The notes beneath the pieces were generated by a model. The model was not told the origin of the DNA. It saw only the letters and a program-made list of their open reading frames with translations, and did no database searches. A program made the position numbers and the translations under genes. Positions 1 to 64,000 of a stretch of 64,000 nucleotides of DNA are shown piece after piece (the stretch's first letter is position 1; each line of letters starts with the position of its first letter). Source of the DNA: Microterricola gilva (GTDB lineage: Bacteria > Actinomycetota > Actinomycetes > Actinomycetales > Microbacteriaceae); assembly GCF_004217495.1 (NCBI RefSeq), contig NZ_SHLC01000001.1, forward strand, positions 868,001-932,000. The letters run 5' to 3'.

Positions 1-65
1 TGCCCGCACTGCGCGCGTTCACCAGAGGCGAACGGCAAAGGCGTCGCAGCATGCCACCGCTCGGT

Positions 66-71
66 TAGGCT
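66..71 (+). promoter_or_regulatory. -10-like box before ABC exporter operon
   Basis: TAGGCT fits the actinobacterial TANNNT -10 pattern and would give a leader of about 80 nt. A purine-rich ribosome binding site, GAGGAGA at 148-154, lies just before the ATG at 158 and decides that start. No clear -35 box is seen. Confidence 0.35.
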
Positions 72-157
72 CAACGGGTGATCGAGGGCGAGAACGATGG
101 CGATCGTGCCGTCGCGATCAACTGGCTCTCCGATCGCGCACGATTCTGAGGAGACTC

Positions 158-1891
158 ATGCTGCTTCCACTGGTCTGGCGCTACCTCAAGCCCTATCGCT
201 GGCTCCTCGTCGGCGTTGTGGTCTTCCAGCTCGCGCAATCGATCGCTTCGCTCTACCTGCCGACGCTGAACGCCGACATCATCGACCAGGGCGTCGCAAC
301 CGGCGACACCGCATACATCCTGTCGGCTGGCGCGTGGATGCTCGCCATCACGCTCGGCCAGGTCGTGTGCTCCATCATCGCCGTCTACTTCGGCGCGCGG
401 GCGGCGATGGCGCTCGGCCGAGACCTCCGCTCCGGCGTGTTCGAGAAGGTCGGCGAGTTCTCTGAGCGCGAGGTGGCGACCTTCGGCGCTCCCTCCCTGA
501 TCACGCGCTCAACCAACGACGTGCAGCAGGTGCAGATGCTCGTGCTGATGACGTGCACGATGATGGTCAGCGCGCCCATGCTCTGCATCGGCGGCATCAT
601 CATGGCCATGCAGCAGGACCTCGAGCTGTCCTGGCTGATCGCCGTTGCCGTACCCGTGCTGCTGATCGCCGTCGGACTCATCATCTGGCGGATGGTGCCG
701 CTGTTCCGCTCGATGCAGAAGCGCGTCGACCGGGTCAACACGGTGCTGCGCGAGCAGCTCACCGGCATCCGCGTCATCCGGGCCTTCGTGCGCGAACCGA
801 TCGAGACCGAGCGTTTCGCCACCGCGAACGCCGAGCTCACCGACACGGCGCTGCGCACCGGACGCCTGATGGCGCTCATGTTCCCCGTCGTCATGCTCGT
901 GCTCAACCTGTCGAGCATCGCCGTGCTCTGGTTCGGTGCGTTCCGCATCGAGGACGGCTCGATGCAGGTCGGAACGCTGACAGCTTTCCTCAGCTACCTG
1001 ATGCAGATTCTGATGGCCGTGATGATGGCGACGTTCATGGCCGTGATGATCCCGCGCGCAGCGGTCTGTGCCGACCGCATCCAGGAGGTGCTCAGCACCG
1101 AGCCGAGCGTGCGGCCGCCGAGCAACCCCGTCGTCACCCTGCACGGCATCGGCTCGATCGAGTTCGACGGCGTCTCCTTCTCGTACCCCGGCGCGGAGCA
1201 GCCCGTTCTCACCGGTCTCGACTTCCGCACGGCGCCAGGAACGACGACCGCCGTCATCGGCAGCACCGGTTCAGGCAAGACGACGCTGATCAACCTGCTG
1301 CCGCGGCTCTTCGATGCCACGGATGGGACCGTCAAGGTCGACGGCGTCGACGTGCGCGAGATCGACCCTGAGCTGCTCTGGGCCCACATCGGCCTGGTGC
1401 CGCAGAAGCCGTATCTGTTCTCCGGAACCGTTGCGAGCAATCTGCGCTACGGCAAGAGCGATGCAACAGACACCGAGCTCTGGCACGCCCTCGAGGTGGC
1501 CCAGGCGCGGGACTTCGTCGCGGCGATGCCCGGCGGCCTCGACGCCCCGATCAGCCAGGGCGGCACGAACGTCTCCGGCGGCCAGCGCCAACGTCTGGCC
1601 ATCGCCAGGGCGCTCGTGAAACGACCGGCGATCTACATCTTCGACGACTCGTTCTCGGCCCTCGACCTGACGACCGACGCGAATCTGCGGCGGGCGCTGC
1701 GCGCAGACATCGGCGATGCGACGCTCTTCATCGTCGCCCAGCGGGTGTCGACGATCATCGACGCCGACCAGATCCTCGTGCTCGAACACGGGGAGATCGT
1801 CGGACGGGGCAGTCATCACGAGCTGCTGGAGAGTTCGGAAACCTATGCGGAGATCGTGTCGTCGCAGCTCACCGCGGAGGAAGCAGCATGA
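158..1891 (+). CDS. ABC exporter half-transporter, degenerate NBD
   Basis: This is a type I ABC exporter half-transporter of 577 aa, with a six-helix membrane domain (about residues 15-300) fused to a nucleotide-binding domain. The Walker A motif GSTGSGKTT is near residue 367 and the signature VSGGQRQR near 472. The Walker B region reads IFDDSFSALD, so the catalytic Glu is replaced by Asp. The switch region reads VAQRVSTI, so the usual His is Gln. These two changes mark the degenerate partner of a heterodimeric exporter of the BmrCD/TM287-288 type (family knowledge). The downstream gene overlaps by 4 nt (ATGA) and should be its partner. The substrate cannot be read from sequence; drugs or lipids are typical for the family. 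Confidence 0.93.
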   Translation: MLLPLVWRYLKPYRWLLVGVVVFQLAQSIASLYLPTLNADIIDQGVATGDTAYILSAGAWMLAITLGQVVCSIIAVYFGARAAMALGRDLRSGVFEKVGEFSEREVATFGAPSLITRSTNDVQQVQMLVLMTCTMMVSAPMLCIGGIIMAMQQDLELSWLIAVAVPVLLIAVGLIIWRMVPLFRSMQKRVDRVNTVLREQLTGIRVIRAFVREPIETERFATANAELTDTALRTGRLMALMFPVVMLVLNLSSIAVLWFGAFRIEDGSMQVGTLTAFLSYLMQILMAVMMATFMAVMIPRAAVCADRIQEVLSTEPSVRPPSNPVVTLHGIGSIEFDGVSFSYPGAEQPVLTGLDFRTAPGTTTAVIGSTGSGKTTLINLLPRLFDATDGTVKVDGVDVREIDPELLWAHIGLVPQKPYLFSGTVASNLRYGKSDATDTELWHALEVAQARDFVAAMPGGLDAPISQGGTNVSGGQRQRLAIARALVKRPAIYIFDDSFSALDLTTDANLRRALRADIGDATLFIVAQRVSTIIDADQILVLEHGEIVGRGSHHELLESSETYAEIVSSQLTAEEAA

Positions 1892-3972
1892 GTACGACGG
1901 AAGACGCCGCGAACGAGACGAGCACGGGCAGCACCCCGACGCGACCGGCACCCCAGCGCGGCCCGATGGGCGGCCGGGGTCCGATGGGCGGTGGCGGTGC
2001 GCCCGTCGAGAAGCCGAAGAACTTCGGATCGTCGCTGAAGCGCCTGATGGGGCGGCTGCGCCCCGAGTCGTTCCAGATCATCTCGGTCACGATCCTCGCG
2101 GTCATCGGCGTGGTCTTCAGCGTGCTCGGCCCGAAACTGCTCGGCGAGGGAACGAACATCATCTTCTCCGGTGCCATCTCCGCGCAGATGCCGGCCGGCG
2201 CCACCAAGGCGGAGGTGATCGCCGGGCTGCGCGCATCCGGGCAGGATCAGCTCGCCGACATGATCGCGCCGATGCAGCTGACACCGGGTGAGGGCATCGA
2301 CTTCGCGGCCCTGGGCTCCGTGCTGCTCGGCGTGCTCGCACTGTACGTGCTGGCATCCGTCTTCATGTGGTTGCAGGGCTTCGTGCTGAACGGCAGCGTG
2401 CAGCGCACGATCTACCGCCTGCGCGAGGACATCGAGACGAAACTGAACGCGCTGCCGCTGAGCTACTTCGACAAGATGCAGCGAGGTGAGCTGCTCAGCC
2501 GCGTGACGAACGACATCGACAACGTGTCGCAGAGCCTGCAGCAGACGCTGAGCCAGGCGCTGACCTCGATCCTCACGGTGATCGGCGTCGTGATCATGAT
2601 GTTCAGCATCTCACCGGTGCTCGCCGGGGTCGCGCTCGTCACGATCCCGCTGACCGTGCTGATCACGGTGATCATCGGCAAGCGGTCGCAGAAGCTCTTC
2701 GTCTCGCAATGGAAGCACACGGGGGAGTTGAACGCGCGCATCGAGGAGACGTTCACCGGGCACTCGCTGGTCAAGGTGTTCGGCAGGCAGAAGGAGACGA
2801 ACGCCGAGTTCACCGCCAAGAACGAGCAGCTCTACGGGGCGAGCTTCGGCGCCCAGTTCGTCTCCGGAATCATCATGCCGGCCATGATGTTCGTCGGAAA
2901 CCTGGTCTACGTCGCCATCGCCGTGATCGGCGGACTCATGGTGGCGAGCGGGCAGATGCTCCTCGGCGACGTGCAGGCCTTCATCCAGTACTCGCGGCAG
3001 TTCACGCAGCCGCTCAGCCAGCTCGGTTCGATGGCGAACCTGCTGCAGTCCGGCGTCGCCTCGGCCGAACGGGTGTTCGAGCTGCTCGACGCCGACGAGC
3101 AGTCCTCGGATGCCGCGGCCCCGGCATCCGCGCCGCTGAAGGCCGACGGTGGCAGCGGTCGTCTCGTCTTCGACGACGTCACCTTCCGCTACACGGAGGA
3201 CAAGCCGCTGATCGAGCACCTCAACCTCGTTGCGGAGCCGGGTCACACGATCGCGATCGTGGGGCCGACCGGGGCGGGCAAGACGACCCTGGTCAACCTG
3301 ATCATGCGCTTCTACGAGCTGAACTCCGGCCGCATCACGCTGGACGGCGTCGACATCGCCACGATGACGCGCGCCGACCTCCGCGGGCGAATGGGCATGG
3401 TGCTGCAGGACACCTGGCTGTTCGGCGGAACGATCCGTGACAACATCGCGTACGGCCGCTCCGATGCGACAGAGGAGGAGATCCTGGCCGCGGCGAGGGC
3501 CACCTATGTCGACCGCTTCGTGCGCTCGCTGCCAGAGGGCTACGACACGGTGCTCGACGATGAGGCAGGCAACATCAGCGCAGGCGAGAAGCAGCTGATC
3601 ACGATTGCGCGCGCCTTCCTCGCCCAGCCGAGCGTGCTGATCCTCGACGAGGCGACGAGCTCCGTCGACACCCGTACTGAGTTGCTCGTGCAGAAGGCGA
3701 TGAGCGCGTTGCGGAGCGACAGGACGAGCTTCGTGATCGCGCACCGCCTGTCGACGATCCGCGATGCCGACCTCATCGTCGTGATGGAGAACGGGCACAT
3801 CGTCGAGCAGGGCACCCACAGCGCGCTGCTCGTGCAGGGCGGCGCTTACTACCGTCTCTACAACGCCCAGTTCGAGGCACCGGCGATCGAGGACGCCGAG
3901 CTGCACGCGGTGGAGGCGCTGCTCGAACGGGGCGCGGAGCCTGCGGCGGACACCGAGGAGGGCGCGGCCTGA
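1888..3972 (+). CDS. ABC exporter half-transporter, catalytic NBD
   Basis: This is the 694-aa partner of the preceding half-transporter. An N-terminal cytoplasmic extension of about 60 residues carries a duplicated GPMGG motif, and a soluble insert of about 40 residues follows the first membrane helix. Walker A GPTGAGKTT is near residue 459. Walker B VLILDEATSSVD has the catalytic Glu, and the switch His is present (VIAHRLSTI). The signature reads ISAGEKQL instead of LSGGQ. With the upstream subunit this predicts one working ATP site (this Walker B plus the partner's SGGQ) and one degenerate site. The genes overlap by ATGA, which implies translational coupling. Confidence 0.93.
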   Translation: MSTTEDAANETSTGSTPTRPAPQRGPMGGRGPMGGGGAPVEKPKNFGSSLKRLMGRLRPESFQIISVTILAVIGVVFSVLGPKLLGEGTNIIFSGAISAQMPAGATKAEVIAGLRASGQDQLADMIAPMQLTPGEGIDFAALGSVLLGVLALYVLASVFMWLQGFVLNGSVQRTIYRLREDIETKLNALPLSYFDKMQRGELLSRVTNDIDNVSQSLQQTLSQALTSILTVIGVVIMMFSISPVLAGVALVTIPLTVLITVIIGKRSQKLFVSQWKHTGELNARIEETFTGHSLVKVFGRQKETNAEFTAKNEQLYGASFGAQFVSGIIMPAMMFVGNLVYVAIAVIGGLMVASGQMLLGDVQAFIQYSRQFTQPLSQLGSMANLLQSGVASAERVFELLDADEQSSDAAAPASAPLKADGGSGRLVFDDVTFRYTEDKPLIEHLNLVAEPGHTIAIVGPTGAGKTTLVNLIMRFYELNSGRITLDGVDIATMTRADLRGRMGMVLQDTWLFGGTIRDNIAYGRSDATEEEILAAARATYVDRFVRSLPEGYDTVLDDEAGNISAGEKQLITIARAFLAQPSVLILDEATSSVDTRTELLVQKAMSALRSDRTSFVIAHRLSTIRDADLIVVMENGHIVEQGTHSALLVQGGAYYRLYNAQFEAPAIEDAELHAVEALLERGAEPAADTEEGAA

Positions 3973-3981
3973 CGCGGGGCG

Positions 3982-4008
3982 CCCGCGGCCCTGGAACGCC
4001 GCCGCGGG
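3982..4008 (+). terminator. Hairpin after ABC exporter operon
   Basis: CCCGCGGC and GCCGCGGG form a perfect 8-bp stem with an 11-nt loop, 10 nt after the stop codon. There is no U tract, so termination is only a suggestion. Confidence 0.35.
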
Positions 4009-4101
4009 TGTCTCGCTGCGGCCTCTCCTGCACAGGGGCGGGCGGCGGGATGATTGTGCACAGCCGGCCATCCCGGCCAGAAGCGGAGTCGCGCTGCGGC
4101 G

Positions 4102-4107
4102 CAGACT
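4102..4107 (+). promoter_or_regulatory. Possible leaderless -10 box before DUF4192 gene
   Basis: CAGACT lies exactly 6 nt before the ATG at 4114. This is the spacing of the TANNNT boxes elsewhere in the window, but the first base is C instead of T. Confidence 0.35.
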
Positions 4108-4113
4108 CTCCGC

Positions 4114-5355
4114 ATGACCACAATCATCACGGCACGAGACGGACAGGACCTCCTCGCCCTCGTGCCGGAGTTGGCCGGATTCCGGCCCGTCGAGAGCCTC
4201 GTGCTCGTCGCGTTCCGCGGCAAACGCAGCTGCGGCGCTTTGCGGGCGGACCTGCCACACAGCTCAGATGCCGACGTGTTGAGCGCGGTGGCATCGTCGC
4301 TGATCGGGCTGCTCTGCAAGATCCCTGAGGCGGATGCCGTCGTGCCGCTTGTGTACACCTCTGCCCGCTTCGACGCCGGCAACGTTCCGCCGCACGGCGA
4401 GGCGATGAACGCGGTCATCTTCCACGCCGAGGAGTCGGGATTCCTCGTGCGGGACGCGCTCTGCGTCGCGGCGGACGGCTGGGCCTCGTACCTCGACACG
4501 GCCGTGCCTCCGGGCGGGCATGCGCTGGCACTCATCGCGGAGTCCACGGTCACCGCGCAGCTGGCGGCCGAACGACCGCCTGGGGCGCCAGCCGACCGGG
4601 CGATGCACGACCAACGCGGACCCGATCCGCGCCGTACGGCCGATCTCGTCACCCGGCAGCGGATGGGGCGGCTGATCAACCGGTTCCGGGCGATGGCGAG
4701 CGACCCGGCAGCGCTCGGCGAGCCGTCGGCCGAGCTCGCCGCGCTCCTGGGGCTTCCAGCCGTCGCCGAGATGAGCGTCAACTGCCCCGCCGAGACGGTG
4801 AGCGAACTGGACGCGGCAGCCCTGCTCTTCGCCATGCAGGGCCCGCCGGCCCGGGACATGTTGCTGATCCACTGGGCGTTCGGAGTCGAGGCCGGCGCGA
4901 GAGCCGAGCGTGAGAATCTCCGATTCGCGGCAGGCGAACCCGGGGCGGGGCGAGAGAGCGCTGCACTGTTCTGGGGTGAGGGGCCACGGCCAGATCCGGA
5001 ACGGATCGAGGCGGCGATCGAGTTGCTCCTCGAACTCGTTGCCAGGGCTCCGCGGCGCTGCAAGCCGCCGGCGCTCAGCATGCTGGCCTGGCTCAACTGG
5101 GCGCTCGGGCGCAGCAGTCGGGCGGCCGTGTTCATCGAGATGGCGCTGGCAATTGACCCCGGCTACGGCTTGGCCGAGATCCTCGAGACGATGCTCTCGA
5201 TCGGCCGCCTGCCGGAGTGGGCCTTCGCCGTGCCGGTGGCGGCCGCATCGGCGGCACGGCACGATGGCCGCACCGCCGAGACCTCGGTCAGGAGTTCGGC
5301 TGGTCGAAGCGCGCGCCGCGCGGGTCGGCGGGCAGCACAGCGAGGACGAGGATGA
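4114..5355 (+). CDS. DUF4192 domain-containing protein
   Basis: The 413-aa protein begins MTTIITARDGQDLLAL followed by VPELAGFRPVESLVLV, the typical N-terminus of actinobacterial DUF4192 proteins, whose function is unknown. The body is Ala/Arg-rich with no signal peptide and no membrane helix. The C-terminal part contains a TPR-like stretch (SMLAWLNWALGRSSRA, then IDPGYGLAEILETML). An in-frame TTG at 4054 would add 20 residues of low-quality sequence; the ATG is preferred because it fits the family start and lies 6 nt from a -10-like box. The last 68 bp overlap the convergent DUF805 gene, so the basic C-terminal tail may not be under strong selection. Confidence 0.85.
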   Translation: MTTIITARDGQDLLALVPELAGFRPVESLVLVAFRGKRSCGALRADLPHSSDADVLSAVASSLIGLLCKIPEADAVVPLVYTSARFDAGNVPPHGEAMNAVIFHAEESGFLVRDALCVAADGWASYLDTAVPPGGHALALIAESTVTAQLAAERPPGAPADRAMHDQRGPDPRRTADLVTRQRMGRLINRFRAMASDPAALGEPSAELAALLGLPAVAEMSVNCPAETVSELDAAALLFAMQGPPARDMLLIHWAFGVEAGARAERENLRFAAGEPGAGRESAALFWGEGPRPDPERIEAAIELLLELVARAPRRCKPPALSMLAWLNWALGRSSRAAVFIEMALAIDPGYGLAEILETMLSIGRLPEWAFAVPVAAASAARHDGRTAETSVRSSAGRSARRAGRRAAQRGRG

Positions 5356-5791
5356 TGAGCGATCCGATCGACGGGATCAGGTTGAGCAGGTACATCCAGC
5401 CGCTCTGGTTGATGTCGTGCAGGCGGCGGACGCCGAGCGAGATGCTCGGAATCACCGTGGCGATGTACCAGATGCCGAGGAGCCCGAAGCCGAGGCCGAA
5501 CAGCGGGCCGGGGGTTGACGCGCCGGTCGTCGTGTCGATGGTCGACCCGGAGAGAGCGAGGAAGAGGGTGAGCAGCCCGAGGACCGTGGTGATGAGCACC
5601 TGGACGAGCACCCACTTCCAGTACTCGCTGCGGCTGGCGCGGCCGGCGAAGGTCGCGTACTTCTTCCAGAAGCGGGTGAATGCAGCGGAGAACGGCGCGT
5701 TGTAGTACGGCGCCCAGAGCGGCGGAACGCCGGCGGTCTGCGGCTCGGCCGGGATGTAGGGGGTGGGCGCACTGGGCGCTGGCGTAGTCAT
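5288..5791 (-). CDS. DUF805 family membrane protein
   Basis: This 167-aa protein has a Pro-rich N-terminus and then the DUF805 hallmark FAGRASRSEYWKWVL near residue 50. Three or four hydrophobic helices follow (for example VLITTVLGLLTLFLAL), with the conserved SLGVRRLHDINQSGWMYLL segment near residue 125. DUF805 proteins are small inner-membrane proteins of unknown role. The gene converges with and overlaps the DUF4192 gene. A TACACT box 7 nt upstream of the ATG suggests a leaderless transcript. Confidence 0.9.
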   Translation of the reverse strand: MTTPAPSAPTPYIPAEPQTAGVPPLWAPYYNAPFSAAFTRFWKKYATFAGRASRSEYWKWVLVQVLITTVLGLLTLFLALSGSTIDTTTGASTPGPLFGLGFGLLGIWYIATVIPSISLGVRRLHDINQSGWMYLLNLIPSIGSLIILVLAVLPADPRGARFDQPNS

Positions 5792-5798
5792 GATTGCG

Positions 5799-5804
5799 AG
5801 TGTA
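5799..5804 (-). promoter_or_regulatory. Leaderless-type -10 box (DUF805 gene)
   Basis: TACACT on the minus strand is 7 nt upstream of the ATG at 5791, which would put the transcription start on or next to the start codon. Confidence 0.5.
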
Positions 5805-5864
5805 GGGGCTGAGCGGCCCCGAACGGGGGAGGCCTGCGCACAAATGGGCGATCGGCGCCGAGCC

Positions 5865-7307
5865 TCAGTGCCCGAGTAGTGGGCCCATCAGCTTCGCGGC
5901 GACCGACGGTCGCTTGGTCAGCCGCTCCTCTGAATCGGCGAGACCGGTGGCGAGCAGGCCGAGATTCGCGCCGACGAAACGCAGCGGCTCCGGTTCCCAC
6001 TGCGGAGAACGGTGGTTGACCCACGGCAGCTCGGTGAGTGGGCTGTGCTCATCCCGGATCAGCGCGCTGAGCGTGCGCCCGGCGAGGTTCGTCGTGCTGA
6101 GCCCGTCGCCGACGTAGCCGCCCGCGAGGGCGACCCCGGTCTTCGGGTTGAAGCTCGCCGTCGCTCGCCAATCGCGGTTCACCCCGAGAGCGCCACCCCA
6201 CCGGTGCGTGATGGCGGCATCCGCGACGGCGGGGAAGAGGTCGACGAGCGCCTTTCGCAGGTGGGAGAAGACGCGGGGGTCGCGATCGTACTCCGGCCGG
6301 ATCGCGCTGCCCCAGTGGTAGCGGGCTCCGCGGCCACCGAAGGCGATGCGGTTGTCTGCGGTGCGCTGCCCGTAGACGATGAGGTGCCGGTAGTCGCCGA
6401 AGGTCTGCCCGTGTTCGATGCCGATCTCGCGCCACAGCTCATCGCTGAGCGGCTCCGTGGCGATCATGAGGGAGTAGAGCGGGAGGATGTGCCTGCCGAC
6501 TCGCGGCAGCGACGCCCCGTAGCCCTCGACGGCGATGACGATGTGCGTTGCGGAGACGGCCCCATCGATGACGTCGCCGTCCGGCCCCTGGCTGCGGAAG
6601 CGCACCCGCCTGGCGAACCAGTTGGTGACCTCGGTGTTCTCGAAGATGTGCACGCCGAGCCCCTCGACCACATCGGCCAGGCCACGCACCAGCTTGGCCG
6701 GCTGGAGTCTGGCGCACGCCGGGTCGAAGACGGCGCCGAGAGCCGGGCCGGAGCCGACGCCGGTCACGCCGAAGCGCCCGGCCACCTCCTCGCCGCCCCA
6801 GAGTTCCAACTCGTCAACACCGAACTCGGCCGCCTCGGCCACATCGGCGGATGCCGCGGCGAACTGCGGTTCGTTGCGCGCGAAGGTGACGGTGCCGCCG
6901 CGCACGAAGTCGCAGTCGATCCCCTCGTCGTTTGTGACGCGGCTGACCTCGTCGACGGTGTCGATCATCGCCTTCCGCATGGCGATGGCCGCATCGCGGC
7001 CGTGCGTGCGTTCCAGCGACGCCGCAGAGCTCGGGAACAGTGCGGAGCACCAGCCGCCGTTGCGGCCAGATGCCCCGAATCCGGCGAAATGCTTCTCGAG
7101 CACGGCGATGTTGAGACTCGGGTCAGCTTTGGCCAGGTAGTAGGCGGTCCAGAGTCCGGTGAGCCCGCCGCCGACGATGCACACGTCGAAGCGCGCGTTG
7201 CGGGCGAGGGCAGGGCGCGGGCGCAGGTCATCCGCACCGCTCTCCAGCAGCGCGTCGAACCAGAAGCTCAGCGGCTGGGCCGCGTCGAGCCTCAGAGCCG
7301 CGACCAT
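5865..7307 (-). CDS. FAD-dependent oxidoreductase (DAO family, amine oxidation)
   Basis: This 480-aa protein belongs to the FAD-binding D-amino-acid oxidase (DAO) family. The dinucleotide-binding motif VGGGLTGLWTAYYLAK is near residue 45, followed by VLEKHFAGFGASGRNGGW, in which SGRNGG is typical of gamma-glutamylputrescine oxidase (PuuB/OrdL)-like enzymes. The C-terminal FAD motif GYVGDGLSTTNLAGR is near residue 400. The gene overlaps the upstream aminotransferase by 16 nt, so the two are co-translated. With the Lrp regulator and the aldehyde dehydrogenase remnant this points to oxidation of an amine or modified amino acid, such as putrescine derivatives. The exact substrate is inferred only from context. 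Confidence 0.85.
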   Translation of the reverse strand: MVAALRLDAAQPLSFWFDALLESGADDLRPRPALARNARFDVCIVGGGLTGLWTAYYLAKADPSLNIAVLEKHFAGFGASGRNGGWCSALFPSSAASLERTHGRDAAIAMRKAMIDTVDEVSRVTNDEGIDCDFVRGGTVTFARNEPQFAAASADVAEAAEFGVDELELWGGEEVAGRFGVTGVGSGPALGAVFDPACARLQPAKLVRGLADVVEGLGVHIFENTEVTNWFARRVRFRSQGPDGDVIDGAVSATHIVIAVEGYGASLPRVGRHILPLYSLMIATEPLSDELWREIGIEHGQTFGDYRHLIVYGQRTADNRIAFGGRGARYHWGSAIRPEYDRDPRVFSHLRKALVDLFPAVADAAITHRWGGALGVNRDWRATASFNPKTGVALAGGYVGDGLSTTNLAGRTLSALIRDEHSPLTELPWVNHRSPQWEPEPLRFVGANLGLLATGLADSEERLTKRPSVAAKLMGPLLGH

Positions 7308-8689
7308 GCCTCGCTCAGAACACCACGCAGGATGTCGGTGATCTCGGTGAACTCCGCTGGGCCGATGGTGAGCGGTGGGGCGAGTTGCACGACGGGGTCG
7401 CCGCGGTCGTCGGCCCGGCAGTAGAGGCCCGCGTCGTAGAGGCCCTTCGAGAGGAAGCCGCGGAGCAGTCGCTCCGACTCCTCATCGTTGAACGTCTCGC
7501 GGGTGGCCTTGTCCTTGACCAGTTCGATGCCGAAGAAGTAGCCGTCGCCGCGCACATCGCCGACGATGGGCAGATCCAGCAGCGTCTCCAGCGACGCCCG
7601 GAACAGCGGGGAGTTCTCCCGCACGTTCTCGTTGAGCTTCTCCTCCTCGAAGATGTCGAGGTTCTCCAGTGCCACGGCGGCCGAAACGGGGTGCCCGCCG
7701 AAGGTGTAGCCGTGGTAGAACGTCGTGTCGCCCTTCGAGAACGGCTCGTAGACCTTGTCGCTCACGATCGTCGCGCCGATCGGCGAGTAGCCGCTCGTCA
7801 TGCCCTTGGCGCAGGTGATCATGTCGGGAACGTAGCCGTACTGATCGCAGGCGAACATGTGTCCGATCCGGCCGAACGCGCAGATCACCTCGTCGCTGAC
7901 GAGGAGCACGTCGTACTTGTCGCAGATCTCGCGCACACGCTGGAAGTAGCCGGGAGGGGGCGGGAAGCAGCCGCCCGAGTTCTGCACGGGCTCCAGGAAC
8001 ACGGCCGCAACGGTCTCCGGGCCCTCGAACTGGATCATCTCCTCGATGCGGTTCGCCGCCCAGACACCGAACTGCTCGAGGTCCGCGGTCGGCGCCCCGA
8101 CCTCTGCCGCGCGGTAGAAGTTCGTGTTCGGAACGCGGAAACCACCGGGGGTGAGTGGCTCGAACATCTCCTTCATTGCCGGGATGCCGGTGATCGCCAG
8201 CGCACCCTGCGGCGTGCCGTGGTACGCGACCGCACGGGAGATGACCTTGTGCTTGGTCGGGCGCCCCTGCAGCTTCCAGTACTGCTTGGCGAGCTTGAAG
8301 GCCGTCTCGACGGCCTCGCCGCCACCGGTGGAGAAGAACACGCGGTTGAGGTCGCCTGGCGCGTAGTCGGCCAGGCGGTCGGCCAGCTCGATCGCGGAGG
8401 GGTGCGCGTACGACCAGATCGGGAAGAACGCGAGCTCCTCCGCCTGTTTGGCCGCGGTCTCGGCCAGGCGCTTGCGCCCGTGGCCCGCGTTCACTACGAA
8501 GAGACCGGAGAGCCCGTCGATGTACTTCCGGCCGCGCGAATCCCAGATGTGGTGGCCGTCGCCCTTCGTGATGATGGGCACACCGCCGTTCGCCATGCTC
8601 GACTGGCGCGTGAAGTGCATCCAGAGGTGGTCCTTGGCCTTCTGCTGCAGCGATTCTTCGCTGAGCTGTGCGCGAGGTGAGTTGCTCAT
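7292..8689 (-). CDS. Class III omega-aminotransferase
   Basis: This 465-aa PLP-dependent enzyme belongs to the class III (ornithine/omega-amino acid) aminotransferases. The PLP Asp lies in SDEVICAFGRIG and the Schiff-base Lys in TCAKGMTSGYSPIGA, around residue 285-300. The N-terminal block HLWMHFTRQSSM and the length match omega-amino-acid or putrescine:pyruvate aminotransferases. It lies 3 nt after the Lrp-family regulator gene and overlaps the FAD oxidoreductase, so the three form one operon. The likely role is deamination of putrescine, GABA or beta-alanine to the semialdehyde, which would need an aldehyde dehydrogenase; the adjacent candidate survives only as a fragment. Confidence 0.88.
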   Translation of the reverse strand: MSNSPRAQLSEESLQQKAKDHLWMHFTRQSSMANGGVPIITKGDGHHIWDSRGRKYIDGLSGLFVVNAGHGRKRLAETAAKQAEELAFFPIWSYAHPSAIELADRLADYAPGDLNRVFFSTGGGEAVETAFKLAKQYWKLQGRPTKHKVISRAVAYHGTPQGALAITGIPAMKEMFEPLTPGGFRVPNTNFYRAAEVGAPTADLEQFGVWAANRIEEMIQFEGPETVAAVFLEPVQNSGGCFPPPPGYFQRVREICDKYDVLLVSDEVICAFGRIGHMFACDQYGYVPDMITCAKGMTSGYSPIGATIVSDKVYEPFSKGDTTFYHGYTFGGHPVSAAVALENLDIFEEEKLNENVRENSPLFRASLETLLDLPIVGDVRGDGYFFGIELVKDKATRETFNDEESERLLRGFLSKGLYDAGLYCRADDRGDPVVQLAPPLTIGPAEFTEITDILRGVLSEAWSRL

Positions 8690-8692
8690 GAT

Positions 8693-9175
8693 TTACCGCG
8701 TTCCCCAGTTGTACAACTGCTTGTGAAGTCGGAGATAGACGAATGTCTCGGTGCTGGTCACACCGTCGAGCGTGCGAATCTGTGTGTTCAGGAGCGTGAT
8801 CAGCTCCTCATCGTCCTCGCAGACGACCTCGACCAGGAGGTCGAAGCTGCCAGCCGTGAGGACGACGTAGTCAACGGCGGGAATCGCGGCGACGGCATCG
8901 GCAAGCGCGCGGGTGTCGCCGCTCGCCCGGATGCCGATCATCGCCTGGCGGTAGAAGCCCAGTTGCATCGGATCGGTCACGGCGACGACCTGCATCGCGC
9001 CGGCATCCGTCAGCTTCTGCACCCGTTGCCGCACGGCCGCCTCACTGAGACCGACGGCTTTTCCGATTTCGGCATAGCTGCGCCGGCCATCGACCTGCAG
9101 CTGTTCGATGATGGCTTTCGACACATCGTCCAACTGCACGGGCTTGACCGGAGCAGCGCGACCCAGCGTGTTCAT
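8693..9175 (-). CDS. Lrp/AsnC family transcriptional regulator
   Basis: This 160-aa protein has the Lrp/AsnC layout. The N-terminal helix-turn-helix covers about residues 17-65 (DDVSKAIIEQLQVDGRRSY, then AEIGKAVGLSEAAVRQRVQKL). A C-terminal RAM effector-binding domain follows (AIPAVDYVVLTAGSFDLLVEV). It heads the aminotransferase/oxidoreductase operon and probably senses the amino acid or amine being degraded, with autoregulation likely (inference). Upstream are a CAGAAT box 6 nt from the ATG and an AT-rich inverted repeat at 9236-9256 that could be its operator. Confidence 0.92.
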   Translation of the reverse strand: MNTLGRAAPVKPVQLDDVSKAIIEQLQVDGRRSYAEIGKAVGLSEAAVRQRVQKLTDAGAMQVVAVTDPMQLGFYRQAMIGIRASGDTRALADAVAAIPAVDYVVLTAGSFDLLVEVVCEDDEELITLLNTQIRTLDGVTSTETFVYLRLHKQLYNWGTR

Positions 9176-9181
9176 GGCTTG

Positions 9182-9187
9182 ATTCTG
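9182..9187 (-). promoter_or_regulatory. Leaderless-type -10 box (Lrp operon)
   Basis: CAGAAT on the minus strand is 6 nt upstream of the ATG at 9175. The same hexamer with the same spacing precedes the aminopeptidase P gene at 37220. Confidence 0.4.
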
Positions 9188-9235
9188 TCAGCGGGATGAC
9201 GCTTGGGCAAGGGATTCCGTGGCTCTCAGTCGATT

Positions 9236-9256
9236 TTTCGACGGAATCAATCGAAA
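9236..9256. promoter_or_regulatory. Candidate Lrp operator (inverted repeat)
   Basis: TTTCGA and TCGAAA form a perfect inverted repeat with a 9-nt spacer, inside an unusually AT-rich patch about 60-80 bp upstream of the Lrp-family gene. Such AT-rich dyads are typical Lrp/AsnC targets. Binding is inferred, not shown. Confidence 0.35.
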
Positions 9257-9298
9257 TTCATGCTCGATCTATCGCGTTCCCCCGTCTATCATGGTGGC

Positions 9299-9430
9299 CA
9301 TACGCAGCTGCCGATCGTCGCCGAAATGCCGCACGACGGATTCACGAATTCCGGCTACGGCAAGGATCTCGCGATGTATGGTGTCGAGGACTACACGCGC
9401 ATCACGCACGTGATCGGCTACGCCGGCTGA
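9299..9430 (+). pseudogene. C-terminal remnant of gamma-aminobutyraldehyde dehydrogenase
   Basis: The 43 codons before the TGA at 9430 encode HTQLPIVAEMPHDGF, then TNSGYGKDLAMYG and VEDYTRITHVIGYAG. This matches the extreme C-terminus of aminobutyraldehyde/betaine-type aldehyde dehydrogenases (family pattern EMPHGG-x5-GYGKD-x2-MY-x2-EDYT-x3-HV). Nothing upstream in any frame resembles the other ~430 residues, including the catalytic Cys and the NAD-binding Rossmann region. The upstream 100 bp are AT-richer non-ALDH sequence. The fragment lies divergent to the Lrp/aminotransferase/oxidoreductase operon, where an intact copy would complete amine degradation. It is best read as the 3' end left after a deletion. 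Confidence 0.8.
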
Positions 9431-9455
9431 TGCCGAGCACGGGAGGACTGGCGGG

Positions 9456-10433
9456 ATGAGTGCTCCTCGGTGGCGGGCCGTTCCGGCCGCATTCGGACAG
9501 GATCCGGCCGCGCTCTGGCGCTACGTCATCGCGATGCACTGGGTGGCCGCGGTGCCCGCGAGCACGGACCCGGCCGTTGTGCACGCGCTGTTGCGGCTGC
9601 GCGAGGACGCCACGACGACGCTGGAACGCGTCGTCGGGGCGGTTCCGCTCGGGGGCGAGCACGCCGTGGAGGACTTCGCCGCCGTCGAACTGGTGGCCGC
9701 TCCCAGTGCGGCATCCGGTGCGGACACGACCGCGAGCGTGATCGTGCGTGGCCGCGCGAGCGTCGACGTGTTCGGGCCGGGCGGCTCGCGTCGCCACGAG
9801 AGTCGCGGCATCCGGCCATGGCTGCTCGCCGACTTCCGCGAGGTCACCGCGCTCTCATTCACGGTCGCGGATGTCGGGGCGATCGCCGCATCGGAGCTCC
9901 CGCCCCCTGGGGCGAGCGCGAGCGTCGACGGCGATGGGCAGTGGGCGGAACAGGGCGGCGCGCAACAGGGGGCAGCGCTCAGCGGGCGGCGCCTCGACCT
10001 CGTGCTCGGCGTGCCGGGCGAGTCGGGCGAGCACGCCGGCGGAGCGCGGCTGCTGCCGGAGGGGCAGGCCGCGGCAGTGCACAGGATGCGGGTGGCAGGG
10101 GAGATCTTCACGCTCGACGTCGAGAGCTACATCGGGCGGCGGCCGCGCGCCACCCCGCTCACCCAGAGCACGGCGCGTCTCGTGACCGTGCCATCGCCGG
10201 CGCAGGAGGTGTCTGCGACGCATGCCCTCGTCAGCCAGCACAACGATGACGTCGTCGTGACGGACCTGAAATCGACGAACGGAACGCTCGTGGAGCTGCC
10301 GGATGGATCGCAGCTGCGCCTGCGCGCCATGGTGGCGACCGTGATCCCGCCCGGCAGCCGGATTCTGCTCGGCGACGGCGTCGTGGTCGAGTTGCTCGAT
10401 CCGGCTGAGGACGGGTGGGCACGTGGGAGATAG
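9456..10433 (+). CDS. FHA domain-containing protein
   Basis: This 325-aa protein has a C-terminal forkhead-associated domain over about residues 220-320, with YIGRRPRATP, the SATHALVSQHNDD strand-loop and the phosphothreonine-binding-loop motif KSTNGTLVE. The N-terminal 200 residues are an Ala/Val-rich region I do not recognise. FHA domains bind phosphothreonine peptides. A strong GGGAGGA ribosome binding site precedes the ATG. The gene starts a same-strand series with a PP2C phosphatase, a second FHA protein and an FtsK/EccC-like ATPase, so it is probably a phosphorylation-dependent scaffold for that module. No Ser/Thr kinase gene lies in the window. Confidence 0.88.
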   Translation: MSAPRWRAVPAAFGQDPAALWRYVIAMHWVAAVPASTDPAVVHALLRLREDATTTLERVVGAVPLGGEHAVEDFAAVELVAAPSAASGADTTASVIVRGRASVDVFGPGGSRRHESRGIRPWLLADFREVTALSFTVADVGAIAASELPPPGASASVDGDGQWAEQGGAQQGAALSGRRLDLVLGVPGESGEHAGGARLLPEGQAAAVHRMRVAGEIFTLDVESYIGRRPRATPLTQSTARLVTVPSPAQEVSATHALVSQHNDDVVVTDLKSTNGTLVELPDGSQLRLRAMVATVIPPGSRILLGDGVVVELLDPAEDGWARGR

Positions 10434-10472
10434 TGTTGGAACGACATTCACCCCGCAGCGAAGGCGCACGAC

Positions 10473-11276
10473 GTGATCCAGATCGGCCAGCAACGCACCG
10501 GCCACACGGTGACGATGGCGAGCGGAACGACCAAGCACGTCACCCTCTCGTGGGCGGCCCTGACCGACACCGGTCTGCGCCGGGACGGCAATGAGGACAG
10601 CTACCTGGCCCAGACCCCGATCTTCGCCGTCGCCGACGGCATGGGCGGTCATTCAGCAGGCGAGATCGCCAGCGCCGCCGTGGTCGGCCGGCTTGCGGAA
10701 CACGCGAGCGCGGATTCCGTCGAGCCGTCCGCGATCGAGAATTCCCTGCGGCTCGCCGTCGACGACATGCGCACGAGCGCTGGCGACATCGAGACGGGGA
10801 CGGGGACGACCGTGACCGGCATCGCCATCACGGTCGCCAACGGCGCACCGGCGTGGCTGGTCTTCAACATCGGCGATTCCCGCGTCTACCTGCTCCGGCA
10901 CGGCGGGCTCGAGCAGGTGACCAGGGATCACTCGGTGGTTCAGGAGCTCATCGACGCCGGGCACATCACGCCGGAGGAAGCGGATGTGCACCCGCACGGC
11001 AACGTCATCACCCGCGCCGTCGGCTTCCACGAGGACCCGGTCCCCGACTTTGCCCTGTTGCCGATCGAGGAGGGCATGCGCCTGCTGATCTGCTCGGACG
11101 GGCTCACCAAGGAACTGACGAACTACGGCATCCGGCACTTTCTGCTCGCGAACCCGCAACCCCAGGCGGCGGTGAACCAGCTCGTGGAGGCCGCGCTCGG
11201 AAACGGTGGGCGGGACAACGTGACCGTCGTCGTCGTGGACGTGCTGGCGGTGAGCGACGCAGAAGCCGGCCGATGA
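10473..11276 (+). CDS. PP2C-family Ser/Thr phosphatase
   Basis: This 267-aa soluble PP2C (PPM) phosphatase shows the full metal-site motif set: RRDGNEDSYL near residue 37, AVADGMGGHSAGE near 53, GDSRVYLLR near 135, LLICSDGLTKEL near 207 and GGRDNVTVVVVD near 248. It should remove phosphate from Ser/Thr residues and counter a kinase that acts on FHA partners. The start is taken as the GTG at 10473; an ATG at 10515 would drop a non-conserved 14-residue leader. There is no membrane segment, unlike mycobacterial PstP. A TAGTGT box near 10431 may drive it. Confidence 0.93.
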   Translation: MIQIGQQRTGHTVTMASGTTKHVTLSWAALTDTGLRRDGNEDSYLAQTPIFAVADGMGGHSAGEIASAAVVGRLAEHASADSVEPSAIENSLRLAVDDMRTSAGDIETGTGTTVTGIAITVANGAPAWLVFNIGDSRVYLLRHGGLEQVTRDHSVVQELIDAGHITPEEADVHPHGNVITRAVGFHEDPVPDFALLPIEEGMRLLICSDGLTKELTNYGIRHFLLANPQPQAAVNQLVEAALGNGGRDNVTVVVVDVLAVSDAEAGR

Positions 11277-11309
11277 CCGGTACGCTTGAGTGCGGAAAGG
11301 AGGGCGATC

Positions 11310-11927
11310 GTGAACTGCCAAATCTGTGGCGCAGAGCTGCCGAGCGACGCGCTCTTCTGCGGAGAATGCGGAAGCTCGACGAGCGCGACCCCGCAGTCGC
11401 GCCAGCGCGCAGACGCCCGCCCATCCGACACGACGGTGATCCAGTCGCTGCGTCCGCGTCAGAGCACAGGCATCATCAGCGTGTCGCTCGACGGGGGAAC
11501 GCTCGGCTCCGGCGCCCTCGAGACCGGATCACCTGCCGCGACGGCAGAGGAAGCGGTCGAGGCCGTCGTCGCCCCCAGCGAACCGCGCGGTGCGGCCTCC
11601 GGCATCAGCTTCATGCTGCAGTTCAGCACCGGTGAGACCTTCGACGTCAGCGGAAACGGCCTGATCGGCCGGCGGCCGCTGCCGCAGGCCCAGGAACGAT
11701 TCGACCACCTGATTCAGATCACCGACCCCGGCCGCTCCGTCTCGAAGAGCCATCTCGAGTTCGGGCAGCACGAGGGTGAGCTCTGGGTCAGCGACCGGGC
11801 ATCGGGCAACGGCACCATCGTGCGCCGCCCGGACGGCACGGAGATCGTGTGCGAGGCCGGGCGCCGCTACCTCGTCGGCCGTGGCACCCGGGTGGAGATC
11901 GGCGAACAGTTCTTCGTCATCGCCTGA
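11310..11927 (+). CDS. Zinc-ribbon FHA domain protein
   Basis: This 205-aa protein begins with a four-Cys zinc-ribbon (CQICGAELPSDALFCGECG, residues 3-21), followed by a low-complexity linker. The C-terminal FHA domain covers about residues 105-205 (GLIGRRPLPQ, SVSKSHLEF, RASGNGTIV). The GTG at 11310 is chosen because a near-perfect AAAGGAGG site ends 6 nt before it; starts further upstream would place this site inside the gene. The stop is followed by a 14-bp tandem repeat and then the FtsK-like gene. It is probably another phospho-reader for the same module. Confidence 0.88.
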   Translation: MNCQICGAELPSDALFCGECGSSTSATPQSRQRADARPSDTTVIQSLRPRQSTGIISVSLDGGTLGSGALETGSPAATAEEAVEAVVAPSEPRGAASGISFMLQFSTGETFDVSGNGLIGRRPLPQAQERFDHLIQITDPGRSVSKSHLEFGQHEGELWVSDRASGNGTIVRRPDGTEIVCEAGRRYLVGRGTRVEIGEQFFVIA

Positions 11928-11935
11928 GCGCTCGC

Positions 11936-12005
11936 CTGACCACCTTCCGCTGAGCTCAAACCTCTGAGCTCTAGCCGCTGAGCATTGGCCGCTGAGCGGG
12001 CCGCT
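11936..12005 (+). repeat. 14-bp tandem repeat, five units
   Basis: Five consecutive 14-nt units begin at 11936, 11950, 11964, 11978 and 11992. All start with CTGA, and the last four start with CTGAGC, with partly shared GCCG ends. A sixth CTGAGC sits 12 nt before the first unit at 11924, across the stop of the FHA gene. The repeat fills the gap between the zinc-ribbon FHA and FtsK-like genes. Confidence 0.75.
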
Positions 12006-12117
12006 GCGTCTGTTGTACGCGGCTTCTGTTGTGCGCATGGCCGCGGCCTCCTCGCGCTTCTCCACAGCCGTGGCCGCGCCGGGTGACAGCGTCCCCACGC
12101 GGTGGTCGACTGGCCGC

Positions 12118-15100
12118 ATGTCAGCTTCCCGCCAGCCTCCTCCGGTGTACGTCGGCGGCACGGGGCTCGCGGTCCCCGCCATTCCGCGGCGCCGCCAACG
12201 CGCACCGTTCCCACTCGTCGCCAGCGCCGCGCCGGTCGTGGCGGCCTGCGCGATCTGGGCGATCACCCAATCGCCGTTCGTGCTGCTCTTCGCCGCGCTC
12301 GGACCGATCGTCGCGCTCGCCGGCGTGCTCGACGGCAAACGCCACAACGCCGCCACGATGCGGCGTGAGTCCGCGCGCTTCGTCGCCGAGCTGGCCGTAC
12401 TCTCGGACGAGCTCGACGCCAGACACCGTGACGAGCGCGAGGAGGCGTGGCGGCAGACGCCGACGGCGCAGACCATCGTCGAGCAGGACGACGATCCGGG
12501 TCGCTGGCAGAGCAGCGGCCCCTGCACGCTCTGCCTGGGCTCTGGCAGCGTTCCCAGCGCGGTGCGCTTCGAATCCCGGCTGCCGGAGGCGGAGCGCGAC
12601 GGGGAGGATGCCGCGGGCGCCGCCGCGTTGAGAACGCTGCTCGCTCTCGCCGAGCGTGCCGGCATCGTGAGTAACGCGCCGGTGACCGCGGCGCTGTCCG
12701 GAGGGATCGCCGTCGTCGGGCCGTCCACGCTCGCCATCGCCGCGATGCGCGGTCTCCTGCTGCAGACGGTGCGCGCCCTGCACCCGGGCTCCGTGCTGCT
12801 CACGGTGCCGCAGGGGGAGGAATGGCGGTGGGCGGCTGCGCTTCCGCACTGTGCGGCCGCCGGAGCGGCGCGGACGCCGAGCAGGATTCGCCTGCTGGAC
12901 AGGACCGGCGGTGATGGCGACGATGTCGACACGGTCGCGGCATCGCCCGAATCGGCCGAGGCCGTGCCGGAGGCGGTGCTCGTCGTCGCCGAGTCGGCCG
13001 AGCGCTTGCCACCAGGCTGCGCCACCATCCTGCGGGTGGACTCCGCACACGCCGCGCTGCTGGTGCGGGCGGCAGACGGGGCGACGGGCACTGCCCTCGT
13101 CCCCGAGCTCCTCGGCCGGCAGCAGGCGGCGCTGGCCGCCGAGCGGCTGCTGCGCGCCGCCGAGACCGCCGGGCTGCTCGGCGGGGCCGCCCGCGTGCCT
13201 GACCACGTCAGCCTGCACGACGTGCCCGGCTTCGCACGGCACGGCTCGGGGCTCAGCTGCGTGCTCGGCGTCGCAGCCAACGGCCCCATCGTGCTCGATC
13301 TGGTCGCCCACGGCCCCCACGCGCTCGTCGGCGGAACAACGGGAAGCGGCAAGAGCGAGCTCCTCATCAGCTGGGTGGTCGCGCTCGCGGCCGCATACAC
13401 GCCAGAGGAGTGCACGCTGCTGCTCGTCGATTTCAAGGGCGGTGCCGCGTTCAGCAACCTGGCCAGCTTGCCGCATTGCGTCGGCCTGCTCACCGACCTC
13501 GACGAGGTGGAGGCGGCACGGGCCCTGGCAAGCCTGCAGGCCGAATTGCGTCATCGCGAACGCACCCTGCGTTCCGTGCGCGCCCGCGACATCGATGACG
13601 AGGTGATGCGGGGTCGGCTGCCGCGGCTCGTCATCGTCGTCGACGAGTTCGCCGCGATGCTCGGCAGCGCTCCAGACCTGCACGCGGTCTTCGTCGACAT
13701 CGCCGCCCGCGGCCGCTCGCTCGGAATGCACCTGGTGCTGTGCACCCAGCGTCCGGCCGGCATCGTGCGGGACGCCCTGCTCGCCAACTGCAATCTGCGC
13801 CTCTCGCTCCGCGTGAACAATCGCGCAGACAGCCGCGCGACGATCGGCACGGACGCGGCGGCGCTCCTGCCGCTCGGTCGCCCGGGCCGAGCCGTCGTCG
13901 ACGCGGGCGACGGGCGGCTCATCGAGTTCCAGTCGGCGGTCAGCCGGGTCGACGATCTCGACCGGGCAAGGGGTATCGACGAGGCGACGGGTCCCAACGG
14001 CTCCGCACGGCGCCCCTGGTTGCCGCCGCTGCCTGGCAGCCTGAGGCTCGGCGAGCTCGAGGCCATGCTGGCGTTGGACCCGACCCAGCATGACGGCCGC
14101 AGCGCCGTCGAGACGGGAGCGGACGGCAGAGGCATGGCACGGAGCGGGGAGGGCACACGGTTCGTCCTGGGGCTCGTCGACGACCCGGGGCAGCAGCGGC
14201 AGAGCAGGGCGGTGTGGGAGCCGGGGGAGCAGGGGCCACTGCTCGTGCTCGGCGTGGCCCGCAGCGGCCGGAGCACCGTGCTGGCCGCCATCGCCGAACA
14301 GGCACAAGCCGCAGCGGTGCCGGTGCAGCTCTGCGGCAGCAGCGAACCGGAGGCGTACTGGGACGCCCTCGTCTCCGCCGCCGATCCCGCCGCCGATCCG
14401 GCCGGCGGCAACATCGCCGGCGCCGATCGCCGGTCCGAGCCCCGGGTGATCCTCTTCGACGACTGGGACGCGGTGTTCGCCAGGTGGCCGATCGAGTACC
14501 AGGGCGCCGCGAGCGAGCTCCTCGGCCTCGCGCTGCGTGACGGCCAGCGGCGCGGCCTGATCATCGCCGTCGCTGCGAGCGTGCTGGGCGGTGCCGTGCA
14601 GACGCAGAGCGCCCTGTTCGGCGTCAGGCTGCTGCTGCGCCAGGCCGAGAAGAGTGAGCACCTCCGTGCGGGCGGCCGCAGCGGCGGGTGGCGTGCATCC
14701 GCCCCGGCCGGTCGCGGCGAGTGGCTGGGGTTCGAGATGCAGTCCGCGGCGCCGAACTCGTCTGCTCCACTCTCGCCCGGCTGGCCGCGACGGCAGCAGG
14801 TCGATCCGCTGCTCCCCGTTGACGACGGCATCGTGCTGATCGTCTCGACGATGCCGACGCGGGCACTCGCCATCGCCAGGGAGCGCGCGACATCCGCCGG
14901 TCAGCCGGATGCCGTGCAGGAGCTGGGCGCGGTCGAGCGGATGCCGGGGGCGCGACCGGTCGGCCCACTCGTCATCGTCGGCGACCCGGATGCCTGGCAG
15001 GCGCGCTGGGGGCTTTTCGCCGAGCTCCGACCGCACGCGACGATCGCATTCCACGAGTGCAGGCTCTCCGACTACCGCACGCTCTCTCGGCAGCGCGAGC

Positions 15101-15186
15101 TGCCGCCGCTGCTCACCCGCGGCGGTGAGGCCCGGGTCATCGCCGTTGACCGCGACGGCCGGGTCCGGCGGGCACGCCTCGCGTGA
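12118..15186 (+). CDS. FtsK/SpoIIIE (EccC-like) ATPase, two motor domains
   Basis: This protein has 1022 aa. Two membrane helices at about residues 30-72 are followed by a region I do not recognise, then an FtsK/SpoIIIE ATPase with Walker A GGTTGSGKSE (near 405) and the FtsK-type LLLVDFKGGAAF block (near 440). A second ATPase domain is degenerate: its P-loop reads GVARSGRST (Arg for Lys, near 715), while its Walker-B-like block is VILFDDWDAV (near 778). The layout resembles EccC motors of type VII secretion. The ATG at 12118 is chosen over a TTG at 12013 and an ATG at 12037 because the extra leader is not conserved in style. No WXG100, EccB, EccD or EccE gene lies nearby, so the transported substrate is unknown. 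Confidence 0.88.
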   Translation: MSASRQPPPVYVGGTGLAVPAIPRRRQRAPFPLVASAAPVVAACAIWAITQSPFVLLFAALGPIVALAGVLDGKRHNAATMRRESARFVAELAVLSDELDARHRDEREEAWRQTPTAQTIVEQDDDPGRWQSSGPCTLCLGSGSVPSAVRFESRLPEAERDGEDAAGAAALRTLLALAERAGIVSNAPVTAALSGGIAVVGPSTLAIAAMRGLLLQTVRALHPGSVLLTVPQGEEWRWAAALPHCAAAGAARTPSRIRLLDRTGGDGDDVDTVAASPESAEAVPEAVLVVAESAERLPPGCATILRVDSAHAALLVRAADGATGTALVPELLGRQQAALAAERLLRAAETAGLLGGAARVPDHVSLHDVPGFARHGSGLSCVLGVAANGPIVLDLVAHGPHALVGGTTGSGKSELLISWVVALAAAYTPEECTLLLVDFKGGAAFSNLASLPHCVGLLTDLDEVEAARALASLQAELRHRERTLRSVRARDIDDEVMRGRLPRLVIVVDEFAAMLGSAPDLHAVFVDIAARGRSLGMHLVLCTQRPAGIVRDALLANCNLRLSLRVNNRADSRATIGTDAAALLPLGRPGRAVVDAGDGRLIEFQSAVSRVDDLDRARGIDEATGPNGSARRPWLPPLPGSLRLGELEAMLALDPTQHDGRSAVETGADGRGMARSGEGTRFVLGLVDDPGQQRQSRAVWEPGEQGPLLVLGVARSGRSTVLAAIAEQAQAAAVPVQLCGSSEPEAYWDALVSAADPAADPAGGNIAGADRRSEPRVILFDDWDAVFARWPIEYQGAASELLGLALRDGQRRGLIIAVAASVLGGAVQTQSALFGVRLLLRQAEKSEHLRAGGRSGGWRASAPAGRGEWLGFEMQSAAPNSSAPLSPGWPRRQQVDPLLPVDDGIVLIVSTMPTRALAIARERATSAGQPDAVQELGAVERMPGARPVGPLVIVGDPDAWQARWGLFAELRPHATIAFHECRLSDYRTLSRQRELPPLLTRGGEARVIAVDRDGRVRRARLA

Positions 15187-15220
15187 GCGTTTCGGGTGCC
15201 GTCACGGTGACCGGAGCGTC

Positions 15221-16336
15221 TCAGCCGAGCACCTCGGCGAGCTCCCTGGCGACGAGGGCGTGCGCCGCGGCGACGGGGGCGTTCATCATGGACCCCTCGT
15301 GGGTGTTGAGGCCGCGCGCCAGGGTGGGATCGTTCCGCATCGCCTCGCGCCAGCCGTGGTTTGCCACCGCGCGCACGTAGGGCAGCGTCGCGTTCGTGAG
15401 CGCATAGGTGGACGTCGTCGGAACGGCGCCAGGCATGTTCGCGACGCAGTAGAAGATCGAGCCGTGCACGGGGAAGGTGGGGTCGGCGTGCGTGGTCGGA
15501 CGGCTGTCCGCGAAGCAGCCACCCTGATCGATCGCGATGTCGACGAGCACGCTGCCCGGCCGCATGCGCGAGACGAGCTCGTTGCTGACGAGCTTCGGGG
15601 CCTTCGCGCCCGGCACGAGCACGGAACCGATCACCAGGTCGCTGCCGATCACGGCCCGCTCCACCTCGAGCGTGCTCGAGGCGATCGTCGTGATGCGGCC
15701 GCCGTAGAGGGCGTCGAGCTCGCGCAGCCGGAACAGGTTCGTGTCGAGCACGGTGACGTCGGCGCCCATCCCGACCGCGAGCTGCAGCGCGCTCGTGCCC
15801 GCGACACCGCCGCCGAGCACGGTGACGCTCGCCGGATACGTTCCGGGCACGCCGGAGATCAGCAGCCCAGGGCCGCCGCTCGGTTTGAGCATGGCGTTGG
15901 CCCCGACGATGGGTGCCAGCCGCCCGGCCACCTCGCTCATCGGCGCCAGCAGCGGCAGCGCCCTGTTGGCCAGTTGCACGGTCTCGTAGGCAATGGCGGT
16001 GACCCCGCTCTCGAGCAGCGCGTGCGTCAGCGCCGCCTCAGCGGCCAGGTGCAGATAGGTGAAGAGTACGAGCCCCGGCCGGAAGAATCCGTACTCGGCG
16101 GCGACGGGTTCCTTCACCTTGAGCACGAGCTCACCGCGCGCCCAGGTCTCCGCCGCATCGGGGAGAATCGTGGCACCGGCGGCCTCGTAGGCGGCATCCG
16201 AGATGCTCGAGCCGACACCGGCCTGCGTCTGCACGAAGACCTCGTGGCCGTGGCTGACCAGATCGTGCACGCAGGTGGGGGTGATCGCCACCCGGAACTC
16301 GTTGTTCTTGACCTCGCGGGGGACTGCGATTCTCAT
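15221..16336 (-). CDS. ald: Alanine dehydrogenase
   Basis: This 371-aa NAD-dependent L-alanine dehydrogenase has the usual family length. It shows the N-terminal MRIAVPREVKNNEFRV, the substrate-site LKVKEP (Lys near 74) and TYLHLA (His near 95), the Rossmann motif VLGGGVAGTSA near 172, and DIAIDQGGCF near 265. It interconverts L-alanine with pyruvate plus ammonium, for catabolism or redox balance. The ATG at 16336 has a GGAG site; an in-frame upstream start at 16357 would add seven unrelated residues. It is followed convergently by the FtsK-like gene. It lies 77 nt downstream of the asparaginase gene and may share its transcript. Confidence 0.96.
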   Translation of the reverse strand: MRIAVPREVKNNEFRVAITPTCVHDLVSHGHEVFVQTQAGVGSSISDAAYEAAGATILPDAAETWARGELVLKVKEPVAAEYGFFRPGLVLFTYLHLAAEAALTHALLESGVTAIAYETVQLANRALPLLAPMSEVAGRLAPIVGANAMLKPSGGPGLLISGVPGTYPASVTVLGGGVAGTSALQLAVGMGADVTVLDTNLFRLRELDALYGGRITTIASSTLEVERAVIGSDLVIGSVLVPGAKAPKLVSNELVSRMRPGSVLVDIAIDQGGCFADSRPTTHADPTFPVHGSIFYCVANMPGAVPTTSTYALTNATLPYVRAVANHGWREAMRNDPTLARGLNTHEGSMMNAPVAAAHALVARELAEVLG

Positions 16337-16413
16337 GTCGCTCCTGCCTCTCAGCACACCGTTGTGCGTCGAGGGAGAGCCTACTCCGAGGCCGCAGCCC
16401 CAGCCCCGGCGAG

Positions 16414-17415
16414 CTAGACGCTCGCGCGGATGCGACCGACGATGCCGTCGCCACCGGAGAGCAGCAGGCCGAGCTCCGGCTCGATCGCATCGATCGCCTG
16501 GTGCTCGAGCGCGCCGGCATCCGCGAGCAGACGCAGGGCGACGATCGTTCCGACGCGGAGGCTGCCGTCGAGGGTCTTGAGGGTGACCGTCGTGCCGTTC
16601 GGGGCGACCATGACCATGATGCCCTCTGCGCCGAACTTGGCGAACACGCCGAGCCGGTCGATCGCGACGGTGTCCGGCTGGCCGGGGCCGGCGACCACCC
16701 AGCCGTTCTCGCGAACGGCCTCAGCCAGGACGCCGGCCTCGCGGAAGATGGCGAATGGGGACGCGGGCGTCGAGGTGCCGACCCGGTGCATGCCACGGGC
16801 GAGGGCGAGCAGCGAGATCGCGTGCACCGGCGTTCCACAACCGTCGATGCCGCTGGCGACGGGGCGCTCGCCGGTGAAGCGCTCGATCACGTCGAGCACG
16901 CGCTTCTGAAGCGGGTGCTCGGGGTCGAGGTAGCTCTCGAGCGGCCAGTCGTTGGCGACACAGGCCAGCAGCATCGCGGCGTGCTTGCCCGAACAGGTCA
17001 TGTACACGCGCTGCTTGCCCGTGCCAGAGCGCACGACGGCATCGCGCGTCTCCGCATCCTGCGGGTAGGCGGGCGGGCAGCCGAGGGCGCTCTCCGGGAT
17101 GCCGGCGCGCGCCAGCAGGCCGCGGACGAGCTCAACGTGCCGCGCGGTGCCGGAGTGGCTGGCGGTCGCGATCGCCGCGTCCTCGCCGCGGAGGGTGACC
17201 CCGCTCGTCATCGACGCGATCGCCTGGAACGGCTTCAGCGTCGAACGGGGGAACACGGGCGCGGCCGGGTTGCCGAGGCTGCGCAGCACGGTGCCGTCGG
17301 GGGAGAGCACGACGGCCGAGCCGCCGTGGCGCGACTCGACGAAGCCGCTGCGTTCGACGACGGCGAGCTCGACGGCATCCGCTAACGCGAAGGTCTCGGT
17401 GGCTGAGGTACTCAC
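16414..17415 (-). CDS. Asparaginase (type II thermolabile-like)
   Basis: This 333-aa protein belongs to the asparaginase family typified by Rhizobium etli asparaginase II, which is unrelated to E. coli AnsA/AnsB. Conserved blocks are VERSGFVESRHGGSAV near residue 18, the SxxK-like FPRSTLKPFQAIA near 58, MTCSGKHAAML near 140 and SGIDGCGTPVHAIS near 198. It should hydrolyse asparagine to aspartate and ammonium. It starts 3 nt after the gabT stop codon, so the pair is co-transcribed. The protein has no signal peptide, so it should be cytoplasmic. Confidence 0.88.
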   Translation of the reverse strand: MSTSATETFALADAVELAVVERSGFVESRHGGSAVVLSPDGTVLRSLGNPAAPVFPRSTLKPFQAIASMTSGVTLRGEDAAIATASHSGTARHVELVRGLLARAGIPESALGCPPAYPQDAETRDAVVRSGTGKQRVYMTCSGKHAAMLLACVANDWPLESYLDPEHPLQKRVLDVIERFTGERPVASGIDGCGTPVHAISLLALARGMHRVGTSTPASPFAIFREAGVLAEAVRENGWVVAGPGQPDTVAIDRLGVFAKFGAEGIMVMVAPNGTTVTLKTLDGSLRVGTIVALRLLADAGALEHQAIDAIEPELGLLLSGGDGIVGRIRASV

Positions 17416-17418
17416 GCT

Positions 17419-18801
17419 CTACGCGGCCAGCTCGGCGAGGGCGTCGTCGATCACCGCGAGGGCGTCGGCGATGAGCGCATCGGAGACGGCGAGGCTCGGC
17501 AGGAAGCGGAGCACGCTGCCGTAGGTGCCGGCGGTGAGCAGGAGCACACCGCGCTGGGCGGCGTAGCTCGCGATGTGGCTGACGGCAGCGGCGTTGGCCA
17601 GCTTGCTGCTCTCGCCGGTGCCCGGCTGCACGAGCTCGATGGCGATCATGGCGCCGCGGCCGCGGATCTCGCCGATCACGTCGTACTTCGCCTTGAGGAC
17701 CTCGAGCCCGGCGGTGAGGGTGCGCCCGATGCGCTCGCCCTCCGCGAGCAGCTCGTTCGCCTCGATCGCCTCGAACACGGCGACGGCTGCCGCGCAGGCG
17801 ACGGGGTTGCCGCCGAACGTGCCACCGAGGCCGCCGGGTTGTGCGGCATCCATGATCTCGGCGCGGCCGGTGACGGCGGCCAGCGGCAGGCCGCCCGCGA
17901 TGCCCTTGGCGCTCAGGATCAGGTCGGGCTCGAGCCCGAAGTGCTCGCTGGCGAAGTACTTGCCGGTGCGGGCCATCCCGCTCTGGATCTCATCGGCGAT
18001 GAAGACGATGCCGTTGGCCGTGCACCAGTCCTGCAGCAGGTTGAGGTAGCCGTCGGCGGGGACCATGAAGCCGCCCTCGCCCTGGATCGGCTCGACGACG
18101 AGGCAGGCGAGCTCTGAGGCGCCGATGATCTTCTCGAGGTAGCCGATCGTGCGCGCCGCGGCATCCGCGCCGCTCAGGCCGTCGTGATACGGGTAGCTGC
18201 TCGGTGCGTGGTAGACGTCGCCGGCGAGCGGGCCGAAGCCGGTCGCGTACGGCGCGGCCTTGAAGTTCATGGCCATGGTCAGGTTCGTGCGGCCGTGGTA
18301 GGCGTGGTCGAGCACGGCGACGCCTCGGCGGCCGGTGTACTTGCGGGCGATCTTGACGCCGTTCTCCACTGCCTCCGCGCCGGAGTTGACGAGCACGCTC
18401 TTCTTGGCGAAGCTGCCGGGCGTGTGCTCCGCGAGCAGCTCTGCCACGCGGACGTACTCCTCGTAGGGCGTGACGGTGAAGAGGGTGTGAATGACGTCAC
18501 CGAGCTGCTCGGATGCCGCGGCGACGACGCTCGCCTCCGTGTGGCCGACGGTGGTCACACCGATGCCGGCACCGAAGTCGATGAAGTGGTTGCCGTCGAC
18601 GTCGACCAGGATCGCGCCGTTCGCTTGGGTGATGTAGACGGGCAGCACCGAGGCGACGCCGCTGGAGACGACGGCGTTGCGACGTTCCTGCAACTCGATC
18701 GAACGCGGCCCGGGGATGCTCGTCACGATTTTCCGCTCCTGCGGCACCGTGAATGCTGGGCTTGTCGACGCGGACGCGGAGGAGGTGAGAGTCTCAGTCA
18801 T
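17419..18801 (-). CDS. gabT: 4-aminobutyrate transaminase
   Basis: This 460-aa class III aminotransferase matches actinobacterial GABA transaminases. It has VDVDGNHFIDFGAGIGV near residue 70, NSGAEAVENGVKIAR near 135, the PLP Asp in IADEIQSGMARTGKY near 265 and the Schiff-base Lys in LSAKGIAGGLPLAAV near 300. It transfers the amino group of GABA to 2-oxoglutarate and yields succinate semialdehyde, which the dehydrogenase at 25.4 kb could oxidise. It is the first gene of an apparent gabT-asparaginase-ald series. A TAAGCT box 9 nt before the ATG predicts a 2-3 nt leader. Confidence 0.92.
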   Translation of the reverse strand: MTETLTSSASASTSPAFTVPQERKIVTSIPGPRSIELQERRNAVVSSGVASVLPVYITQANGAILVDVDGNHFIDFGAGIGVTTVGHTEASVVAAASEQLGDVIHTLFTVTPYEEYVRVAELLAEHTPGSFAKKSVLVNSGAEAVENGVKIARKYTGRRGVAVLDHAYHGRTNLTMAMNFKAAPYATGFGPLAGDVYHAPSSYPYHDGLSGADAAARTIGYLEKIIGASELACLVVEPIQGEGGFMVPADGYLNLLQDWCTANGIVFIADEIQSGMARTGKYFASEHFGLEPDLILSAKGIAGGLPLAAVTGRAEIMDAAQPGGLGGTFGGNPVACAAAVAVFEAIEANELLAEGERIGRTLTAGLEVLKAKYDVIGEIRGRGAMIAIELVQPGTGESSKLANAAAVSHIASYAAQRGVLLLTAGTYGSVLRFLPSLAVSDALIADALAVIDDALAELAA

Positions 18802-18810
18802 GATGGTGTC

Positions 18811-18816
18811 AGCTTA
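18811..18816 (-). promoter_or_regulatory. -10 box (gabT)
   Basis: TAAGCT on the minus strand lies 9 nt before the ATG at 18801, giving a nearly leaderless transcript. Confidence 0.4.
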
Positions 18817-18848
18817 TCGCGAGGCCTCGCAGTGACGAAGGAGCAGCA

Positions 18849-19322
18849 GTGCAGAACGAACACAACTACGCGGTGCGCGTGGAGTGGCAGGGCAACCGCG
18901 GAACGGGCACGAGCGCCTACCGCGAGTACGGGCGCCAGCACGAGGTGAGTGCGGCCGGCAAACACCCGATCGCCGGCTCCGCCGACCGCACCTTCCACGG
19001 CGACCGCGAGCGCTGGAACCCGGAGGAGATGCTGCTGGCAGCGCTCAGCCAGTGCCACATGCTCTCCTACCTGCACGTCGCCGTTCGACACGGCGTCGTC
19101 GTGCTCGACTACACGGACGACGCCGTCGGCACGATGCGCTCCGAGGCCTCGGGCGCCGGCCGCTTCACCTCGGCGACGCTGCGGCCACGGGTGACGGTGG
19201 CGGATGCCGCGCAGATCGAGCTCGCGAGCACCCTGCACGCCGAGGCGTCCGCCCTCTGCTTCATCGCCAACTCCGTCAACTTCCCGGTCGACCACGAGCC
19301 CGAGACCGTCGCGGCCGGCTGA
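18849..19322 (+). CDS. OsmC family peroxidase-like protein
   Basis: This 157-aa protein has the OsmC/Ohr fold signatures. Residues GDRERWNPEEMLLAALSQCHML carry the first Cys near residue 76, and HAEASALCFIANSVNFPV carries the second near 139. OsmC proteins reduce organic hydroperoxides with a two-Cys mechanism. The GTG start has an AAGGAGCA ribosome binding site. The gene is divergent from gabT and stands alone; downstream is a repeat-rich non-coding stretch. Confidence 0.9.
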   Translation: MQNEHNYAVRVEWQGNRGTGTSAYREYGRQHEVSAAGKHPIAGSADRTFHGDRERWNPEEMLLAALSQCHMLSYLHVAVRHGVVVLDYTDDAVGTMRSEASGAGRFTSATLRPRVTVADAAQIELASTLHAEASALCFIANSVNFPVDHEPETVAAG

Positions 19323-19356
19323 GTGCGGGGAGCGCGCCGACTGCGTGGACCGGTGT

Positions 19357-19673
19357 CGCGGCTTCCGCGGCGCCCGGTTCACGGCGGTACTCGGCTTCGG
19401 GGGCGGCCTCGTTCCTCGGCTGCTCCCTCGAGCCGGCGTGGGTCTCTCGACCCGGCGTGGGTCTCTCGACCCGGCGTGGGTTTCCTCGCGCCGGCGCGGG
19501 TCTCTGCACGCTGGCTTGAGCGAGCGTCGCCGCGACGAAGGAGCAGCGACGCCCGCGACGCCCTGAGCGGATCTGCGGAGACTGGGTGCCGCGGCTTTCG
19601 CGGCGCCCGGCTCACGGCGCTACTCTGCTTCGGGGGCGGCCTCGTTCCTTGGCTGCTCCCTCGAGCCAGCGTG
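19357..19673 (+). repeat. Repeat-rich intergenic region (modules C and D, 19-bp tandem)
   Basis: The 373-bp gap between the OsmC gene and the secreted-protein gene holds no credible gene. Two 84-bp near-identical copies lie at 19357-19440 and 19590-19673. Each contains module C, starting CTTCGGGGGCGGCC and ending CCCTCGAGCC, which also occurs in the 30-kb array. Between them, a 19-20-bp tandem unit with core CGGCGTGGGT repeats four times at 19434-19511. A 68-bp module D at 19506-19573 recurs at 30874-30941. Confidence 0.8.
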
Positions 19674-19695
19674 AGCTCCGGCGACGGGGCGAGCG

Positions 19696-20748
19696 CTAGC
19701 TGAGCGCGGGCAGCGCGGCCAGCGGCCAGCGCGGAACGCCGCAGCCGTGGCCACCGACGAGGTTGGTGCATGCACCGAAGAACGCCGGGAACGGCACGGT
19801 CTGCGGGTCGCCGAACCACTTGGAGTAGAGCAGCCAGAAGTTGAGGTTGCCGTGCGTCGAGCACTCGTCGCCCTCGCCGGCGAGATCATCGGTTGCGGCG
19901 GCGTTGGGCTGGTACGGCGTGTAGTTGTAGAGGTTCGCGGTCGCCTGGTTCTCGATGCGCACCGTCGACGCCCCGCACGCGGCGTTGGGGTGGTACTGCA
20001 CGGGCACAGCGCCGATCTTGTACTGCCGGTCCGGCTCCTCTGTGTACTGCCGCATCTGCCACGCCGCGTTGTAGACCTGGTTGAAGAAGCCGAAGTACTT
20101 CTCGTCGCAGTCCGCGGTGTCCGGGCAGGCGTAGCCCATCGCGCGCTCATAGCCGTACGCACTCGGCCGGGTCAGCAGTGACTGCTCCTTCTGCAGCAGC
20201 ACGAGCAGCGTGCGGGGGCTGATACCGCAGGCCGCGGCAACCTTCGCCAGGATCCGGCTGGCAGGCTCGGAACGAGCACCCGTGTATGCGGAACAGTGCT
20301 GGCCGCCCTCAGCAGGCTGGAACGTCGTGTTCTGCCGGAAATCGGCGAGGCAGTCCACGCCGTCCTTGGGCGCGCACTTCTGCTGTTCGAGGAAGTCCTG
20401 GATCTCGGACTCGGTCATCGAGAGGCTGTCGTAGAAGTTCGCGTCGCTGATGATGAGACCGGGATCGAACTCGCCGTAGACGCGGGGAACGAAGGCCTCT
20501 GTGCCCGCGATGCCCGGTGCGGCGATCCCGGATGACGCGACCATGCCGCCCGCCGTGCTCGCCATGGCCGCGCTCGCCGCGGCGGCGGGCCGCGGCTGCC
20601 CGGCCTGGGCGGCGATCGTGCCCGTCGCGCTCAGCAGCACCGCCGTGACGGCGGCAAGCAGCACGACACCGAGCCGCGACATCCGCCTCGGGCGCGATGA
20701 ACTCGCACCGTGCTGCGGACGGGGGCTGAGGTGCCGTCGAGAAGTCAT
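19696..20748 (-). CDS. Secreted lysozyme-fold-like actinobacterial protein
   Basis: This 350-aa protein has a basic N-terminus and a hydrophobic signal sequence (LGVVLLAAVTAVLLSATG, residues 25-42), so it should be exported. The mature part carries a Cys-rich block common in actinobacterial surface proteins: LIISDANFYDSLSMTESEI, KVAAACGISPRTLLVLLQKE, FGFFNQVYNAAWQM and YHPNAACG. The helix with LLQKEQ suggests a lysozyme/transglycosylase-like fold (inference). No choline-binding or LGFP repeats follow. The biochemical role is not established. A TAGGGT box lies 8 nt before the ATG. Confidence 0.8.
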   Translation of the reverse strand: MTSRRHLSPRPQHGASSSRPRRMSRLGVVLLAAVTAVLLSATGTIAAQAGQPRPAAAASAAMASTAGGMVASSGIAAPGIAGTEAFVPRVYGEFDPGLIISDANFYDSLSMTESEIQDFLEQQKCAPKDGVDCLADFRQNTTFQPAEGGQHCSAYTGARSEPASRILAKVAAACGISPRTLLVLLQKEQSLLTRPSAYGYERAMGYACPDTADCDEKYFGFFNQVYNAAWQMRQYTEEPDRQYKIGAVPVQYHPNAACGASTVRIENQATANLYNYTPYQPNAAATDDLAGEGDECSTHGNLNFWLLYSKWFGDPQTVPFPAFFGACTNLVGGHGCGVPRWPLAALPALS

Positions 20749-20756
20749 CAGGCTTG

Positions 20757-20762
20757 ACCCTA
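20757..20762 (-). promoter_or_regulatory. -10 box (secreted protein gene)
   Basis: TAGGGT on the minus strand lies 8 nt before the ATG at 20748, so the transcript would be nearly leaderless. Confidence 0.4.
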
Positions 20763-20832
20763 GCGGCTCGGCCTCACAAAATGCTGACCACCACGGGTGA
20801 CTGCTCCGCGCCGGGCACAGCCGGAGTGGTGG

Positions 20833-21627
20833 CTACAGGCGTTCCTTCGGGAACACCTTGTCGGCGATCTTGTGGAGCGTTCCCGACGGCGGCGCCTCGT
20901 TGTACTGACCGGCGAGTTCCTGTCCGGTGAGCGCGTGGATGGCCGCCATGATCTCGTCGGTCGCCTGGCGCCTGGCCTTGCCTGAGCTCGCCGCTCCGTA
21001 GTGTGCGAGGTCGAGCGGCTCGCCGAACTTGACGGTGACCTTGCGCACCCGCGGCAGCTTGGCGCCGATCGGCAGGATCTCCTGCGTGCCGATGAGCCCG
21101 ACCGGAACGACGGTGGCCCCGGTCGTGAGGGCGAGCCAGGCGATCCCGGTGCGGCCGCGGTAGAGGCGGCCGTCGATCGAGCGGGTGCCCTCCGGGTAGA
21201 GCGCGAAGGCGTTGCCGCCCTCGAGGATCTGCTTGCCCTGGTCGAGCGCCGCCTGCGCGGCCTGGCCGACGCCGCGTTCGACGCTCACGGCGCCGATGGA
21301 GGTGAAGAAGGTGCGAGACACCCAGCCCTTGAAGCCGGTCCCGGTGAAGTAGTGCGACTTCGCGAGGAACTGCACGCGGCGCGGCGCGGAGATGGGGATG
21401 ACGATGCTGTCGATGAACGAGAGGTGATTGCTGGCGAGGATGACGGGGCCGGTCTTCGGCACATTCTCGCGCCCTGTGATGGTGGGGCGGAAGACGGTCT
21501 TCGCGACCACTCCGATGAGTCCGCGGCCGACGAGGTAGACGAGACCCGGTGATTTGGTGGAGGCGACGGTGCCTTCTGCGACGTCATCGTCGGTCGCGGG
21601 CACGGCGGGTTCAGCTGCTTCGGTCAC
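20833..21627 (-). CDS. 1-acyl-glycerol-3-phosphate acyltransferase (PlsC family)
   Basis: This 264-aa protein of the PlsC/LPLAT family has the acyl-transfer motif ASNHLSFIDS (HX4D, near residue 68) and the glycerol-phosphate-binding motif ALYPEGTRS near 145. It should acylate lysophosphatidate to phosphatidate, or a related acceptor, at the membrane. The GTG at 21627 is chosen because a TACTGT box lies exactly 6 nt upstream (leaderless) and the family alignment begins shortly after. The same frame stays open far upstream across dxr, but that is antisense sequence. It is divergent from dxr. Confidence 0.9.
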   Translation of the reverse strand: MTEAAEPAVPATDDDVAEGTVASTKSPGLVYLVGRGLIGVVAKTVFRPTITGRENVPKTGPVILASNHLSFIDSIVIPISAPRRVQFLAKSHYFTGTGFKGWVSRTFFTSIGAVSVERGVGQAAQAALDQGKQILEGGNAFALYPEGTRSIDGRLYRGRTGIAWLALTTGATVVPVGLIGTQEILPIGAKLPRVRKVTVKFGEPLDLAHYGAASSGKARRQATDEIMAAIHALTGQELAGQYNEAPPSGTLHKIADKVFPKERL

Positions 21628-21633
21628 TCGACG

Positions 21634-21639
21634 ACAGTA
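21634..21639 (-). promoter_or_regulatory. Leaderless-type -10 box (plsC-like gene)
   Basis: TACTGT on the minus strand is 6 nt upstream of the GTG at 21627, which supports that start. Confidence 0.5.
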
Positions 21640-21781
21640 CGCGCATTCATATGCCAATGACGGCATTTGTCTTGTCGGGTGTGCACAGTGTCCGCCCGGC
21701 ACGGGTCTGACCGCGCGCAACAGCACCGCCAGACGCCGACCCACTCTTGCGGCCCTGGGTGCCATCGGCCACTGCTCGCCG

Positions 21782-21787
21782 TAGGCT
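21782..21787 (+). promoter_or_regulatory. Leaderless-type -10 box (dxr)
   Basis: TAGGCT is 6 nt upstream of the GTG at 21794, with no Shine-Dalgarno sequence between them. Confidence 0.55.
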
Positions 21788-21793
21788 GATGGC

Positions 21794-22879
21794 GTGCGCA
21801 AGGTGATCATTCTCGGTTCGACAGGTTCCATCGGAACGCAGGCACTCGACGTGATTCGGGCAAACCCCGAGCGTTTCGAGGTGGTCGGCCTCGCGGCCGG
21901 CAGCAACGCCGACATGCTCGAGGCCCAGGCAGCCGAGTTCTTCGTCGACGACACGGCGCTCGGTGCCGTGGATGCCGAGGCCCTCGTGCGCAGTGTCGAC
22001 GCCGACGTTGTGCTCAACGGCATCACCGGCTCCGTCGGCCTCGGGCCGACGCTCGCCGCCCTGGAGACCGGCCGCACCCTGGCCCTGGCCAACAAGGAGT
22101 CGCTCATCGTCGGCGGCGAGCTGGTGACGGGCATCGCTGCGCCTGGGCAGATCGTGCCCGTCGACTCCGAACACTCCGCACTGGCCCAGGCGCTCCTCGC
22201 CGGGAGAGCCTCCGAGGTGCGCAGACTCGTCGTCACGGCATCCGGTGGCCCCTTCCGCGGCCGCAGTGCCGAGTCGCTGGCCGGCGTCACCCCGGCCGAG
22301 GCGCTCGCCCACCCGACCTGGGACATGGGACTCGTCGTCACGACGAACTCCGCCACCCTCGTGAACAAGGGGCTCGAGGTCATCGAGGCACACCTGCTCT
22401 TCGATGTGCCATACGAGCGCATCGACGTCGTCGTGCACCCGCAGTCGATCGTGCACTCCATGGTCGAGTTCATCGACGGTTCGACGATCGCCCAGGCCTC
22501 GCCGCCGGATATGAAGTTGCCGATCTCGCTCGGGCTGGACTGGCCGAACCGGGTGGGCGGCGTCGGCCGGCCGATCGACTGGACCACCGCGCAGAGCTGG
22601 ACGTTCGAGCCGCTCGACGAGAGTGTCTTCCCCGCCGTCGCCCTTGCCAAGCAGGTCGGCCGGGCCGGTTCCAGCTACCCGGCCGTGTTCAACGCGGCGA
22701 ACGAGCAGGCCGTGCACGCGTTCCACGCGGGTGCGATCGGGTTCACCGACATCGTCGAGACGGTGCGCGCGGTTGTCGACGGCCACGAGGCGGCTGGCGA
22801 GCTCAGCCGGGAGTCGTTGGCCGAGGCCGAGCTGTGGGCCCGCGCGACGGCCGACAAGCACATCGCCGCGCGGCGCTGA
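21794..22879 (+). CDS. dxr: 1-deoxy-D-xylulose 5-phosphate reductoisomerase
   Basis: This 361-aa enzyme carries out the second step of the MEP isoprenoid pathway, NADPH-dependent conversion of DXP to MEP. It shows the NADPH motif [14 protein letters not shown] (residues 8-21), [13 protein letters not shown] near 100, the substrate loop [10 protein letters not shown] near 152, HPTWDMG near 174, [13 protein letters not shown] near 190 and [13 protein letters not shown] near 299. The GTG start is supported by a leaderless -10 box 6 nt upstream. The site-2 protease gene at 24 kb is a common actinobacterial neighbour; here an epimerase gene on the other strand intervenes, and the usual ispG is not seen. 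Confidence 0.97.
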
Positions 22880-22908
22880 CAGCGTGATCCGCGGACGCGG
22901 CCGCCCGC

Positions 22909-23820
22909 TCAGCGGTAGGAATCGGCCGTCGTGGCCAGCGCCTCCGGCCACGGCGTCGCGCGCACTCCGAGCAGGCGTTCCGTCTCGGCCGAATCGATGA
23001 CGAACGGCATCCGGAACTGGTAGCTGGATGCCTCGACCTCGCGCATCAACGGGTTCACCGCGCCGAGGCTGCGGAGCAGCCACTGCGGGTAACCGGCAAC
23101 GCGCCCCCTGCTGCCGTAGTGGGCGTTCAGCTGGTCCATGATCACCGTGCGGGGGAGCGCCTCGCCGCTCGGCACGTGCCAGACGCGTCCCCACTCGGCG
23201 GAGTCGGCCGCGGCGGCCAGCGTCGACGCGATGTCAGGCAGGTAGCTCCAGCTGTGCGGCAGAGCCGGGTCGCCAACGACCATCGCCTTCTTCGAGCGCA
23301 GTGCCGCGTGGAAGAAGGCCTCGCCGAGGTGTGCCGTGCCCGTCGAGCCCGGACCGAAGTAGTCGCTCGCGCGAACTTCGACCGCGCGGATGTCGCCGCG
23401 CTCGTGCGCGGAGAGGGCGGCGTGCCACCCCGCCAGACGCACGCGCCCCTTGGTCTCGGTGCTGAGCTCGGGGGAGTGCTCAGTCATCGGGCCGTCCGGC
23501 GCACCGTAGCCGTAGAGGTTGCCCATCATCACGAGCGCGGCCCCGCTCCGTCTGGCCGCCTCGATCGCCGCCGCGAACACGGGCGGCCACGCCGTCGGCC
23601 ACTGCGTGTACGGCGGGTTGGTGCAGAGGAAGATCGTTGCGGCGCCGCTCGCCGCGGCCGCGAAGCCCTCGATGTCACCGGCGTCGAGGGTGATCGCGCG
23701 GGTTCCGGTTATGGCGGTCCCGCTCCGGGTGGCGAGCAAGACCTCGTCTCCGCGCGCGACGAGCCGACGCGCGAGCGCACCGCCGATGAGCCCGGCACCG
23801 ACGACCAGCTGATGTGACAT
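22909..23820 (-). CDS. NAD(P)-dependent epimerase/reductase (extended SDR-like)
   Basis: This 303-aa Rossmann-fold protein starts MSHQLVVGAGLIGGALARRL. The dinucleotide-binding motif GAGLIGG is the atypical-SDR form. IFLCTNPPYTQWP and MMGNLYGYG follow, with a YFGPG active-site-region loop near residue 173. The canonical YxxxK pair is not evident; the Tyr lies in a NLYGYG context. It resembles NAD-dependent epimerase/dehydratase family proteins of unknown substrate. A GGAGGAGG ribosome binding site precedes the ATG at 23820. The gene is inserted in opposite orientation between dxr and the site-2 protease gene. Confidence 0.85.
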   Translation of the reverse strand: MSHQLVVGAGLIGGALARRLVARGDEVLLATRSGTAITGTRAITLDAGDIEGFAAAASGAATIFLCTNPPYTQWPTAWPPVFAAAIEAARRSGAALVMMGNLYGYGAPDGPMTEHSPELSTETKGRVRLAGWHAALSAHERGDIRAVEVRASDYFGPGSTGTAHLGEAFFHAALRSKKAMVVGDPALPHSWSYLPDIASTLAAAADSAEWGRVWHVPSGEALPRTVIMDQLNAHYGSRGRVAGYPQWLLRSLGAVNPLMREVEASSYQFRMPFVIDSAETERLLGVRATPWPEALATTADSYR

Positions 23821-23964
23821 TGCGTCCTCCTCCCGGCCCCGTGCGGAGCATGGCCATCCAAACACAGCGCGCGGCCGTCGCACAGCCCCGCGCGGCATCC
23901 GGATCGGCGCGAAAGCACAGCGAGCACGCAGCCTGACATCAGCGGGCTCGCAGCGAGGGAGGGC

Positions 23965-23970
23965 TACGCT
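23965..23970 (+). promoter_or_regulatory. Leaderless-type -10 box (site-2 protease gene)
   Basis: TACGCT is 6 nt upstream of the GTG at 23977, with no ribosome binding site between. Confidence 0.55.
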
Positions 23971-23976
23971 GGCGAC

Positions 23977-25305
23977 GTGGATTCCGTGCTTCTCTTCGTT
24001 CTTGGCGTCGTCATTCTGGCGGTCGGCCTCGCCGTGTCGATCGCCCTGCACGAAATCGGGCACCTCGTGCCCGCCAAGCTCTTCGGCGTCAAGGTCACCC
24101 AGTACATGATCGGCTTCGGGCCGACGCTCTGGTCCAAGCGCAAGGGTGAGACAGAGTACGGCGTGAAGGCGATTCCCTTCGGCGGCTACATCTCGATGAT
24201 CGGCATGTTCCCGCCGGCCAAGGATGGCACGTCGCGCAGCGCCAACACCGGCTTCCTCAGCAGCCTCGCGCAGGACGCCCGCTCGGCCAGCGCCGAGACG
24301 ATCGGCGAGGGCGAGGAGCACCGCGCCTTCTATCGCCTGCCGGTGTGGAAGCGCATCATCATCATGTTCGGTGGACCGTTCATGAACCTGCTCATCGCCG
24401 TCGTGCTCTTCGCCGTGTTGCTGATGGGCTTCGGCTCCGCGCAGGCCAGCACCACGATCGGCAGCGTCTCCTCCTGTGTGCAGCCGGCCGGTTCGACCAG
24501 CACGGAGTGCGGTCCGAACGATCCGGCCGCACCGGGCGCCGCAGCAGGCATGCTGCCGGGGGACCGCCTCGTCAGCATCGACGGCACGCCGGTCACGAGC
24601 TGGGAGCAGTCCACGGAGGCCATCCGCGCCTCGGCCGGCACGGCGCTCGTCGTCGTGGTCGAGCGCGACGGCGCCGAGAAGACCCTCACTCTCACGCCGC
24701 TGCTGACCGAGCGCCCCGTGTTCGATGAGGCGGGCAAGCCGGTCACGGATGCCGCAGGCGCCACCGTCACCACCGAGGTCGGTTTCGCGGGCATCGGCCC
24801 GGCTGGCGAGCTCGTGCAGCAGCCGGCATCCGCCGTGCTGCCAGCCGTCGGCGACAACATCTCCGGCGTCACCCACATCATCCTGAACCTGCCGCAGCGC
24901 ATGGTCGACGTCGCCAACGCGGCCTTCGGGACGGAGGAGCGCGACCCGAACGGCCCGATCAGCGTCGTCGGCGTCGGCCGGGTGGCCGGCGAGATCGCCG
25001 CGCTCGACAGCCTGAGCGTCGAGAGCAAGGTCGCCAGCATGGTCGGCCTGCTCGCCTCGCTCAACATCGCGCTGTTCGTGTTCAACCTGGTGCCGCTGAT
25101 GCCGCTCGACGGCGGCCACATCGCCGGAGCCCTCTGGGAGGCGATCCGCCGCGGCTTCGCGAAGCTGTTCCGCAAGCCGGACCCGGGCCCCGTCGACATG
25201 GCCAAGCTGATGCCGCTCACCATGGTCGTCGTGATCGTGCTCGGCGGGATGAGCGCGCTGCTCGTCTACGCCGACATCGTGAAACCGGTCAACCTCTTCG
25301 GCTAG
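23977..25305 (+). CDS. Site-2 intramembrane zinc protease (RseP/Rip1 family)
   Basis: This 442-aa M50 metalloprotease has four predicted membrane segments. The zinc motif HEIGH is near residue 27 in the first helix. A periplasmic PDZ domain covers about residues 180-245 (GAAAGMLPGDRLVSIDG), and the third zinc ligand lies in LMPLDGGH near 372. It cleaves membrane-embedded anti-sigma factors or signal peptides; mycobacterial Rip1 is the model. The GTG start is set by the -10 box 6 nt before it. A perfect 22-bp hairpin 18 nt after the stop separates it from the convergent dehydrogenase gene. Confidence 0.93.
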   Translation: MDSVLLFVLGVVILAVGLAVSIALHEIGHLVPAKLFGVKVTQYMIGFGPTLWSKRKGETEYGVKAIPFGGYISMIGMFPPAKDGTSRSANTGFLSSLAQDARSASAETIGEGEEHRAFYRLPVWKRIIIMFGGPFMNLLIAVVLFAVLLMGFGSAQASTTIGSVSSCVQPAGSTSTECGPNDPAAPGAAAGMLPGDRLVSIDGTPVTSWEQSTEAIRASAGTALVVVVERDGAEKTLTLTPLLTERPVFDEAGKPVTDAAGATVTTEVGFAGIGPAGELVQQPASAVLPAVGDNISGVTHIILNLPQRMVDVANAAFGTEERDPNGPISVVGVGRVAGEIAALDSLSVESKVASMVGLLASLNIALFVFNLVPLMPLDGGHIAGALWEAIRRGFAKLFRKPDPGPVDMAKLMPLTMVVVIVLGGMSALLVYADIVKPVNLFG

Positions 25306-25323
25306 CTCCGCGACACTGCGAGC

Positions 25324-25378
25324 GAACTCGTAGAAACGGCTCCCCATCCGCTCGGAGGGGAGCCGTTTCTACGAGTTC
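25324..25378. terminator. Bidirectional hairpin terminator
   Basis: The arms at 25324-25345 and 25357-25378 form a perfect 22-bp stem around an 11-nt loop. It lies between the 3' ends of the convergent site-2 protease and succinate-semialdehyde dehydrogenase genes. The stem includes AGAAACGGCTCCCC paired with GGGGAGCCGTTTCT. Its symmetry suits termination in both directions, although a classic U run is absent. Confidence 0.75.
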
Positions 25379-25395
25379 GACGGATGCGGCTGAGC

Positions 25396-26946
25396 TTAGC
25401 GGCGGCGGATGCCCTTCAGTACCGCAGCCATCACGAGCATCACCCCGCTGAGCGCGGCGAACTCCGCGCCCGTGCGCGGCAGCTGGACCAGCCCGGTCGC
25501 GTGCGAGATGGTGACGGGTTCGACGAAGCGCAGCAGGCCCTCGCGGCCGTTGCGGCGGCCGACGCCGGACTGCTTGACGCCGCCCATCGGGGCATCGACC
25601 GAGCTGAAGCTCCCGCGGTAGCCCTCATTCACGTTCACGCTGCCGGCGTCGATGGCCTTGGCAAGGCGCAGCCCGCGGGCGGTCGAGCCGCTGAACACGG
25701 AGGCGTTCAGGCCGTAGTCGCTGGCGTTGGCGGCGAGGATCGCCTCCTCCTCGCTGTCGACGACGCTGATCGCGACGACTGGGCCGAACGTCTCCCCGGC
25801 GAAGCACGCCATCTCGCTGGTGACGCCGCTGAGCACGGTTGGTTCGAAGAACAGCGGGCCGAGGTCGGGGCGCGCGTTGCCGCCCGCGACGATCGTCGCA
25901 CCCTTGGCGACGGCGTCCGCCACGTGCTCCTGCACGCGGGCGAGCTGCGCCGGCGTTGTCAGCGAGCCGACGTCGCTGCCGAAGTCGAAGTTCGCGCCCT
26001 GCACGAGGTTGCTCACCCGTGCGGCGAGGGCCGCGATGAACGGCTCCGCGACGCCGCGTTCGACGTAGATCCGCTCGATGGAGACGCAGAGCTGGCCCAT
26101 CGACGAGAAGCAGGCGTACGCGGCATCCGCAGCGGCCTTCTCCGGGTCGACGTCGTCGAGCACGATGAGCGGGTTCTTGCCGCCGAGCTCGAGGGAGGCG
26201 CCGACGAGACGCCGGCCCGCCTTCTCGGCGACGCCGCGGCCGGTCGCCGTCGAGCCCGTGAAGCAGATGTAGTCGGCCTCATCGGTGACGGCCCCTCCGA
26301 TCTCGGCGCCGTCGCCCGCGACGACGGCCCAGAGGGCGCGCGGCACGCCGGCGTCGATGAACGCCTGGCGGACGGCGAGGATGCTGAGCGCGCCCTGGTC
26401 GTCGGCCTTCTGCACGACGCCGCAGCCGGCGGCGAGGGCGGGAACGACGTCCATGGCGGCGAGGCTGAGCGGGTAGTTCCACGGCGTGATCACGCCGGCG
26501 ACGCCCTTGGGCTTGTAGCGCACGCGGGTGGAGACGACGGTCGGGATGCCGCCACGGCGGCGCTCGCCGCGGAGTACAGGGCGTGCGGCGAGGGCGTTGT
26601 AGCGGGTGACGCTCAACACCTGGAAGAACTCCTCGAAGGCCTGGCCGCGCGTCTTGCCGGTCTCGGACTGCAGCACGTCCAGCAGCGCCTCGCGACGCTC
26701 GAGCACATTGTCGTGCGCCTGCAGCAGCACCGCGCGGCGGTGTGCGAAGCCGGCGCGGGCCCAGGCGAGCTGCGCCATCCTTGCACGCGCGAACGCGTCG
26801 GAGACGTCGGAGACGCTGCTGTGCGGCAGCTCATGGAGCACCTCCCCGGTGAATGGCGCGGTCACGGCGCGCGTCGTTCCGGAGGTGGCGACGAGGTCGC
26901 GATCGAGTTCGGCGATGAAGCTCGGGTGCAGCGGAGAGGCAGACAT
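25396..26946 (-). CDS. Succinate-semialdehyde dehydrogenase (NADP+)
   Basis: This 516-aa aldehyde dehydrogenase of the GabD2/SSADH group has the NAD(P)-binding block VITPWNYPLSLAAMDV near residue 157, FTGSTATGRGVAEKAGR near 235, the catalytic Glu in SLELGGKNPL near 260 and the catalytic Cys in SSMGQLCVSIERIYV near 294. It oxidises succinate semialdehyde to succinate and would complete the GABA route begun by GabT. A Lys/Arg-rich C-terminus follows a hydrophobic stretch. The ATG at 26946 is preferred over 26955 because the -10 box TAGAAT (26954-26959) overlaps the upstream ATG. It is divergent from the MFS gene. Confidence 0.9.
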   Translation of the reverse strand: MSASPLHPSFIAELDRDLVATSGTTRAVTAPFTGEVLHELPHSSVSDVSDAFARARMAQLAWARAGFAHRRAVLLQAHDNVLERREALLDVLQSETGKTRGQAFEEFFQVLSVTRYNALAARPVLRGERRRGGIPTVVSTRVRYKPKGVAGVITPWNYPLSLAAMDVVPALAAGCGVVQKADDQGALSILAVRQAFIDAGVPRALWAVVAGDGAEIGGAVTDEADYICFTGSTATGRGVAEKAGRRLVGASLELGGKNPLIVLDDVDPEKAAADAAYACFSSMGQLCVSIERIYVERGVAEPFIAALAARVSNLVQGANFDFGSDVGSLTTPAQLARVQEHVADAVAKGATIVAGGNARPDLGPLFFEPTVLSGVTSEMACFAGETFGPVVAISVVDSEEEAILAANASDYGLNASVFSGSTARGLRLAKAIDAGSVNVNEGYRGSFSSVDAPMGGVKQSGVGRRNGREGLLRFVEPVTISHATGLVQLPRTGAEFAALSGVMLVMAAVLKGIRRR

Positions 26947-26953
26947 GAGCGCC

Positions 26954-26959
26954 ATTCTA
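26954..26959 (-). promoter_or_regulatory. Leaderless-type -10 box (SSADH gene)
   Basis: TAGAAT on the minus strand is 7 nt upstream of the ATG at 26946 and overlaps the alternative ATG at 26955, which argues for the shorter protein. Confidence 0.5.
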
Positions 26960-27003
26960 GGTCAGTTGACCCAGTTCTGTCGCCGGAAGGATCCGCGGCT
27001 CTG

Positions 27004-27009
27004 TACACT
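27004..27009 (+). promoter_or_regulatory. Leaderless-type -10 box (MFS carrier gene)
   Basis: TACACT is 6 nt upstream of the ATG at 27016, about 45 bp from the divergent SSADH box. Confidence 0.55.
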
Positions 27010-27015
27010 GCCGGA

Positions 27016-28392
27016 ATGACCGCAACGGAGCGCGCCCTTTCCCGCAGAACAGTCGTCGGCTATGCCCTGGGTTCACTCGGCACGGGCGGCTTCGCGACGC
27101 TGCCCGGCCTCGTGCTCGTGTTCTACATGACGGACACCCTCGGCATCGGTGCGCTACTCGCGGGCGTGCTCGTGACGGTGGCCAAGATCTGGGACGTCAT
27201 CATCGACCCGGTCATCGGTGCGCGGAGCGACAGCGCGCTGCGCCGGAGCGGCTCCCGCCGCGGCTTCATGCGCGCCGGTGCGCTGCTGCTTCCGCTGTTC
27301 TTCGTGCTGACCTTCGCCGTTCCGGCCGGGCTGCCCGCCGCGACATCCGGTGTCTGGGTGCTGCTGGCCTTCGTGCTCACCGCGACGGCCTTCAGCCTGT
27401 TCCAGGTGCCGTACATCGCGCTGCCGGCCGAGATCGCCGACGGCTACGACCAGCGCACCCGGCTGCTCACCTGGCGGGTCGTCGTGCTCACCTTCTCCAT
27501 CCTGCTGTTCGGCGCTGGCGGGCCGATGCTGCGCAACCTCGGCGGCGACAACGAGTACCTCGGCTACCTGCTGATGGCGATCGTCGCCGGAGTCGTGATC
27601 GGCATCGGGATGCTCCTGGCCTCCCGGGTCGCACCGCGCGGCGTCGTCGTCGCGGCGCCGGCCGAGCCCTCTGGCGGCATCCGTCGGCACTACGCGGCCG
27701 GCATCGCCGTGCTGCGCCGCTCGCAGCCGTTCCGGGCGCTGCTGGCGACGTTCATGCTGCAGGGCCTCGCGACCGGCGTGATGCTGGCAGGGGCGAACTA
27801 CGTCGCCGTGTGGGTGCTGCACTCCGAGGACGCGCTCACCCTGCTCTTCGTCGCCCTGATCGCGCCTGCGCTGTTCTGCGCGCCGCTCTGGGGCGTCATC
27901 GCCCGCCGCATCGGCAAGGAGCGCGGCTTCGTGCTGGCCAGCATGCTCTTCGGCGTCGCGGCGCTGGCGCTGACCGCGATGCTGTGGGCGCCGGGCAGCT
28001 GGGTCTACCTCCCCGTCGCCCTCGCCGGGGCAGGCTACGCGGGCATGCAGTCGCTGCCGATGGCGATGCTGCCCGACGTGATCTCGCACGATGCGGCAAC
28101 GCACGGCGACGGCCAGGCCGGGACCTTCAGTGGCGTCTGGACGGCCGGCGAGACGATCGGCATGGCGCTCGGCGCGACGGCGCTCACGCTCATGCTCGCG
28201 CTGACGGGCTACACCGAGAGCGTCGGCACGACGAGCGTCGTGCAAGGCGAGGCGGCCGTGGCCGGCATCGTGCTGAGTTTCAGCGTGCTGCCGGCGGCGC
28301 TCATCGCGCTCAGCCTCCTGACGTTGCGGCGCTACGCGCTGCGACGAGGCGACATTGACCGGAGTGACATCGAAGCGGAGGCACTGGCGTGA
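27016..28392 (+). CDS. MFS carrier of the GPH (glycoside-pentoside-hexuronide) family
   Basis: This 458-aa membrane protein has 12 predicted helices and the GPH:cation symporter pattern: YALGSLGTGGFATLPGL at the N-terminus, AKIWDVIIDPVIGARSD near residue 60 (the family's D-x3-DP-x2-G block), and YIALPAEIADGYDQRTRL near 135. GPH carriers move sugars or related solutes with Na+ or H+. It overlaps the PLP-enzyme gene by 4 nt (GTGA), so the carrier and enzyme probably serve one pathway. The solute is not predictable here. The ATG is fixed by the -10 box 6 nt upstream. Confidence 0.88.
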   Translation: MTATERALSRRTVVGYALGSLGTGGFATLPGLVLVFYMTDTLGIGALLAGVLVTVAKIWDVIIDPVIGARSDSALRRSGSRRGFMRAGALLLPLFFVLTFAVPAGLPAATSGVWVLLAFVLTATAFSLFQVPYIALPAEIADGYDQRTRLLTWRVVVLTFSILLFGAGGPMLRNLGGDNEYLGYLLMAIVAGVVIGIGMLLASRVAPRGVVVAAPAEPSGGIRRHYAAGIAVLRRSQPFRALLATFMLQGLATGVMLAGANYVAVWVLHSEDALTLLFVALIAPALFCAPLWGVIARRIGKERGFVLASMLFGVAALALTAMLWAPGSWVYLPVALAGAGYAGMQSLPMAMLPDVISHDAATHGDGQAGTFSGVWTAGETIGMALGATALTLMLALTGYTESVGTTSVVQGEAAVAGIVLSFSVLPAALIALSLLTLRRYALRRGDIDRSDIEAEALA

Positions 28393-29948
28393 GCATGGAG
28401 TTCGAACAGGAATCAGGGGCGGTGCTTGAGCGCCTCGACGCGCTGCGCGCCGCGGATGCGCCGACGCACGGCGGCCGCGTGCTCTCCTACGTCTACGATT
28501 CGGGCATCGCCGAGATCGACGCGCTCGCCGCCGCCGCGGTGCGCGCCGTGCAACCGGTGAATGCCCTGGACCCCACGACCTTCAGCTCGGTCGCGGTGAT
28601 GGAGCGCGAGATCGTCGGCTTCGCCCGTGCGGTGTTCCACGGTGACGACGCCGTCGTCGGCACCGTCACGAGCGGCGGAACCGAGAGCTGCCTGCTCGCC
28701 GTCAAGACGGCCAGGGAGATCTGGCGTGCTGATGCCGCGGCCAGGGGCGTCGACCACCGGGCGACCGTTCCGCGCATCATCGCGGCCAGCTCCGTGCACG
28801 CGGCCTTCCACAAGGCGGCCGAGTACTTCGGGCTGCGGCTCGAGTTGGTGCCGGTGGATCCGGCATCCGGCCTGCCTGCCGTCGCCGACTTCGCCGCGCT
28901 GCTGGCAGACGCCGACGACGTCGCCCTCGTCGTGCTCAGCGCGCCCAGCTACCCCCACGGCGTGATCGACCCGATCGCGGAGGTGTCTGCGCTCGCGGCG
29001 GCGGCCGGGATCAGCTGCCACGTCGACGCCTGCTTCGGCGGCTTCGTGCTGCCGTGGTGGCCGGGCCTGGACGCGGCGAGCTGGGACATGCAGCTGCCGG
29101 GTGTGACGAGCCTCTCCGCCGATCTGCACAAGTACGGCTACACGCCCAAGGGGGCGTCGGTGCTGCTGCAGCGCGGCCGCGACCGGCAGCGCAAGCAGTA
29201 CTTCGCGACGACCGGCTGGCCCGGTTACCCGGTCGTCAACTCGACGCTGCTCGGCTCGAAGTCGGCAGCGGCGCTCGCCGCGGCGTGGGCGATCACGCAG
29301 ACGCTCGGGCAGAGCGGTTTCGCCGAACTGACGGCGAGCTGTGCCAGGGCGACCGCGACGCTGCTCGACGTGATCCGCGGCATCGACGGACTGCGCGTCG
29401 TCGGGGAGCCGACGGGGCCGGCGATCGCCGTCACCGCCGACGAGACCGTGCCGGCCGAGCGCCGCGTCGACCCGCACCACTGGGCCGACCAGGCGCGCAC
29501 GCACGGCTGGCAGCTGCAGCTGCAGCCGGGCTTCGACCAGGCCGGGACCACCAGACCCGGCGGCGCATGGCTGCCCGCGACGGCGCACCTCACGGTGACA
29601 CCCGTGACCGAGTCGCGGCTGCCAGAGCTGTCGGCGGCGTTGGTCACAGCCGCCGATGAGGTGCGCGGCGTGCCACACGTCGACGTCGGGCCGCTGTTGG
29701 GGTCGCTCGGTGCGGCCCTCGGCGGATCCCTGCCGGAGACCCTCGACGCGGCGACGGCCTACGCGATGCTGAGCGGCATCGGGCTGGCGCCCGGTGCGCA
29801 GGATGCCGGAGCTGCGGATGCGGCGGACGCCGGAGCGGGAGCGTTGCCTGATCGGCTCGCGCCGTTCCTCGCGCTCGTCGAAGCGCTGCCACCAGCGGTG
29901 GCCGAGCCGCTGCTCACCGAGCTGATCGCCCGACTCGTCGAGCCCTGA
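28389..29948 (+). CDS. PLP-dependent decarboxylase / S1P-lyase-like enzyme
   Basis: This 519-aa fold-type I PLP enzyme has TVTSGGTESCLLAVKTAR near residue 95, the PLP Asp/His region CHVDACFGGFVLPW near 210 and the Schiff-base Lys in SLSADLHKYGYTPKGASV near 245. The ADLHKYGYTPKG block is closer to sphingosine-1-phosphate lyase-like members than to classic glutamate decarboxylases. A C-terminal extension of about 100 residues is Ala/Asp-rich. It is translationally coupled to the GPH carrier. The physiological substrate is unknown; a phosphorylated amino-alcohol or an aromatic amino acid is possible. The GTG at 28389 or the ATG at 28395 could be used. Confidence 0.85.
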   Translation: MSMEFEQESGAVLERLDALRAADAPTHGGRVLSYVYDSGIAEIDALAAAAVRAVQPVNALDPTTFSSVAVMEREIVGFARAVFHGDDAVVGTVTSGGTESCLLAVKTAREIWRADAAARGVDHRATVPRIIAASSVHAAFHKAAEYFGLRLELVPVDPASGLPAVADFAALLADADDVALVVLSAPSYPHGVIDPIAEVSALAAAAGISCHVDACFGGFVLPWWPGLDAASWDMQLPGVTSLSADLHKYGYTPKGASVLLQRGRDRQRKQYFATTGWPGYPVVNSTLLGSKSAAALAAAWAITQTLGQSGFAELTASCARATATLLDVIRGIDGLRVVGEPTGPAIAVTADETVPAERRVDPHHWADQARTHGWQLQLQPGFDQAGTTRPGGAWLPATAHLTVTPVTESRLPELSAALVTAADEVRGVPHVDVGPLLGSLGAALGGSLPETLDAATAYAMLSGIGLAPGAQDAGAADAADAGAGALPDRLAPFLALVEALPPAVAEPLLTELIARLVEP

Positions 29949-30864
29949 GCGCGACGCGCAGCGTCGCGAAAGGCGGCAGCCAAACCCCAGGCAATCTCAG
30001 GAACCGCAAGCGATGCTGGTGCGGTCTCGGTGTCGCCTCGGTGCGGCTGGGGTGCGGCCTCGGTTTCGATACGGCCGTGGACGGCCTACTCAACCAGCGG
30101 GGGTTTCACGCGGTGTCAGGGCTTCGGGGGCGGCCTCGTTCCTCGGCTGCTCCCTCGAGCCAGCGCGACGCGCAGCGTCGCGAAAGGCGGCAGCCAAACC
30201 CCAGGCAACCTCAGGAACCGCAAGCGATGCTGGTGCGGTCTCGGTGTCGCCTCGGTGCGGCTGGGGTGCGGCCTCGGTTTCGATACGGCCGTGGACGGCC
30301 TACTCAACCAGCGGGGGTTTCACGCGGTGTCAGGGCTTCGGGGGCGGCCTCGTTCCTCGGCTGCTCCCTCGAGCCAGCGCGACGCGCAGCGTCGCGAAAG
30401 GCGGCAGCCAAACCCCAGGCAACCTCAGGAACCGCAAGCGATGCTGGTGCGGTCTCGGAGTCGCCGCGGTGCGGCCTCGGTTTCGATAGGGCCGTGGACG
30501 GCCTACTCAACCAGCGGGGGTTTCACGCGGTGTCAGGGCTTCGGGGGCGGCCTCGTTCCTCGGCTGCTCCCTCGAGCCAGCGCGACGCGCAGCGTCGCGA
30601 AAGGCGGCAGCCAAACCCCAGGCAATCTCAGGAACCGCAAGCGATGCTGGTGCCGTCTCGGTGTCGCCTCGGTGCGGCCTCGGTTTCGATACGGCTCAGG
30701 GCTTTGGGGGCGGCCTCGTTCCTCGGCTGCTCCCTCGAGCCAGCGCGACGCGCAGCGTCGCGAAAGGCGGCAGCCCAACCCCAGGCAGTCTCAGGTACCG
30801 CAAGCGCTGCTGGTGCAGTCTCGGAGTCGCCTCGGTGCGGCCTCGGTTTCGATACGGCGTGGGG
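29949..30864 (+). repeat. Five-unit ~214-bp tandem repeat array
   Basis: Unit starts are at 29949, 30163, 30377, 30580 and 30743, giving lengths of 214, 214, 203 and 163 bp plus a partial last unit. Each unit begins with module A, a palindrome GCGACGC-GCA-GCGTCGC followed by GAAAGGCGGCAGCC. Full units then carry module B (TTTCGATACGGCCGTGGACG and flanks) and module C (CTTCGGGGGCGGCC to CCCTCGAGCCAGCG). Unit 3 lacks 11 bp and unit 4 a further 40 bp covering most of module B. The array starts within the last codons of the PLP-enzyme gene. Open frames across it are not genes: 214 is not a multiple of 3, so the reading frame shifts at each unit. Confidence 0.9.
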
Positions 30865-30873
30865 CGCGTTTGT

Positions 30874-30941
30874 GCACGCTGGCTTGAGCGAGCGGCGCAG
30901 CGACGAAGGAGCAGCGACGCACGCGAAGCCCTGAGCGGATC
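30874..30941 (+). repeat. Module D, second copy
   Basis: This 68-bp segment (GCACGCTGGCTTGAGCGAGC to GAGCGGATC) is nearly identical to 19506-19573 and closes the tandem array. The remaining 95 bp up to the mrp stop codon hold nothing I recognise. Confidence 0.75.
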
Positions 30942-31036
30942 CGTGAATCACTGGCCCAGGAGAAGGCACAGTCGAGGCCGGGGCGGAGACGGTGGCGGTG
31001 GCGGTGTCGAGCCTGTGGTGCAGCCGAGGCGGCGGA

Positions 31037-32206
31037 TCAGCCAACGCTGAACGGCAGCGCGCGGCCGGCGAGGCCACGACCGCTGCCTGCGACGGCATCC
31101 GCGACCCGCAGAATGGCCTGGCTGGCCGGGTCGGCAGGGTCGCTCAGCACGATCGGCTCGCCGGCGTCTCCACCCACACGCAGCGCGATGCTGAGCGGGA
31201 TGCGGGCGAGCACGGGCACGGGGCCGGCGCCATCCGGCTGCGAGGCGCTCAGCCGGCGGGCGACCTCGTCGCCGCCGCCGGAGCCGAAGAGCTCGAGCAC
31301 GCTGCCGTCCGGCTGCGCGAGGCCGGCCATGTTCTCGATCACGCCGAACACGCTCTGCCCGGTCTGCCTGGCAACGACGCCGCTGCGTTCGGCAACGTCG
31401 GCGGCGGCCGGCTGCGGCGTCGTGACGACGAGCACCTCGGCGTGCGGCAGCAGCTGGCCGATCGAGATCGCGACGTCGCCGGTCCCCGGCGGCAGGTCAA
31501 GCAGCAGCACATCGAGGTCGCCGAAGTAGACGTCGGTGAGGAACTGCGTCATCGTGCGGTGCAGCATCGGTCCGCGCCAGGCGACGGCCGCCGATGCGTC
31601 CTCCACGAACATGCCGATCGAGATCACCTTGACGCCGTGTGCGACCGGAGGCAGGATCATCTCGCCGACGCGGGTCGGCTTCACGGCGCGCATGGTGCCG
31701 GCTGCAGCACCCGGGACCTGCTCGGTCAGGCCGAGGATGGCCGGGATCGAGAAACCGTAGACGTCGGCGTCGAGGAGCCCGACGCGAAGGCCCTTCGCCG
31801 CGAGGGCGACTGCGAGGTTCGCGGTGAGCGTCGACTTGCCGACGCCGCCCTTACCGCTGGTGACGGCGAAGACACGCGTGAGCGCGTCGGCCGTGAACGG
31901 CATCGTGCGGGCGCCGGTGCCCTGCAGCTTCGTGGTGAGCGCCTTGCGCTCCTCGACGGTCATCACGGCCATCTCCAGTTCGGCGTTGCCGGCGCCGACG
32001 ACGGCCTCGAGCGCGCTGCGCGCGTCATCCTCGATGCGGCGGGCGGCCGGGCATCCGATGATCGTCAGCTTGAGGACGGCGTGCGCGCGCCCGGCACCGT
32101 CGACGCTGAGCGCGCCGACCATGTCGAGCTCCGTGATGGGCTTGCGGATCTCCGGGTCGATCACCCGGGCCAGCGCCTCGCGGAGCTGCTCAGGAGTTGC
32201 CGGCAT
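31037..32206 (-). CDS. mrp: Mrp/NBP35-type P-loop ATPase (iron-sulfur carrier)
   Basis: The 389-aa protein has an N-terminal MIP18/DUF59 domain (residues 1-85, VIDPEIRKPITELDMV) fused to a ParA-like ATPase. The deviant Walker A TSGKGGVGKSTLTANLA is near residue 115 and LLLDLPPGTGDVAIS near 222. Family members assemble and deliver Fe-S clusters; a CxxC motif is not seen in this protein. The ATG at 32206 is chosen over 32236 since the DUF59 domain starts there. Its start overlaps the DUF1003 stop by 17 nt. The order MgtE_N protein - DUF1003 - Mrp is shared with mycobacteria (Rv1232c to Rv1229c region, from memory). Confidence 0.93.
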   Translation of the reverse strand: MPATPEQLREALARVIDPEIRKPITELDMVGALSVDGAGRAHAVLKLTIIGCPAARRIEDDARSALEAVVGAGNAELEMAVMTVEERKALTTKLQGTGARTMPFTADALTRVFAVTSGKGGVGKSTLTANLAVALAAKGLRVGLLDADVYGFSIPAILGLTEQVPGAAAGTMRAVKPTRVGEMILPPVAHGVKVISIGMFVEDASAAVAWRGPMLHRTMTQFLTDVYFGDLDVLLLDLPPGTGDVAISIGQLLPHAEVLVVTTPQPAAADVAERSGVVARQTGQSVFGVIENMAGLAQPDGSVLELFGSGGGDEVARRLSASQPDGAGPVPVLARIPLSIALRVGGDAGEPIVLSDPADPASQAILRVADAVAGSGRGLAGRALPFSVG

Positions 32207-32756
32207 CCCGCGTCCCGTTCTCCGTGCCGCTCTCATGCTGGGCCTTGGCAGCGGCGGCCTCGCGCTCGTCGAGCTGCTCGAGCAGGCTGCGCAGCTCCGA
32301 TCGGATGAAGTCCTTCGACGCCATGTCGGAGATCGACAGCCGGAGGGCGACGACCTCGCGGGCGAGGTACTCGGTGTCGGCGAGGTTGCGCTCCGCGCGC
32401 TGCCTGTCCTGCTCGATCTGCACCCGGTCGCGGTCGTCCTGGCGGTTCTGCGCGAGCAGGATCATCGGTGCGGCGTATGAGGCCTGCAGCGAGAGGATCA
32501 GGGTGAGTGCCGTGAAGCCGATGGCTGCGGAGTCGAAGCGCCACTCCTCTGGACCCCAGGTGTTGAAGCCGAGCCAGACCAGGCAGAACAGCGAGAGGCC
32601 GGCGAGGAAGCCCGGCGTGCCCATGCCGCGGGCGATCGCCTCGGTGAAGCGGCCGAAGCGGTCGCGGCTGGCCGCCTTGTCGCGGGCGGTGATCGCCGGG
32701 CCGCGCAGGCCCTTGGGGGAGTCGAGGCGGACGTCGCTCTTGTTAGCTCGTGCCAT
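32190..32756 (-). CDS. DUF1003 membrane protein
   Basis: This 188-aa protein matches DUF1003, with RFGRFTEAIARGMGTPGFL near residue 32, two membrane helices (FLAGLSLFCLVWLGFN and IGFTALTLILSLQASYAAPM) and the typical MILLAQNRQDDRDR turn. A charged, probably coiled-coil C-terminus follows (residues 115-188). The function is unknown. The ATG at 32756 fits the family; a longer start at 32810 adds Arg/Cys-rich residues that overlap the upstream gene. It overlaps both neighbours (14 nt and 17 nt), so all three genes are co-translated. Confidence 0.9.
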   Translation of the reverse strand: MARANKSDVRLDSPKGLRGPAITARDKAASRDRFGRFTEAIARGMGTPGFLAGLSLFCLVWLGFNTWGPEEWRFDSAAIGFTALTLILSLQASYAAPMILLAQNRQDDRDRVQIEQDRQRAERNLADTEYLAREVVALRLSISDMASKDFIRSELRSLLEQLDEREAAAAKAQHESGTENGTRDAGNS

Positions 32757-34092
32757 TGCCCGTCCTCCGTCCCGTCGTGTCGCTCGGCAGCAGGATGCTG
32801 CCCGTTTCAAGCTTGGCGCGCGCGGCCGCGCGCACGGCTACGTCGTCGTTGTCGTCGGGATGACTTCGCCAGTCAGCCGGGAGCAGATAGTCGAGGACAT
32901 CGTCAATGGTCACCACCCCGACGAGTCGGTGGTGTTCATCGACAACGGGAACCGACACGAGGTCGTAGCTGGCGAGGATGCGGCTGACCTCGGCCGCAGA
33001 GGTGTCGGCCGTGACCGGCTCCAGGCCCTGGTCGAGCAGGGTTCCGAGGCGCTCGTGCGGTGGATAGCGCAGCATCCGTTGGAAGTGCACCATGCCGAGG
33101 AAGCGACCGGTCGGTGGTTCGAACGGCGGCAGCGTCACACAGATCGCGGCGCCGAGCGCGGGCGCGAGGTCGTGCCGGCGGATCAGCGCGAGGCCCTCGG
33201 CGACGGTCGCGTCGGCCGAGACGATGATCGGCTCCGGCGTCATCAGACCGCCGGCGGTGTCCGGGGCGTAGGAGAGCAGGAAGCGCACATCCTCAGCCTC
33301 CTCCGGCTCCATCAGCTCGAGCAGCGTCTCGCCGCGTTCCTCTGGCAGCTGGGCGATCAGGTCGGCCGCGTCATCCGGCTGCATGTGGTCGAGGACATCG
33401 GCGGCGCGGGCGTCGCCGAGGGTGGCCAGGATGCCGATCTGCTCGACCTCCGGCATCTCCTCGAGCACATCGGCCAGGCGGTCGTCCGGGAGCTCGCCCG
33501 CGACTTCGAACATGCGCTCCGTCGGCAGGTCGAGCAGGGTCGACGCGAGGTCGGCCGGGTTCAGCTCGGAGTAGGTGGCGATCAGGTGCTCGGCCGATTG
33601 CGCCTCGCCGGCCGTGACCGTCTCGCGCACATCCGACCAGTTGGCGAAGGCCGTCGCCCCCTTGGCGAAGGGGGAGGGGCTCGTCTTCGGCCGGCGCACG
33701 AAGAGCTGGCTGATCGCCCATTCGCTCTGGTCCTGGCCCTGTTCCTCGATCGCGACGTCCTCGACGGTCGCCTCGCCTGAGCCGTCGATGAAGCTCACCT
33801 TGCGGCCGAGCATCTCGGCGATGACGCGCACCTCGCCGCCGCGCTGCTCGAAGCGACGGACGTTGATGAGGCCGTCGGTGATGATCTGGCCGCTGCCGAT
33901 GCTGCTGACGCGGCCGATCTCCATGAAGACGCGGCGACGGCCGGGAATCTCAACGATAAGGCCGACGACGCGGGGCGGATCCGATTTGCGATACACAACC
34001 AGAACGTCGCGCACCTTGCCCACGCGGTCACCCGCGGGGTCGAAGACGGTGCACCCTGCCAGACGGGCGACGAAAACTCTGTTGGCACTCAC
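32743..34092 (-). CDS. Soluble PRC-barrel / MgtE_N / CBS protein
   Basis: This 449-aa protein has an N-terminal PRC-barrel-like region (RVFVARLAGCTVFDPAGDRV, residues 5-24), a MgtE N-terminal helical domain (about 195-310; LLDLPTERMFEVAGELPDD) and a pair of CBS domains (about 315-425; VPVVDEHHRLVGVVTIDDVLD). There are no membrane helices, so it cannot itself be a Mg2+ channel despite the MgtE similarity. It may sense Mg2+ or nucleotides for the adjacent DUF1003 membrane protein (inference). The GTG start is set by a TAGATT box 6 nt upstream. The divergent neighbour is a stress-protein gene. Confidence 0.9.
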   Translation of the reverse strand: MSANRVFVARLAGCTVFDPAGDRVGKVRDVLVVYRKSDPPRVVGLIVEIPGRRRVFMEIGRVSSIGSGQIITDGLINVRRFEQRGGEVRVIAEMLGRKVSFIDGSGEATVEDVAIEEQGQDQSEWAISQLFVRRPKTSPSPFAKGATAFANWSDVRETVTAGEAQSAEHLIATYSELNPADLASTLLDLPTERMFEVAGELPDDRLADVLEEMPEVEQIGILATLGDARAADVLDHMQPDDAADLIAQLPEERGETLLELMEPEEAEDVRFLLSYAPDTAGGLMTPEPIIVSADATVAEGLALIRRHDLAPALGAAICVTLPPFEPPTGRFLGMVHFQRMLRYPPHERLGTLLDQGLEPVTADTSAAEVSRILASYDLVSVPVVDEHHRLVGVVTIDDVLDYLLPADWRSHPDDNDDVAVRAAARAKLETGSILLPSDTTGRRTGNGTS

Positions 34093-34098
34093 CTCTCA

Positions 34099-34104
34099 AA
34101 TCTA
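34099..34104 (-). promoter_or_regulatory. Leaderless-type -10 box (MgtE_N operon)
   Basis: TAGATT on the minus strand is 6 nt upstream of the GTG at 34092. Confidence 0.55.
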
Positions 34105-34147
34105 GGCCACCCACGGGGTTTTCAGGCCCACATGGGAGAATGAGGGC

Positions 34148-34759
34148 ATGAGTTCTCAGACCCCATTCAGTGCCAACCGTGCCGCCCGTGGTGGCGGCCG
34201 CTACCCGGTGCTGCCGCAGGGAGAGGTCGTCGAGAACTACTCCAGCTACGCCGAGGCGCAGAGCGCCGTCGACGCGCTCGCCCGTGCTGACTTCCCGGTG
34301 AAGCAGCTCGCGATCATCGGCAACGACCTGAAGAGCGTCGAGCTCGTCACGGGCAAGATGAGCTACGGCCGTGCGGCCATCGGCGGCGCGGCATCCGGGG
34401 CCTGGCTCGGCATCTTCCTCGGGCTCATCCTCTTCATCTTCTCGCCGAGCGGTGAGAGCACGCCGATGATCTTCGCCGCGCTGCTGATCGGTGCCGGATT
34501 CGGCATGCTCTTCGGCCTCGTCAACTACTCGATCAAGCGCAAACGGCGCGACTTCAGCTCGGTGATGCAGGTCATCGCGGTGAGCTACACCGTGCTGGCA
34601 CCCGGCGAACTCGTGCACAGGGCGCGCAACCTCCTGCGCGGCGAGACCGTGGCGGAGCCCGTCGCCGTTCCGCCCGCCGCCGCTCACACCGAGCCGCCGA
34701 GCGGCACGGATGCCGGCGGCGACTCGACTCCGACGCAGCAGACGCCGCCGGGCGCCTAG
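34148..34759 (+). CDS. General stress protein 17M-like membrane protein
   Basis: The 203-aa protein has a GSP17M/YflT-type N-terminal domain (VVENYSSYAEAQSAVDALAR near residue 30, FPVKQLAIIGNDLKSVE near 52). Two membrane helices follow (AWLGIFLGLILFIFS and MIFAALLIGAGFGMLFGLV), then a soluble C-terminus rich in Pro/Ala. The role is unknown, but related proteins are stress-induced. A GAGGG ribosome binding site lies just before the ATG. The gene is divergent from the PRC/MgtE_N/CBS gene, an arrangement also seen in mycobacteria (Rv1234, from memory). Confidence 0.85.
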   Translation: MSSQTPFSANRAARGGGRYPVLPQGEVVENYSSYAEAQSAVDALARADFPVKQLAIIGNDLKSVELVTGKMSYGRAAIGGAASGAWLGIFLGLILFIFSPSGESTPMIFAALLIGAGFGMLFGLVNYSIKRKRRDFSSVMQVIAVSYTVLAPGELVHRARNLLRGETVAEPVAVPPAAAHTEPPSGTDAGGDSTPTQQTPPGA

Positions 34760-34819
34760 GCTGGCCTCCCGCTCGGCGCGAGCGAGAGCCGGCCCGTTGC
34801 TGGCGTGGTGGCGGCTCGG

Positions 34820-34840
34820 CGGCGCGCGCCGCGCGCGCCG
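34820..34840. terminator. GC hairpin between convergent genes
   Basis: CGGCGCGCG and CGCGCGCCG form a perfect 9-bp stem with a CCG loop, between the 3' ends of the stress-protein and lipoprotein genes. No U tract is present. Confidence 0.45.
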
Positions 34841-34847
34841 GGGCGAG

Positions 34848-35462
34848 TCACCAGATGTCGTTGACGGACGTCGAGATCGTGAAACCGTGCCCGCTCAGAG
34901 CGTGGGCGCAGGAGATGCCGGCCTCCGTCGACGTGCAGACGACATTGTCGTAGCCGACGGATGAGCCGATGGGCAGCGCGAGAGACGTCTCTGAGTACTC
35001 ACTCTCGAATGCGGCATCGCCGCGCTTGCGTGGGTGCGGCTCACCGGATCCCGTCGCTTCGATGCCGAAGCCGCACGGGACCTGCGAGTCGTAACAGAAG
35101 TCGGATGGGTCAGAGTCGGGAAACTCCCACTCCTTGTCCTCGCCGATTCTGCAGCCCCACACAGCACTGTCCGGCTCGCCGCTCAGCGTGACGATGCCGC
35201 AGGCCAGATCGCGTGCCGGAGAAGTGAAGACCACCCCCTGCCCGAAGTCGACTGGAGCGTAATCGGCCGGGTCCAACTCAGTCGGCGCGGGCACCGGAGT
35301 CGGCGACGGAGCGGCGCTCGGTGTCGCGGTCTCCGACGCAGTCGCCGTCGGCGCCGCCGCAGTTGGCTCTGCTGCCGGAGCGCTCTGCTCGCTGCAACCG
35401 CTCACCGTCGCGGCCACGACGAGCACGATGGCCGCCGTGAAGACTCGTCCCCATTTCGTCAT
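34848..35462 (-). CDS. Putative lipoprotein
   Basis: This 204-aa protein has a short basic N-terminus, a hydrophobic segment and a lipobox (VSGC, Cys near residue 23), so it should be lipid-anchored outside the membrane. A Thr/Ala/Pro-rich linker (residues 30-65) is followed by a small domain with six Cys in three spaced pairs (for example DLACGIV, DFCYDSQVPCGF, VVCTSTEAGISCAH), which suggests disulfides. I do not recognise the domain. The start is supported by a TAGCGT box 6 nt upstream of the ATG. Confidence 0.82.
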   Translation of the reverse strand: MTKWGRVFTAAIVLVVAATVSGCSEQSAPAAEPTAAAPTATASETATPSAAPSPTPVPAPTELDPADYAPVDFGQGVVFTSPARDLACGIVTLSGEPDSAVWGCRIGEDKEWEFPDSDPSDFCYDSQVPCGFGIEATGSGEPHPRKRGDAAFESEYSETSLALPIGSSVGYDNVVCTSTEAGISCAHALSGHGFTISTSVNDIW

Positions 35463-35468
35463 GGGAAG

Positions 35469-35474
35469 ACGCTA
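35469..35474 (-). promoter_or_regulatory. Leaderless-type -10 box (lipoprotein gene)
   Basis: TAGCGT on the minus strand is 6 nt upstream of the ATG at 35462. Confidence 0.55.
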
Positions 35475-35566
35475 GTGGCGCGCGGTGACTGCCCATGCCG
35501 ACACGCCGGGCTGCCCGCCGCGCTGTCGCGCGGCTGCCGCGGCATCCGTCGCGGCCCTCTTAAAGT

Positions 35567-35598
35567 GCCGTGGCCCGGGGAATACCCCGGGCCACGGC
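35567..35598 (-). terminator. Hairpin after aminopeptidase gene
   Basis: A perfect 14-bp stem (GCCGTGGCCCGGGG with its complement) and an AATA loop lie 42 nt past the stop of the aminopeptidase gene. It may also shield the lipoprotein promoter from read-through. Confidence 0.65.
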
Positions 35599-35639
35599 AA
35601 CTCAAGCGGGCCGCGAACGCGGCCCTGCGAATGCGAGCT

Positions 35640-37220
35640 CTAGCTCCAGCCGCCTGCCTGCACCCACGCTTCGACGGCGGAGGCCGTGCGGGGGATGCCA
35701 ACCGAGAGGTTCTCGGCGCCGTCTGCCGTCACGAGGATGTCGTCCTCGATGCGCACGCCGATGCCGCGGAACTCGGCCGGGACCGTCTCGTCGTCGCTCT
35801 GGAAGTACAGGCCGGGCTCGATCGTGAAGACCATGCCCTCCTCGATGACGCCATCCATGTACATGTCGCGGCGCGCCTGGGCGCAGTCGTGGACGTCGAT
35901 GCCGAGGTGGTGGCTCGTGCCGTGCACCATGTAGCGGCGGTGGTGCTGGTTGTCTGGCAGGAGCGCCTCCTCCGCCGTGACGGGCAGCAGGCCCCACTCG
36001 GCGGTGCGCTCGGCGATGACCTTCATGGCCGCGGCGTGCACCTCGCGGAAGATGATGCCGGGCTTCACGATCGCCAGGGCGGCGTCAGCGGCATCCAGGA
36101 CGGCCTCGTAGATCATCCGCTGCACCGGGCTGAAGGTGCCGTTGATCGGCAGGGTACGCGTGACATCGGCGGTGTACAGGCTGTCGACCTCGACGCCGGC
36201 GTCGAGCAGCATGAGCTCGCCGGAGCGCACCGGGCCGTCGTTGCGGGTCCAGTGCAGGATCGTGGCGTGCGGGCCGGATGCCGCGATCGTGTCGTAGCCG
36301 AGGGCGTTGCCGTCGAGGCGGGCGCGCGTGTAGAACACGCCGTCGACGATGCGCTCGCCGCGCGGGTGCGCCGAGATGCGCGGGAAGTCGGCGATCACGT
36401 CGTTGAAGCCGCGCTCGGTGGCGTCGACGGCGAGACGCATCTGGGCGATCTCGTAGCTGTCCTTGACCAGGCGCATCTCGCTGACGACCTCGGCGAGCAG
36501 CGCATCCGGCTCGTGCTCGCTGCCGACCTCGATGCTGAAGGGGGAGTCGCTGGCGTTCGTGCTCAGCGCAGCCTCGGCCGCGAAACGGAGACGGGCGGAG
36601 TCGACGCGCTCGGTGACGGCCGGGTCTGCCTCGCGCAGCACGAGGGTGCTGGCGTCGACGGCGGCGTAGACGGCGTCGAGCTCGGCGATGCCGCGTGTGG
36701 CCAGCTCGAGGTCGGATGCCACCTGCGCCAGCGACGGGCGGGCGCCGATCCAGAACTCGCCGATCGCGGGGTTGTGGTAGAACTCCTCCGAGTCGCGTCC
36801 TGCGCGCTCACGGAAGTACAGGGTGGCGTCGTGGCCGGCGACCGTTGGCTCGAACACGAGAACGGCCTCTGGCTCGGCGTCGGCGCCCCAACCGGTGAGG
36901 TGGGCGAACGCGGAGTGTGCGCGGAACGGGTAGTCGGTGTCGTTCGAGCGCTGCTTCGGGCTTCCGGCCGGGACGATCAGGCGCTGGCCGGTGAAGCGCG
37001 CGGAGAGCGTCGCGCGGCGTGCCGCGGCGAACGCGGCCTGCTCGCGGGCGGCGGGGAGCGCGTCGGTGCGCTCGGCCCAGCCGCTGCCGATGTAGGCCTT
37101 GAACCCCTCAGAACTCGGTGTCGTCGAGCGGTTCGCGTTCGGGCTGGTCTCGCTCGGGATCGGGCTGGCGTCGATGGTGTCGGTGCCTGCGGCATCCGTG
37201 CTGATGTTGGCGTTCTCCAT
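35640..37220 (-). CDS. Xaa-Pro aminopeptidase (M24B)
   Basis: This 526-aa protein has an N-terminal AMP_N domain (about residues 40-190) and a C-terminal pita-bread metallopeptidase domain. All five metal ligands can be placed: the Asp pair in LLDAGVEVDSLYTADVTRT, His in HGTSHHLGIDVHD, Glu in VFTIEPGLYF and Glu in GVRIEDDILVT. It removes N-terminal residues preceding proline, in the cytoplasm. A low-complexity N-terminal stretch of about 35 residues precedes the family homology. The ATG is preceded by CAGAAT at 6 nt. It is followed by a strong hairpin. Confidence 0.94.
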   Translation of the reverse strand: MENANISTDAAGTDTIDASPIPSETSPNANRSTTPSSEGFKAYIGSGWAERTDALPAAREQAAFAAARRATLSARFTGQRLIVPAGSPKQRSNDTDYPFRAHSAFAHLTGWGADAEPEAVLVFEPTVAGHDATLYFRERAGRDSEEFYHNPAIGEFWIGARPSLAQVASDLELATRGIAELDAVYAAVDASTLVLREADPAVTERVDSARLRFAAEAALSTNASDSPFSIEVGSEHEPDALLAEVVSEMRLVKDSYEIAQMRLAVDATERGFNDVIADFPRISAHPRGERIVDGVFYTRARLDGNALGYDTIAASGPHATILHWTRNDGPVRSGELMLLDAGVEVDSLYTADVTRTLPINGTFSPVQRMIYEAVLDAADAALAIVKPGIIFREVHAAAMKVIAERTAEWGLLPVTAEEALLPDNQHHRRYMVHGTSHHLGIDVHDCAQARRDMYMDGVIEEGMVFTIEPGLYFQSDDETVPAEFRGIGVRIEDDILVTADGAENLSVGIPRTASAVEAWVQAGGWS

Positions 37221-37226
37221 GCCCCC

Positions 37227-37232
37227 ATTCTG
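37227..37232 (-). promoter_or_regulatory. Leaderless-type -10 box (aminopeptidase P)
   Basis: CAGAAT on the minus strand is 6 nt upstream of the ATG at 37220, identical in sequence and spacing to the box before the Lrp gene. Confidence 0.4.
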
Positions 37233-37253
37233 GCATCGCTGGCTGGGTGGGGA

Positions 37254-38288
37254 CTACGAGTCCGTCGGCACGTAGCGGGCCAGCAGCGGGCGGTGGTCGC
37301 TGCCGGCGCCGTCGACATCATCGAGCACGCGGAAGGCGTCGATGCGCCAGTTGTCCGTCGCCAGGACGTGGTCGATCGGCGCCCCGAGCAGTGGGGGCAC
37401 ATCGGTCGGCCAGGTGCCGAGGGCCGCGCTGCCGGCGGAGAGCGCGGCATCCGTGCAGCGGCCGAGCGTTCCGCCGTCGATGCCGCGGGAGGCCATGTGG
37501 TCGATCGTCGCGTTGAAGTCGCCCGCCATGATCACGTCGGGCGCATCGCACTGCTCGGCCAGCCAGTCGAGGTCGCTCTGCCACGCGCTCATCGCACCCT
37601 CGATCGGGGATCCGGCGTGCACGGCGACGATCGTCGGGCCGACACCGTTCACTGGCGTCGCGACGACGGTCGGCGACACGTTGGTGTTGCCAGGCGGGCC
37701 GGCGCCGGGTGCGGAGGCCAGCGTGTACTCGCCGAGATCGGGGCTGATCAGCAGGGCCGTCGAGCGCGCCTTGTACCAGTCGTTGAAGTTGAGCGTCCAG
37801 ACCCACATCGGTCGGCCGCCCTCCTTCATCGCCAGGGCGACCTCCGTGCCGAGCTCGTCGGTCGTCTCCGGCAGGGCGACGATGTCCGCGCCGCTCTCGA
37901 GGGCCAGCTTCACGATGGCGTCGACGCCGGGCTCCTCGCCCTGCGTGTTCCAGCTCAGCACCGTGATCGACTCGTCGGCCCCGGCCGTCGCGAGCGATAC
38001 ATCGCCCTGGTTCGTGCCGCGCACGGCGAGGATCCCGACGTTGGCCGCACCGAAGACGAGCAACAACACGGCGAGGGTGCCGGTGAGCCTCCGGAGCGGG
38101 CGGATGACGCCGAGCAGCAGCATCACGAGGACGCCGGCCGCCGCAGCAACGACGAGCACACCGCGGAACGACACGATCTGCGCGATCATCCACGTGTTCT
38201 CCAGGCCGAACAGCTGCGGCCACGCGAGAACGAGCAGCCCGAGGGCTGCGGCGAGCACGATGACGGCGCTGAGAAGGCGAGTGAGCAT
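37254..38288 (-). CDS. Membrane-anchored endonuclease/exonuclease/phosphatase-family protein
   Basis: This 344-aa protein has three N-terminal membrane helices within residues 1-105 and an EEP-superfamily domain that should lie outside the cell. Catalytic motifs are VLSWNTQGEEPGVDAIV near residue 112, IMAGDFNATIDHMASRG near 260 and GAGSDHRPLLARYV at the C-terminus (catalytic His/Asp). Related proteins hydrolyse phosphodiesters, including phospholipids and nucleic acid. Its substrate is unknown. A TAAGGT box 9 nt before the ATG predicts a very short leader. It is divergent from the PHP gene. Confidence 0.88.
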   Translation of the reverse strand: MLTRLLSAVIVLAAALGLLVLAWPQLFGLENTWMIAQIVSFRGVLVVAAAAGVLVMLLLGVIRPLRRLTGTLAVLLLVFGAANVGILAVRGTNQGDVSLATAGADESITVLSWNTQGEEPGVDAIVKLALESGADIVALPETTDELGTEVALAMKEGGRPMWVWTLNFNDWYKARSTALLISPDLGEYTLASAPGAGPPGNTNVSPTVVATPVNGVGPTIVAVHAGSPIEGAMSAWQSDLDWLAEQCDAPDVIMAGDFNATIDHMASRGIDGGTLGRCTDAALSAGSAALGTWPTDVPPLLGAPIDHVLATDNWRIDAFRVLDDVDGAGSDHRPLLARYVPTDS

Positions 38289-38297
38289 GGCTCGTCC

Positions 38298-38303
38298 ACC
38301 TTA
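38298..38303 (-). promoter_or_regulatory. -10 box (EEP-family gene)
   Basis: TAAGGT on the minus strand lies 9 nt before the ATG at 38288. Confidence 0.4.
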
Positions 38304-38354
38304 GGTGAGCTTCCTGCGGAGAGGCTGCCGACTCCCGGGCACGGCACGCAGAAC

Positions 38355-38360
38355 TACCAT
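38355..38360 (+). promoter_or_regulatory. Leaderless-type -10 box (PHP gene)
   Basis: TACCAT is 6 nt upstream of the ATG at 38367. Confidence 0.55.
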
Positions 38361-38366
38361 GGTGGA

Positions 38367-39236
38367 ATGAATTCTCGGCGTTTTCGCGGCCCCATCGACC
38401 TGCACGCGCACTCGAGCGTCTCGGACGGAACCGAGACGCCGAGCCAGCTCGTGCGGGCCGCGCTGGAGGCGGGGATCGGCACCGTGGCGCTGACCGACCA
38501 CGATTCGACCGCCGGCTGGGTCGAGGCGGCATCCGCGGCCAAGCAGGCCGGGATCACGCTGATCCCCGGCATGGAGCTCTCCACCCGGGTCCAGTACGCG
38601 AGCGTGCACATGCTCGCGTACCTCTTCGACCCTGGCAATGCAGCCCTCGTCGCCGAGACGGCCCGCATCCGCCAGGCCAGGCTCACCAGGGCGGAGGAGA
38701 TCGTGCAGCACATCGGCCGCGACTTCGCGCTGAGCTGGGACGACGTACTCGCGCAGTCGACGGAGGGCGCGACGATCGGGCGGCCGCACATCGCCGACGC
38801 CCTCGTCGCCAGGGGGCACGCGCCGACCCGCTCCGAGGCCTTTGCAGGCATCCTGCACTGGAAGCGGGGCTACGCCAAGCCGCACTACGCGCCTGACCCG
38901 CTGACCGGTGTTCGCCTCGTGCGCGAGGCCGGGGGAGTGCCGGTGCTCGCGCACCCCGGCACCCGCGGCGCCGAGCACGTGGTGCCGGAGGCCGAGCTGA
39001 AGCGACTCGCCGACGCCGGGCTGTTCGGCCTGGAGATCGACCACCGCGAGAACCTGCCGGACGCGAAGAAGCGACTGCACGCGCTGGCCGACAAGTTCGG
39101 CCTAGCCGTGACCGGATCCAGCGACTACCACGGCGACGGCAAGCCCAACCGGCTCGGCGAGAACACGACGGCGCCGGAGGTGTTGGAGCGCATCATCGCC
39201 GAGTCAACCGGCAGCGAGCCGGTCTATCCCGACTAA
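38367..39236 (+). CDS. PHP-domain phosphoesterase
   Basis: This 289-aa polymerase/histidinol-phosphatase (PHP) domain protein has the metal-binding motifs IDLHAHSSVSDGTETP (residues 9-24), LTDHDST near 48, IPGMELST near 69, PVLAHPG near 195 and GSSDYHGDGKP near 250. Relatives such as YciV/RnmA remove 5' nucleotides from 3',5'-phosphorylated adenosine or short RNA, which is a plausible activity here. The ATG is fixed by a leaderless -10 box. The gene is divergent from the EEP-family gene, with repeats downstream. Confidence 0.92.
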   Translation: MNSRRFRGPIDLHAHSSVSDGTETPSQLVRAALEAGIGTVALTDHDSTAGWVEAASAAKQAGITLIPGMELSTRVQYASVHMLAYLFDPGNAALVAETARIRQARLTRAEEIVQHIGRDFALSWDDVLAQSTEGATIGRPHIADALVARGHAPTRSEAFAGILHWKRGYAKPHYAPDPLTGVRLVREAGGVPVLAHPGTRGAEHVVPEAELKRLADAGLFGLEIDHRENLPDAKKRLHALADKFGLAVTGSSDYHGDGKPNRLGENTTAPEVLERIIAESTGSEPVYPD

Positions 39237-39351
39237 GCGCGCCCGCCGGTTGAGCCCGCCCCGCCGGTTGAGCTTGCCCCGCCGACCGAGCCCGTCGAAA
39301 CCGCCCGCTGGCTGAGCCGGCCCCGCCGGTTGAGCCTGTCGAAACCGCCCG
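39237..39351 (+). repeat. Short direct repeats of the GTTGAGCCTGTCGAAAC type
   Basis: The elements CCGCCGGTTGAGC (three times, near 39246, 39262 and 39321) and GCC(T/C)GTCGAAACCGCCCGCTG (twice) repeat in tandem after the PHP gene. A similar element in reverse orientation, GACAGGCTCAAC, occurs near 56608. Confidence 0.65.
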
Positions 39352-39451
39352 CTGGTCGAGTAGCGAGGAACGAGCGTATCGAGACCTCGCGGGTCGGAGC
39401 CTTCGCACGGACCTCGGTCTCGATACGGCCGTAGACGGCCTACTCGACCAG
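39352..39451. repeat. Large nested palindrome (module B family)
   Basis: The outer arms CTGGTCGAGTAG (39352-39363) and CTACTCGACCAG (39440-39451) are perfectly complementary. The inner arms CGTATCGAGACC (39375-39386) and GGTCTCGATACG (39416-39427) are also perfect. The right half matches module B of the 30-kb array. This is a dispersed actinobacterial intergenic palindrome, not a transposon end; no transposase is near. Confidence 0.8.
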
Positions 39452-39471
39452 CGTGGCTGTGGCCGCCGACA

Positions 39472-39510
39472 GAGAGAGCCCGCCGAGATCAGATCTCGAC
39501 GGGCTCTCTC
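39472..39510 (-). terminator. Terminator of DEAD-box helicase gene
   Basis: GAGAGAGCCCG and CGGGCTCTCTC, with further pairing of CGAGAT and ATCTCG inside, form a long near-perfect stem 14 nt after the helicase stop codon. Confidence 0.65.
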
Positions 39511-39523
39511 ACTTGCTGTGCTG

Positions 39524-41107
39524 CTACTCGGCGCTGGGGGCGCTGCGACGCGAGCGGTTGCGGCTGCGGCGGCGCGGGGCGCTGTTGCCGTCGTGGTGCT
39601 CGTGTCCGCCGCCGTCGTGCACGCCGGATGCCGGGTGGCCCGGTGCCTGGAACGGGTCGGCGATCGCGGCGACCGTCGCGGTGCCGGTGCTCTCGCCGGT
39701 CGGCGCTGCTGCGGCGGTGGAGGTGCCGGCCGCTGCGGCCGCGCCCTCTCCGCCGCGGGTGCGGCGACGCGAGCGGCTGCTGCGCGTCGCAGTCTCGCCG
39801 GCGGGAGCGCCAGCCGTCGCCGACGAGTCGCCACGAGAGGAACCGCCGCGGGACGAGCCAGAGCGGCCGCCGCGACCGGCATCCGAAGCGCCGTCACGCG
39901 GAGCGCGCTCCTTGATCGGGGTCGGCTTGAGGCGGCCCTTGGATCCGGCCGGGATGTCGAGGTCCGTGAAGAGGTGCGGCGAGGAGGAGTACGTCTCGAC
40001 CGGCTCAGGCTGGTTCATCTCGAGCGCGCGGTTGATGAGCGCCCACTTGTGCAGGTCGTCCCAGTCCACGAAGGTCACGGCGATGCCGGTCTTGCCTGCG
40101 CGGCCGGTGCGGCCCGCGCGGTGCAGGTAGGTGTCGTGGTCGTCCGGCACCGTGTGGTTGATCACGTGGGTCACGTCGTTGACGTCGATGCCGCGTGCGG
40201 CGACATCCGTGGCGATGAGGATGTCCTTCTTGCCTGCCTTGAACGCGGCCATGGCGCGCTCGCGCTGGTCCTGGTTCAGGTCGCCGTGCACGGCGGCGGC
40301 GTTGAAGCCGCGGTCGTTCAGCTCCTCGACGAGCTTGGCGGCCGCACGCTTGGTGCGGGTGAAGACGACGGTCTTGCCGCGGCCCTCCGCCTGCAGGATG
40401 CGGGCGACGACCTCGTCCTTGTCGAGCGAGTGCGCGCGGTAGATGACGTGCTTGATGTTCGCCTGCGTGAGGCCCTCGTTGGGGTCTGTCGCACGAATGT
40501 GGATCGGCTTGCTCATGAAGCGGCGGGCCAGTGCCACGATCGGGCCGGGCATCGTCGCGGAGAACAGCATGGTGTGGCGGTTCTCCGGGGTCTTGGCGAA
40601 GAGCTTCTCGATGTCGGAGAGGAAGCCGAGGTCGAGCATCTTGTCGGCCTCGTCGAGCACCATCTCGCGCACCTTGCCGAGGTCGAGCAGACGCTGCGAC
40701 GCCAGGTCGAGCAGACGGCCGGGCGTGCCGACGACGATCTGGGCGCCGGCCTTGATCTCTTCGATCTGGCCCTCGTAGGCCTTGCCACCGTAGATCGCGA
40801 CGATGTTGGTCGCGCGGTTGGATGTCGCCAGCTCGAGGTCCTGGGCCACCTGCACGCAGAGCTCGCGGGTCGGCACGACGATGAGTGCCTGCACGCCGGG
40901 CTCCGGGTTCAGGCCGAGGCGCTGGATGAGCGGGAGGCCGAATCCGAAGGTCTTGCCCGTTCCGGTCTTCGCCTGACCGATGATGTCCTGGCCGGTCAGT
41001 GCCAGTGGGATCGTCTGCTCCTGAATGGGGAACGGTTCGATGATGCCCTTCGAAGCGAGGGCGTCGACCATGTCTTGTTCAATGGTCAGATCTGAAAATG
41101 TAGTCAC
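39524..41107 (-). CDS. DEAD-box RNA helicase (RhlE-like)
   Basis: This 527-aa helicase has the Q motif with PFPIQEQTIPLAL near residue 23, motif I AKTGTGKTFGF near 45, motif II VLDEADKML near 148, motif III FSATMP near 180 and motif VI HRAGRTGRAG near 330. The C-terminal ~120 residues are a low-complexity Arg/Gly/Ser-rich tail ending in a basic cluster, typical for RNA binding. It probably acts in RNA remodelling, ribosome assembly or cold adaptation. The start is the GTG at 41107. It corresponds in position to mycobacterial rhlE (Rv3211, from memory), next to the ferritin-like gene. Confidence 0.94.
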   Translation of the reverse strand: MTTFSDLTIEQDMVDALASKGIIEPFPIQEQTIPLALTGQDIIGQAKTGTGKTFGFGLPLIQRLGLNPEPGVQALIVVPTRELCVQVAQDLELATSNRATNIVAIYGGKAYEGQIEEIKAGAQIVVGTPGRLLDLASQRLLDLGKVREMVLDEADKMLDLGFLSDIEKLFAKTPENRHTMLFSATMPGPIVALARRFMSKPIHIRATDPNEGLTQANIKHVIYRAHSLDKDEVVARILQAEGRGKTVVFTRTKRAAAKLVEELNDRGFNAAAVHGDLNQDQRERAMAAFKAGKKDILIATDVAARGIDVNDVTHVINHTVPDDHDTYLHRAGRTGRAGKTGIAVTFVDWDDLHKWALINRALEMNQPEPVETYSSSPHLFTDLDIPAGSKGRLKPTPIKERAPRDGASDAGRGGRSGSSRGGSSRGDSSATAGAPAGETATRSSRSRRRTRGGEGAAAAAGTSTAAAAPTGESTGTATVAAIADPFQAPGHPASGVHDGGGHEHHDGNSAPRRRSRNRSRRSAPSAE

Positions 41108-41274
41108 GTGTTAAGGCCTGTCAGTACTGCGTTCAAGAGGATGCGCCCTTGGTTGCTCAGGCGCACGACCGCGGATCCATCGCCCGCGGGATGCCTCCAG
41201 CCTAGCGCGGCGTGTCTGGGTGGCCGCCTGACGCCGCGCTGGCCGAACACAATCCATTCCGAGGATGCCGCGAC

Positions 41275-41637
41275 TCAGCGCTTCGCGAAGTCGCCGTAGC
41301 CCTGCCAATCCAGGAACACACACGGCTCATCGCCGATCGTCCAGGCATCGTGGCCCGGTGCGATGCTCGCGTAGTCTCCCGGCTCGTACTCCATCTCCTC
41401 GCCGTCATCCATCACGACCTTCATGCGTCCCGCGATGACGTAGCCGACATGATTGGCCTGGCAGCTGTCGGTCTTCGCGATGGGCTTCACGTGCTCCGAC
41501 CAGCGCCATCCCGGCTGGAAGGTGGCACGTCCGACGGGGCCCTGATCGGTGTTGATGAGTTGCAGCTGGCCGGCTTCGGCCTCGAATGGTCGTGTTTCAT
41601 CTGGTGTGTCGAGACTCTTGCGAACGAGACTGGACAT
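41275..41637 (-). CDS. Cupin-domain protein
   Basis: This 120-aa single-domain cupin has the motif blocks GWRWSEHVKPIAKTD (motif 1, near residue 45) and PGDYASIAPGHDAWTIGDEP (motif 2, near 85). Only part of the usual metal-binding His set is present. A textbook AAGGAGGT ribosome binding site precedes the ATG. The enzymatic or binding role is not predictable. It interrupts the otherwise conserved helicase/ferritin-like neighbourhood. Confidence 0.85.
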   Translation of the reverse strand: MSSLVRKSLDTPDETRPFEAEAGQLQLINTDQGPVGRATFQPGWRWSEHVKPIAKTDSCQANHVGYVIAGRMKVVMDDGEEMEYEPGDYASIAPGHDAWTIGDEPCVFLDWQGYGDFAKR

Positions 41638-41829
41638 GGTGACCTCCTTGATCGAATCGTTGATCGAAGGCAGCGAGCACGCGGGCTCACAGTCGAGGGG
41701 TTCATGGTGTGCGTCCCGCCGTCAGCGAGCCCGCTACGGTCATGAGCGGCATCGGCCCAGCCGCTTTCCCGCGCAGTCTACGCCGGGGCCCGTGGCCTGT
41801 CACCCACCGCCTGTCGCCCGCGCACGCCC

Positions 41830-41835
41830 TAAGCT
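41830..41835 (+). promoter_or_regulatory. Leaderless-type -10 box (ferritin-like gene)
   Basis: TAAGCT is 6 nt upstream of the GTG at 41842. Confidence 0.55.
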
Positions 41836-41841
41836 GAACTC

Positions 41842-42570
41842 GTGGTCTCATGGTTCTCTCGGAACAAGCTTCGTGTGGAGTTGCCGCGGCTCAAGCCCCG
41901 TGGTGAGTCTTCGGCGACCAAGATCGACTTCGCTGAGTACACGCCGGAACTGTTGCCGTTCCTCGGCCAGGCCGCGGCGCTGAACCTCGAGGTGGCCGAG
42001 AACCTGGCCCGCGCGCTGGCCGTCGCCCCGAGCTTCGAGATCAAGCAGCGCATCAGCTACGCGACGTCGCAGGTGCTGGCGACGCAGCACGCACTGGTCG
42101 CCGAGATCCGCTCGCTGCACGCCGACCCCGACGAGCACATGCGCCCGTTCGCCGACGCCCTCGAGCGTTACCGCACCCTCGCGACCAGCTCCGACTGGCA
42201 CGAGCTCCTGCTCACCTGCTATCTGAGCGGCGGCATGCTCGGGGACTTCTTCGAGCAGCTCGCCCGCGGCATCGGCGGCGACGTCGGCAAGCGGGTCGCC
42301 ACGCTGTTGTCGAAGGATGCCGGGGCGGAGGATCTCGCCACCATGCTGCGGGCGTCGATCGCCGCCGACGCGGTGCTCGCGTCCAGCCTGGCGATGTGGG
42401 GGCGCCGTCTCGTCGGCGACACTCTCCTCGTCGCCCGCTCGGCCCTGGCCGATGTCGACTCGCCGGGAACGCCGGCGCACCACGCGGCAGAGGCCACCAT
42501 CGAACCCGTCTTCACCGAGCTCATTGCCGCGCACACCCGCCGCATGGACGGGCTCGGCCTCACCGCCTGA
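41842..42570 (+). CDS. Ferritin-like fold protein (MiaE-like, Rv3210c type)
   Basis: This 242-aa, mostly helical protein has a ferritin-like region beginning near residue 28: YTPELLPFLGQAAALNLEV, the conserved ISYATSQVLATQHALVAE near 72, and LLLTCYLSGGMLGDFFEQLA near 115. It is usually annotated as a ferritin-like or tRNA-hydroxylase-like protein. The diiron ligand set (EX2H pairs) is incomplete to my eye, so oxygen activation is uncertain. The GTG start is set by the -10 box 6 nt upstream. It keeps the actinobacterial association with the DEAD helicase. Confidence 0.82.
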   Translation: MVSWFSRNKLRVELPRLKPRGESSATKIDFAEYTPELLPFLGQAAALNLEVAENLARALAVAPSFEIKQRISYATSQVLATQHALVAEIRSLHADPDEHMRPFADALERYRTLATSSDWHELLLTCYLSGGMLGDFFEQLARGIGGDVGKRVATLLSKDAGAEDLATMLRASIAADAVLASSLAMWGRRLVGDTLLVARSALADVDSPGTPAHHAAEATIEPVFTELIAAHTRRMDGLGLTA

Positions 42571-42607
42571 CGGCCCAGCGTCACGGCCGCATTCCAGAGA
42601 GGTCGTC

Positions 42608-44323
42608 ATGACCACCGCATCAGTCTTCTCCAGCCGCCCGTGGCTCGGCTCCTACGCCCAGGGTGTTCCCGCCGATGTGGTCGTGCCGGAGGAGAGCCTC
42701 GTCGACATGCTCGACGCCTCCGCGCGGGCGAACCGGGCATCCGTCGCCCTGGAATTCTTCGGTGAGACGACGACGTACGCCGAGATGGCCGAGCAGATCG
42801 CCAGGGCGGCGAACGGCCTGCGGAAGCTCGGTGTGAGTCACGGCGACAGGGTGGCCATCGTGCTGCCGAACTGCCCGCAGCACATCGTCGCGTTCTACGC
42901 CGTGCTGCGCCTCGGTGCGATCGTCGTCGAACACAACCCGCTCTACACGCCGAGTGAGCTGCGCCACCAATTCGAGGACCACGGCGCGACCGTGGCGATC
43001 GTCTGGGACAAGGTGCACGACACCGTCGTCGACTTCCCGGCCGACATGGGGGTCGAGCACGTCATCGCCGTCAACGTCACCCGGGCGATGCCGCTGCTCA
43101 AGCGGATCGCGCTGCGCCTGCCGATCGGCAAGGCGCGCGAGGCCAGAAGCGCACTGACCGCGCAGCCGCGGGCCAAGAACGCGCTGCGCTGGGAGGACCT
43201 GCTCGAGGCGCGCCGCCTGAAGAAGTCACACCCGCGCCCGGCCGCGGGTGACACCGCCGTGCTGCAGTACACGAGCGGCACGACGGGCACTCCCAAGGGC
43301 GCGATCCTCAGCCACCGCAACCTGCGTGCCAACGCGCTGCAGGGCCAGGCCTGGGTGCCCGGTCTCCGTCCGGGCCACGAGGTCTTCTACGCCGTGCTGC
43401 CGATGTTCCACGCATACGGGCTGACGCTCTGCCTCACCTTCGCGATGAGCATGGGGGCCAGGCTGGTGCTGTTCCCGAAGTTCGACGAGGGCCTCGTCCT
43501 AGATGCCGCGCGCACCAGCCCGCCCACATTCCTCCCGGCCGTTCCGCCGATCTATGAGCGGCTGGCGAAGGCGGCAGAGAAGCGCAAGGTGAGCCTCGGC
43601 AGCATCCGCTTCGCCATCTCCGGCGCGATGAACCTGCCGCTCAGCACGGTGGAGAGCTGGGAGCGCTCGACGGGCGGTCAGCTGGTCGAGGGCTACGGCA
43701 TGACCGAGAGCTCGCCGGTCGCCGCGGGCAACCCGTTCAGCCCCGCGCGGAGGGCCGGCACCGTCGGTGTGCCGTTCCCGAGCACCGAGATCCGGGTCGT
43801 CGACCCGGAGAACCCGCACATCGACAGGGGCGTCGGTGAGGAGGGCGAGCTGCTGCTGCGCGGCCCGCAGGTCTTCAGCGGCTACTGGAACCGGCCGGAG
43901 GAGACGCTCGCCGTGCTGCTGCCTGCGCCAGACGGCGGCGCGCCGTGGCTGCGCACAGGCGACATCGTCACGGTCTCGGCCGACGGCTTCATCACGATCG
44001 TCGACCGGATGAAGGAACTCATCATCACCGGCGGCTTCAACGTGGCGCCGAGCGAGGTCGAGGAGGCGCTGCTCTCGCACGAGTCCATCGCCGATGCGGC
44101 CGTCGTCGGTCTGCCTGCGCCGGGGGGAGGCGAGGTCGTCACGGCCGCCGTCGTGCTCGCGTCCGGCGCGACGCTCGACGTCGCGGCGCTCCGCGAGCAC
44201 TGCCGCGGCAGGCTCAGCGCCTACAAGGTGCCACGTCAGATCGTGGCGGTCGACGAGCTCCCGCGGTCACTGATCGGCAAGGTGCTGCGCCGCCAGGTGC
44301 GCGAGCAGCTCAGCGCGAGCTAG
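42608..44323 (+). CDS. Long-chain acyl-CoA ligase (AMP-forming)
   Basis: This 571-aa ANL-superfamily enzyme shows the adenylation motif YTSGTTGTPKGAILSH near residue 220, PMFHAYGLTLCL near 265, VEGYGMTESSPVAAGN near 360, WLRTGDIVTVSADGF near 447, IDRMKELIITGGFNV-type hinge near 465 and the C-terminal Lys in SLIGKVLRR. It activates fatty acids to acyl-CoA. An in-frame extension upstream would overlap the ferritin-like gene; the ATG at 42608, with AGAGAGGTCGTC before it, is the better start. It lies 37 nt after the ferritin-like gene and may be co-transcribed. Confidence 0.93.
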   Translation: MTTASVFSSRPWLGSYAQGVPADVVVPEESLVDMLDASARANRASVALEFFGETTTYAEMAEQIARAANGLRKLGVSHGDRVAIVLPNCPQHIVAFYAVLRLGAIVVEHNPLYTPSELRHQFEDHGATVAIVWDKVHDTVVDFPADMGVEHVIAVNVTRAMPLLKRIALRLPIGKAREARSALTAQPRAKNALRWEDLLEARRLKKSHPRPAAGDTAVLQYTSGTTGTPKGAILSHRNLRANALQGQAWVPGLRPGHEVFYAVLPMFHAYGLTLCLTFAMSMGARLVLFPKFDEGLVLDAARTSPPTFLPAVPPIYERLAKAAEKRKVSLGSIRFAISGAMNLPLSTVESWERSTGGQLVEGYGMTESSPVAAGNPFSPARRAGTVGVPFPSTEIRVVDPENPHIDRGVGEEGELLLRGPQVFSGYWNRPEETLAVLLPAPDGGAPWLRTGDIVTVSADGFITIVDRMKELIITGGFNVAPSEVEEALLSHESIADAAVVGLPAPGGGEVVTAAVVLASGATLDVAALREHCRGRLSAYKVPRQIVAVDELPRSLIGKVLRRQVREQLSAS

Positions 44324-44511
44324 CCTGGCCGCGGCGCCCGCGGCCGGTCGAGTCGCCTCCCGCCAGTAATTCAGGCAGGGTGACGCGTTCGGCAGCGATG
44401 CAGGCGATTCCGCGGCAGCGGTGACGATTCTTCCTGAATTGCCGACAACAACGCTGCCCGAGCGACCGCCCCGCTACTCGAGCAACGGAGGGCGAGCAAC
44501 CGATGCGGTCG

Positions 44512-44811
44512 CTAGGCTGCGGCGCCCGCGCTCAGCTGGGCGAGCAGCTGCTCATCGGATGCCGCGCGGGCGCGCCCGATCAGCAGCGCTGCGACGGCCG
44601 AGGCGGCGGCCGCGGCCGCGAGCGCGATCAGCCAGATCCAGCCGCTGTCCCACTGCATGCCGAGCCAGGTCATGGCGACCCAGACGACCGCTGCCACCGC
44701 TGTTCCGATGGCCGGCACGAGCGCGACGCCGTACTCGGCCCGGTTCGGCAGCGCGTAGCGGGCGGCGAGTCCGAAGATCGCACCGCCGAGCGCGACGAAG
44801 AGCAGCTCCAC
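44512..44811 (-). CDS. Small membrane protein
   Basis: This 99-aa protein has three hydrophobic helices (LLFVALGGAIFGLAARYAL, VALVPAIGTAVAAVVWVAM, IWLIALAAAAAASAVAALLI) and a short cytoplasmic tail with DEQLLAQL. I do not recognise a family beyond actinobacterial hypothetical membrane proteins. It begins with GTG 2 nt after the stop codon of the DUF3107 gene, so it is translationally coupled to it. Confidence 0.75.
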   Translation of the reverse strand: MELLFVALGGAIFGLAARYALPNRAEYGVALVPAIGTAVAAVVWVAMTWLGMQWDSGWIWLIALAAAAAASAVAALLIGRARAASDEQLLAQLSAGAAA

Positions 44812-44813
44812 GA

Positions 44814-45038
44814 TTAGCCCACGAATCCGATGCGACGGCTCTCTTCTGTGCCGATCTCGATGTAGGCGAAGGTCGCGGCTGGGACGATGTAGGTGTTCCC
44901 CTTGTCGTCACGGAGCTTCAGGTATCCCACCTCGCCGGCGAGCACAGCCGCCACGGCCTTCTCGATCTCTGCGACCGGCTGAGAGGTCTCGAAGCTGATC
45001 TCACGGGGAGAGTTCTGAATGCCAATGCGAATGTCCAC
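44814..45038 (-). CDS. DUF3107 protein
   Basis: This 74-aa protein starts MDIRIGIQNSPREISFETSQ and matches the actinobacterial DUF3107 family (mycobacterial TB9.4/Rv3208A, from memory), an ATP-binding-protein-annotated family of unknown function. The GTG start has an AAGGAAAGG site upstream, and a TACTCT box lies further up near 45065-45070. It is divergent from adnA, as in mycobacteria. Confidence 0.9.
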   Translation of the reverse strand: MDIRIGIQNSPREISFETSQPVAEIEKAVAAVLAGEVGYLKLRDDKGNTYIVPAATFAYIEIGTEESRRIGFVG

Positions 45039-45150
45039 CGAATGCGCCTTTCCTTGCGTTGATGCCAGAGTACGACAGATCGAGGTGGCGCCGCCGCCCG
45101 TTCACTCGTGGCGCAATGCGTGGCAGACGGGACGTGTCGGTCGGCCGCGC

Positions 45151-45156
45151 TAGCGT
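45151..45156 (+). promoter_or_regulatory. Leaderless-type -10 box (adnAB)
   Basis: TAGCGT is 6 nt upstream of the GTG at 45163. Confidence 0.55.
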
Positions 45157-45162
45157 TGTGGC

Positions 45163-48100
45163 GTGGCCAAGCAGACAGAGACCGAGCGCGTGTTCGTGCC
45201 CAGACCACCAGCGGTGCACCCGGTCGACGCCACGCAGCTCGACGCCTCGCAGCGTGCAGTGCTCGAGCTCCCGCTCGACGCAACGGCCGCCGTGCTGGGT
45301 GCGCCGGGCAGCGGCAAGACGCTCAGCCTCGTCGAGCTGGTGGCCGATCGGGTGCTCGGCCATGGCTTCGCGCCGGAAGAGGTGCTCGTGATCGCGCCCA
45401 ACCGTGTCAGCGCCACCCGGCTGCGCGACCGGCTGGCCGTGCGCCTCGGCGTTCCGAGCAGCGGGCCCGTTGCGCGCACGGCGAACTCTGTCGCGTTCCA
45501 GATCGTGCGCGCGGCATCCGCCCAGCCCGTCACCCTACTCACCGGCGGCGAGCAGGACGCCATCATCGCCGAGCTGCTGCTCGGCGACATCGAAGACCAG
45601 AGCGGCCCGGACTGGCCGCACCCCCTCGGCGAGGAGGTGCGCCAGATGCGCGGCTTCCGCACCGAGCTGCGCGAGTTGAGCATGCGCGCGGCAGAGTACG
45701 GCGTCTCGGTGGCGCGGCTGGCCGAGCTCGGCCGCGCCCACGACCACCCGGAGTGGGTCGCCGCCGCCGCGTTCCTCGACGCCTATTCCGACAACAAAGA
45801 GCAGGCCAGGCCCGGCCAGTACGACTCGGCCGAGCTCTCGAGCGAGGCCGCCGTGCGTGTCGCCAACGCCGAGCCGGGCCAGGCCGGCGCGGCAACGCTC
45901 GGCGCGCTGGCCGGGTTGCGGTTGATCGCGGTCGATGACGCGCAGGATGCCACGGGCTCGACCATCGCGCTGTTGCGGGCCTTCGCCGGGCGCGGCGTCG
46001 CCGTCGTGGCCTTCGGCGATCCGGATGTCGCCAGCACCGCGTTCCGCGGCGCGCGCTCGGAGATCCTCGGCCATCTCGGCGCCGCCCTCGGGGTTCCGGC
46101 CGCGCGGCGTCTCCTGCTCTCGACGGTCTACCGCGGCAGGCCGGAGCTGCGCGCCCTGATCGGCTCCGTCGTCGGCCACATCGGCACCGCGCTGGCCGGC
46201 GTGCAACGGCGGGCGGAGCTCGCCCCAGCGCTGGCCGCGGCAGCGCACGACGCCGCACCCGAGTTCCCGGCGACGGTGCGGATCGAGGCGCCGTCGCACG
46301 CCGCGGAGAGCGGGGAGCTGGCCAGGCTGCTGCGCGAACACCACCTGCTGCGCGGTATGCCGTGGTCGCGGATGGCCGTCATCGTGCGCTCCGGCGGCGA
46401 CATCGCCGGCCTGGAGCGCGGCCTGGCGCTGAGCGACGTGCCCACCCGCAACGCCACGGCCAGGCGGGCGCTGCGCGACGACCAGGCGGCCGCCCAGTTG
46501 CTCGCGGCGGCCGCGGTCGCCGTCGGCTCCGACAGCCTGAGCGCCGAGCGCGCCGTCGAGATCCTCACCGGGCCGCTCGGGCGCCTCGACGCCATCGGCC
46601 TGCGCCGGCTCCGGTTGGCGCTCCGCCAACAGGAACTCGCCGGAGACGGCAACCGCACGAGCGACGAGCTGCTCGTCGAGGCGATGAGCGTGCCTGGCGG
46701 CTTCGCCACGATCGACTCCGGACCGGCCGCCAGGGCGGCTCGGGCCTCAGCCAATCTGGCGGAGGCGACACGGATCGCCCGCGACGGCGGCTCGATCGAG
46801 GAGGTGCTCTGGCAGCTCTGGCAGGGCGCCGGCCTGGCGAAGGAGTGGGGCAAGCAGGCGCGCGGCACCGGCGTGCTCGCCGACGAGGCCAACCGCGCGC
46901 TCGACGGGGCCGTCGCGCTCTTCGCCGCCGCCCAACGATTCGTGGAGCGGAGCCCGGAGCTGCCTGCCGCGCAGTTCATCGCCGATGTGCTGGCGAGCGA
47001 CCTGCCCGAGGACTCCCTGGCGCCCCAGGCCGAGGGCGAGGCCGTGCTCATCTGCACGCCGGCCGCCGTCGTCGGCCAGGATTTCGACGTCGTCGTGCTC
47101 GCCGGCCTGCAGGAGGGCGTCTGGCCGAACCTGAAACCGCGCGGTTCGCTGCTGCACCCGGAGCTCGTCGAGGAGCTGGCGGGTCTCGGCCGCGACGGCG
47201 ACGCCGGGGCGGATGCCGCACCGCGCCACGCCGACGACCGAGCCGCCGTGCGCAGCGACGAGCTGCGCATGTTCGCTCTCGCCGCCTCGCGCGCCCACCG
47301 CCAGCTCGTGCTCAGCTGCACGAGCAACGACGACGAGCAGGCGAGCACATTCATGGCGTTCGTCCCCGAGCTGAGCCCGCTGCACCGCGGCCGCCCGCTG
47401 CACCTGCGCGGCCTCGTCGGAACGCTCCGCCGCGAGCTGGTCGAGCGGGGCACGCCCGCCGCGGCATCCGCCCTCGCCCTGCTGGCCAGCGAGCAGGTGC
47501 CCGGGGCGTCCCCGGAGAGCTGGTACGGGCTGCGCGAGCCGTCGACGAGCGAACCTCTCGTCGATCTCGATGCTGAGGGCGCGACCGTCTCCGTGTCGCC
47601 GTCGCAGATCGAGAAGGCCGAGAAGTCGGCCGTCGCCTGGTTCGTCGACACGGTCGCGGCCAGTCCAGGCGGTCTCGCCGCCTCGATCGGAACGATTGTG
47701 CACGCGGTGATGGAGACGGCCAGCACCCGCGATGACGCCGACCTCAGCGTTGACGGGCTCTGGGCGGAGGCCGCTGAACGGTGGAAGGAGCTGCGCTTCG
47801 ACGCTCCGTGGCTCGCCGAGCGCGAGAAGCGGGGCGCCGTGCGGCTGCTCGGCGGGCTCAGCGAGTACCTCGGCGACTTCGCCGACGACAGCAAGACGCT
47901 GCTGCAGGCCGAGGGCAACTTCACGGTGGAGTTCGACCACGTCACCCTGCGCGGCAGCGTCGACAGGGTCGAGCGCTCGGCAGACGGCACGACCGTGATC
48001 GTCGACCTCAAGACGGGCTCGCGGATGCCGACCCAGGCGAGCATGCCGGAGCACCCGCAGCTGGCCGCATATCAACTCGGCTTCGCCAGCGGCGCGATCC

Positions 48101-48351
48101 CGGCCGAGAACGCGGAAGCCGGGGGAGCGAAGCTCGTCTTCGTCGCCAGCGGCGTGCGCGGCAAGAGCTTCAGCGAGAGGACCCAGCAGCCGATGGACGA
48201 TGAGGCACTGGAGGCGTTCCGCGAACGCCTGCGCGGGGTGGCCGCCGCCATCTCCGGCGCACGGTTCGAGGGCCCGGCCCAGCTGGACTTCAACGACCCG
48301 CTTGCCCGCTGGGAGTACCGCATCCACCTGGTCCCGGCGGTGTCGGCATGA
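45163..48351 (+). CDS. adnA: AdnA subunit of AdnAB helicase-nuclease
   Basis: This 1062-aa UvrD/AddA-like protein has an N-terminal motor and a C-terminal PD-(D/E)XK nuclease, close to the ~1055 aa of mycobacterial AdnA. Walker A GAPGSGKTLSL is near residue 46. Motif II reads AVDDAQDATGST (DDAQ near 258) instead of DEXQ, and motif III reads GDPDVASTAFRGA, lacking the usual QSIYGW. The nuclease core is intact: LRGSVDRVER, VIVDLKTGSR near 946 and QLAAYQLG. AdnAB resects double-strand breaks; in mycobacteria AdnB is the main motor, and the weak motor motifs here fit that. It overlaps adnB by 4 nt. Confidence 0.93.
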   Translation: MAKQTETERVFVPRPPAVHPVDATQLDASQRAVLELPLDATAAVLGAPGSGKTLSLVELVADRVLGHGFAPEEVLVIAPNRVSATRLRDRLAVRLGVPSSGPVARTANSVAFQIVRAASAQPVTLLTGGEQDAIIAELLLGDIEDQSGPDWPHPLGEEVRQMRGFRTELRELSMRAAEYGVSVARLAELGRAHDHPEWVAAAAFLDAYSDNKEQARPGQYDSAELSSEAAVRVANAEPGQAGAATLGALAGLRLIAVDDAQDATGSTIALLRAFAGRGVAVVAFGDPDVASTAFRGARSEILGHLGAALGVPAARRLLLSTVYRGRPELRALIGSVVGHIGTALAGVQRRAELAPALAAAAHDAAPEFPATVRIEAPSHAAESGELARLLREHHLLRGMPWSRMAVIVRSGGDIAGLERGLALSDVPTRNATARRALRDDQAAAQLLAAAAVAVGSDSLSAERAVEILTGPLGRLDAIGLRRLRLALRQQELAGDGNRTSDELLVEAMSVPGGFATIDSGPAARAARASANLAEATRIARDGGSIEEVLWQLWQGAGLAKEWGKQARGTGVLADEANRALDGAVALFAAAQRFVERSPELPAAQFIADVLASDLPEDSLAPQAEGEAVLICTPAAVVGQDFDVVVLAGLQEGVWPNLKPRGSLLHPELVEELAGLGRDGDAGADAAPRHADDRAAVRSDELRMFALAASRAHRQLVLSCTSNDDEQASTFMAFVPELSPLHRGRPLHLRGLVGTLRRELVERGTPAAASALALLASEQVPGASPESWYGLREPSTSEPLVDLDAEGATVSVSPSQIEKAEKSAVAWFVDTVAASPGGLAASIGTIVHAVMETASTRDDADLSVDGLWAEAAERWKELRFDAPWLAEREKRGAVRLLGGLSEYLGDFADDSKTLLQAEGNFTVEFDHVTLRGSVDRVERSADGTTVIVDLKTGSRMPTQASMPEHPQLAAYQLGFASGAIPAENAEAGGAKLVFVASGVRGKSFSERTQQPMDDEALEAFRERLRGVAAAISGARFEGPAQLDFNDPLARWEYRIHLVPAVSA

Positions 48352-51300
48352 GCGTCACCGGGCAGGCGGCAGGCACGGCGGCCACCCTCGACACGGGGCC
48401 CGTCCTCGCCCTCGTTCCCGCGCCGCAGCCGATCGGCGCCGCAGCACTCGCCGCCGCGCTCGAGCTGCCGCCGCCGACGCCGGAGCAGATCGCCGTGATC
48501 GAGGCAGCGCCGAGCGGCCAGGCGATCGTCGTGGCCGGGGCTGGCAGTGGCAAGACCGAGACGATGGCGAACCGCGTGGTCTGGCTGCTCGCCAACGGCC
48601 ACGCGGCCGTGCCGGAGGTGCTCGGGCTCACCTTCACCCGCAAGGCGGCAGGCGAACTCGCCGTGCGCATCCGGGATCGCGTCGAACAGCTCGTGCGTGC
48701 CGGCATCGCCGACGTCGAGTTCGACATCTTCGAGTCGGCATCCGTGTCGACGTACAACTCCTTCGCCAGCACCATCTACCGCGAGAACGCCATGCTGATC
48801 GGGCGGGAGCCCGACGCCGTCGTGCTCGGTGAGGCATCGGCGTGGCAGTTGGCCAGGCAGGTCGTCAGCGACACGGCCGACCCGCGCCTCGTCGAGCTGG
48901 ACAAGCGCCTGGATGCCGTCACGGGCGCGGTGCTCGGGCTCAGCAGGGCGCTCGCCGAGAACGTCGTCGACGTGCGGGACGTGCACGCGATGACGCGCGA
49001 GTTCCTCGGCATGTCCGATCTGCCGATCGGCGGAACCGGGCGCAAGAAGACGCCGTACTCGAGCTTCACCGCCGCACTGGACGCCGTCGGGTCGCTGCCT
49101 CCGCTGCTGGACCTCGCCGAGCGCTTTCAGGCCGAGAAGCGCCGCCGCGGCTACGTCGAGTTCTCCGACCAGGTCGCCCTCGCCCTCGAGGTCTGCCACC
49201 GCAACCCGTCCGTCGTCGCCAACTATCGCGAGCGCTACCGGGCGGTGCTGCTCGACGAATACCAGGACACCTCCGTCGTGCAGACGCGGTTGCTGGCTGC
49301 GCTCTTCTCCGGGCACGGCGTGATGGCGGTCGGCGATCCCGATCAGTCGATCTACGGCTGGCGTGGCGCGAGCGCGGCCAACCTCGCGCGCTTCGGCCCC
49401 GACTTCCGCGGCCCAGACGTCGCTGGCGCGGGTGCGCAGCAGGCCGAACGCTTCGAGCTCTCGATCAGCTGGCGGAACCCGCGCACCGTGCTGGCTGCCG
49501 CGAATGAGATCGTCCGCCCGTTCACGCTGCTGGCCGCGGACGCCCCGCCGAAGTCCCCGCTGTCTGCGCCGGGCTTCGCCGGCGACGGCCTGCTCGACGT
49601 GACGTTCCAGGAGACCGTCGAAGACGAGGCGGCGGCGGTCGCCGACTGGTTCGCGGCGCGGCTGGCGCCGCAGCGGGCGGAGGCCGGCGACGGCGCGCAG
49701 AAGCGCTCGGCGGCGATGCTCTGCCGCAGCCTCGGCAAGATCGACGTCTTCACCGACGCGCTCAGGGCCCGCGGCGTTCCGTACCACGTCCTCGGCCTGG
49801 CCGGGCTGCTCGACCAGCCGGTGATCGTCGACCTCGTCTCTGCGCTCCGCGTGCTGCACGACCCGAGCCGCGGCTCCGAGCTGCTGCGCGTCCTCGCCGG
49901 CGCCAGGTGGAACATCGGCGCGAAAGACCTGCACGCGCTCGGGCGGCTGGCCGGCGAGCTCGCGTCCCGCGACCACAAGCTGGCGAAGCTGAGCGACGAG
50001 GTGCGCGCGCGGCTGCGCGGCAGCGTCTCGGCCGACGAGGGTCGCTCGATCGTCGACGCGCTCGACTTCCTGGTCAGTGCCCGCAACGGCCACGGCCTCG
50101 TCACGGGCTTCAGCGAGATCGGCCTGGCGCGGCTGAAGGAAGCAGGCGAACAGCTCATCGCGCTCCGCCGTCGGGCCGGCCTGGAACTGCTCGACCTCGT
50201 CACCCTGGTGCAGCAGGAGCTGCTGCTCGACATCGAGGTCGCCGCCAACGGCATCCGCCCGCTCGGGGCGCCCAGCCTCGAGGCCTTCGACGAACTCGTC
50301 AGCGGCTTCCTCGCCGCCAGCGAGCAGAGCTCGCTCGGCGCGTTCCTCGGCTGGCTGGAGGAGGCGGAGCAGCGCGACCGGCTCGCACCGCGGCAGGAGG
50401 AGCCGGAACCCGGAACGGTGCAGATCCTCACCATCCACGGCTCGAAGGGCCTGGAGTGGGATGTCGTCGCCGTTCCGCGCCTCGTGCACGACGAGTTGCC
50501 GGGCAAGCCGCGCAGCACGGCAGGCTGGCTGGCGTTCGCCGAGCTGCCGTTCGAGTTCAAGGGCGACGCGGCCGAGCTGCCGGAGCTCACATGGCGGGGC
50601 GTCCACGACCAGTTCCAGTTCGACGAGGCCGTCACCGATTTCAAGGCGCAGAACGGCGAACACTACGCCGCGGAGCAGCGCCGGCTGGCCTATGTCGCGG
50701 TCACCCGCACCAAGTCCGATCTACTGCTCAGCGGCTCGTGGTGGTGGAACCAGAAGGCACCGCGTGGGCCGAGCCCATACCTGCGGGAGCTTGCCGTCGC
50801 CGGCCTGATCGACCCGGCCGTGCTGCCGTCGTCGCCTGCCGAGGAGGAGAACCCGCGCAGCGAGACCCGCGAGCGCGCACTCTGGCCGCTGCAGCCGCTC
50901 GGCGTGCGCCACGGCGCCGTCGCACGCGCGGCGGAGCTCACGAGCGCCGCCATGACGAGCGGGGTCGGCGCTCCCATCCCCGAGCGGATGCGCGCCGAAA
51001 TCGACGCACTGCTCGAGGAGCGCAGGCGCCGCTTGCAGGGGAAGGCCGCCCTCGCGCTGCCGACGCGCATCCCCGCCTCGCGCTTCAAGGACTTCATTGA
51101 CGCGCCTGCGGACGTCGCCGAGCAGTTGCGGCGGCCCATGCCGCAGCGGCCGTACCGGGCGACGCGCCTCGGCACGCTGTTCCACAGCTGGGTGGAGCAG
51201 CGCTCCGGCGCCGCGGCATCCGGTGACCTCATCGACGCCGGCATGTTCGAGCTCGAACAGCACGACACGGACAGCTTCGGCGGCGACGGAGCGGAGGAGG

Positions 51301-51677
51301 AGCAGTTCGCGGTGCTCCGCGCCACCTTCGAGGCGTCGCCGTGGGCCGACCTGGCGCCGGAAGACGTCGAGGTCGAGATCCACCTGGTGTTGGACGAACA
51401 GGTGTTCATCTGCAAACTGGATGCCGTCTACCGCACGGAGCGCGGCTACCAGATCGTCGACTGGAAGACGGGCAAGGCGCCCAAGGATGCCGCGGACCTC
51501 GCGCTCAAGCAGACCCAGCTCGCCCTCTACCGGCTCGCCTATGCGCGCTGGAAGGGCGTGCCGGCCGAGCTCATCGACGCCGTGTTCTACTTCGTCGCCG
51601 ACGACACGGTGATCGCGCCCGACCACCTCGCCGACGAGGCGGAGCTGCTCGCGCTCTGGGCCTCCGTCACGGCGTAG
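48348..51677 (+). CDS. adnB: AdnB subunit of AdnAB helicase-nuclease
   Basis: This 1109-aa protein has an intact UvrD-type motor: VAGAGSGKTETM near residue 64, LTFTRKAAGELAVRI near 92, LLDEYQDTSVVQ near 302, GDPDQSIYGWRGA near 328, TIHGSKGLEWDVVAV near 695 and YVAVTRTKSDLLLSG near 783. The C-terminal nuclease has GTLFHSWVEQ near 943, ICKLDAVYRTERG near 1023, IVDWKTGKAP near 1037 and QLALYRLAY. With AdnA it forms the actinobacterial counterpart of RecBCD/AddAB for end resection. It starts at ATG within the adnA stop (ATGA). The convergent phosphotransferase-like gene ends 14 nt downstream. Confidence 0.94.
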   Translation: MSVTGQAAGTAATLDTGPVLALVPAPQPIGAAALAAALELPPPTPEQIAVIEAAPSGQAIVVAGAGSGKTETMANRVVWLLANGHAAVPEVLGLTFTRKAAGELAVRIRDRVEQLVRAGIADVEFDIFESASVSTYNSFASTIYRENAMLIGREPDAVVLGEASAWQLARQVVSDTADPRLVELDKRLDAVTGAVLGLSRALAENVVDVRDVHAMTREFLGMSDLPIGGTGRKKTPYSSFTAALDAVGSLPPLLDLAERFQAEKRRRGYVEFSDQVALALEVCHRNPSVVANYRERYRAVLLDEYQDTSVVQTRLLAALFSGHGVMAVGDPDQSIYGWRGASAANLARFGPDFRGPDVAGAGAQQAERFELSISWRNPRTVLAAANEIVRPFTLLAADAPPKSPLSAPGFAGDGLLDVTFQETVEDEAAAVADWFAARLAPQRAEAGDGAQKRSAAMLCRSLGKIDVFTDALRARGVPYHVLGLAGLLDQPVIVDLVSALRVLHDPSRGSELLRVLAGARWNIGAKDLHALGRLAGELASRDHKLAKLSDEVRARLRGSVSADEGRSIVDALDFLVSARNGHGLVTGFSEIGLARLKEAGEQLIALRRRAGLELLDLVTLVQQELLLDIEVAANGIRPLGAPSLEAFDELVSGFLAASEQSSLGAFLGWLEEAEQRDRLAPRQEEPEPGTVQILTIHGSKGLEWDVVAVPRLVHDELPGKPRSTAGWLAFAELPFEFKGDAAELPELTWRGVHDQFQFDEAVTDFKAQNGEHYAAEQRRLAYVAVTRTKSDLLLSGSWWWNQKAPRGPSPYLRELAVAGLIDPAVLPSSPAEEENPRSETRERALWPLQPLGVRHGAVARAAELTSAAMTSGVGAPIPERMRAEIDALLEERRRRLQGKAALALPTRIPASRFKDFIDAPADVAEQLRRPMPQRPYRATRLGTLFHSWVEQRSGAAASGDLIDAGMFELEQHDTDSFGGDGAEEEQFAVLRATFEASPWADLAPEDVEVEIHLVLDEQVFICKLDAVYRTERGYQIVDWKTGKAPKDAADLALKQTQLALYRLAYARWKGVPAELIDAVFYFVADDTVIAPDHLADEAELLALWASVTA

Positions 51678-51691
51678 CTATCACGGCGTAG

Positions 51692-52906
51692 CTAGCGCCC
51701 GGGCAGCTCGATCGGGCCGGTGGCGACATCGTCGGCCGCGCTCTGCCCGTGCGGCCGACGCTCGATGATCGTCGTGCCGTTGTGATCGGCGGCGATGCCG
51801 GCGCCTGCTGCATCGGACATCGCATCCGCCTCGGCGTCGAGCTCGAACTCCGACAGGTCGTAGCTGTCGGTGTGCAGGGCCCCCGAGCTCTCCCTGGGCG
51901 CCGCTGCGCTCTGCGATCGCGGCGTCTGGGTGAGCAGCTGCTCGACGTCGTCGACGGCCAGGATCGGGCCGGTCGTGGGGGAGAGTTGGTTCATGTTGTG
52001 GCTGTGCACGGTCTCGACGAGCGCGTCGAGCATGTGCACGGCATCCTCGACGATGTCCGCGTTGTGGCTCTCGACGCCGTGCAACAGCCAGCGTGCCAGC
52101 TCGAGTTCCGCGTAGAGCATCGCGCGCTGCGTGAGCATCCTGTCGATGCCGCCGCTCTGCGCCGCCGTGTACGCCGCCAGGGTCGTCTCGCCGGCGTCGC
52201 CGGGCGTCGCCAGGATCCAGTGCAGATCGCGTGCGGCATCGCCGACGCGCAGCTCCGACCAACCCAGCACCGCGGTGACACCGTCGCCGTCAAGCAGGAA
52301 GGACTCCGCGCTCAGTTTGCCGTGGATGACGGAGGGGGCGAACTGCCAGAGGGCCGAGTCGTCCGTCGCCTGCTCCCAGCGGCGCAGCAGCGCGGCTGGC
52401 AGCTTGCCGGTGTCGGCCGCACGTCCGATCAGGGCGATCGTCGCCGCGCGGGTTTCCTCCGCGCTCTGCTGCGGGAGCCCGGCGTCCCCGATGAATGAGG
52501 TCGGCAGCGAGTGCACAGCGGCGATCGAACGACCGATTGACGCCGCGAGCCCAGCATCGTGTTCGATGTCGGCCGTCTCGGCGGTGGTGCCTGGCAGGAA
52601 GACGTAGACGATGGCTCGCGTGCCGCCGGCCGGGGCCTGCCCGATGAATTCGGGAACCGAGAACGGCAGACGGCTGCGCACGCCGGTGCTCAGGGCGCGC
52701 AGCGCGACGAGGTCGGCCGACTGTTCGGACTCCGCGGCCTGGTTGCGCGGGATGCGCACGATCAGTTCGTCGCCGTCGCGTGTGAGCAGAACGGCGGCGT
52801 CGAAGTCTCCGTGCACCATGCGGGAATGATTGCGCGTGGCAACCACGTCGAGCTCGGGCACGGCCGAAGTGGCCAACGCAGCTAAAGTGAGAGGGGATCT
52901 GGCCAT
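51692..52906 (-). CDS. Phosphotransferase-fold protein with lost catalytic residues
   Basis: This 404-aa protein has the aminoglycoside/macrolide phosphotransferase (APH) fold: an N-lobe with DAAVLLTRDGDELIVRIPR near residue 35 and a C-lobe ending near 300, then a low-complexity acidic tail of about 100 residues. The Brenner motif, normally HGDxxxxN, reads HGKLSAES (Lys at 197). The metal-binding DW(E/D) reads LGWSELRVGD (Gly at 215). Both catalytic acids are therefore missing, and it should be a pseudokinase. The ATG at 52906 is chosen over an upstream frame extension because of a -10 box 7 nt upstream. It is convergent with adnB and divergent from nudC, a slot it also occupies in relatives (from memory). 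Confidence 0.87.
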   Translation of the reverse strand: MARSPLTLAALATSAVPELDVVATRNHSRMVHGDFDAAVLLTRDGDELIVRIPRNQAAESEQSADLVALRALSTGVRSRLPFSVPEFIGQAPAGGTRAIVYVFLPGTTAETADIEHDAGLAASIGRSIAAVHSLPTSFIGDAGLPQQSAEETRAATIALIGRAADTGKLPAALLRRWEQATDDSALWQFAPSVIHGKLSAESFLLDGDGVTAVLGWSELRVGDAARDLHWILATPGDAGETTLAAYTAAQSGGIDRMLTQRAMLYAELELARWLLHGVESHNADIVEDAVHMLDALVETVHSHNMNQLSPTTGPILAVDDVEQLLTQTPRSQSAAAPRESSGALHTDSYDLSEFELDAEADAMSDAAGAGIAADHNGTTIIERRPHGQSAADDVATGPIELPGR

Positions 52907-52913
52907 GCCAATA

Positions 52914-52919
52914 AGGTTA
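52914..52919 (-). promoter_or_regulatory. Leaderless-type -10 box (pseudokinase gene)
   Basis: TAACCT on the minus strand is 7 nt upstream of the ATG at 52906; no Shine-Dalgarno sequence is present. Confidence 0.45.
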
Positions 52920-53067
52920 GGTCGAGATCGGCCCGTGCGTCTGTGCGCCACGCCCCCTGAGCAATCACGCGGGGCAATCACGCCGGGCACTGACGGGGCA
53001 GGCGACCGGGCAATCGGCCGCTCCAGCCGGCCATCACCGCTCGAAATCACTCCGGAAGGATCACGCC

Positions 53068-53994
53068 GTGTTGCTTGACGCACTGCCACTGGCCCGGCAT
53101 GAGCTCGACCGTGATGCCGTGGCCCGCGCCGACGCCGGGCTCATCTCCCGGCTGCGGGTCGACCCCGCGACGCGCGTTCTCGCGCTCAGCGGCGGCCGTG
53201 CGCTGAGCGCCCAGCAGTTCGAAGACTCCGCGCCGGCCCTGGCCTGGCTCCTGCCCGATGAGCTTCCGGATGCCGCCACCTGGCTCTACCTCGGCCGCGG
53301 CCTGGCCGGCGATGCTGAGCAACGCCCCCTGCTCGCTGCCCTGCTCAGCCGCGAGCAGGCGGAGGCGCTGCAACCGGAGCAACTGCGCTGGGCCGGCCTG
53401 CGCGCACTCGCGCCCGTGCTCGGCGACTCCGACAACGCCCTGTTCACCGAGGCGCTCTCCGTCGCGAACTGGCACGACTCCCACGGCTTCTGCCCGCGCT
53501 GCGGGACCGCGACAGTCGTCGAGCAGTCCGGCTGGGTGCGCCGCTGCCCGGCCGAGAACATCGAGATCTTCCCGCGCACCGATGCGGCCGTCATCGTGCG
53601 CATCACCGACGCGGCCGATCGGCTGCTGCTCGGCTCCAACGCACTCTGGGAGAACAACCGTTTCTCACTGCTGGCCGGATTCGTCGAACCGGGGGAGTCG
53701 CTCGAGGCGGCCGTGCTGCGCGAGGTGTTCGAGGAGTCGGGGCTGCGCGTCGCCGACCCGCGCTACCTCGGATCCCAGCCGTGGCCGTTCCCCGCATCGC
53801 TCATGGTGGGATTCTCGGCGACGCTCGCCGCCGGGCAGGCGCCGCAGGAGACCACCCCGGACGGCGAGGAGATCCTCGAGCTGCGCTGGTTCAGCCGGGC
53901 GGAGCTCCGTGCAGCAGGCAGCGACATCCTGCTGCCTGGCCCCATCTCGATCGCCGGGGCCATCATCGCCGACTGGCTCGGTGCCGACGCGTGA
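53068..53994 (+). CDS. nudC: NAD+/NADH diphosphatase (NudC family)
   Basis: This 308-aa Nudix hydrolase has a zinc-ribbon-like segment (FCPRCGTATVVEQSGW, then RRCPAENIEIFPRTD) near residue 145. The second pair has one Cys only (CPAE instead of CxxC). The Nudix box GFVEPGESLEAAVLREVFEE is near 206, followed by SQPWPFPASLMVGF, the NudC-specific motif. It hydrolyses NAD(H) to NMN(H) and AMP, and in other bacteria decaps NAD-RNA. The GTG start has a GGAAGGA site. It overlaps the helicase gene by 4 nt (GTGA). Confidence 0.93.
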   Translation: MLLDALPLARHELDRDAVARADAGLISRLRVDPATRVLALSGGRALSAQQFEDSAPALAWLLPDELPDAATWLYLGRGLAGDAEQRPLLAALLSREQAEALQPEQLRWAGLRALAPVLGDSDNALFTEALSVANWHDSHGFCPRCGTATVVEQSGWVRRCPAENIEIFPRTDAAVIVRITDAADRLLLGSNALWENNRFSLLAGFVEPGESLEAAVLREVFEESGLRVADPRYLGSQPWPFPASLMVGFSATLAAGQAPQETTPDGEEILELRWFSRAELRAAGSDILLPGPISIAGAIIADWLGADA

Positions 53995-55730
53995 TCCCCA
54001 CAGCGGATGCCCTGCTCGCCGGCCTCGACGAACAACAACGCGTCGCCGCCGAGGCGCTCGTCGGCCCCGTCTGCATGCTCGCCGGTGCCGGAACGGGCAA
54101 GACCAGGGCCATCACCCACCGCATCGCCTACGGTGTCGCGACCGGCGCGTACACGCCGAGCCGCGTCATGGCGCTCACCTTCACGACGCGTGCGGCAGCC
54201 GAGCTGCGGGGCCGCCTGCGCGAGCTCGGGGCCGCCGGCGTCGCCGCACGCACCTTCCACTCCGCTGCGCTCTCGCAGCTGAACTTCTTCTGGCCGCAGG
54301 TGGTCGGCGGGGCGACGCCGAGCATCCTCGACGGCAAGGCCCGCCTGCTCGGCCACGTCGCCGAGCGGCTCAAACTCAAACTCGACACCGCGACGCTGCG
54401 CGATGTCGCAGGCGAGATCGAGTGGCGCAAGGTGTCCGGCCTGAGCTTCGACGCCTACGCGGCATCCCTCGCCACCAGGGGGCTGCCCGGCCGGCTGAGC
54501 GCCGAACAGGCGGTCGAGCTGCAGCAGGGCTACGAGACGCTCAAGGATGAGCGCCGCCAGCTCGACTTCGAAGACGTGCTGCTGAGCATGGCCGGCATGA
54601 TCGAGCAGGAACCCTCCGTCGCGATGCAGGTGCACGAGCAGTACCGCTTCTTCGTCGTCGACGAGTTCCAGGACGTCTCGCCGCTGCAACACCAGCTGCT
54701 GAGTCTCTGGGTGGGGGAGCGGAATGAGCTCTGCGTCGTCGGTGATGCCAGCCAGACGATCTACTCCTTCGCGGGAGCCCGCGCCGACTACCTGCTCGAC
54801 TTCCCGAAGCGGCATCCGAATGCCACCGTCGTGCGTCTTGAGCAGAACTACCGCTCGAGCCCGCCGATCATCGAGACCGCCAACCGCCTGATGCGGGGGC
54901 GTCCCGGTGCGCTCATGCTGCACGCGGCGCACGGCGAAACCGCGGCGAAGGCGCCGATCACCCTGAGCGCGCACCCGAGCGACATCGCAGAGGCCCGCGC
55001 CGTCGCGCAGAAGATCCTTGACCTCATCGCCGCCGGGCAGGCCCCGCAGGACATTGCAGTGCTCTACCGGATCAACGTGCAGGCCGCCGCGCTCGAGACG
55101 GCCCTCGGTGAGGCCGGGATCAGCTATCAGATCCGCGGGTCCAAGCGTTTCTTCGAGCTGCCGGAGGTGAAGCAGGCCGTCATGTCGCTCCGAGCCGCCT
55201 CCGTGTCGATCTCTGGGGAGCCGCTGTTCAAGTCGGTGAGCGATGTGCTGCGCGGGCTCGGCTGGAGCCAGAGCCCACCGGAGTCGCGGGGCGCGGTGCG
55301 CGAGCGCTGGGAGTCGCTCAATGCGCTCATGGGCCTCGTCGACCTGTCGGCACCGGGAACCACCTTCCGGGCGTTCACCGACGAGCTGATGGAACGCCAG
55401 GCCAGCCAGCACGAGCCGACGGTCGCCGCCGTCACCCTGGCAACGCTGCACTCGGCCAAGGGCCTCGAGTGGGAGAACGTCTTCGTCGTCGGCGTCAGCG
55501 AGGGCCTCGTGCCGATCAGCTACGCCCAGAGCCCGGAGCAGATCGACGAGGAGCGCCGCCTGCTGTACGTCGGCATCACCCGGGCAAAGCAACGACTCGC
55601 GCTGAGCTGGGGAGCGATGGGCGCCGGTCAACGCGCACCACGCGAGCGCTCCCGTTTTCTGGCCGAGATGGAGCGTCTTGCAACGCCCGACAGCCGCAAT
55701 CCGGGTGCGGGGCGTGCTGATCGCAGCTGA
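53991..55730 (+). CDS. UvrD2-like superfamily I DNA helicase, short form
   Basis: This 579-aa UvrD/Rep helicase has motif I LAGAGTGKTRAITHR near residue 30, motif Ia ALTFTTRAAAELRGR near 60, motif II VVDEFQDVSPLQ near 221, motif III GDASQTIYSFAGA near 247, motif V LHSAKGLEWENVF near 484 and motif VI YVGITRAKQRLALSW near 524. Mycobacterial UvrD2 (about 700 aa) continues into an HRDC domain and a tetracysteine module, which are absent here. It starts at the GTG overlapping the nudC stop. Its last 155 bp overlap the convergent E1-like gene, beyond the last helicase motif. Confidence 0.92.
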   Translation: MIPTADALLAGLDEQQRVAAEALVGPVCMLAGAGTGKTRAITHRIAYGVATGAYTPSRVMALTFTTRAAAELRGRLRELGAAGVAARTFHSAALSQLNFFWPQVVGGATPSILDGKARLLGHVAERLKLKLDTATLRDVAGEIEWRKVSGLSFDAYAASLATRGLPGRLSAEQAVELQQGYETLKDERRQLDFEDVLLSMAGMIEQEPSVAMQVHEQYRFFVVDEFQDVSPLQHQLLSLWVGERNELCVVGDASQTIYSFAGARADYLLDFPKRHPNATVVRLEQNYRSSPPIIETANRLMRGRPGALMLHAAHGETAAKAPITLSAHPSDIAEARAVAQKILDLIAAGQAPQDIAVLYRINVQAAALETALGEAGISYQIRGSKRFFELPEVKQAVMSLRAASVSISGEPLFKSVSDVLRGLGWSQSPPESRGAVRERWESLNALMGLVDLSAPGTTFRAFTDELMERQASQHEPTVAAVTLATLHSAKGLEWENVFVVGVSEGLVPISYAQSPEQIDEERRLLYVGITRAKQRLALSWGAMGAGQRAPRERSRFLAEMERLATPDSRNPGAGRADRS

Positions 55731-56478
55731 TCCAGGCGTCGACCGCGATGTGCACGGATGCCGTTGACCAGCGCTCGACGGCGACCATCGACCCGGCGCC
55801 GCTCAGCGCGGCGGTGATCAGCTCCCCGCTGAGCACGGCGGCGAGCCGCGCCGTCTGCTCCGTCTCACCCGGAGCGATGCGGTCGACGAGCTGACTGGCC
55901 AGCGCCGGCCAGGCCGCATCCCGATCGGTGTGCTCGAGGTCGATGCAGAACAGGCACGGGCCGGAACCCGGCAGCACGAGCGGGCCGACGCGCACCCCGC
56001 TGTCGCCGAAGACGATCGGCAGATGGGGCACGTCCGCGCGCAGCCAGTGGCCATACCGGCGCGGCGGCAGCGCGTAGTGCGCGATCAGGATCACCAAAGC
56101 TGGCTCGGCCGCTGCGGCATCCGGGCCGGGGGAGGTGCTGACCCCGACGCGTTCCAGCTCCGCCAGCATGGCGGCGGCACCGGGCCCGGTCCCATCGACG
56201 AGCACGTGCCCCGGTGGTCGTGTCGCCATCGGCGTGCTCGGCAGCAGCACGGCGTCGAGTGTGTCCAGCAGGGCGCGCACATGCGCGGCATCGCCGCCGG
56301 CCTGCCGCGCCAGACTGAGCAGGCGTTCGCGTGGGGCACCGCCGCGGAGCGCGGAGATCAGCACCTCATCGAGCGCCCCGAGCTGCTCGAGCACGAGCCG
56401 CGGACGGTCGACGCCGAACTGCAGCGAGCTCGGGCTGCGCCACACCACCGGAACGCGGGGATCCAATCGCAGGGTCAT
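55576..56478 (-). CDS. E1-like/TOMM leader-binding-like protein (Rv3196-like)
   Basis: This 300-aa protein resembles the ThiF/E1-like or TOMM precursor leader-peptide-binding group. It has RLDPRVPVVWRSPSSLQFG at the N-terminus, a winged-helix-like region near residues 30-80, HVLVDGTGPGAAAML near 105 and the Cys-rich block VLPGSGPCLFCIDLEHTD near 178. A terminal HPDCGC motif follows near 256. The CxxC and CGC cysteines could bind zinc. A canonical ATP-binding GxGxxG is weak (GTGPGAA). No YcaO cyclodehydratase or precursor peptide lies nearby, so a RiPP role is doubtful. The ATG at 56478 fits the family; 56496 is possible. It overlaps the helicase gene by 155 bp. Confidence 0.75.
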   Translation of the reverse strand: MTLRLDPRVPVVWRSPSSLQFGVDRPRLVLEQLGALDEVLISALRGGAPRERLLSLARQAGGDAAHVRALLDTLDAVLLPSTPMATRPPGHVLVDGTGPGAAAMLAELERVGVSTSPGPDAAAAEPALVILIAHYALPPRRYGHWLRADVPHLPIVFGDSGVRVGPLVLPGSGPCLFCIDLEHTDRDAAWPALASQLVDRIAPGETEQTARLAAVLSGELITAALSGAGSMVAVERWSTASVHIAVDAWISCDQHAPHPDCGCRALQDAPSRPENGSARVVRVDRRPSLPSSARVVALPG

Positions 56479-56527
56479 GGCAGAAGACTCTCGCATTCGC
56501 GCCGAACGCGTCGAAAGTTATCCACAG

Positions 56528-56638
56528 CACGACGCGAAGCGTCGTGAAAGGCGGCAGCCCCACCCAAGGAAACTTCGGGAAGGGTCACCGATGCTGGCAG
56601 GGTTCCGACAGGCTCAACCCGCGAGTTGAGCCAGCGGG
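56528..56638. repeat. Diverged module A with hairpin, intergenic
   Basis: The palindrome CACGACGC-GAA-GCGTCGTG (56528-56546) is followed by AAAGGCGGCAGCC and GATGCTGG, matching module A of the 29.9-kb array with changes. A GACAGGCTCAAC element (near 56607) and GTTGAGCCAGCGGG complete the 111 bp up to the stop of the zincin-like gene. Confidence 0.7.
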
Positions 56639-58051
56639 CTACGCCTGGGGCTCGTTCGGGTCCTGCGGGCGCTCTGGGCCGTCGCCGCGCAGCAGATCCT
56701 CGAGGGCCTGGTCGATCTCGTCGAGCTCCGGCTCCACCCCTGAGGCCTTCGCGACCAGGCGGGCGACGAGCGCCTGCGGGTCGTCGAGGTCGGCCGCCGT
56801 CGGCAGGATGTCCGGGTGGGCCCAGAGCGCGTCGCGGGCGTCGTTGCCGACGGCATCCGTGACCGCCTGCCACATGGCTGCTGCCTCACGCTGACGCCGC
56901 GGGCGCAGCTCCAGGCCGACGAGGGTCGCGAAGGCGGACTCCGCCGGCCCGCCTGCCGCCCGGCGTCTGCGCACCATCTCGGCGATCGACACGGCACCGG
57001 GGAGGCGGTGGGTGGCCTCGCTCGTGACGACCATGACCCAGCCCTCGATCAGGGCCAGCATCGTCTCGAGCTGGGCGAGTGCGGCCAGCTGTGCCTCGCT
57101 CTTGGGCGGGATCAGGGAGCCGTCGACCATGGCCTGGCGCAGTTCCTCGGGATTCGACGGGTCGAAGCCGGACGCCAGCTCCTCGAGCTTGCTCGCGTCG
57201 ACGCTGATTCCCTGCGCGAAAGACGTGATCGCGCTGATGAGGTGCAGTCGCAGCCAGCGAGCGTGCCGGAACAGGCGGGCGTGGGCGAGCTCGCGCACGG
57301 CCAGATAGATCTGCACCTGGTCGACGGAGACGTCGAGGTCGTCGCCGAACTCCATCACGTTCTGCGGCAGCAGTGCGGCCTGCTGCTCTGCGAGGAGCGG
57401 GATGCCGATGTCGCCGCCGGAGATGACCTCCGTTGCGAGCTCGCCGACGACCTCACCGAGCTGCATGGCGAAGAGCGTGCCGCTGAGGGAGCGCATCATC
57501 GGTGTGGCCTGGGCCAGCATGCTGCGCATCTCCTCAGGCAGCTGATCGCCCAGCGCGCTGGTGAGCGTGTCCGCGATGCTCGTGGCGACCGGTTCGGCGA
57601 GCTGCGTCCAGACGGGCATCGTCTGCATCACCCATTGCCTGCGGGTGATCAGCGTCGGGGGCACGGTGATCTCGCTGACCGCGATGACCTCGTCGAGCCA
57701 CAGCGCCGCGATGTTGAACGCCTGGTCGAACTGCGCCCGCTGCTCCGCGGTGACCTGGGCCTGGGAGGCCGCGACCTTTTCCTCTGCGCGACGCAGTGCG
57801 AGGTCCCAGTTGATGCCGTCGCCCGCGTTACTCATCGCCCCCCGCAGCTGACTCATCAGCGCGGCGATGCTCGCCGGATCGTTCGGGAGCCCCGCCGCTC
57901 CTGCCAGCTGCGCAGGGTCGAGCGAGGCGGCATCCCCGGAGAAATTGCCGGAGAGCATGTCTCGCAGCATCTTCTGGAAGTCGTCGTCTGGCGTGTTGTC
58001 CTCGGGGTTCAGATTGTCACCGGGCTGGGCGTTGTCGGCCACTTCAGCCAC
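56639..58051 (-). CDS. Zincin-like DUF2342 family protein
   Basis: This 470-aa acidic, helical protein matches the actinobacterial DUF2342/Zincin_2 family (mycobacterial Rv3195, from memory). Typical blocks are WDLALRRAEEKVAASQ near residue 83, FAMQLGEVVGELATEVISG near 193, and RRQREAAAMWQAVTDAVGN near 388, then ARDALWAHPDILP. Where the related F420-linked zincins have HExxH, this protein reads VRELAHARLF near 250, so the first metal-binding His is Arg. Protease activity is therefore uncertain. The start is GTG at 58051 or, with better AGAGG spacing, GTG at 58042. It is divergent from the PDZ-Lon gene. Confidence 0.87.
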   Translation of the reverse strand: MAEVADNAQPGDNLNPEDNTPDDDFQKMLRDMLSGNFSGDAASLDPAQLAGAAGLPNDPASIAALMSQLRGAMSNAGDGINWDLALRRAEEKVAASQAQVTAEQRAQFDQAFNIAALWLDEVIAVSEITVPPTLITRRQWVMQTMPVWTQLAEPVATSIADTLTSALGDQLPEEMRSMLAQATPMMRSLSGTLFAMQLGEVVGELATEVISGGDIGIPLLAEQQAALLPQNVMEFGDDLDVSVDQVQIYLAVRELAHARLFRHARWLRLHLISAITSFAQGISVDASKLEELASGFDPSNPEELRQAMVDGSLIPPKSEAQLAALAQLETMLALIEGWVMVVTSEATHRLPGAVSIAEMVRRRRAAGGPAESAFATLVGLELRPRRQREAAAMWQAVTDAVGNDARDALWAHPDILPTAADLDDPQALVARLVAKASGVEPELDEIDQALEDLLRGDGPERPQDPNEPQA

Positions 58052-58070
58052 CTCTCAGTCGCGTGTCTCT

Positions 58071-58076
58071 ACGCTA
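58071..58076 (-). promoter_or_regulatory. -10 box (zincin-like gene)
   Basis: TAGCGT on the minus strand is about 20 nt upstream of the GTG start and gives a short leader containing GAGAGG. Confidence 0.45.
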
Positions 58077-58110
58077 GTGCGAGATCCTGCGGCTTCGATG
58101 GGAAATGCCC

Positions 58111-58116
58111 TAGGCT
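58111..58116 (+). promoter_or_regulatory. -10 box (PDZ-Lon gene)
   Basis: TAGGCT lies on the plus strand, with a leader of about 50 nt carrying GAGAAGGGAAG just before the GTG at 58170. It is back to back with the zincin-like gene promoter. Confidence 0.45.
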
Positions 58117-58169
58117 GAGGTGCTCTGCTGTCCGCCTGTCGCGAACGCAGAGAGTGAGAAGGGAAGCCC

Positions 58170-59294
58170 GTGGCACTGTTCAGCGAAGGCCAGACGGGCT
58201 CAGACGCCCCCCGCAGCCGCCGTGACCGGCGTGTGCGCACTGGCTGGATCTTCCTCGGTGTCGCGATCGTCATCGGGCTCCTCCTCGGCATGGCGCCGGC
58301 CCCATACGTGATCGAGCAGCCCGGCCCCGTCTTCAACACGCTCGGCACGGCTGAGCACGAGGGCGAAGAGCGCCCGCTCATCGAGATCCCGGACGAGACG
58401 ACCTACCCGACCGAGGGCGAGTTGAACCTGCTCACGGTCTCCGTCGTCGGCAACCGCGAGACCCGGCCGGGCTGGTTCGAGGTGCTTTCAGCTTGGGCCA
58501 ACCCGCAGAAGGCCGTGCTCCCGCTTGACGCCGTGTTCCCGGCGAACGTGTCGACCGAGGACCGCGAACAGGCCAACCAGGCCGCCATGGTCAACTCGCA
58601 GCAGGATGCCATCGCCGCAGCGCTCGTGGAGCTCGACTACGACTTCCCCCGCCGCATCATCGTCAAGTCCCTCACCCCGGATTCCGCATCGACGGGGCAG
58701 ATCGAGGTCGGCGACGAGATCGTCGCCGTCAACGGCACCGAGGTGCACGCCGTGGCTGACCTCCGCACGGCGATCGCCGAGAACGGCACAGAGACCCCGG
58801 CATCCGTCACCGTCACGAGGGACGGCCAGACCTTCGATGCACAGATCACCCCCGGCACCGTTGGCGAGGTCGCGGTCCTCGGTGTCAACGTGGCCATGGA
58901 GTACGAGCTGCCCATCGACGTGCAGATCCAGCTCGACAACGTCGGCGGCCCGAGCGCAGGCATGATGTTCGCGCTCGGCATCATCGACAAGCTCACGCCC
59001 GGTGCCCTCACGGGCGGCGAGGTCTGGGCGGGAACCGGAACAATCGACTCCGCTGGCAACGTCGGGCCGATCGGCGGGATCCAGCAGAAGATGTTCGGAG
59101 CACAGGGTGAGGGCGCGGACTGGTTCCTCGCGCCGCAGGCGAACTGCGGCGAGGTCGTCGGGCACGTGCCGGACGGGCTGACCGTGTTCGCGGTGGAGAC
59201 TCTCGAGCAGGCACTCACGGCGGTCGAGACGGTCAGTGCCGGTGGGGACACCTCAGAGCTGCCCTCCTGCTCACTCTCAGCTTCGGCTCCCTAG
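58170..59294 (+). CDS. Membrane-anchored PDZ / Lon-like serine protease
   Basis: This 374-aa protein (mycobacterial Rv3194c type, from memory) has one N-terminal membrane helix (residues 25-45). A PDZ domain lies near 175-235 (IEVGDEIVAVNGTEVHAVAD). A Lon (S16) proteolytic domain follows, with the catalytic Ser in NVGGPSAGMMFALG near 252 and the Lys in VGPIGGIQQKMFGA near 290. It should cleave substrates on the outer face of the membrane, without an ATPase domain. The GTG start has a good ribosome binding site. The UPF0182 gene follows in the same orientation. Confidence 0.92.
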   Translation: MALFSEGQTGSDAPRSRRDRRVRTGWIFLGVAIVIGLLLGMAPAPYVIEQPGPVFNTLGTAEHEGEERPLIEIPDETTYPTEGELNLLTVSVVGNRETRPGWFEVLSAWANPQKAVLPLDAVFPANVSTEDREQANQAAMVNSQQDAIAAALVELDYDFPRRIIVKSLTPDSASTGQIEVGDEIVAVNGTEVHAVADLRTAIAENGTETPASVTVTRDGQTFDAQITPGTVGEVAVLGVNVAMEYELPIDVQIQLDNVGGPSAGMMFALGIIDKLTPGALTGGEVWAGTGTIDSAGNVGPIGGIQQKMFGAQGEGADWFLAPQANCGEVVGHVPDGLTVFAVETLEQALTAVETVSAGGDTSELPSCSLSASAP

Positions 59295-59351
59295 GATAGA
59301 TCCAGCACCCTGACTCTGTCATCAGATACACCCACCGAGCATTGAGGCCCC

Positions 59352-62264
59352 GTGACATCCCCTGCAGCCGACGCACCCGCCCGCCCGAACCGAGCGCCGC
59401 TCGCCATCACCGTGGCCATCGTGGCCGGGCTCGTGATGGCATTCTTCGCCTTCGCCGGCCTCTACGCCGACGTGCTCTGGTTCGACCAGCTTGGTTACCT
59501 CAACGTTCTGACGACCCAGTGGATCGCCAGCTCCGTGCTGTTCCTCATCGGCTTCCTCGGCATGGCGCTGCCCGTCTGGCTCAGCATTCAGATCGCCTAC
59601 CGCTCGCGCCCGGTGTACGCGAAGCTCAACGCGCAGCTTGACCGCTACCAGCAGGTCATCGAGCCTCTGCGCCGCCTCGCGATGTACGGCATCCCGGCAC
59701 TGCTCGGCCTCTTCGCCGGTGTCTCGGCCGCCTCGCGCTGGGAGACCACGCTCATGTGGCTCAACCGCACTCCGAGCGGCACGACGGATCCGCAGTTCGG
59801 GCTCGACATCTCCTTCTACCTCTTCGACCTGCCGTTCCTGCACTCGGTGCTCGGCTTCGCGTCGGCCGTTCTGCTCATCGCGCTGATCCTCTCCGCCGCG
59901 ACCGCGTACCTCTACGGCGCGATCCGCATCAGCGGTCGCGAGGTCATCATCTCCAAGGCCGCGCGCGTGCAGATCGCCGTCATGGCGTCGCTGTACCTGC
60001 TGCTCCAGGCCGCCAGCCTCTGGCTCGACCAGTACACGACGCTGACCGACGACAACGGTCTGATCACGGGTGCCGGCTACACCGACGTCAACGCGACGAT
60101 CCCCGGCCGCGCGATCCTCGCCGGCATCGCCGTCGTCGTCGCACTGCTCTTCCTCATCACGGCCATCATGGGCCGCTGGCGACTGCCGATCATCGGAACG
60201 GTGCTGCTCATCGTCACCAGCCTGCTCATCGGCTCGCTCTACCCGTGGGTCGTGCAGCGCTTCCAGGTCGTGCCGAGCGCGAAGACCCTCGAGGCCGAGT
60301 ACATCCAGCGCAACATCGACCAGACCCGCGAGGCGTACGGGCTCTCGGACGTCGAGGAGATCTCGTACAACGCCACGACGGAGACCGCCCCCGGTGCGTT
60401 GCGCGCGGACGCAGAGACCACGGCGAACATCCGCATCCTCGACCCGGCGATCGTCAGCGACTCGTTTGAGCAGCTCGAGCAGTTCCGCCAGTACTACCAG
60501 TTCCCTGACCACCTGGACGTCGACCGCTACAACATCGACGGCAAGTCCCAGGATGCCGTCGTCGGCGTTCGTGACCTGCGCCTCAGCGGCCTGAGCGATG
60601 CCCCAGACTGGGTCAACCGCACGATCGTCTACACCCACGGTTATGGCATGGTCGCCGCATACGGCAACCAGCGTTCCGTCGACGGGCAGCCGGTGTTCCT
60701 CGAGTCTGGCATCCCCAGCACGGGTTCGCTCGGCGAGTTCGAGCCGCGCGTCTACTTCGGTGAGGATTCGCCGCAGTACTCCATCGTCGGCGCGCCGAAG
60801 GGCGCCAAGCCGGTCGAGCTCGACTACCCGGCGGGTGGCGACGGCACGGAGCAGACCTACACGACCTTCGCGGGTGACGGCGGGCCGAAGCTCGACAACC
60901 TGTTCAAGAAGCTCGTCTACGCGCTCAAATTCCAGTCGGAGCAGATCTTCCTCTCCGACTCGGTCAGCGACTCCTCGCAGATCCTCTACGACCGGAGCCC
61001 GCTCGACCGCGTGCAGAAGGTCGCACCGTATCTGACGCTCGACTCCGACCCCTACCCCTCGGTGATCGACGGCAAGATCGTCTGGATCGTCGACGGCTAC
61101 ACCACGAGCGCCAACTACCCGTACTCGACCAAGCTCAGCATGAGCTCGGCGATCAACGACGCGCAGACCACCGCGGAGAGCTTCGCGCTCGACGACGTGA
61201 ATTACGTGCGCAACTCGGTCAAGGCGACGGTTGACGCCTACGACGGCACCGTCACGCTCTACGCCTGGGACGACGAGGACCCGCTGCTCGCGACCTGGCA
61301 GAAGATCTTCCCGGCCACGGTGAAGCCGATGAGCGAGATCTCTGGCGACCTGATGAGCCACGTGCGCTACCCATCCGACCTGTTCAAGATGCAGCGCTCG
61401 ATCATGGGCCAGTACCACGTGACGGATGCCGGATCGTTCTACTCGAGCGACGACGCGTGGACGACGCCGAAGGAGCCGACGCTTCCCAAGGAAGACAAGA
61501 CCCTGCAGCCGCCGTACTACCTCACGATGCAGATGCCGGGTCAGACCGCACCGTCGTACTCGCTTTACTCGACCTTCATCCCTGACCAGAAGGGCGAGAG
61601 CACCCGTGACGTGCTCACCGGCTACCTCGCCGTCGACGCGAACGCGGGCGACAAGGCTGGCGTGCGATCCGAGAACTACGGCAAGTTGCGGCTGTTGTCA
61701 CTGCCGAATGACCGCATCCTCGGCCCCGGCCAGGTGCAGAACAAGTTCGACAGCGACCCGGCCGTCTCACAGGTGCTCAACCTGCTGAAGCAGGGCCAGT
61801 CGGATGTCATCAACGGCAACCTGCTCACACTGCCCGTCGGTGGCGGTCTGCTCTACGTGCAGCCCGTCTACGTGCAGTCCAGCGGTGGCACCAAACTGCC
61901 GCTGCTGCAGAAGATCCTGGTCTCCTTCGGCGACCAGATCGCCTTCGAAGACACCCTCGACGAAGCCCTGAACGTGCTCTTCGGCGGCGACTCCGGTGCG
62001 CAGGCCGGTGACGGTGGAACCCAGCCGCAGGGTGAGCCGGTGCCGCCGACGGATGGCGGGACGACGCCGCCGACGGACGGCGAGACCCCGCCGCCAACCG
62101 ACAGCACGACCGACGCGCAGGCGAAGGCGCTCCTCGAGGTCGCCAACGAGGCGCTCAAGGAGAAGCAGGCGGCCATGGCCGACGGTGACTGGGCGGCTTA
62201 CGGAGCAGCAGACAAGAAGCTCGCCGACACGCTGGCCCAGCTGATGAGCGTGCTCGGAGAGTAG
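59352..62264 (+). CDS. UPF0182 family membrane protein
   Basis: This 970-aa protein has seven predicted membrane helices in the first ~310 residues (for example IVAGLVMAFFAFAGLYADVL, ILAGIAVVVALLFLITAIM). A large extracytoplasmic domain follows with the family blocks YIQRNIDQTREAYGL near 318, IRILDPAIVSDSFEQLEQ and MDSLGEFEPRVYFGE-type segments. The C-terminus has a Pro/Thr-rich linker (PPTDGGTTPPTDGETPP) and a final helical segment. UPF0182 proteins are universal in Actinobacteria, and their function is unknown. The GTG start follows GAGGCCCC. A UUCG-loop hairpin lies 32 nt after the stop. Confidence 0.94.
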   Translation: MTSPAADAPARPNRAPLAITVAIVAGLVMAFFAFAGLYADVLWFDQLGYLNVLTTQWIASSVLFLIGFLGMALPVWLSIQIAYRSRPVYAKLNAQLDRYQQVIEPLRRLAMYGIPALLGLFAGVSAASRWETTLMWLNRTPSGTTDPQFGLDISFYLFDLPFLHSVLGFASAVLLIALILSAATAYLYGAIRISGREVIISKAARVQIAVMASLYLLLQAASLWLDQYTTLTDDNGLITGAGYTDVNATIPGRAILAGIAVVVALLFLITAIMGRWRLPIIGTVLLIVTSLLIGSLYPWVVQRFQVVPSAKTLEAEYIQRNIDQTREAYGLSDVEEISYNATTETAPGALRADAETTANIRILDPAIVSDSFEQLEQFRQYYQFPDHLDVDRYNIDGKSQDAVVGVRDLRLSGLSDAPDWVNRTIVYTHGYGMVAAYGNQRSVDGQPVFLESGIPSTGSLGEFEPRVYFGEDSPQYSIVGAPKGAKPVELDYPAGGDGTEQTYTTFAGDGGPKLDNLFKKLVYALKFQSEQIFLSDSVSDSSQILYDRSPLDRVQKVAPYLTLDSDPYPSVIDGKIVWIVDGYTTSANYPYSTKLSMSSAINDAQTTAESFALDDVNYVRNSVKATVDAYDGTVTLYAWDDEDPLLATWQKIFPATVKPMSEISGDLMSHVRYPSDLFKMQRSIMGQYHVTDAGSFYSSDDAWTTPKEPTLPKEDKTLQPPYYLTMQMPGQTAPSYSLYSTFIPDQKGESTRDVLTGYLAVDANAGDKAGVRSENYGKLRLLSLPNDRILGPGQVQNKFDSDPAVSQVLNLLKQGQSDVINGNLLTLPVGGGLLYVQPVYVQSSGGTKLPLLQKILVSFGDQIAFEDTLDEALNVLFGGDSGAQAGDGGTQPQGEPVPPTDGGTTPPTDGETPPPTDSTTDAQAKALLEVANEALKEKQAAMADGDWAAYGAADKKLADTLAQLMSVLGE

Positions 62265-62296
62265 TTCCCAACCCCCGCACGAGCGGGAGTGACGCA

Positions 62297-62328
62297 GCCG
62301 GCCGGTGGAATTCGTTCCACCGGCCGGC
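62297..62328 (+). terminator. UUCG-tetraloop terminator after UPF0182 gene
   Basis: A perfect 14-bp stem, GCCGGCCGGTGGAA with its complement, is closed by a TTCG tetraloop. A T-rich CTTCGTTGTT stretch follows. Confidence 0.8.
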
Positions 62329-62392
62329 TTCGTTGTTGGTGGCATGGGGGGAGGGTGCGGCGCGCCCGGGACAGCGCCGACACGGCCCTCGA

Positions 62393-62422
62393 TTCGACGC
62401 CCTCCCGCAGCTTTGGTAACGT
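62393..62422 (+). promoter_or_regulatory. Promoter of tRNA-fMet
   Basis: TTCGAC (-35-like) and TAACGT (-10-like) are separated by 18 nt. The -10 ends 11 nt before the mature tRNA 5' end, so a short 5' trailer would be removed by RNase P. Confidence 0.5.
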
Positions 62423-62433
62423 ATCTCTTGTAG

Positions 62434-62507
62434 CGCGGGGTGGAGCAGTTCGGTAGCTCGCTGGGCTCATAACCCAGAGGTCGCAGGTTCAAATCCTGTC
62501 CCCGCAA
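62434..62507 (+). tRNA. Initiator tRNA-fMet (CAT)
   Basis: The 74-nt sequence folds as a cloverleaf. The acceptor stem is CGCGGGG with CCCCGCA, leaving the C1-A72 mismatch that marks initiator tRNA. The anticodon arm is CTGGG-CTCATAA-CCCAG, which includes the three G-C pairs of initiators. The T arm is GCAGG-TTCAAAT-CCTGT. The discriminator is A, and the 3' CCA is not encoded. A hairpin with a T run follows. Confidence 0.95.
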
Positions 62508-62530
62508 CAGATGCGCTCAGCGCATTAGAA

Positions 62531-62563
62531 AGTCCCGGTCTCGGATGAGGCCGGGACTTTTTG
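62531..62563 (+). terminator. Intrinsic terminator of tRNA-fMet
   Basis: AGTCCCGGTCTC and GAGGCCGGGACT form a 12-bp stem (one G-T pair) with a GGAT loop, followed directly by five T. Confidence 0.88.
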
Positions 62564-62748
62564 CATGTGCGGATGCCGCGGCCGTCGCGTGAGCCGCGTG
62601 CCATCGCCGCGCGGCTGCATCACGCAGATCATGTGATTCGGACGGCCGGGCTGATCGCTACCGTCGAGCGTGCACGGCAGTGCACGCGGTCGCGACGGCC
62701 AGCGGATGGCCATCGATGCTTCGGCGTGCTTCGAGCATCGGAGACATC

Positions 62749-63990
62749 ATGAGGTGGACCAAGAAGCGCTCGGCGACACCCGCACCAGTGGGACCGCGCG
62801 TCGAACCGGTGCCGGATGCGGCGGAACATCCGGGCCGGCACCGCAATGCCTTCATCCTGATGGGGCTCGGAGGTGCGACGCTCGCCGCTTTCGGCCTCGG
62901 GGCGATCGCGGGGATCTTCGCACCGGTGTTCCTCGGGCTCGTGCTCACCATTTGTGTGCACCCGCTGCGGATGTGGCTGCAGCACCACGGCGTACCGCGC
63001 GGCATCGCGACGGGCACGGTCATCATCGCCGTGGTCGCGCTGCTGCTCGCCCTCGGCTACGCCATCCTCATCGCATTCGGTCAGTTCGGCACACTGCTGC
63101 ATGACTACAGTGATCAGATCGTCGCGGCCGCGCAGGACTTCGCGGCCTGGATGTCGTCGATCGGCATCAGCACAAGCGAACTCGACGATCTCCTGGCCGG
63201 CTTCGACCCCGCATCCTTCCTCGCATTCGTCGGCAGTCTGATCGGGGGACTCACCGGCTGGGTGACGATCCTCGTCATCGTGTTCACCATGATCATGCTG
63301 ATGGCGATGGATGCCGGCTTCGTGCCAGCACTGCTGCGCCAGCTGTACCCGGTGCGGCCGCTCGTCGTCGCGACCCTCGTCGCCTACGGTGCCAACGTTC
63401 GGCGCTACATGGTCGCCACGACGGTGCTCGGGCTCGCCCAGGGCATCATCGACGCCCTCGCTCTCATCCTCATCGGGGTGCCCGGTGCATTCATCTGGGG
63501 TCTGCTCGCGTTCGTGTGCTCCTTCATCCCGAACGTCGGCTACTTCATCGCTCTCATCCCGCCGATCATCTTCGGTGCGCTCGTCGGGGGATGGCCGACC
63601 GTGATCATCGTGATCGTGGTCTACGGCATCATCAACGGCGTCGTGCAATCCATCATCCAGCCGAGAGTCATCGGCAAGGCCGTCAGCCTCAGCCAGACGA
63701 TCACCTTCTTCTCCGTGCTGTTCTGGGCGGTCGTGATCGGACCCATCGGGGCGATCCTCGCGATCCCGCTGACGTTGCTTGTGCGCCTGATCCTCGTTGA
63801 CTCGAACCCCGCGATGAGTTGGATTCGGCCCATGATCGGTGAGCTCGACGAGACGAAGGTGATCATGGCCCAGTTCGACGCCGAGGAGAAGGCCGAGCGG
63901 AAGAAGCGCAAGGCGGCCGGCCACGGCGGTTCAGTCGCTCCCGCCGGTGATCCGACGGGTACCGGCTCGCCACCGGCCGCCACCGGGTGA
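62749..63990 (+). CDS. AI-2E family transporter (TqsA/YdiK type)
   Basis: This 413-aa membrane protein has about eight hydrophobic helices and the family's conserved C-terminal half: VATTVLGLAQGIIDALALILIG, FVCSFIPNVGYFIALIPPII, and VQSIIQPRVIGKAVSLS, then LSQTITFFSVLFWAVVIGPIGAI. A charged Lys/Arg-rich tail follows. The family includes exporters of autoinducer-2 and Na+/H+ antiporters, so the substrate is open. The ATG at 62749, with GGAGA nearby, is preferred over an upstream ATG at 62680, which adds non-conserved residues. The gene follows the tRNA terminator. Confidence 0.9.
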   Translation: MRWTKKRSATPAPVGPRVEPVPDAAEHPGRHRNAFILMGLGGATLAAFGLGAIAGIFAPVFLGLVLTICVHPLRMWLQHHGVPRGIATGTVIIAVVALLLALGYAILIAFGQFGTLLHDYSDQIVAAAQDFAAWMSSIGISTSELDDLLAGFDPASFLAFVGSLIGGLTGWVTILVIVFTMIMLMAMDAGFVPALLRQLYPVRPLVVATLVAYGANVRRYMVATTVLGLAQGIIDALALILIGVPGAFIWGLLAFVCSFIPNVGYFIALIPPIIFGALVGGWPTVIIVIVVYGIINGVVQSIIQPRVIGKAVSLSQTITFFSVLFWAVVIGPIGAILAIPLTLLVRLILVDSNPAMSWIRPMIGELDETKVIMAQFDAEEKAERKKRKAAGHGGSVAPAGDPTGTGSPPAATG

Positions 63991-64000
63991 CGCAGACGCC

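Follow-up and report, generated by a model that had tools for sequence, protein, structure and literature searches.

A tandem array of REP/BIME-like modules between two convergent genes of Microterricola gilva, most likely a lineage-specific amplification

Bacterial interspersed mosaic elements (BIMEs) are built of REPs (PMC2817692), which are given as sequences of 20-40 bp and for which a role in termination has been suggested (PMC3733652). The latter source describes REPs tagged with GTAG, as well as CGTC REPs without a dedicated transposase. RAYT transposases are the usual explanation of REP-like repeats, and the Y1 enzymes of the Actinobacteridae are described as belonging to the IS200 subclass only (PMC6006769). 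In a table of RepRanger results, three Actinomycetota genomes, including that of Arthrobacter livingstonensis, are listed with REP counts (PMC12306157), and therefore REP-like palindromes in Actinomycetota are not new as such. However, the passage around that table names no element family; the main text of the paper contains none of the strings 'microbacter', 'RAYT' and 'TnpA', and that of PMC3733652 does not contain 'actinobacter'. Regarding single hairpins, DNA mini-hairpins with a GNA loop, for example d(GCGAAGC), are reported to be extraordinarily stable (PMC4686876). Judging from titles and the first lines of abstracts, we found no paper on the repeats described here.

The stretch that we analysed, called the window below, comprises 64,000 nucleotides of the chromosome of M. 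gilva and contains a tandem array at 29949-30860. This array is real and is placed between two convergent genes. The upstream one, of the pyridoxal-dependent decarboxylase family (28389-29948, + strand; PF00282, E=2.4e-16), ends with a stop codon (29948) that abuts the array, and the downstream one encodes a P-loop ATPase of the Mrp/NUBPL type (31037-32236, - strand; PF10609, E=4.2e-76). In a self-comparison the identity at lag 214 was 0.80 over 29949-30376, against a mean of 0.27 and a maximum of 0.36 for about 2000 random placements elsewhere in the window, and thus the array is not a product of chance. An earlier note on this DNA had described five units of about 214 bp. There is indeed an array, but it consists of four units running from A to C (214, 214, 203 and 163 bp) plus a partial fifth of 120 bp.

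All the modules of the units lie on the + strand. The A elements are found at 29949-30024 (102.7 bits with the A covariance model, R1), 30163-30238, 30377-30452, 30580-30655 and, in the truncated fifth unit, 30743-30818. B is a palindrome, GGTTTCGATACGGCCG-TGGA-CGGCCTACTCAACC, placed at 30062-30101, 30276-30315 and 30479-30518 in the first three units, and C follows at 30116-30165 (100% identical to the consensus over 50 nt), 30330-30379, 30533-30582 and, in unit 4, 30696-30745. There are 2 differences in 214 positions between units 1 and 2, and 8-11 in 120 between unit 5 and any other unit. The loss of defined pieces in units 3 and 4, already pointed out in the earlier note, was found as described and extends to unit 5: the linker before B is 11 bp shorter in units 3-5, a further 40 bp are gone in unit 4, where the right half of B is deleted up to C and the left part (30682-30694) is joined to C, and in unit 5 only the left part of B (30845-30857) is left, its right half and C being missing. 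The D element comes after the array, at 30874-30936 on the - strand. We also considered a coding tandem repeat, which was rejected because some unit lengths are not divisible by three and no Pfam family matches the open reading frame at 30041-30931.

Regarding the modules themselves, A is 76 nt long, and the hairpin by which it had been defined is present but takes up only its first 20 nt. C and D, of 52 and 63 nt respectively, have common ends, TCAGGGCTTCG ... GAGCCAGCGTG, and different interiors. D had been taken as a module of its own closing the array, but it is an inverted variant of C. In this genome C and D alternate in opposite orientation in arrays at about 810, 1205, 2248 and 3024 kb, and the same alternation was seen at several loci of the sister genome (G003, Leifsonia sp. 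Root4); neighbours are about 19-113 bp apart, and once 474 bp. From the common ends and this alternation D can be recognised as the inverted partner of C, in a layout like that of BIMEs. The predicted fold of C was stronger than that of shuffled sequences (z -2.8 and -2.3), and that of D showed no clear excess (z -1.0 and -1.1).

The modules are also found separately in the window, as had been noted before: two C copies at 19389-19440 (+) and 19622-19673 (+) with a D copy between them (19506-19568, -), a B copy at 39416-39453 (+), within 39.3-39.5 kb, and an A copy at 56527-56602 (+) followed by a B2 element of the GGTTTCGACAAGCTCAACCA type. They are by no means limited to the window, since covariance models gave at least 75 matches of A, 81 of C and 79 of D in this genome, the C and D counts overlapping because their models cross-match in part. 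With one whole unit as the query, and 40 of the 173 first-look candidates scored, we obtained at least 67 matches in the chromosome. The five that lie in the array extend over most or all of the unit, and each of the other 62 covers a single part, mostly 1-77 (A), about 162-214 (C) or about 114-156 (B). The B-related string GGTTTCGACANGCTCAACCA has 62 matches in this genome. Among copies drawn from the better matches, mean column identity was 97% for 23 C copies, 89% for 19 D copies and 88% for 17 A copies. Modules occur singly, as recurrent composites (C joined to A, half a B joined to A, and A-linker-B) and as C/D arrays. In 129 A rows from the two genomes, GAGTA(G) directly precedes the hairpin in 15, the end of C precedes A in five by script count and in a sixth (L112) by eye, and a start of the GTTTCGA type follows closely after 20.

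Some A copies have arrangements of their own. One locus (L087, 221000-229700 of the chromosome) has seven A matches within a stretch of about 6.3 kb, and two of these stand in direct tandem and overlap at their ends. Two A matches of 96 nt have an extended hairpin (L068, 1555-1650, -; L087, 7067-7162, -), and two apex strings with GCGAAGC inside a longer stem probably come from them.

We file the modules of the array as REP/BIME-like, and by analogy their layout would be that of a BIME. C and D are short imperfect palindromes in many copies, as REPs are, with common ends, clustered and alternating in orientation like the regularly spaced REPs of a BIME, although their spacing varies. Both are nevertheless longer than the 20-40 bp given for REPs (PMC3733652), the host belongs to Actinomycetota, no RAYT was found, and a constant GTAG or CGTC tag was not seen in the consensus of C or D. 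The other strand of B does have GTAG beside its inner stem, and this, together with the mostly intergenic location, the dimers and clusters and the compensated stems of A, recalls the GTAG and CGTC super-families (PMC3733652), from which A, C and D differ by having no constant tag. The repeats are high-copy, genus-limited and non-autonomous and form inverted C/D pairs, as in the REPIN/RAYT (TnpA_REP) systems; unlike those, they have no PF01797 gene in the five genomes of the genus. The apex of A, GCGNAGC in 84 of 97 distinct rows with N free, and a potential GNNA loop in its core resemble the GNA/GNNA mini-hairpins (PMC4686876), although those are in-vitro fragments, and in A such a structure, which RNA might form too, would have a natural role only by inference.

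A is present in the five genomes of the genus, the four others having 26, 24, at least 81 and 20 matches, and outside the genus, under stricter filters, there was one marginal match (E 4.8e-4) among 54 genomes. C is found in all five as well (at least 21, 29, 94 and 17 matches in the four others) and in 0 of the 54. The D model was searched in the five genus genomes and gave at least 79, 54, 56, 118 and 34 matches. An exact search of a 22-nt piece of A in 84,980 species genomes, a collection that possibly does not include the genome of the window, returned 38 stretches: 27 in Leifsonia sp. Root4, 10 in Microterricola pindariensis and 1 in Microbacteriaceae bacterium VKM Ac-2854. The two modules A and C are nearly confined to one genus, the Microterricola-type Microbacteriaceae. 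The B-related GGTTTCGACANGCTCAACCA has 5 to 194 matches in each of the other genus members; of the 54 genomes outside, 3 contain it, one of these with 19 matches. We observed a single, weaker A copy in VKM Ac-2854 (L133, 4978-5052, -, 45 bits), which is named differently from the members of the genus.

The sister genome aligns collinearly with the window, in eight blocks that are 88.0-92.1% identical plus one short overlapping block at 85%. At the site of the array it has the stop codon, GCAACGTTTCACGCGGTG, one C, 22 bp and D, and no A. M. gilva has the same stop codon followed by A-linker-B, GGTTTCACGCGGTG and C, then the repeats of A-linker-B-C, the truncated unit and D. The junction between units reads CCAGCG/CGACGC, the slash marking the joint, the start of A reads TGAGCG/CGACGC and the end of C in the sister reads CCAGCG/TG. 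The junction is the expected product of a recombination between the end of C and the start of A across the 4-bp overlap AGCG, a mechanism that we infer from these strings. Most likely, A-linker-B was added before C and the A-B-C block was then duplicated across AGCG, and we regard the array as a REP/BIME-like mosaic that was most likely amplified in tandem in this lineage alone. The truncated fifth unit needs a further deletion, which simple duplication does not predict. Furthermore, six joints of C to A in the sister genome retain the TG (CCAGCGTG/CGCGACG), so that the two modules can also become joined by another route.

The opposite polarity, an array lost in the sister instead of gained here, is possible, since three other genomes of the genus carry a different gene beside Mrp; an attempt to polarise the array with these more distant members failed for the same reason. 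Apart from the array, four spacers of the window (25304-25397, 39235-39518, 44325-44503 and 56529-56627) are wholly different from those of the sister, with flanks about 90% identical; three of the four are convergent, and at 25.3 kb there is a perfect hairpin here and there are C-type repeats and an A in the sister.

We compared 77 A rows of this genome, some of which are fragments of one copy, with the sister genome. An orthologous A was found for 22, no A in the same orientation for 11, and 44 lay beyond the stretches retrieved. The 11 rows represent nine loci, and in five of these A is plainly absent or replaced in the sister: the array, the copy at 56.5 kb, L009, L060 and L088. L008 gives an ambiguous picture, at L086 the sister may have a decayed remnant of A, and at L045 and L064 it has A in the other orientation. 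L088 is the sole clean empty site: exactly the 83 bp that bear A are missing, two bases after a stop codon, and no target duplication is evident there. No terminal inverted repeats were visible on inspection of A, and neither hallmark of a MITE was therefore seen. The earlier note proposed that the repeats spread as single modules, and this is supported by presence and absence at orthologous sites, not by directly observed movement.

It had also suggested looking for a RAYT-type transposase elsewhere in the genome. The profile search, which covered the Y1 transposase family PF01797, was negative in the genome of M. gilva and in all five genomes of the genus, while it was positive in 3 of 59 relatives and in 5 of 14 control genomes. 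By this test the mosaic is not a RAYT/REPIN system. Three clusters of A, of which that at 221-229 kb is the densest, were inspected by eye, and the first 60 residues of each predicted protein there revealed no recognisable transposase.

Module A has an 8-bp stem, a GNA loop and a nearly invariant core, AAAGGCGGCAGCC, within which GGC-GGCA-GCC would form a GNNA loop. In the 97 distinct rows from the two species, 98.4% of the stem cells were paired, in an alignment that had been fitted to the model used for the pairing. Both sides had changed in 61 cells, compared with 6.0 (sd 2.2) in shuffles, and such changes were seen in 7 of the 8 stem pairs; compensated stems can also be produced by the shared ancestry of subfamilies or by hairpin-templated repair. 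In the loop, G is kept in 97% and A in 100%, and the middle base is free.

We then considered 19 pairs of orthologous A copies (18 after dropping four repeated rows, plus one added). The core had changed at 9 of 247 positions (3.6%) and the tail (41-71) at 108 of 585 (18.5%); the stem, the loop, the variable part (34-40) and the end (72-76) had changed at 31/304, 8/57, 43/133 and 31/88 respectively. In a strict set of 14 pairs, picked by eye for visibly alike 5' flanks, the changes were 5/182 in the core, 15/224 in the stem and 83/426 in the tail, with 0/28 at the loop G and A and 5/14 at the loop N. The difference between core and tail was significant in both sets (p=8.6e-10 and 2.8e-9), and that between core and stem gave p=0.003 for the 19 pairs and 0.10 for the strict 14. 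The comparison of core with tail is one within the element, and the profile used to find orthologs weights the core, so that decayed A copies may be missed. The slower core at loci common to both species suggests constraint in place, and A is probably constrained where it lies rather than being decaying mobile debris, as far as sequence comparison can tell. Gene conversion among A copies could also have kept the core alike. Regarding the stem pairs, 11 changes were compensated, 2 one-sided and 6 broken among the 19; the 4, 1 and 5 of the strict set make a weak case for selection on pairing and count against the reading of constraint.

According to a crude gene caller based on codon usage, 19 A sites of this genome are convergent, 22 tandem and 6 divergent, and in the sister genome these numbers are 25, 24 and 3; 20 of 67 and 19 of 71 rows respectively were left unclassed (inside genes, at locus edges or in long gaps), and many sites are common to both species. 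An unfiltered first pass over 75 A copies here had given 28 convergent, 24 tandem, 9 divergent, 10 inside genes and 4 at edges. Divergent sites thus make up 9 of the 99 classed in the two genomes, versus 8 of the 28 window spacers longer than 30 bp (the others being 7 convergent and 13 tandem). This preference for convergent and tandem over divergent spacers, counted for A sites only, is that of REPs. A strand bias of A (17 antisense, 5 sense) was dropped as a candidate, the sister genome having 11 and 13.

No terminator-like site was found in 29800-31100, where 0.7 were expected, and 29900-31000 has no Rfam match at E<=1; the only Rfam match of the window is a tRNA at 62.4 kb. The tRNA-Leu that ARAGORN places at 29885-29978 (-) is most likely false: it straddles the end of the gene and the A hairpin, and the Rfam tRNA model gave no match. 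On a larger scale, the largest interval free of A includes the point opposite dnaA in all three single-contig genomes of the genus. These intervals measure 0.80, 0.76 and 0.69 Mb, with rounded lengths for the other two genomes, and taken alone only the one in M. gilva (1.204-2.005 Mb) is significant. The B-related repeat is not depleted in it, with 9 of 62 matches and 13.6 expected.

The explanation that we prefer, with a rough probability of 0.75 for the whole of it, is that the array is a cluster of non-autonomous palindromic repeats, REP/BIME-like, in a 3'-to-3' intergenic spacer, which was amplified in tandem, with modules that spread and an A kept by selection. Ancestrally, the two convergent genes would have been separated by an inverted C-D pair. 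An A-linker-B composite would later, in this lineage, have come to stand behind the stop codon and ahead of C, and tandem duplication of A-linker-B-C would have followed, the first junction arising by slippage or illegitimate recombination at the AGCG that C has at its end and A at its start, and the later copies by unequal exchange together with local deletions. The modules may have been spread in the genome by an enzyme other than the Y1 transposases that were looked for, or by host replication or recombination acting on the hairpins. Once in place, at least A would be a structured element kept by selection, and most likely it acts as a hairpin at the 3' ends of genes, either in the RNA at the end of the transcript or as a DNA structure between convergent genes. 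The mosaic family with tandem amplification proposed in the earlier note agrees with the genome-wide modules, the composites and a sister locus that is without the array or has lost it.

Among the other explanations, the one that deserves most attention is that B and A derive from GTAG-tagged REPs, moved by a TnpA_REP enzyme that either belonged to an ancestor and was lost or acted transiently in trans. The GTAG beside the inner stem of B and the GAGTA(G) before some A copies speak for it, and both tagged and transposase-less REPs are described in PMC3733652. However, the tag accompanies only some A copies and did not appear in the consensus of C or D, PF01797 is absent from the five genomes of the genus, Actinobacteridae carry the IS200 subclass only (PMC6006769) and the 97% identity of the C copies, taken among the best matches, suggests a spread not long ago, so that we regard this origin as possible but clearly the weaker reading. 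It is less likely still that the modules are ordinary transcription terminators or 3' UTR hairpins whose number grew by chance copying. They would then fit the position behind stop codons and the role in termination proposed for REPs (PMC3733652), but no terminator-like site was found in the array region, the most conserved part of A is the core outside the long stem, and between tandem genes A is in sense orientation in 5 of 22 cases here and 13 of 24 in the sister, which is an inconsistent strand.

Two further readings are quite improbable. If the array were functional as an array, with its copy number under selection, for example as a binding array for a nucleoid or partition protein, its repeated hairpins between two genes would be accounted for, and actually no other spacer with five A copies appears among the matches listed; nevertheless, the sister locus has a single C and D and no A, units 4 and 5 have lost large pieces, and no second array of this unit was found in the window or in the 26 loci of this genome that were examined. 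MITEs mobilised by a DDE transposase would also be non-coding, dispersed and polymorphic for presence, as these repeats are, but neither the terminal inverted repeats expected in A nor the target duplication expected at the empty site was visible, and the conserved hairpin of A is at one end only. Finally, repeats of this length can be mis-assembled, and one unit could have been multiplied in the assembly. This is very improbable: the units differ at 2 to 11 positions, and therefore are not identical assembly duplicates, their graded divergence and three different deletions argue against simple assembly duplication, and the chromosome is a single contig of 3,666,811 bp, rated 100% complete.

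The preferred reading, a non-autonomous mosaic amplified at this locus, has a wider meaning. Here is a dense mosaic of REP-like repeats in Actinomycetota in which a RAYT was not found, and a sister genome that shows the alternative states locus by locus. What moves REP-like repeats without a RAYT, and whether they are parasites or kept hairpins, becomes testable in this genus. What lifts the case above the ordinary is the combination of a genus-restricted, structured A that shows signs of selection at the level of the site with the missing mobilising enzyme. We would tentatively, and with less than even odds, see in A a genus-specific structured hairpin that spreads without a Y1 transposase and is kept at individual sites, that is, an element of Actinomycetota that expands in copy number and has been domesticated for a regulatory or DNA-structural role. 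Judging from the orthologous A copies, these repeats may be kept hairpins rather than parasites.
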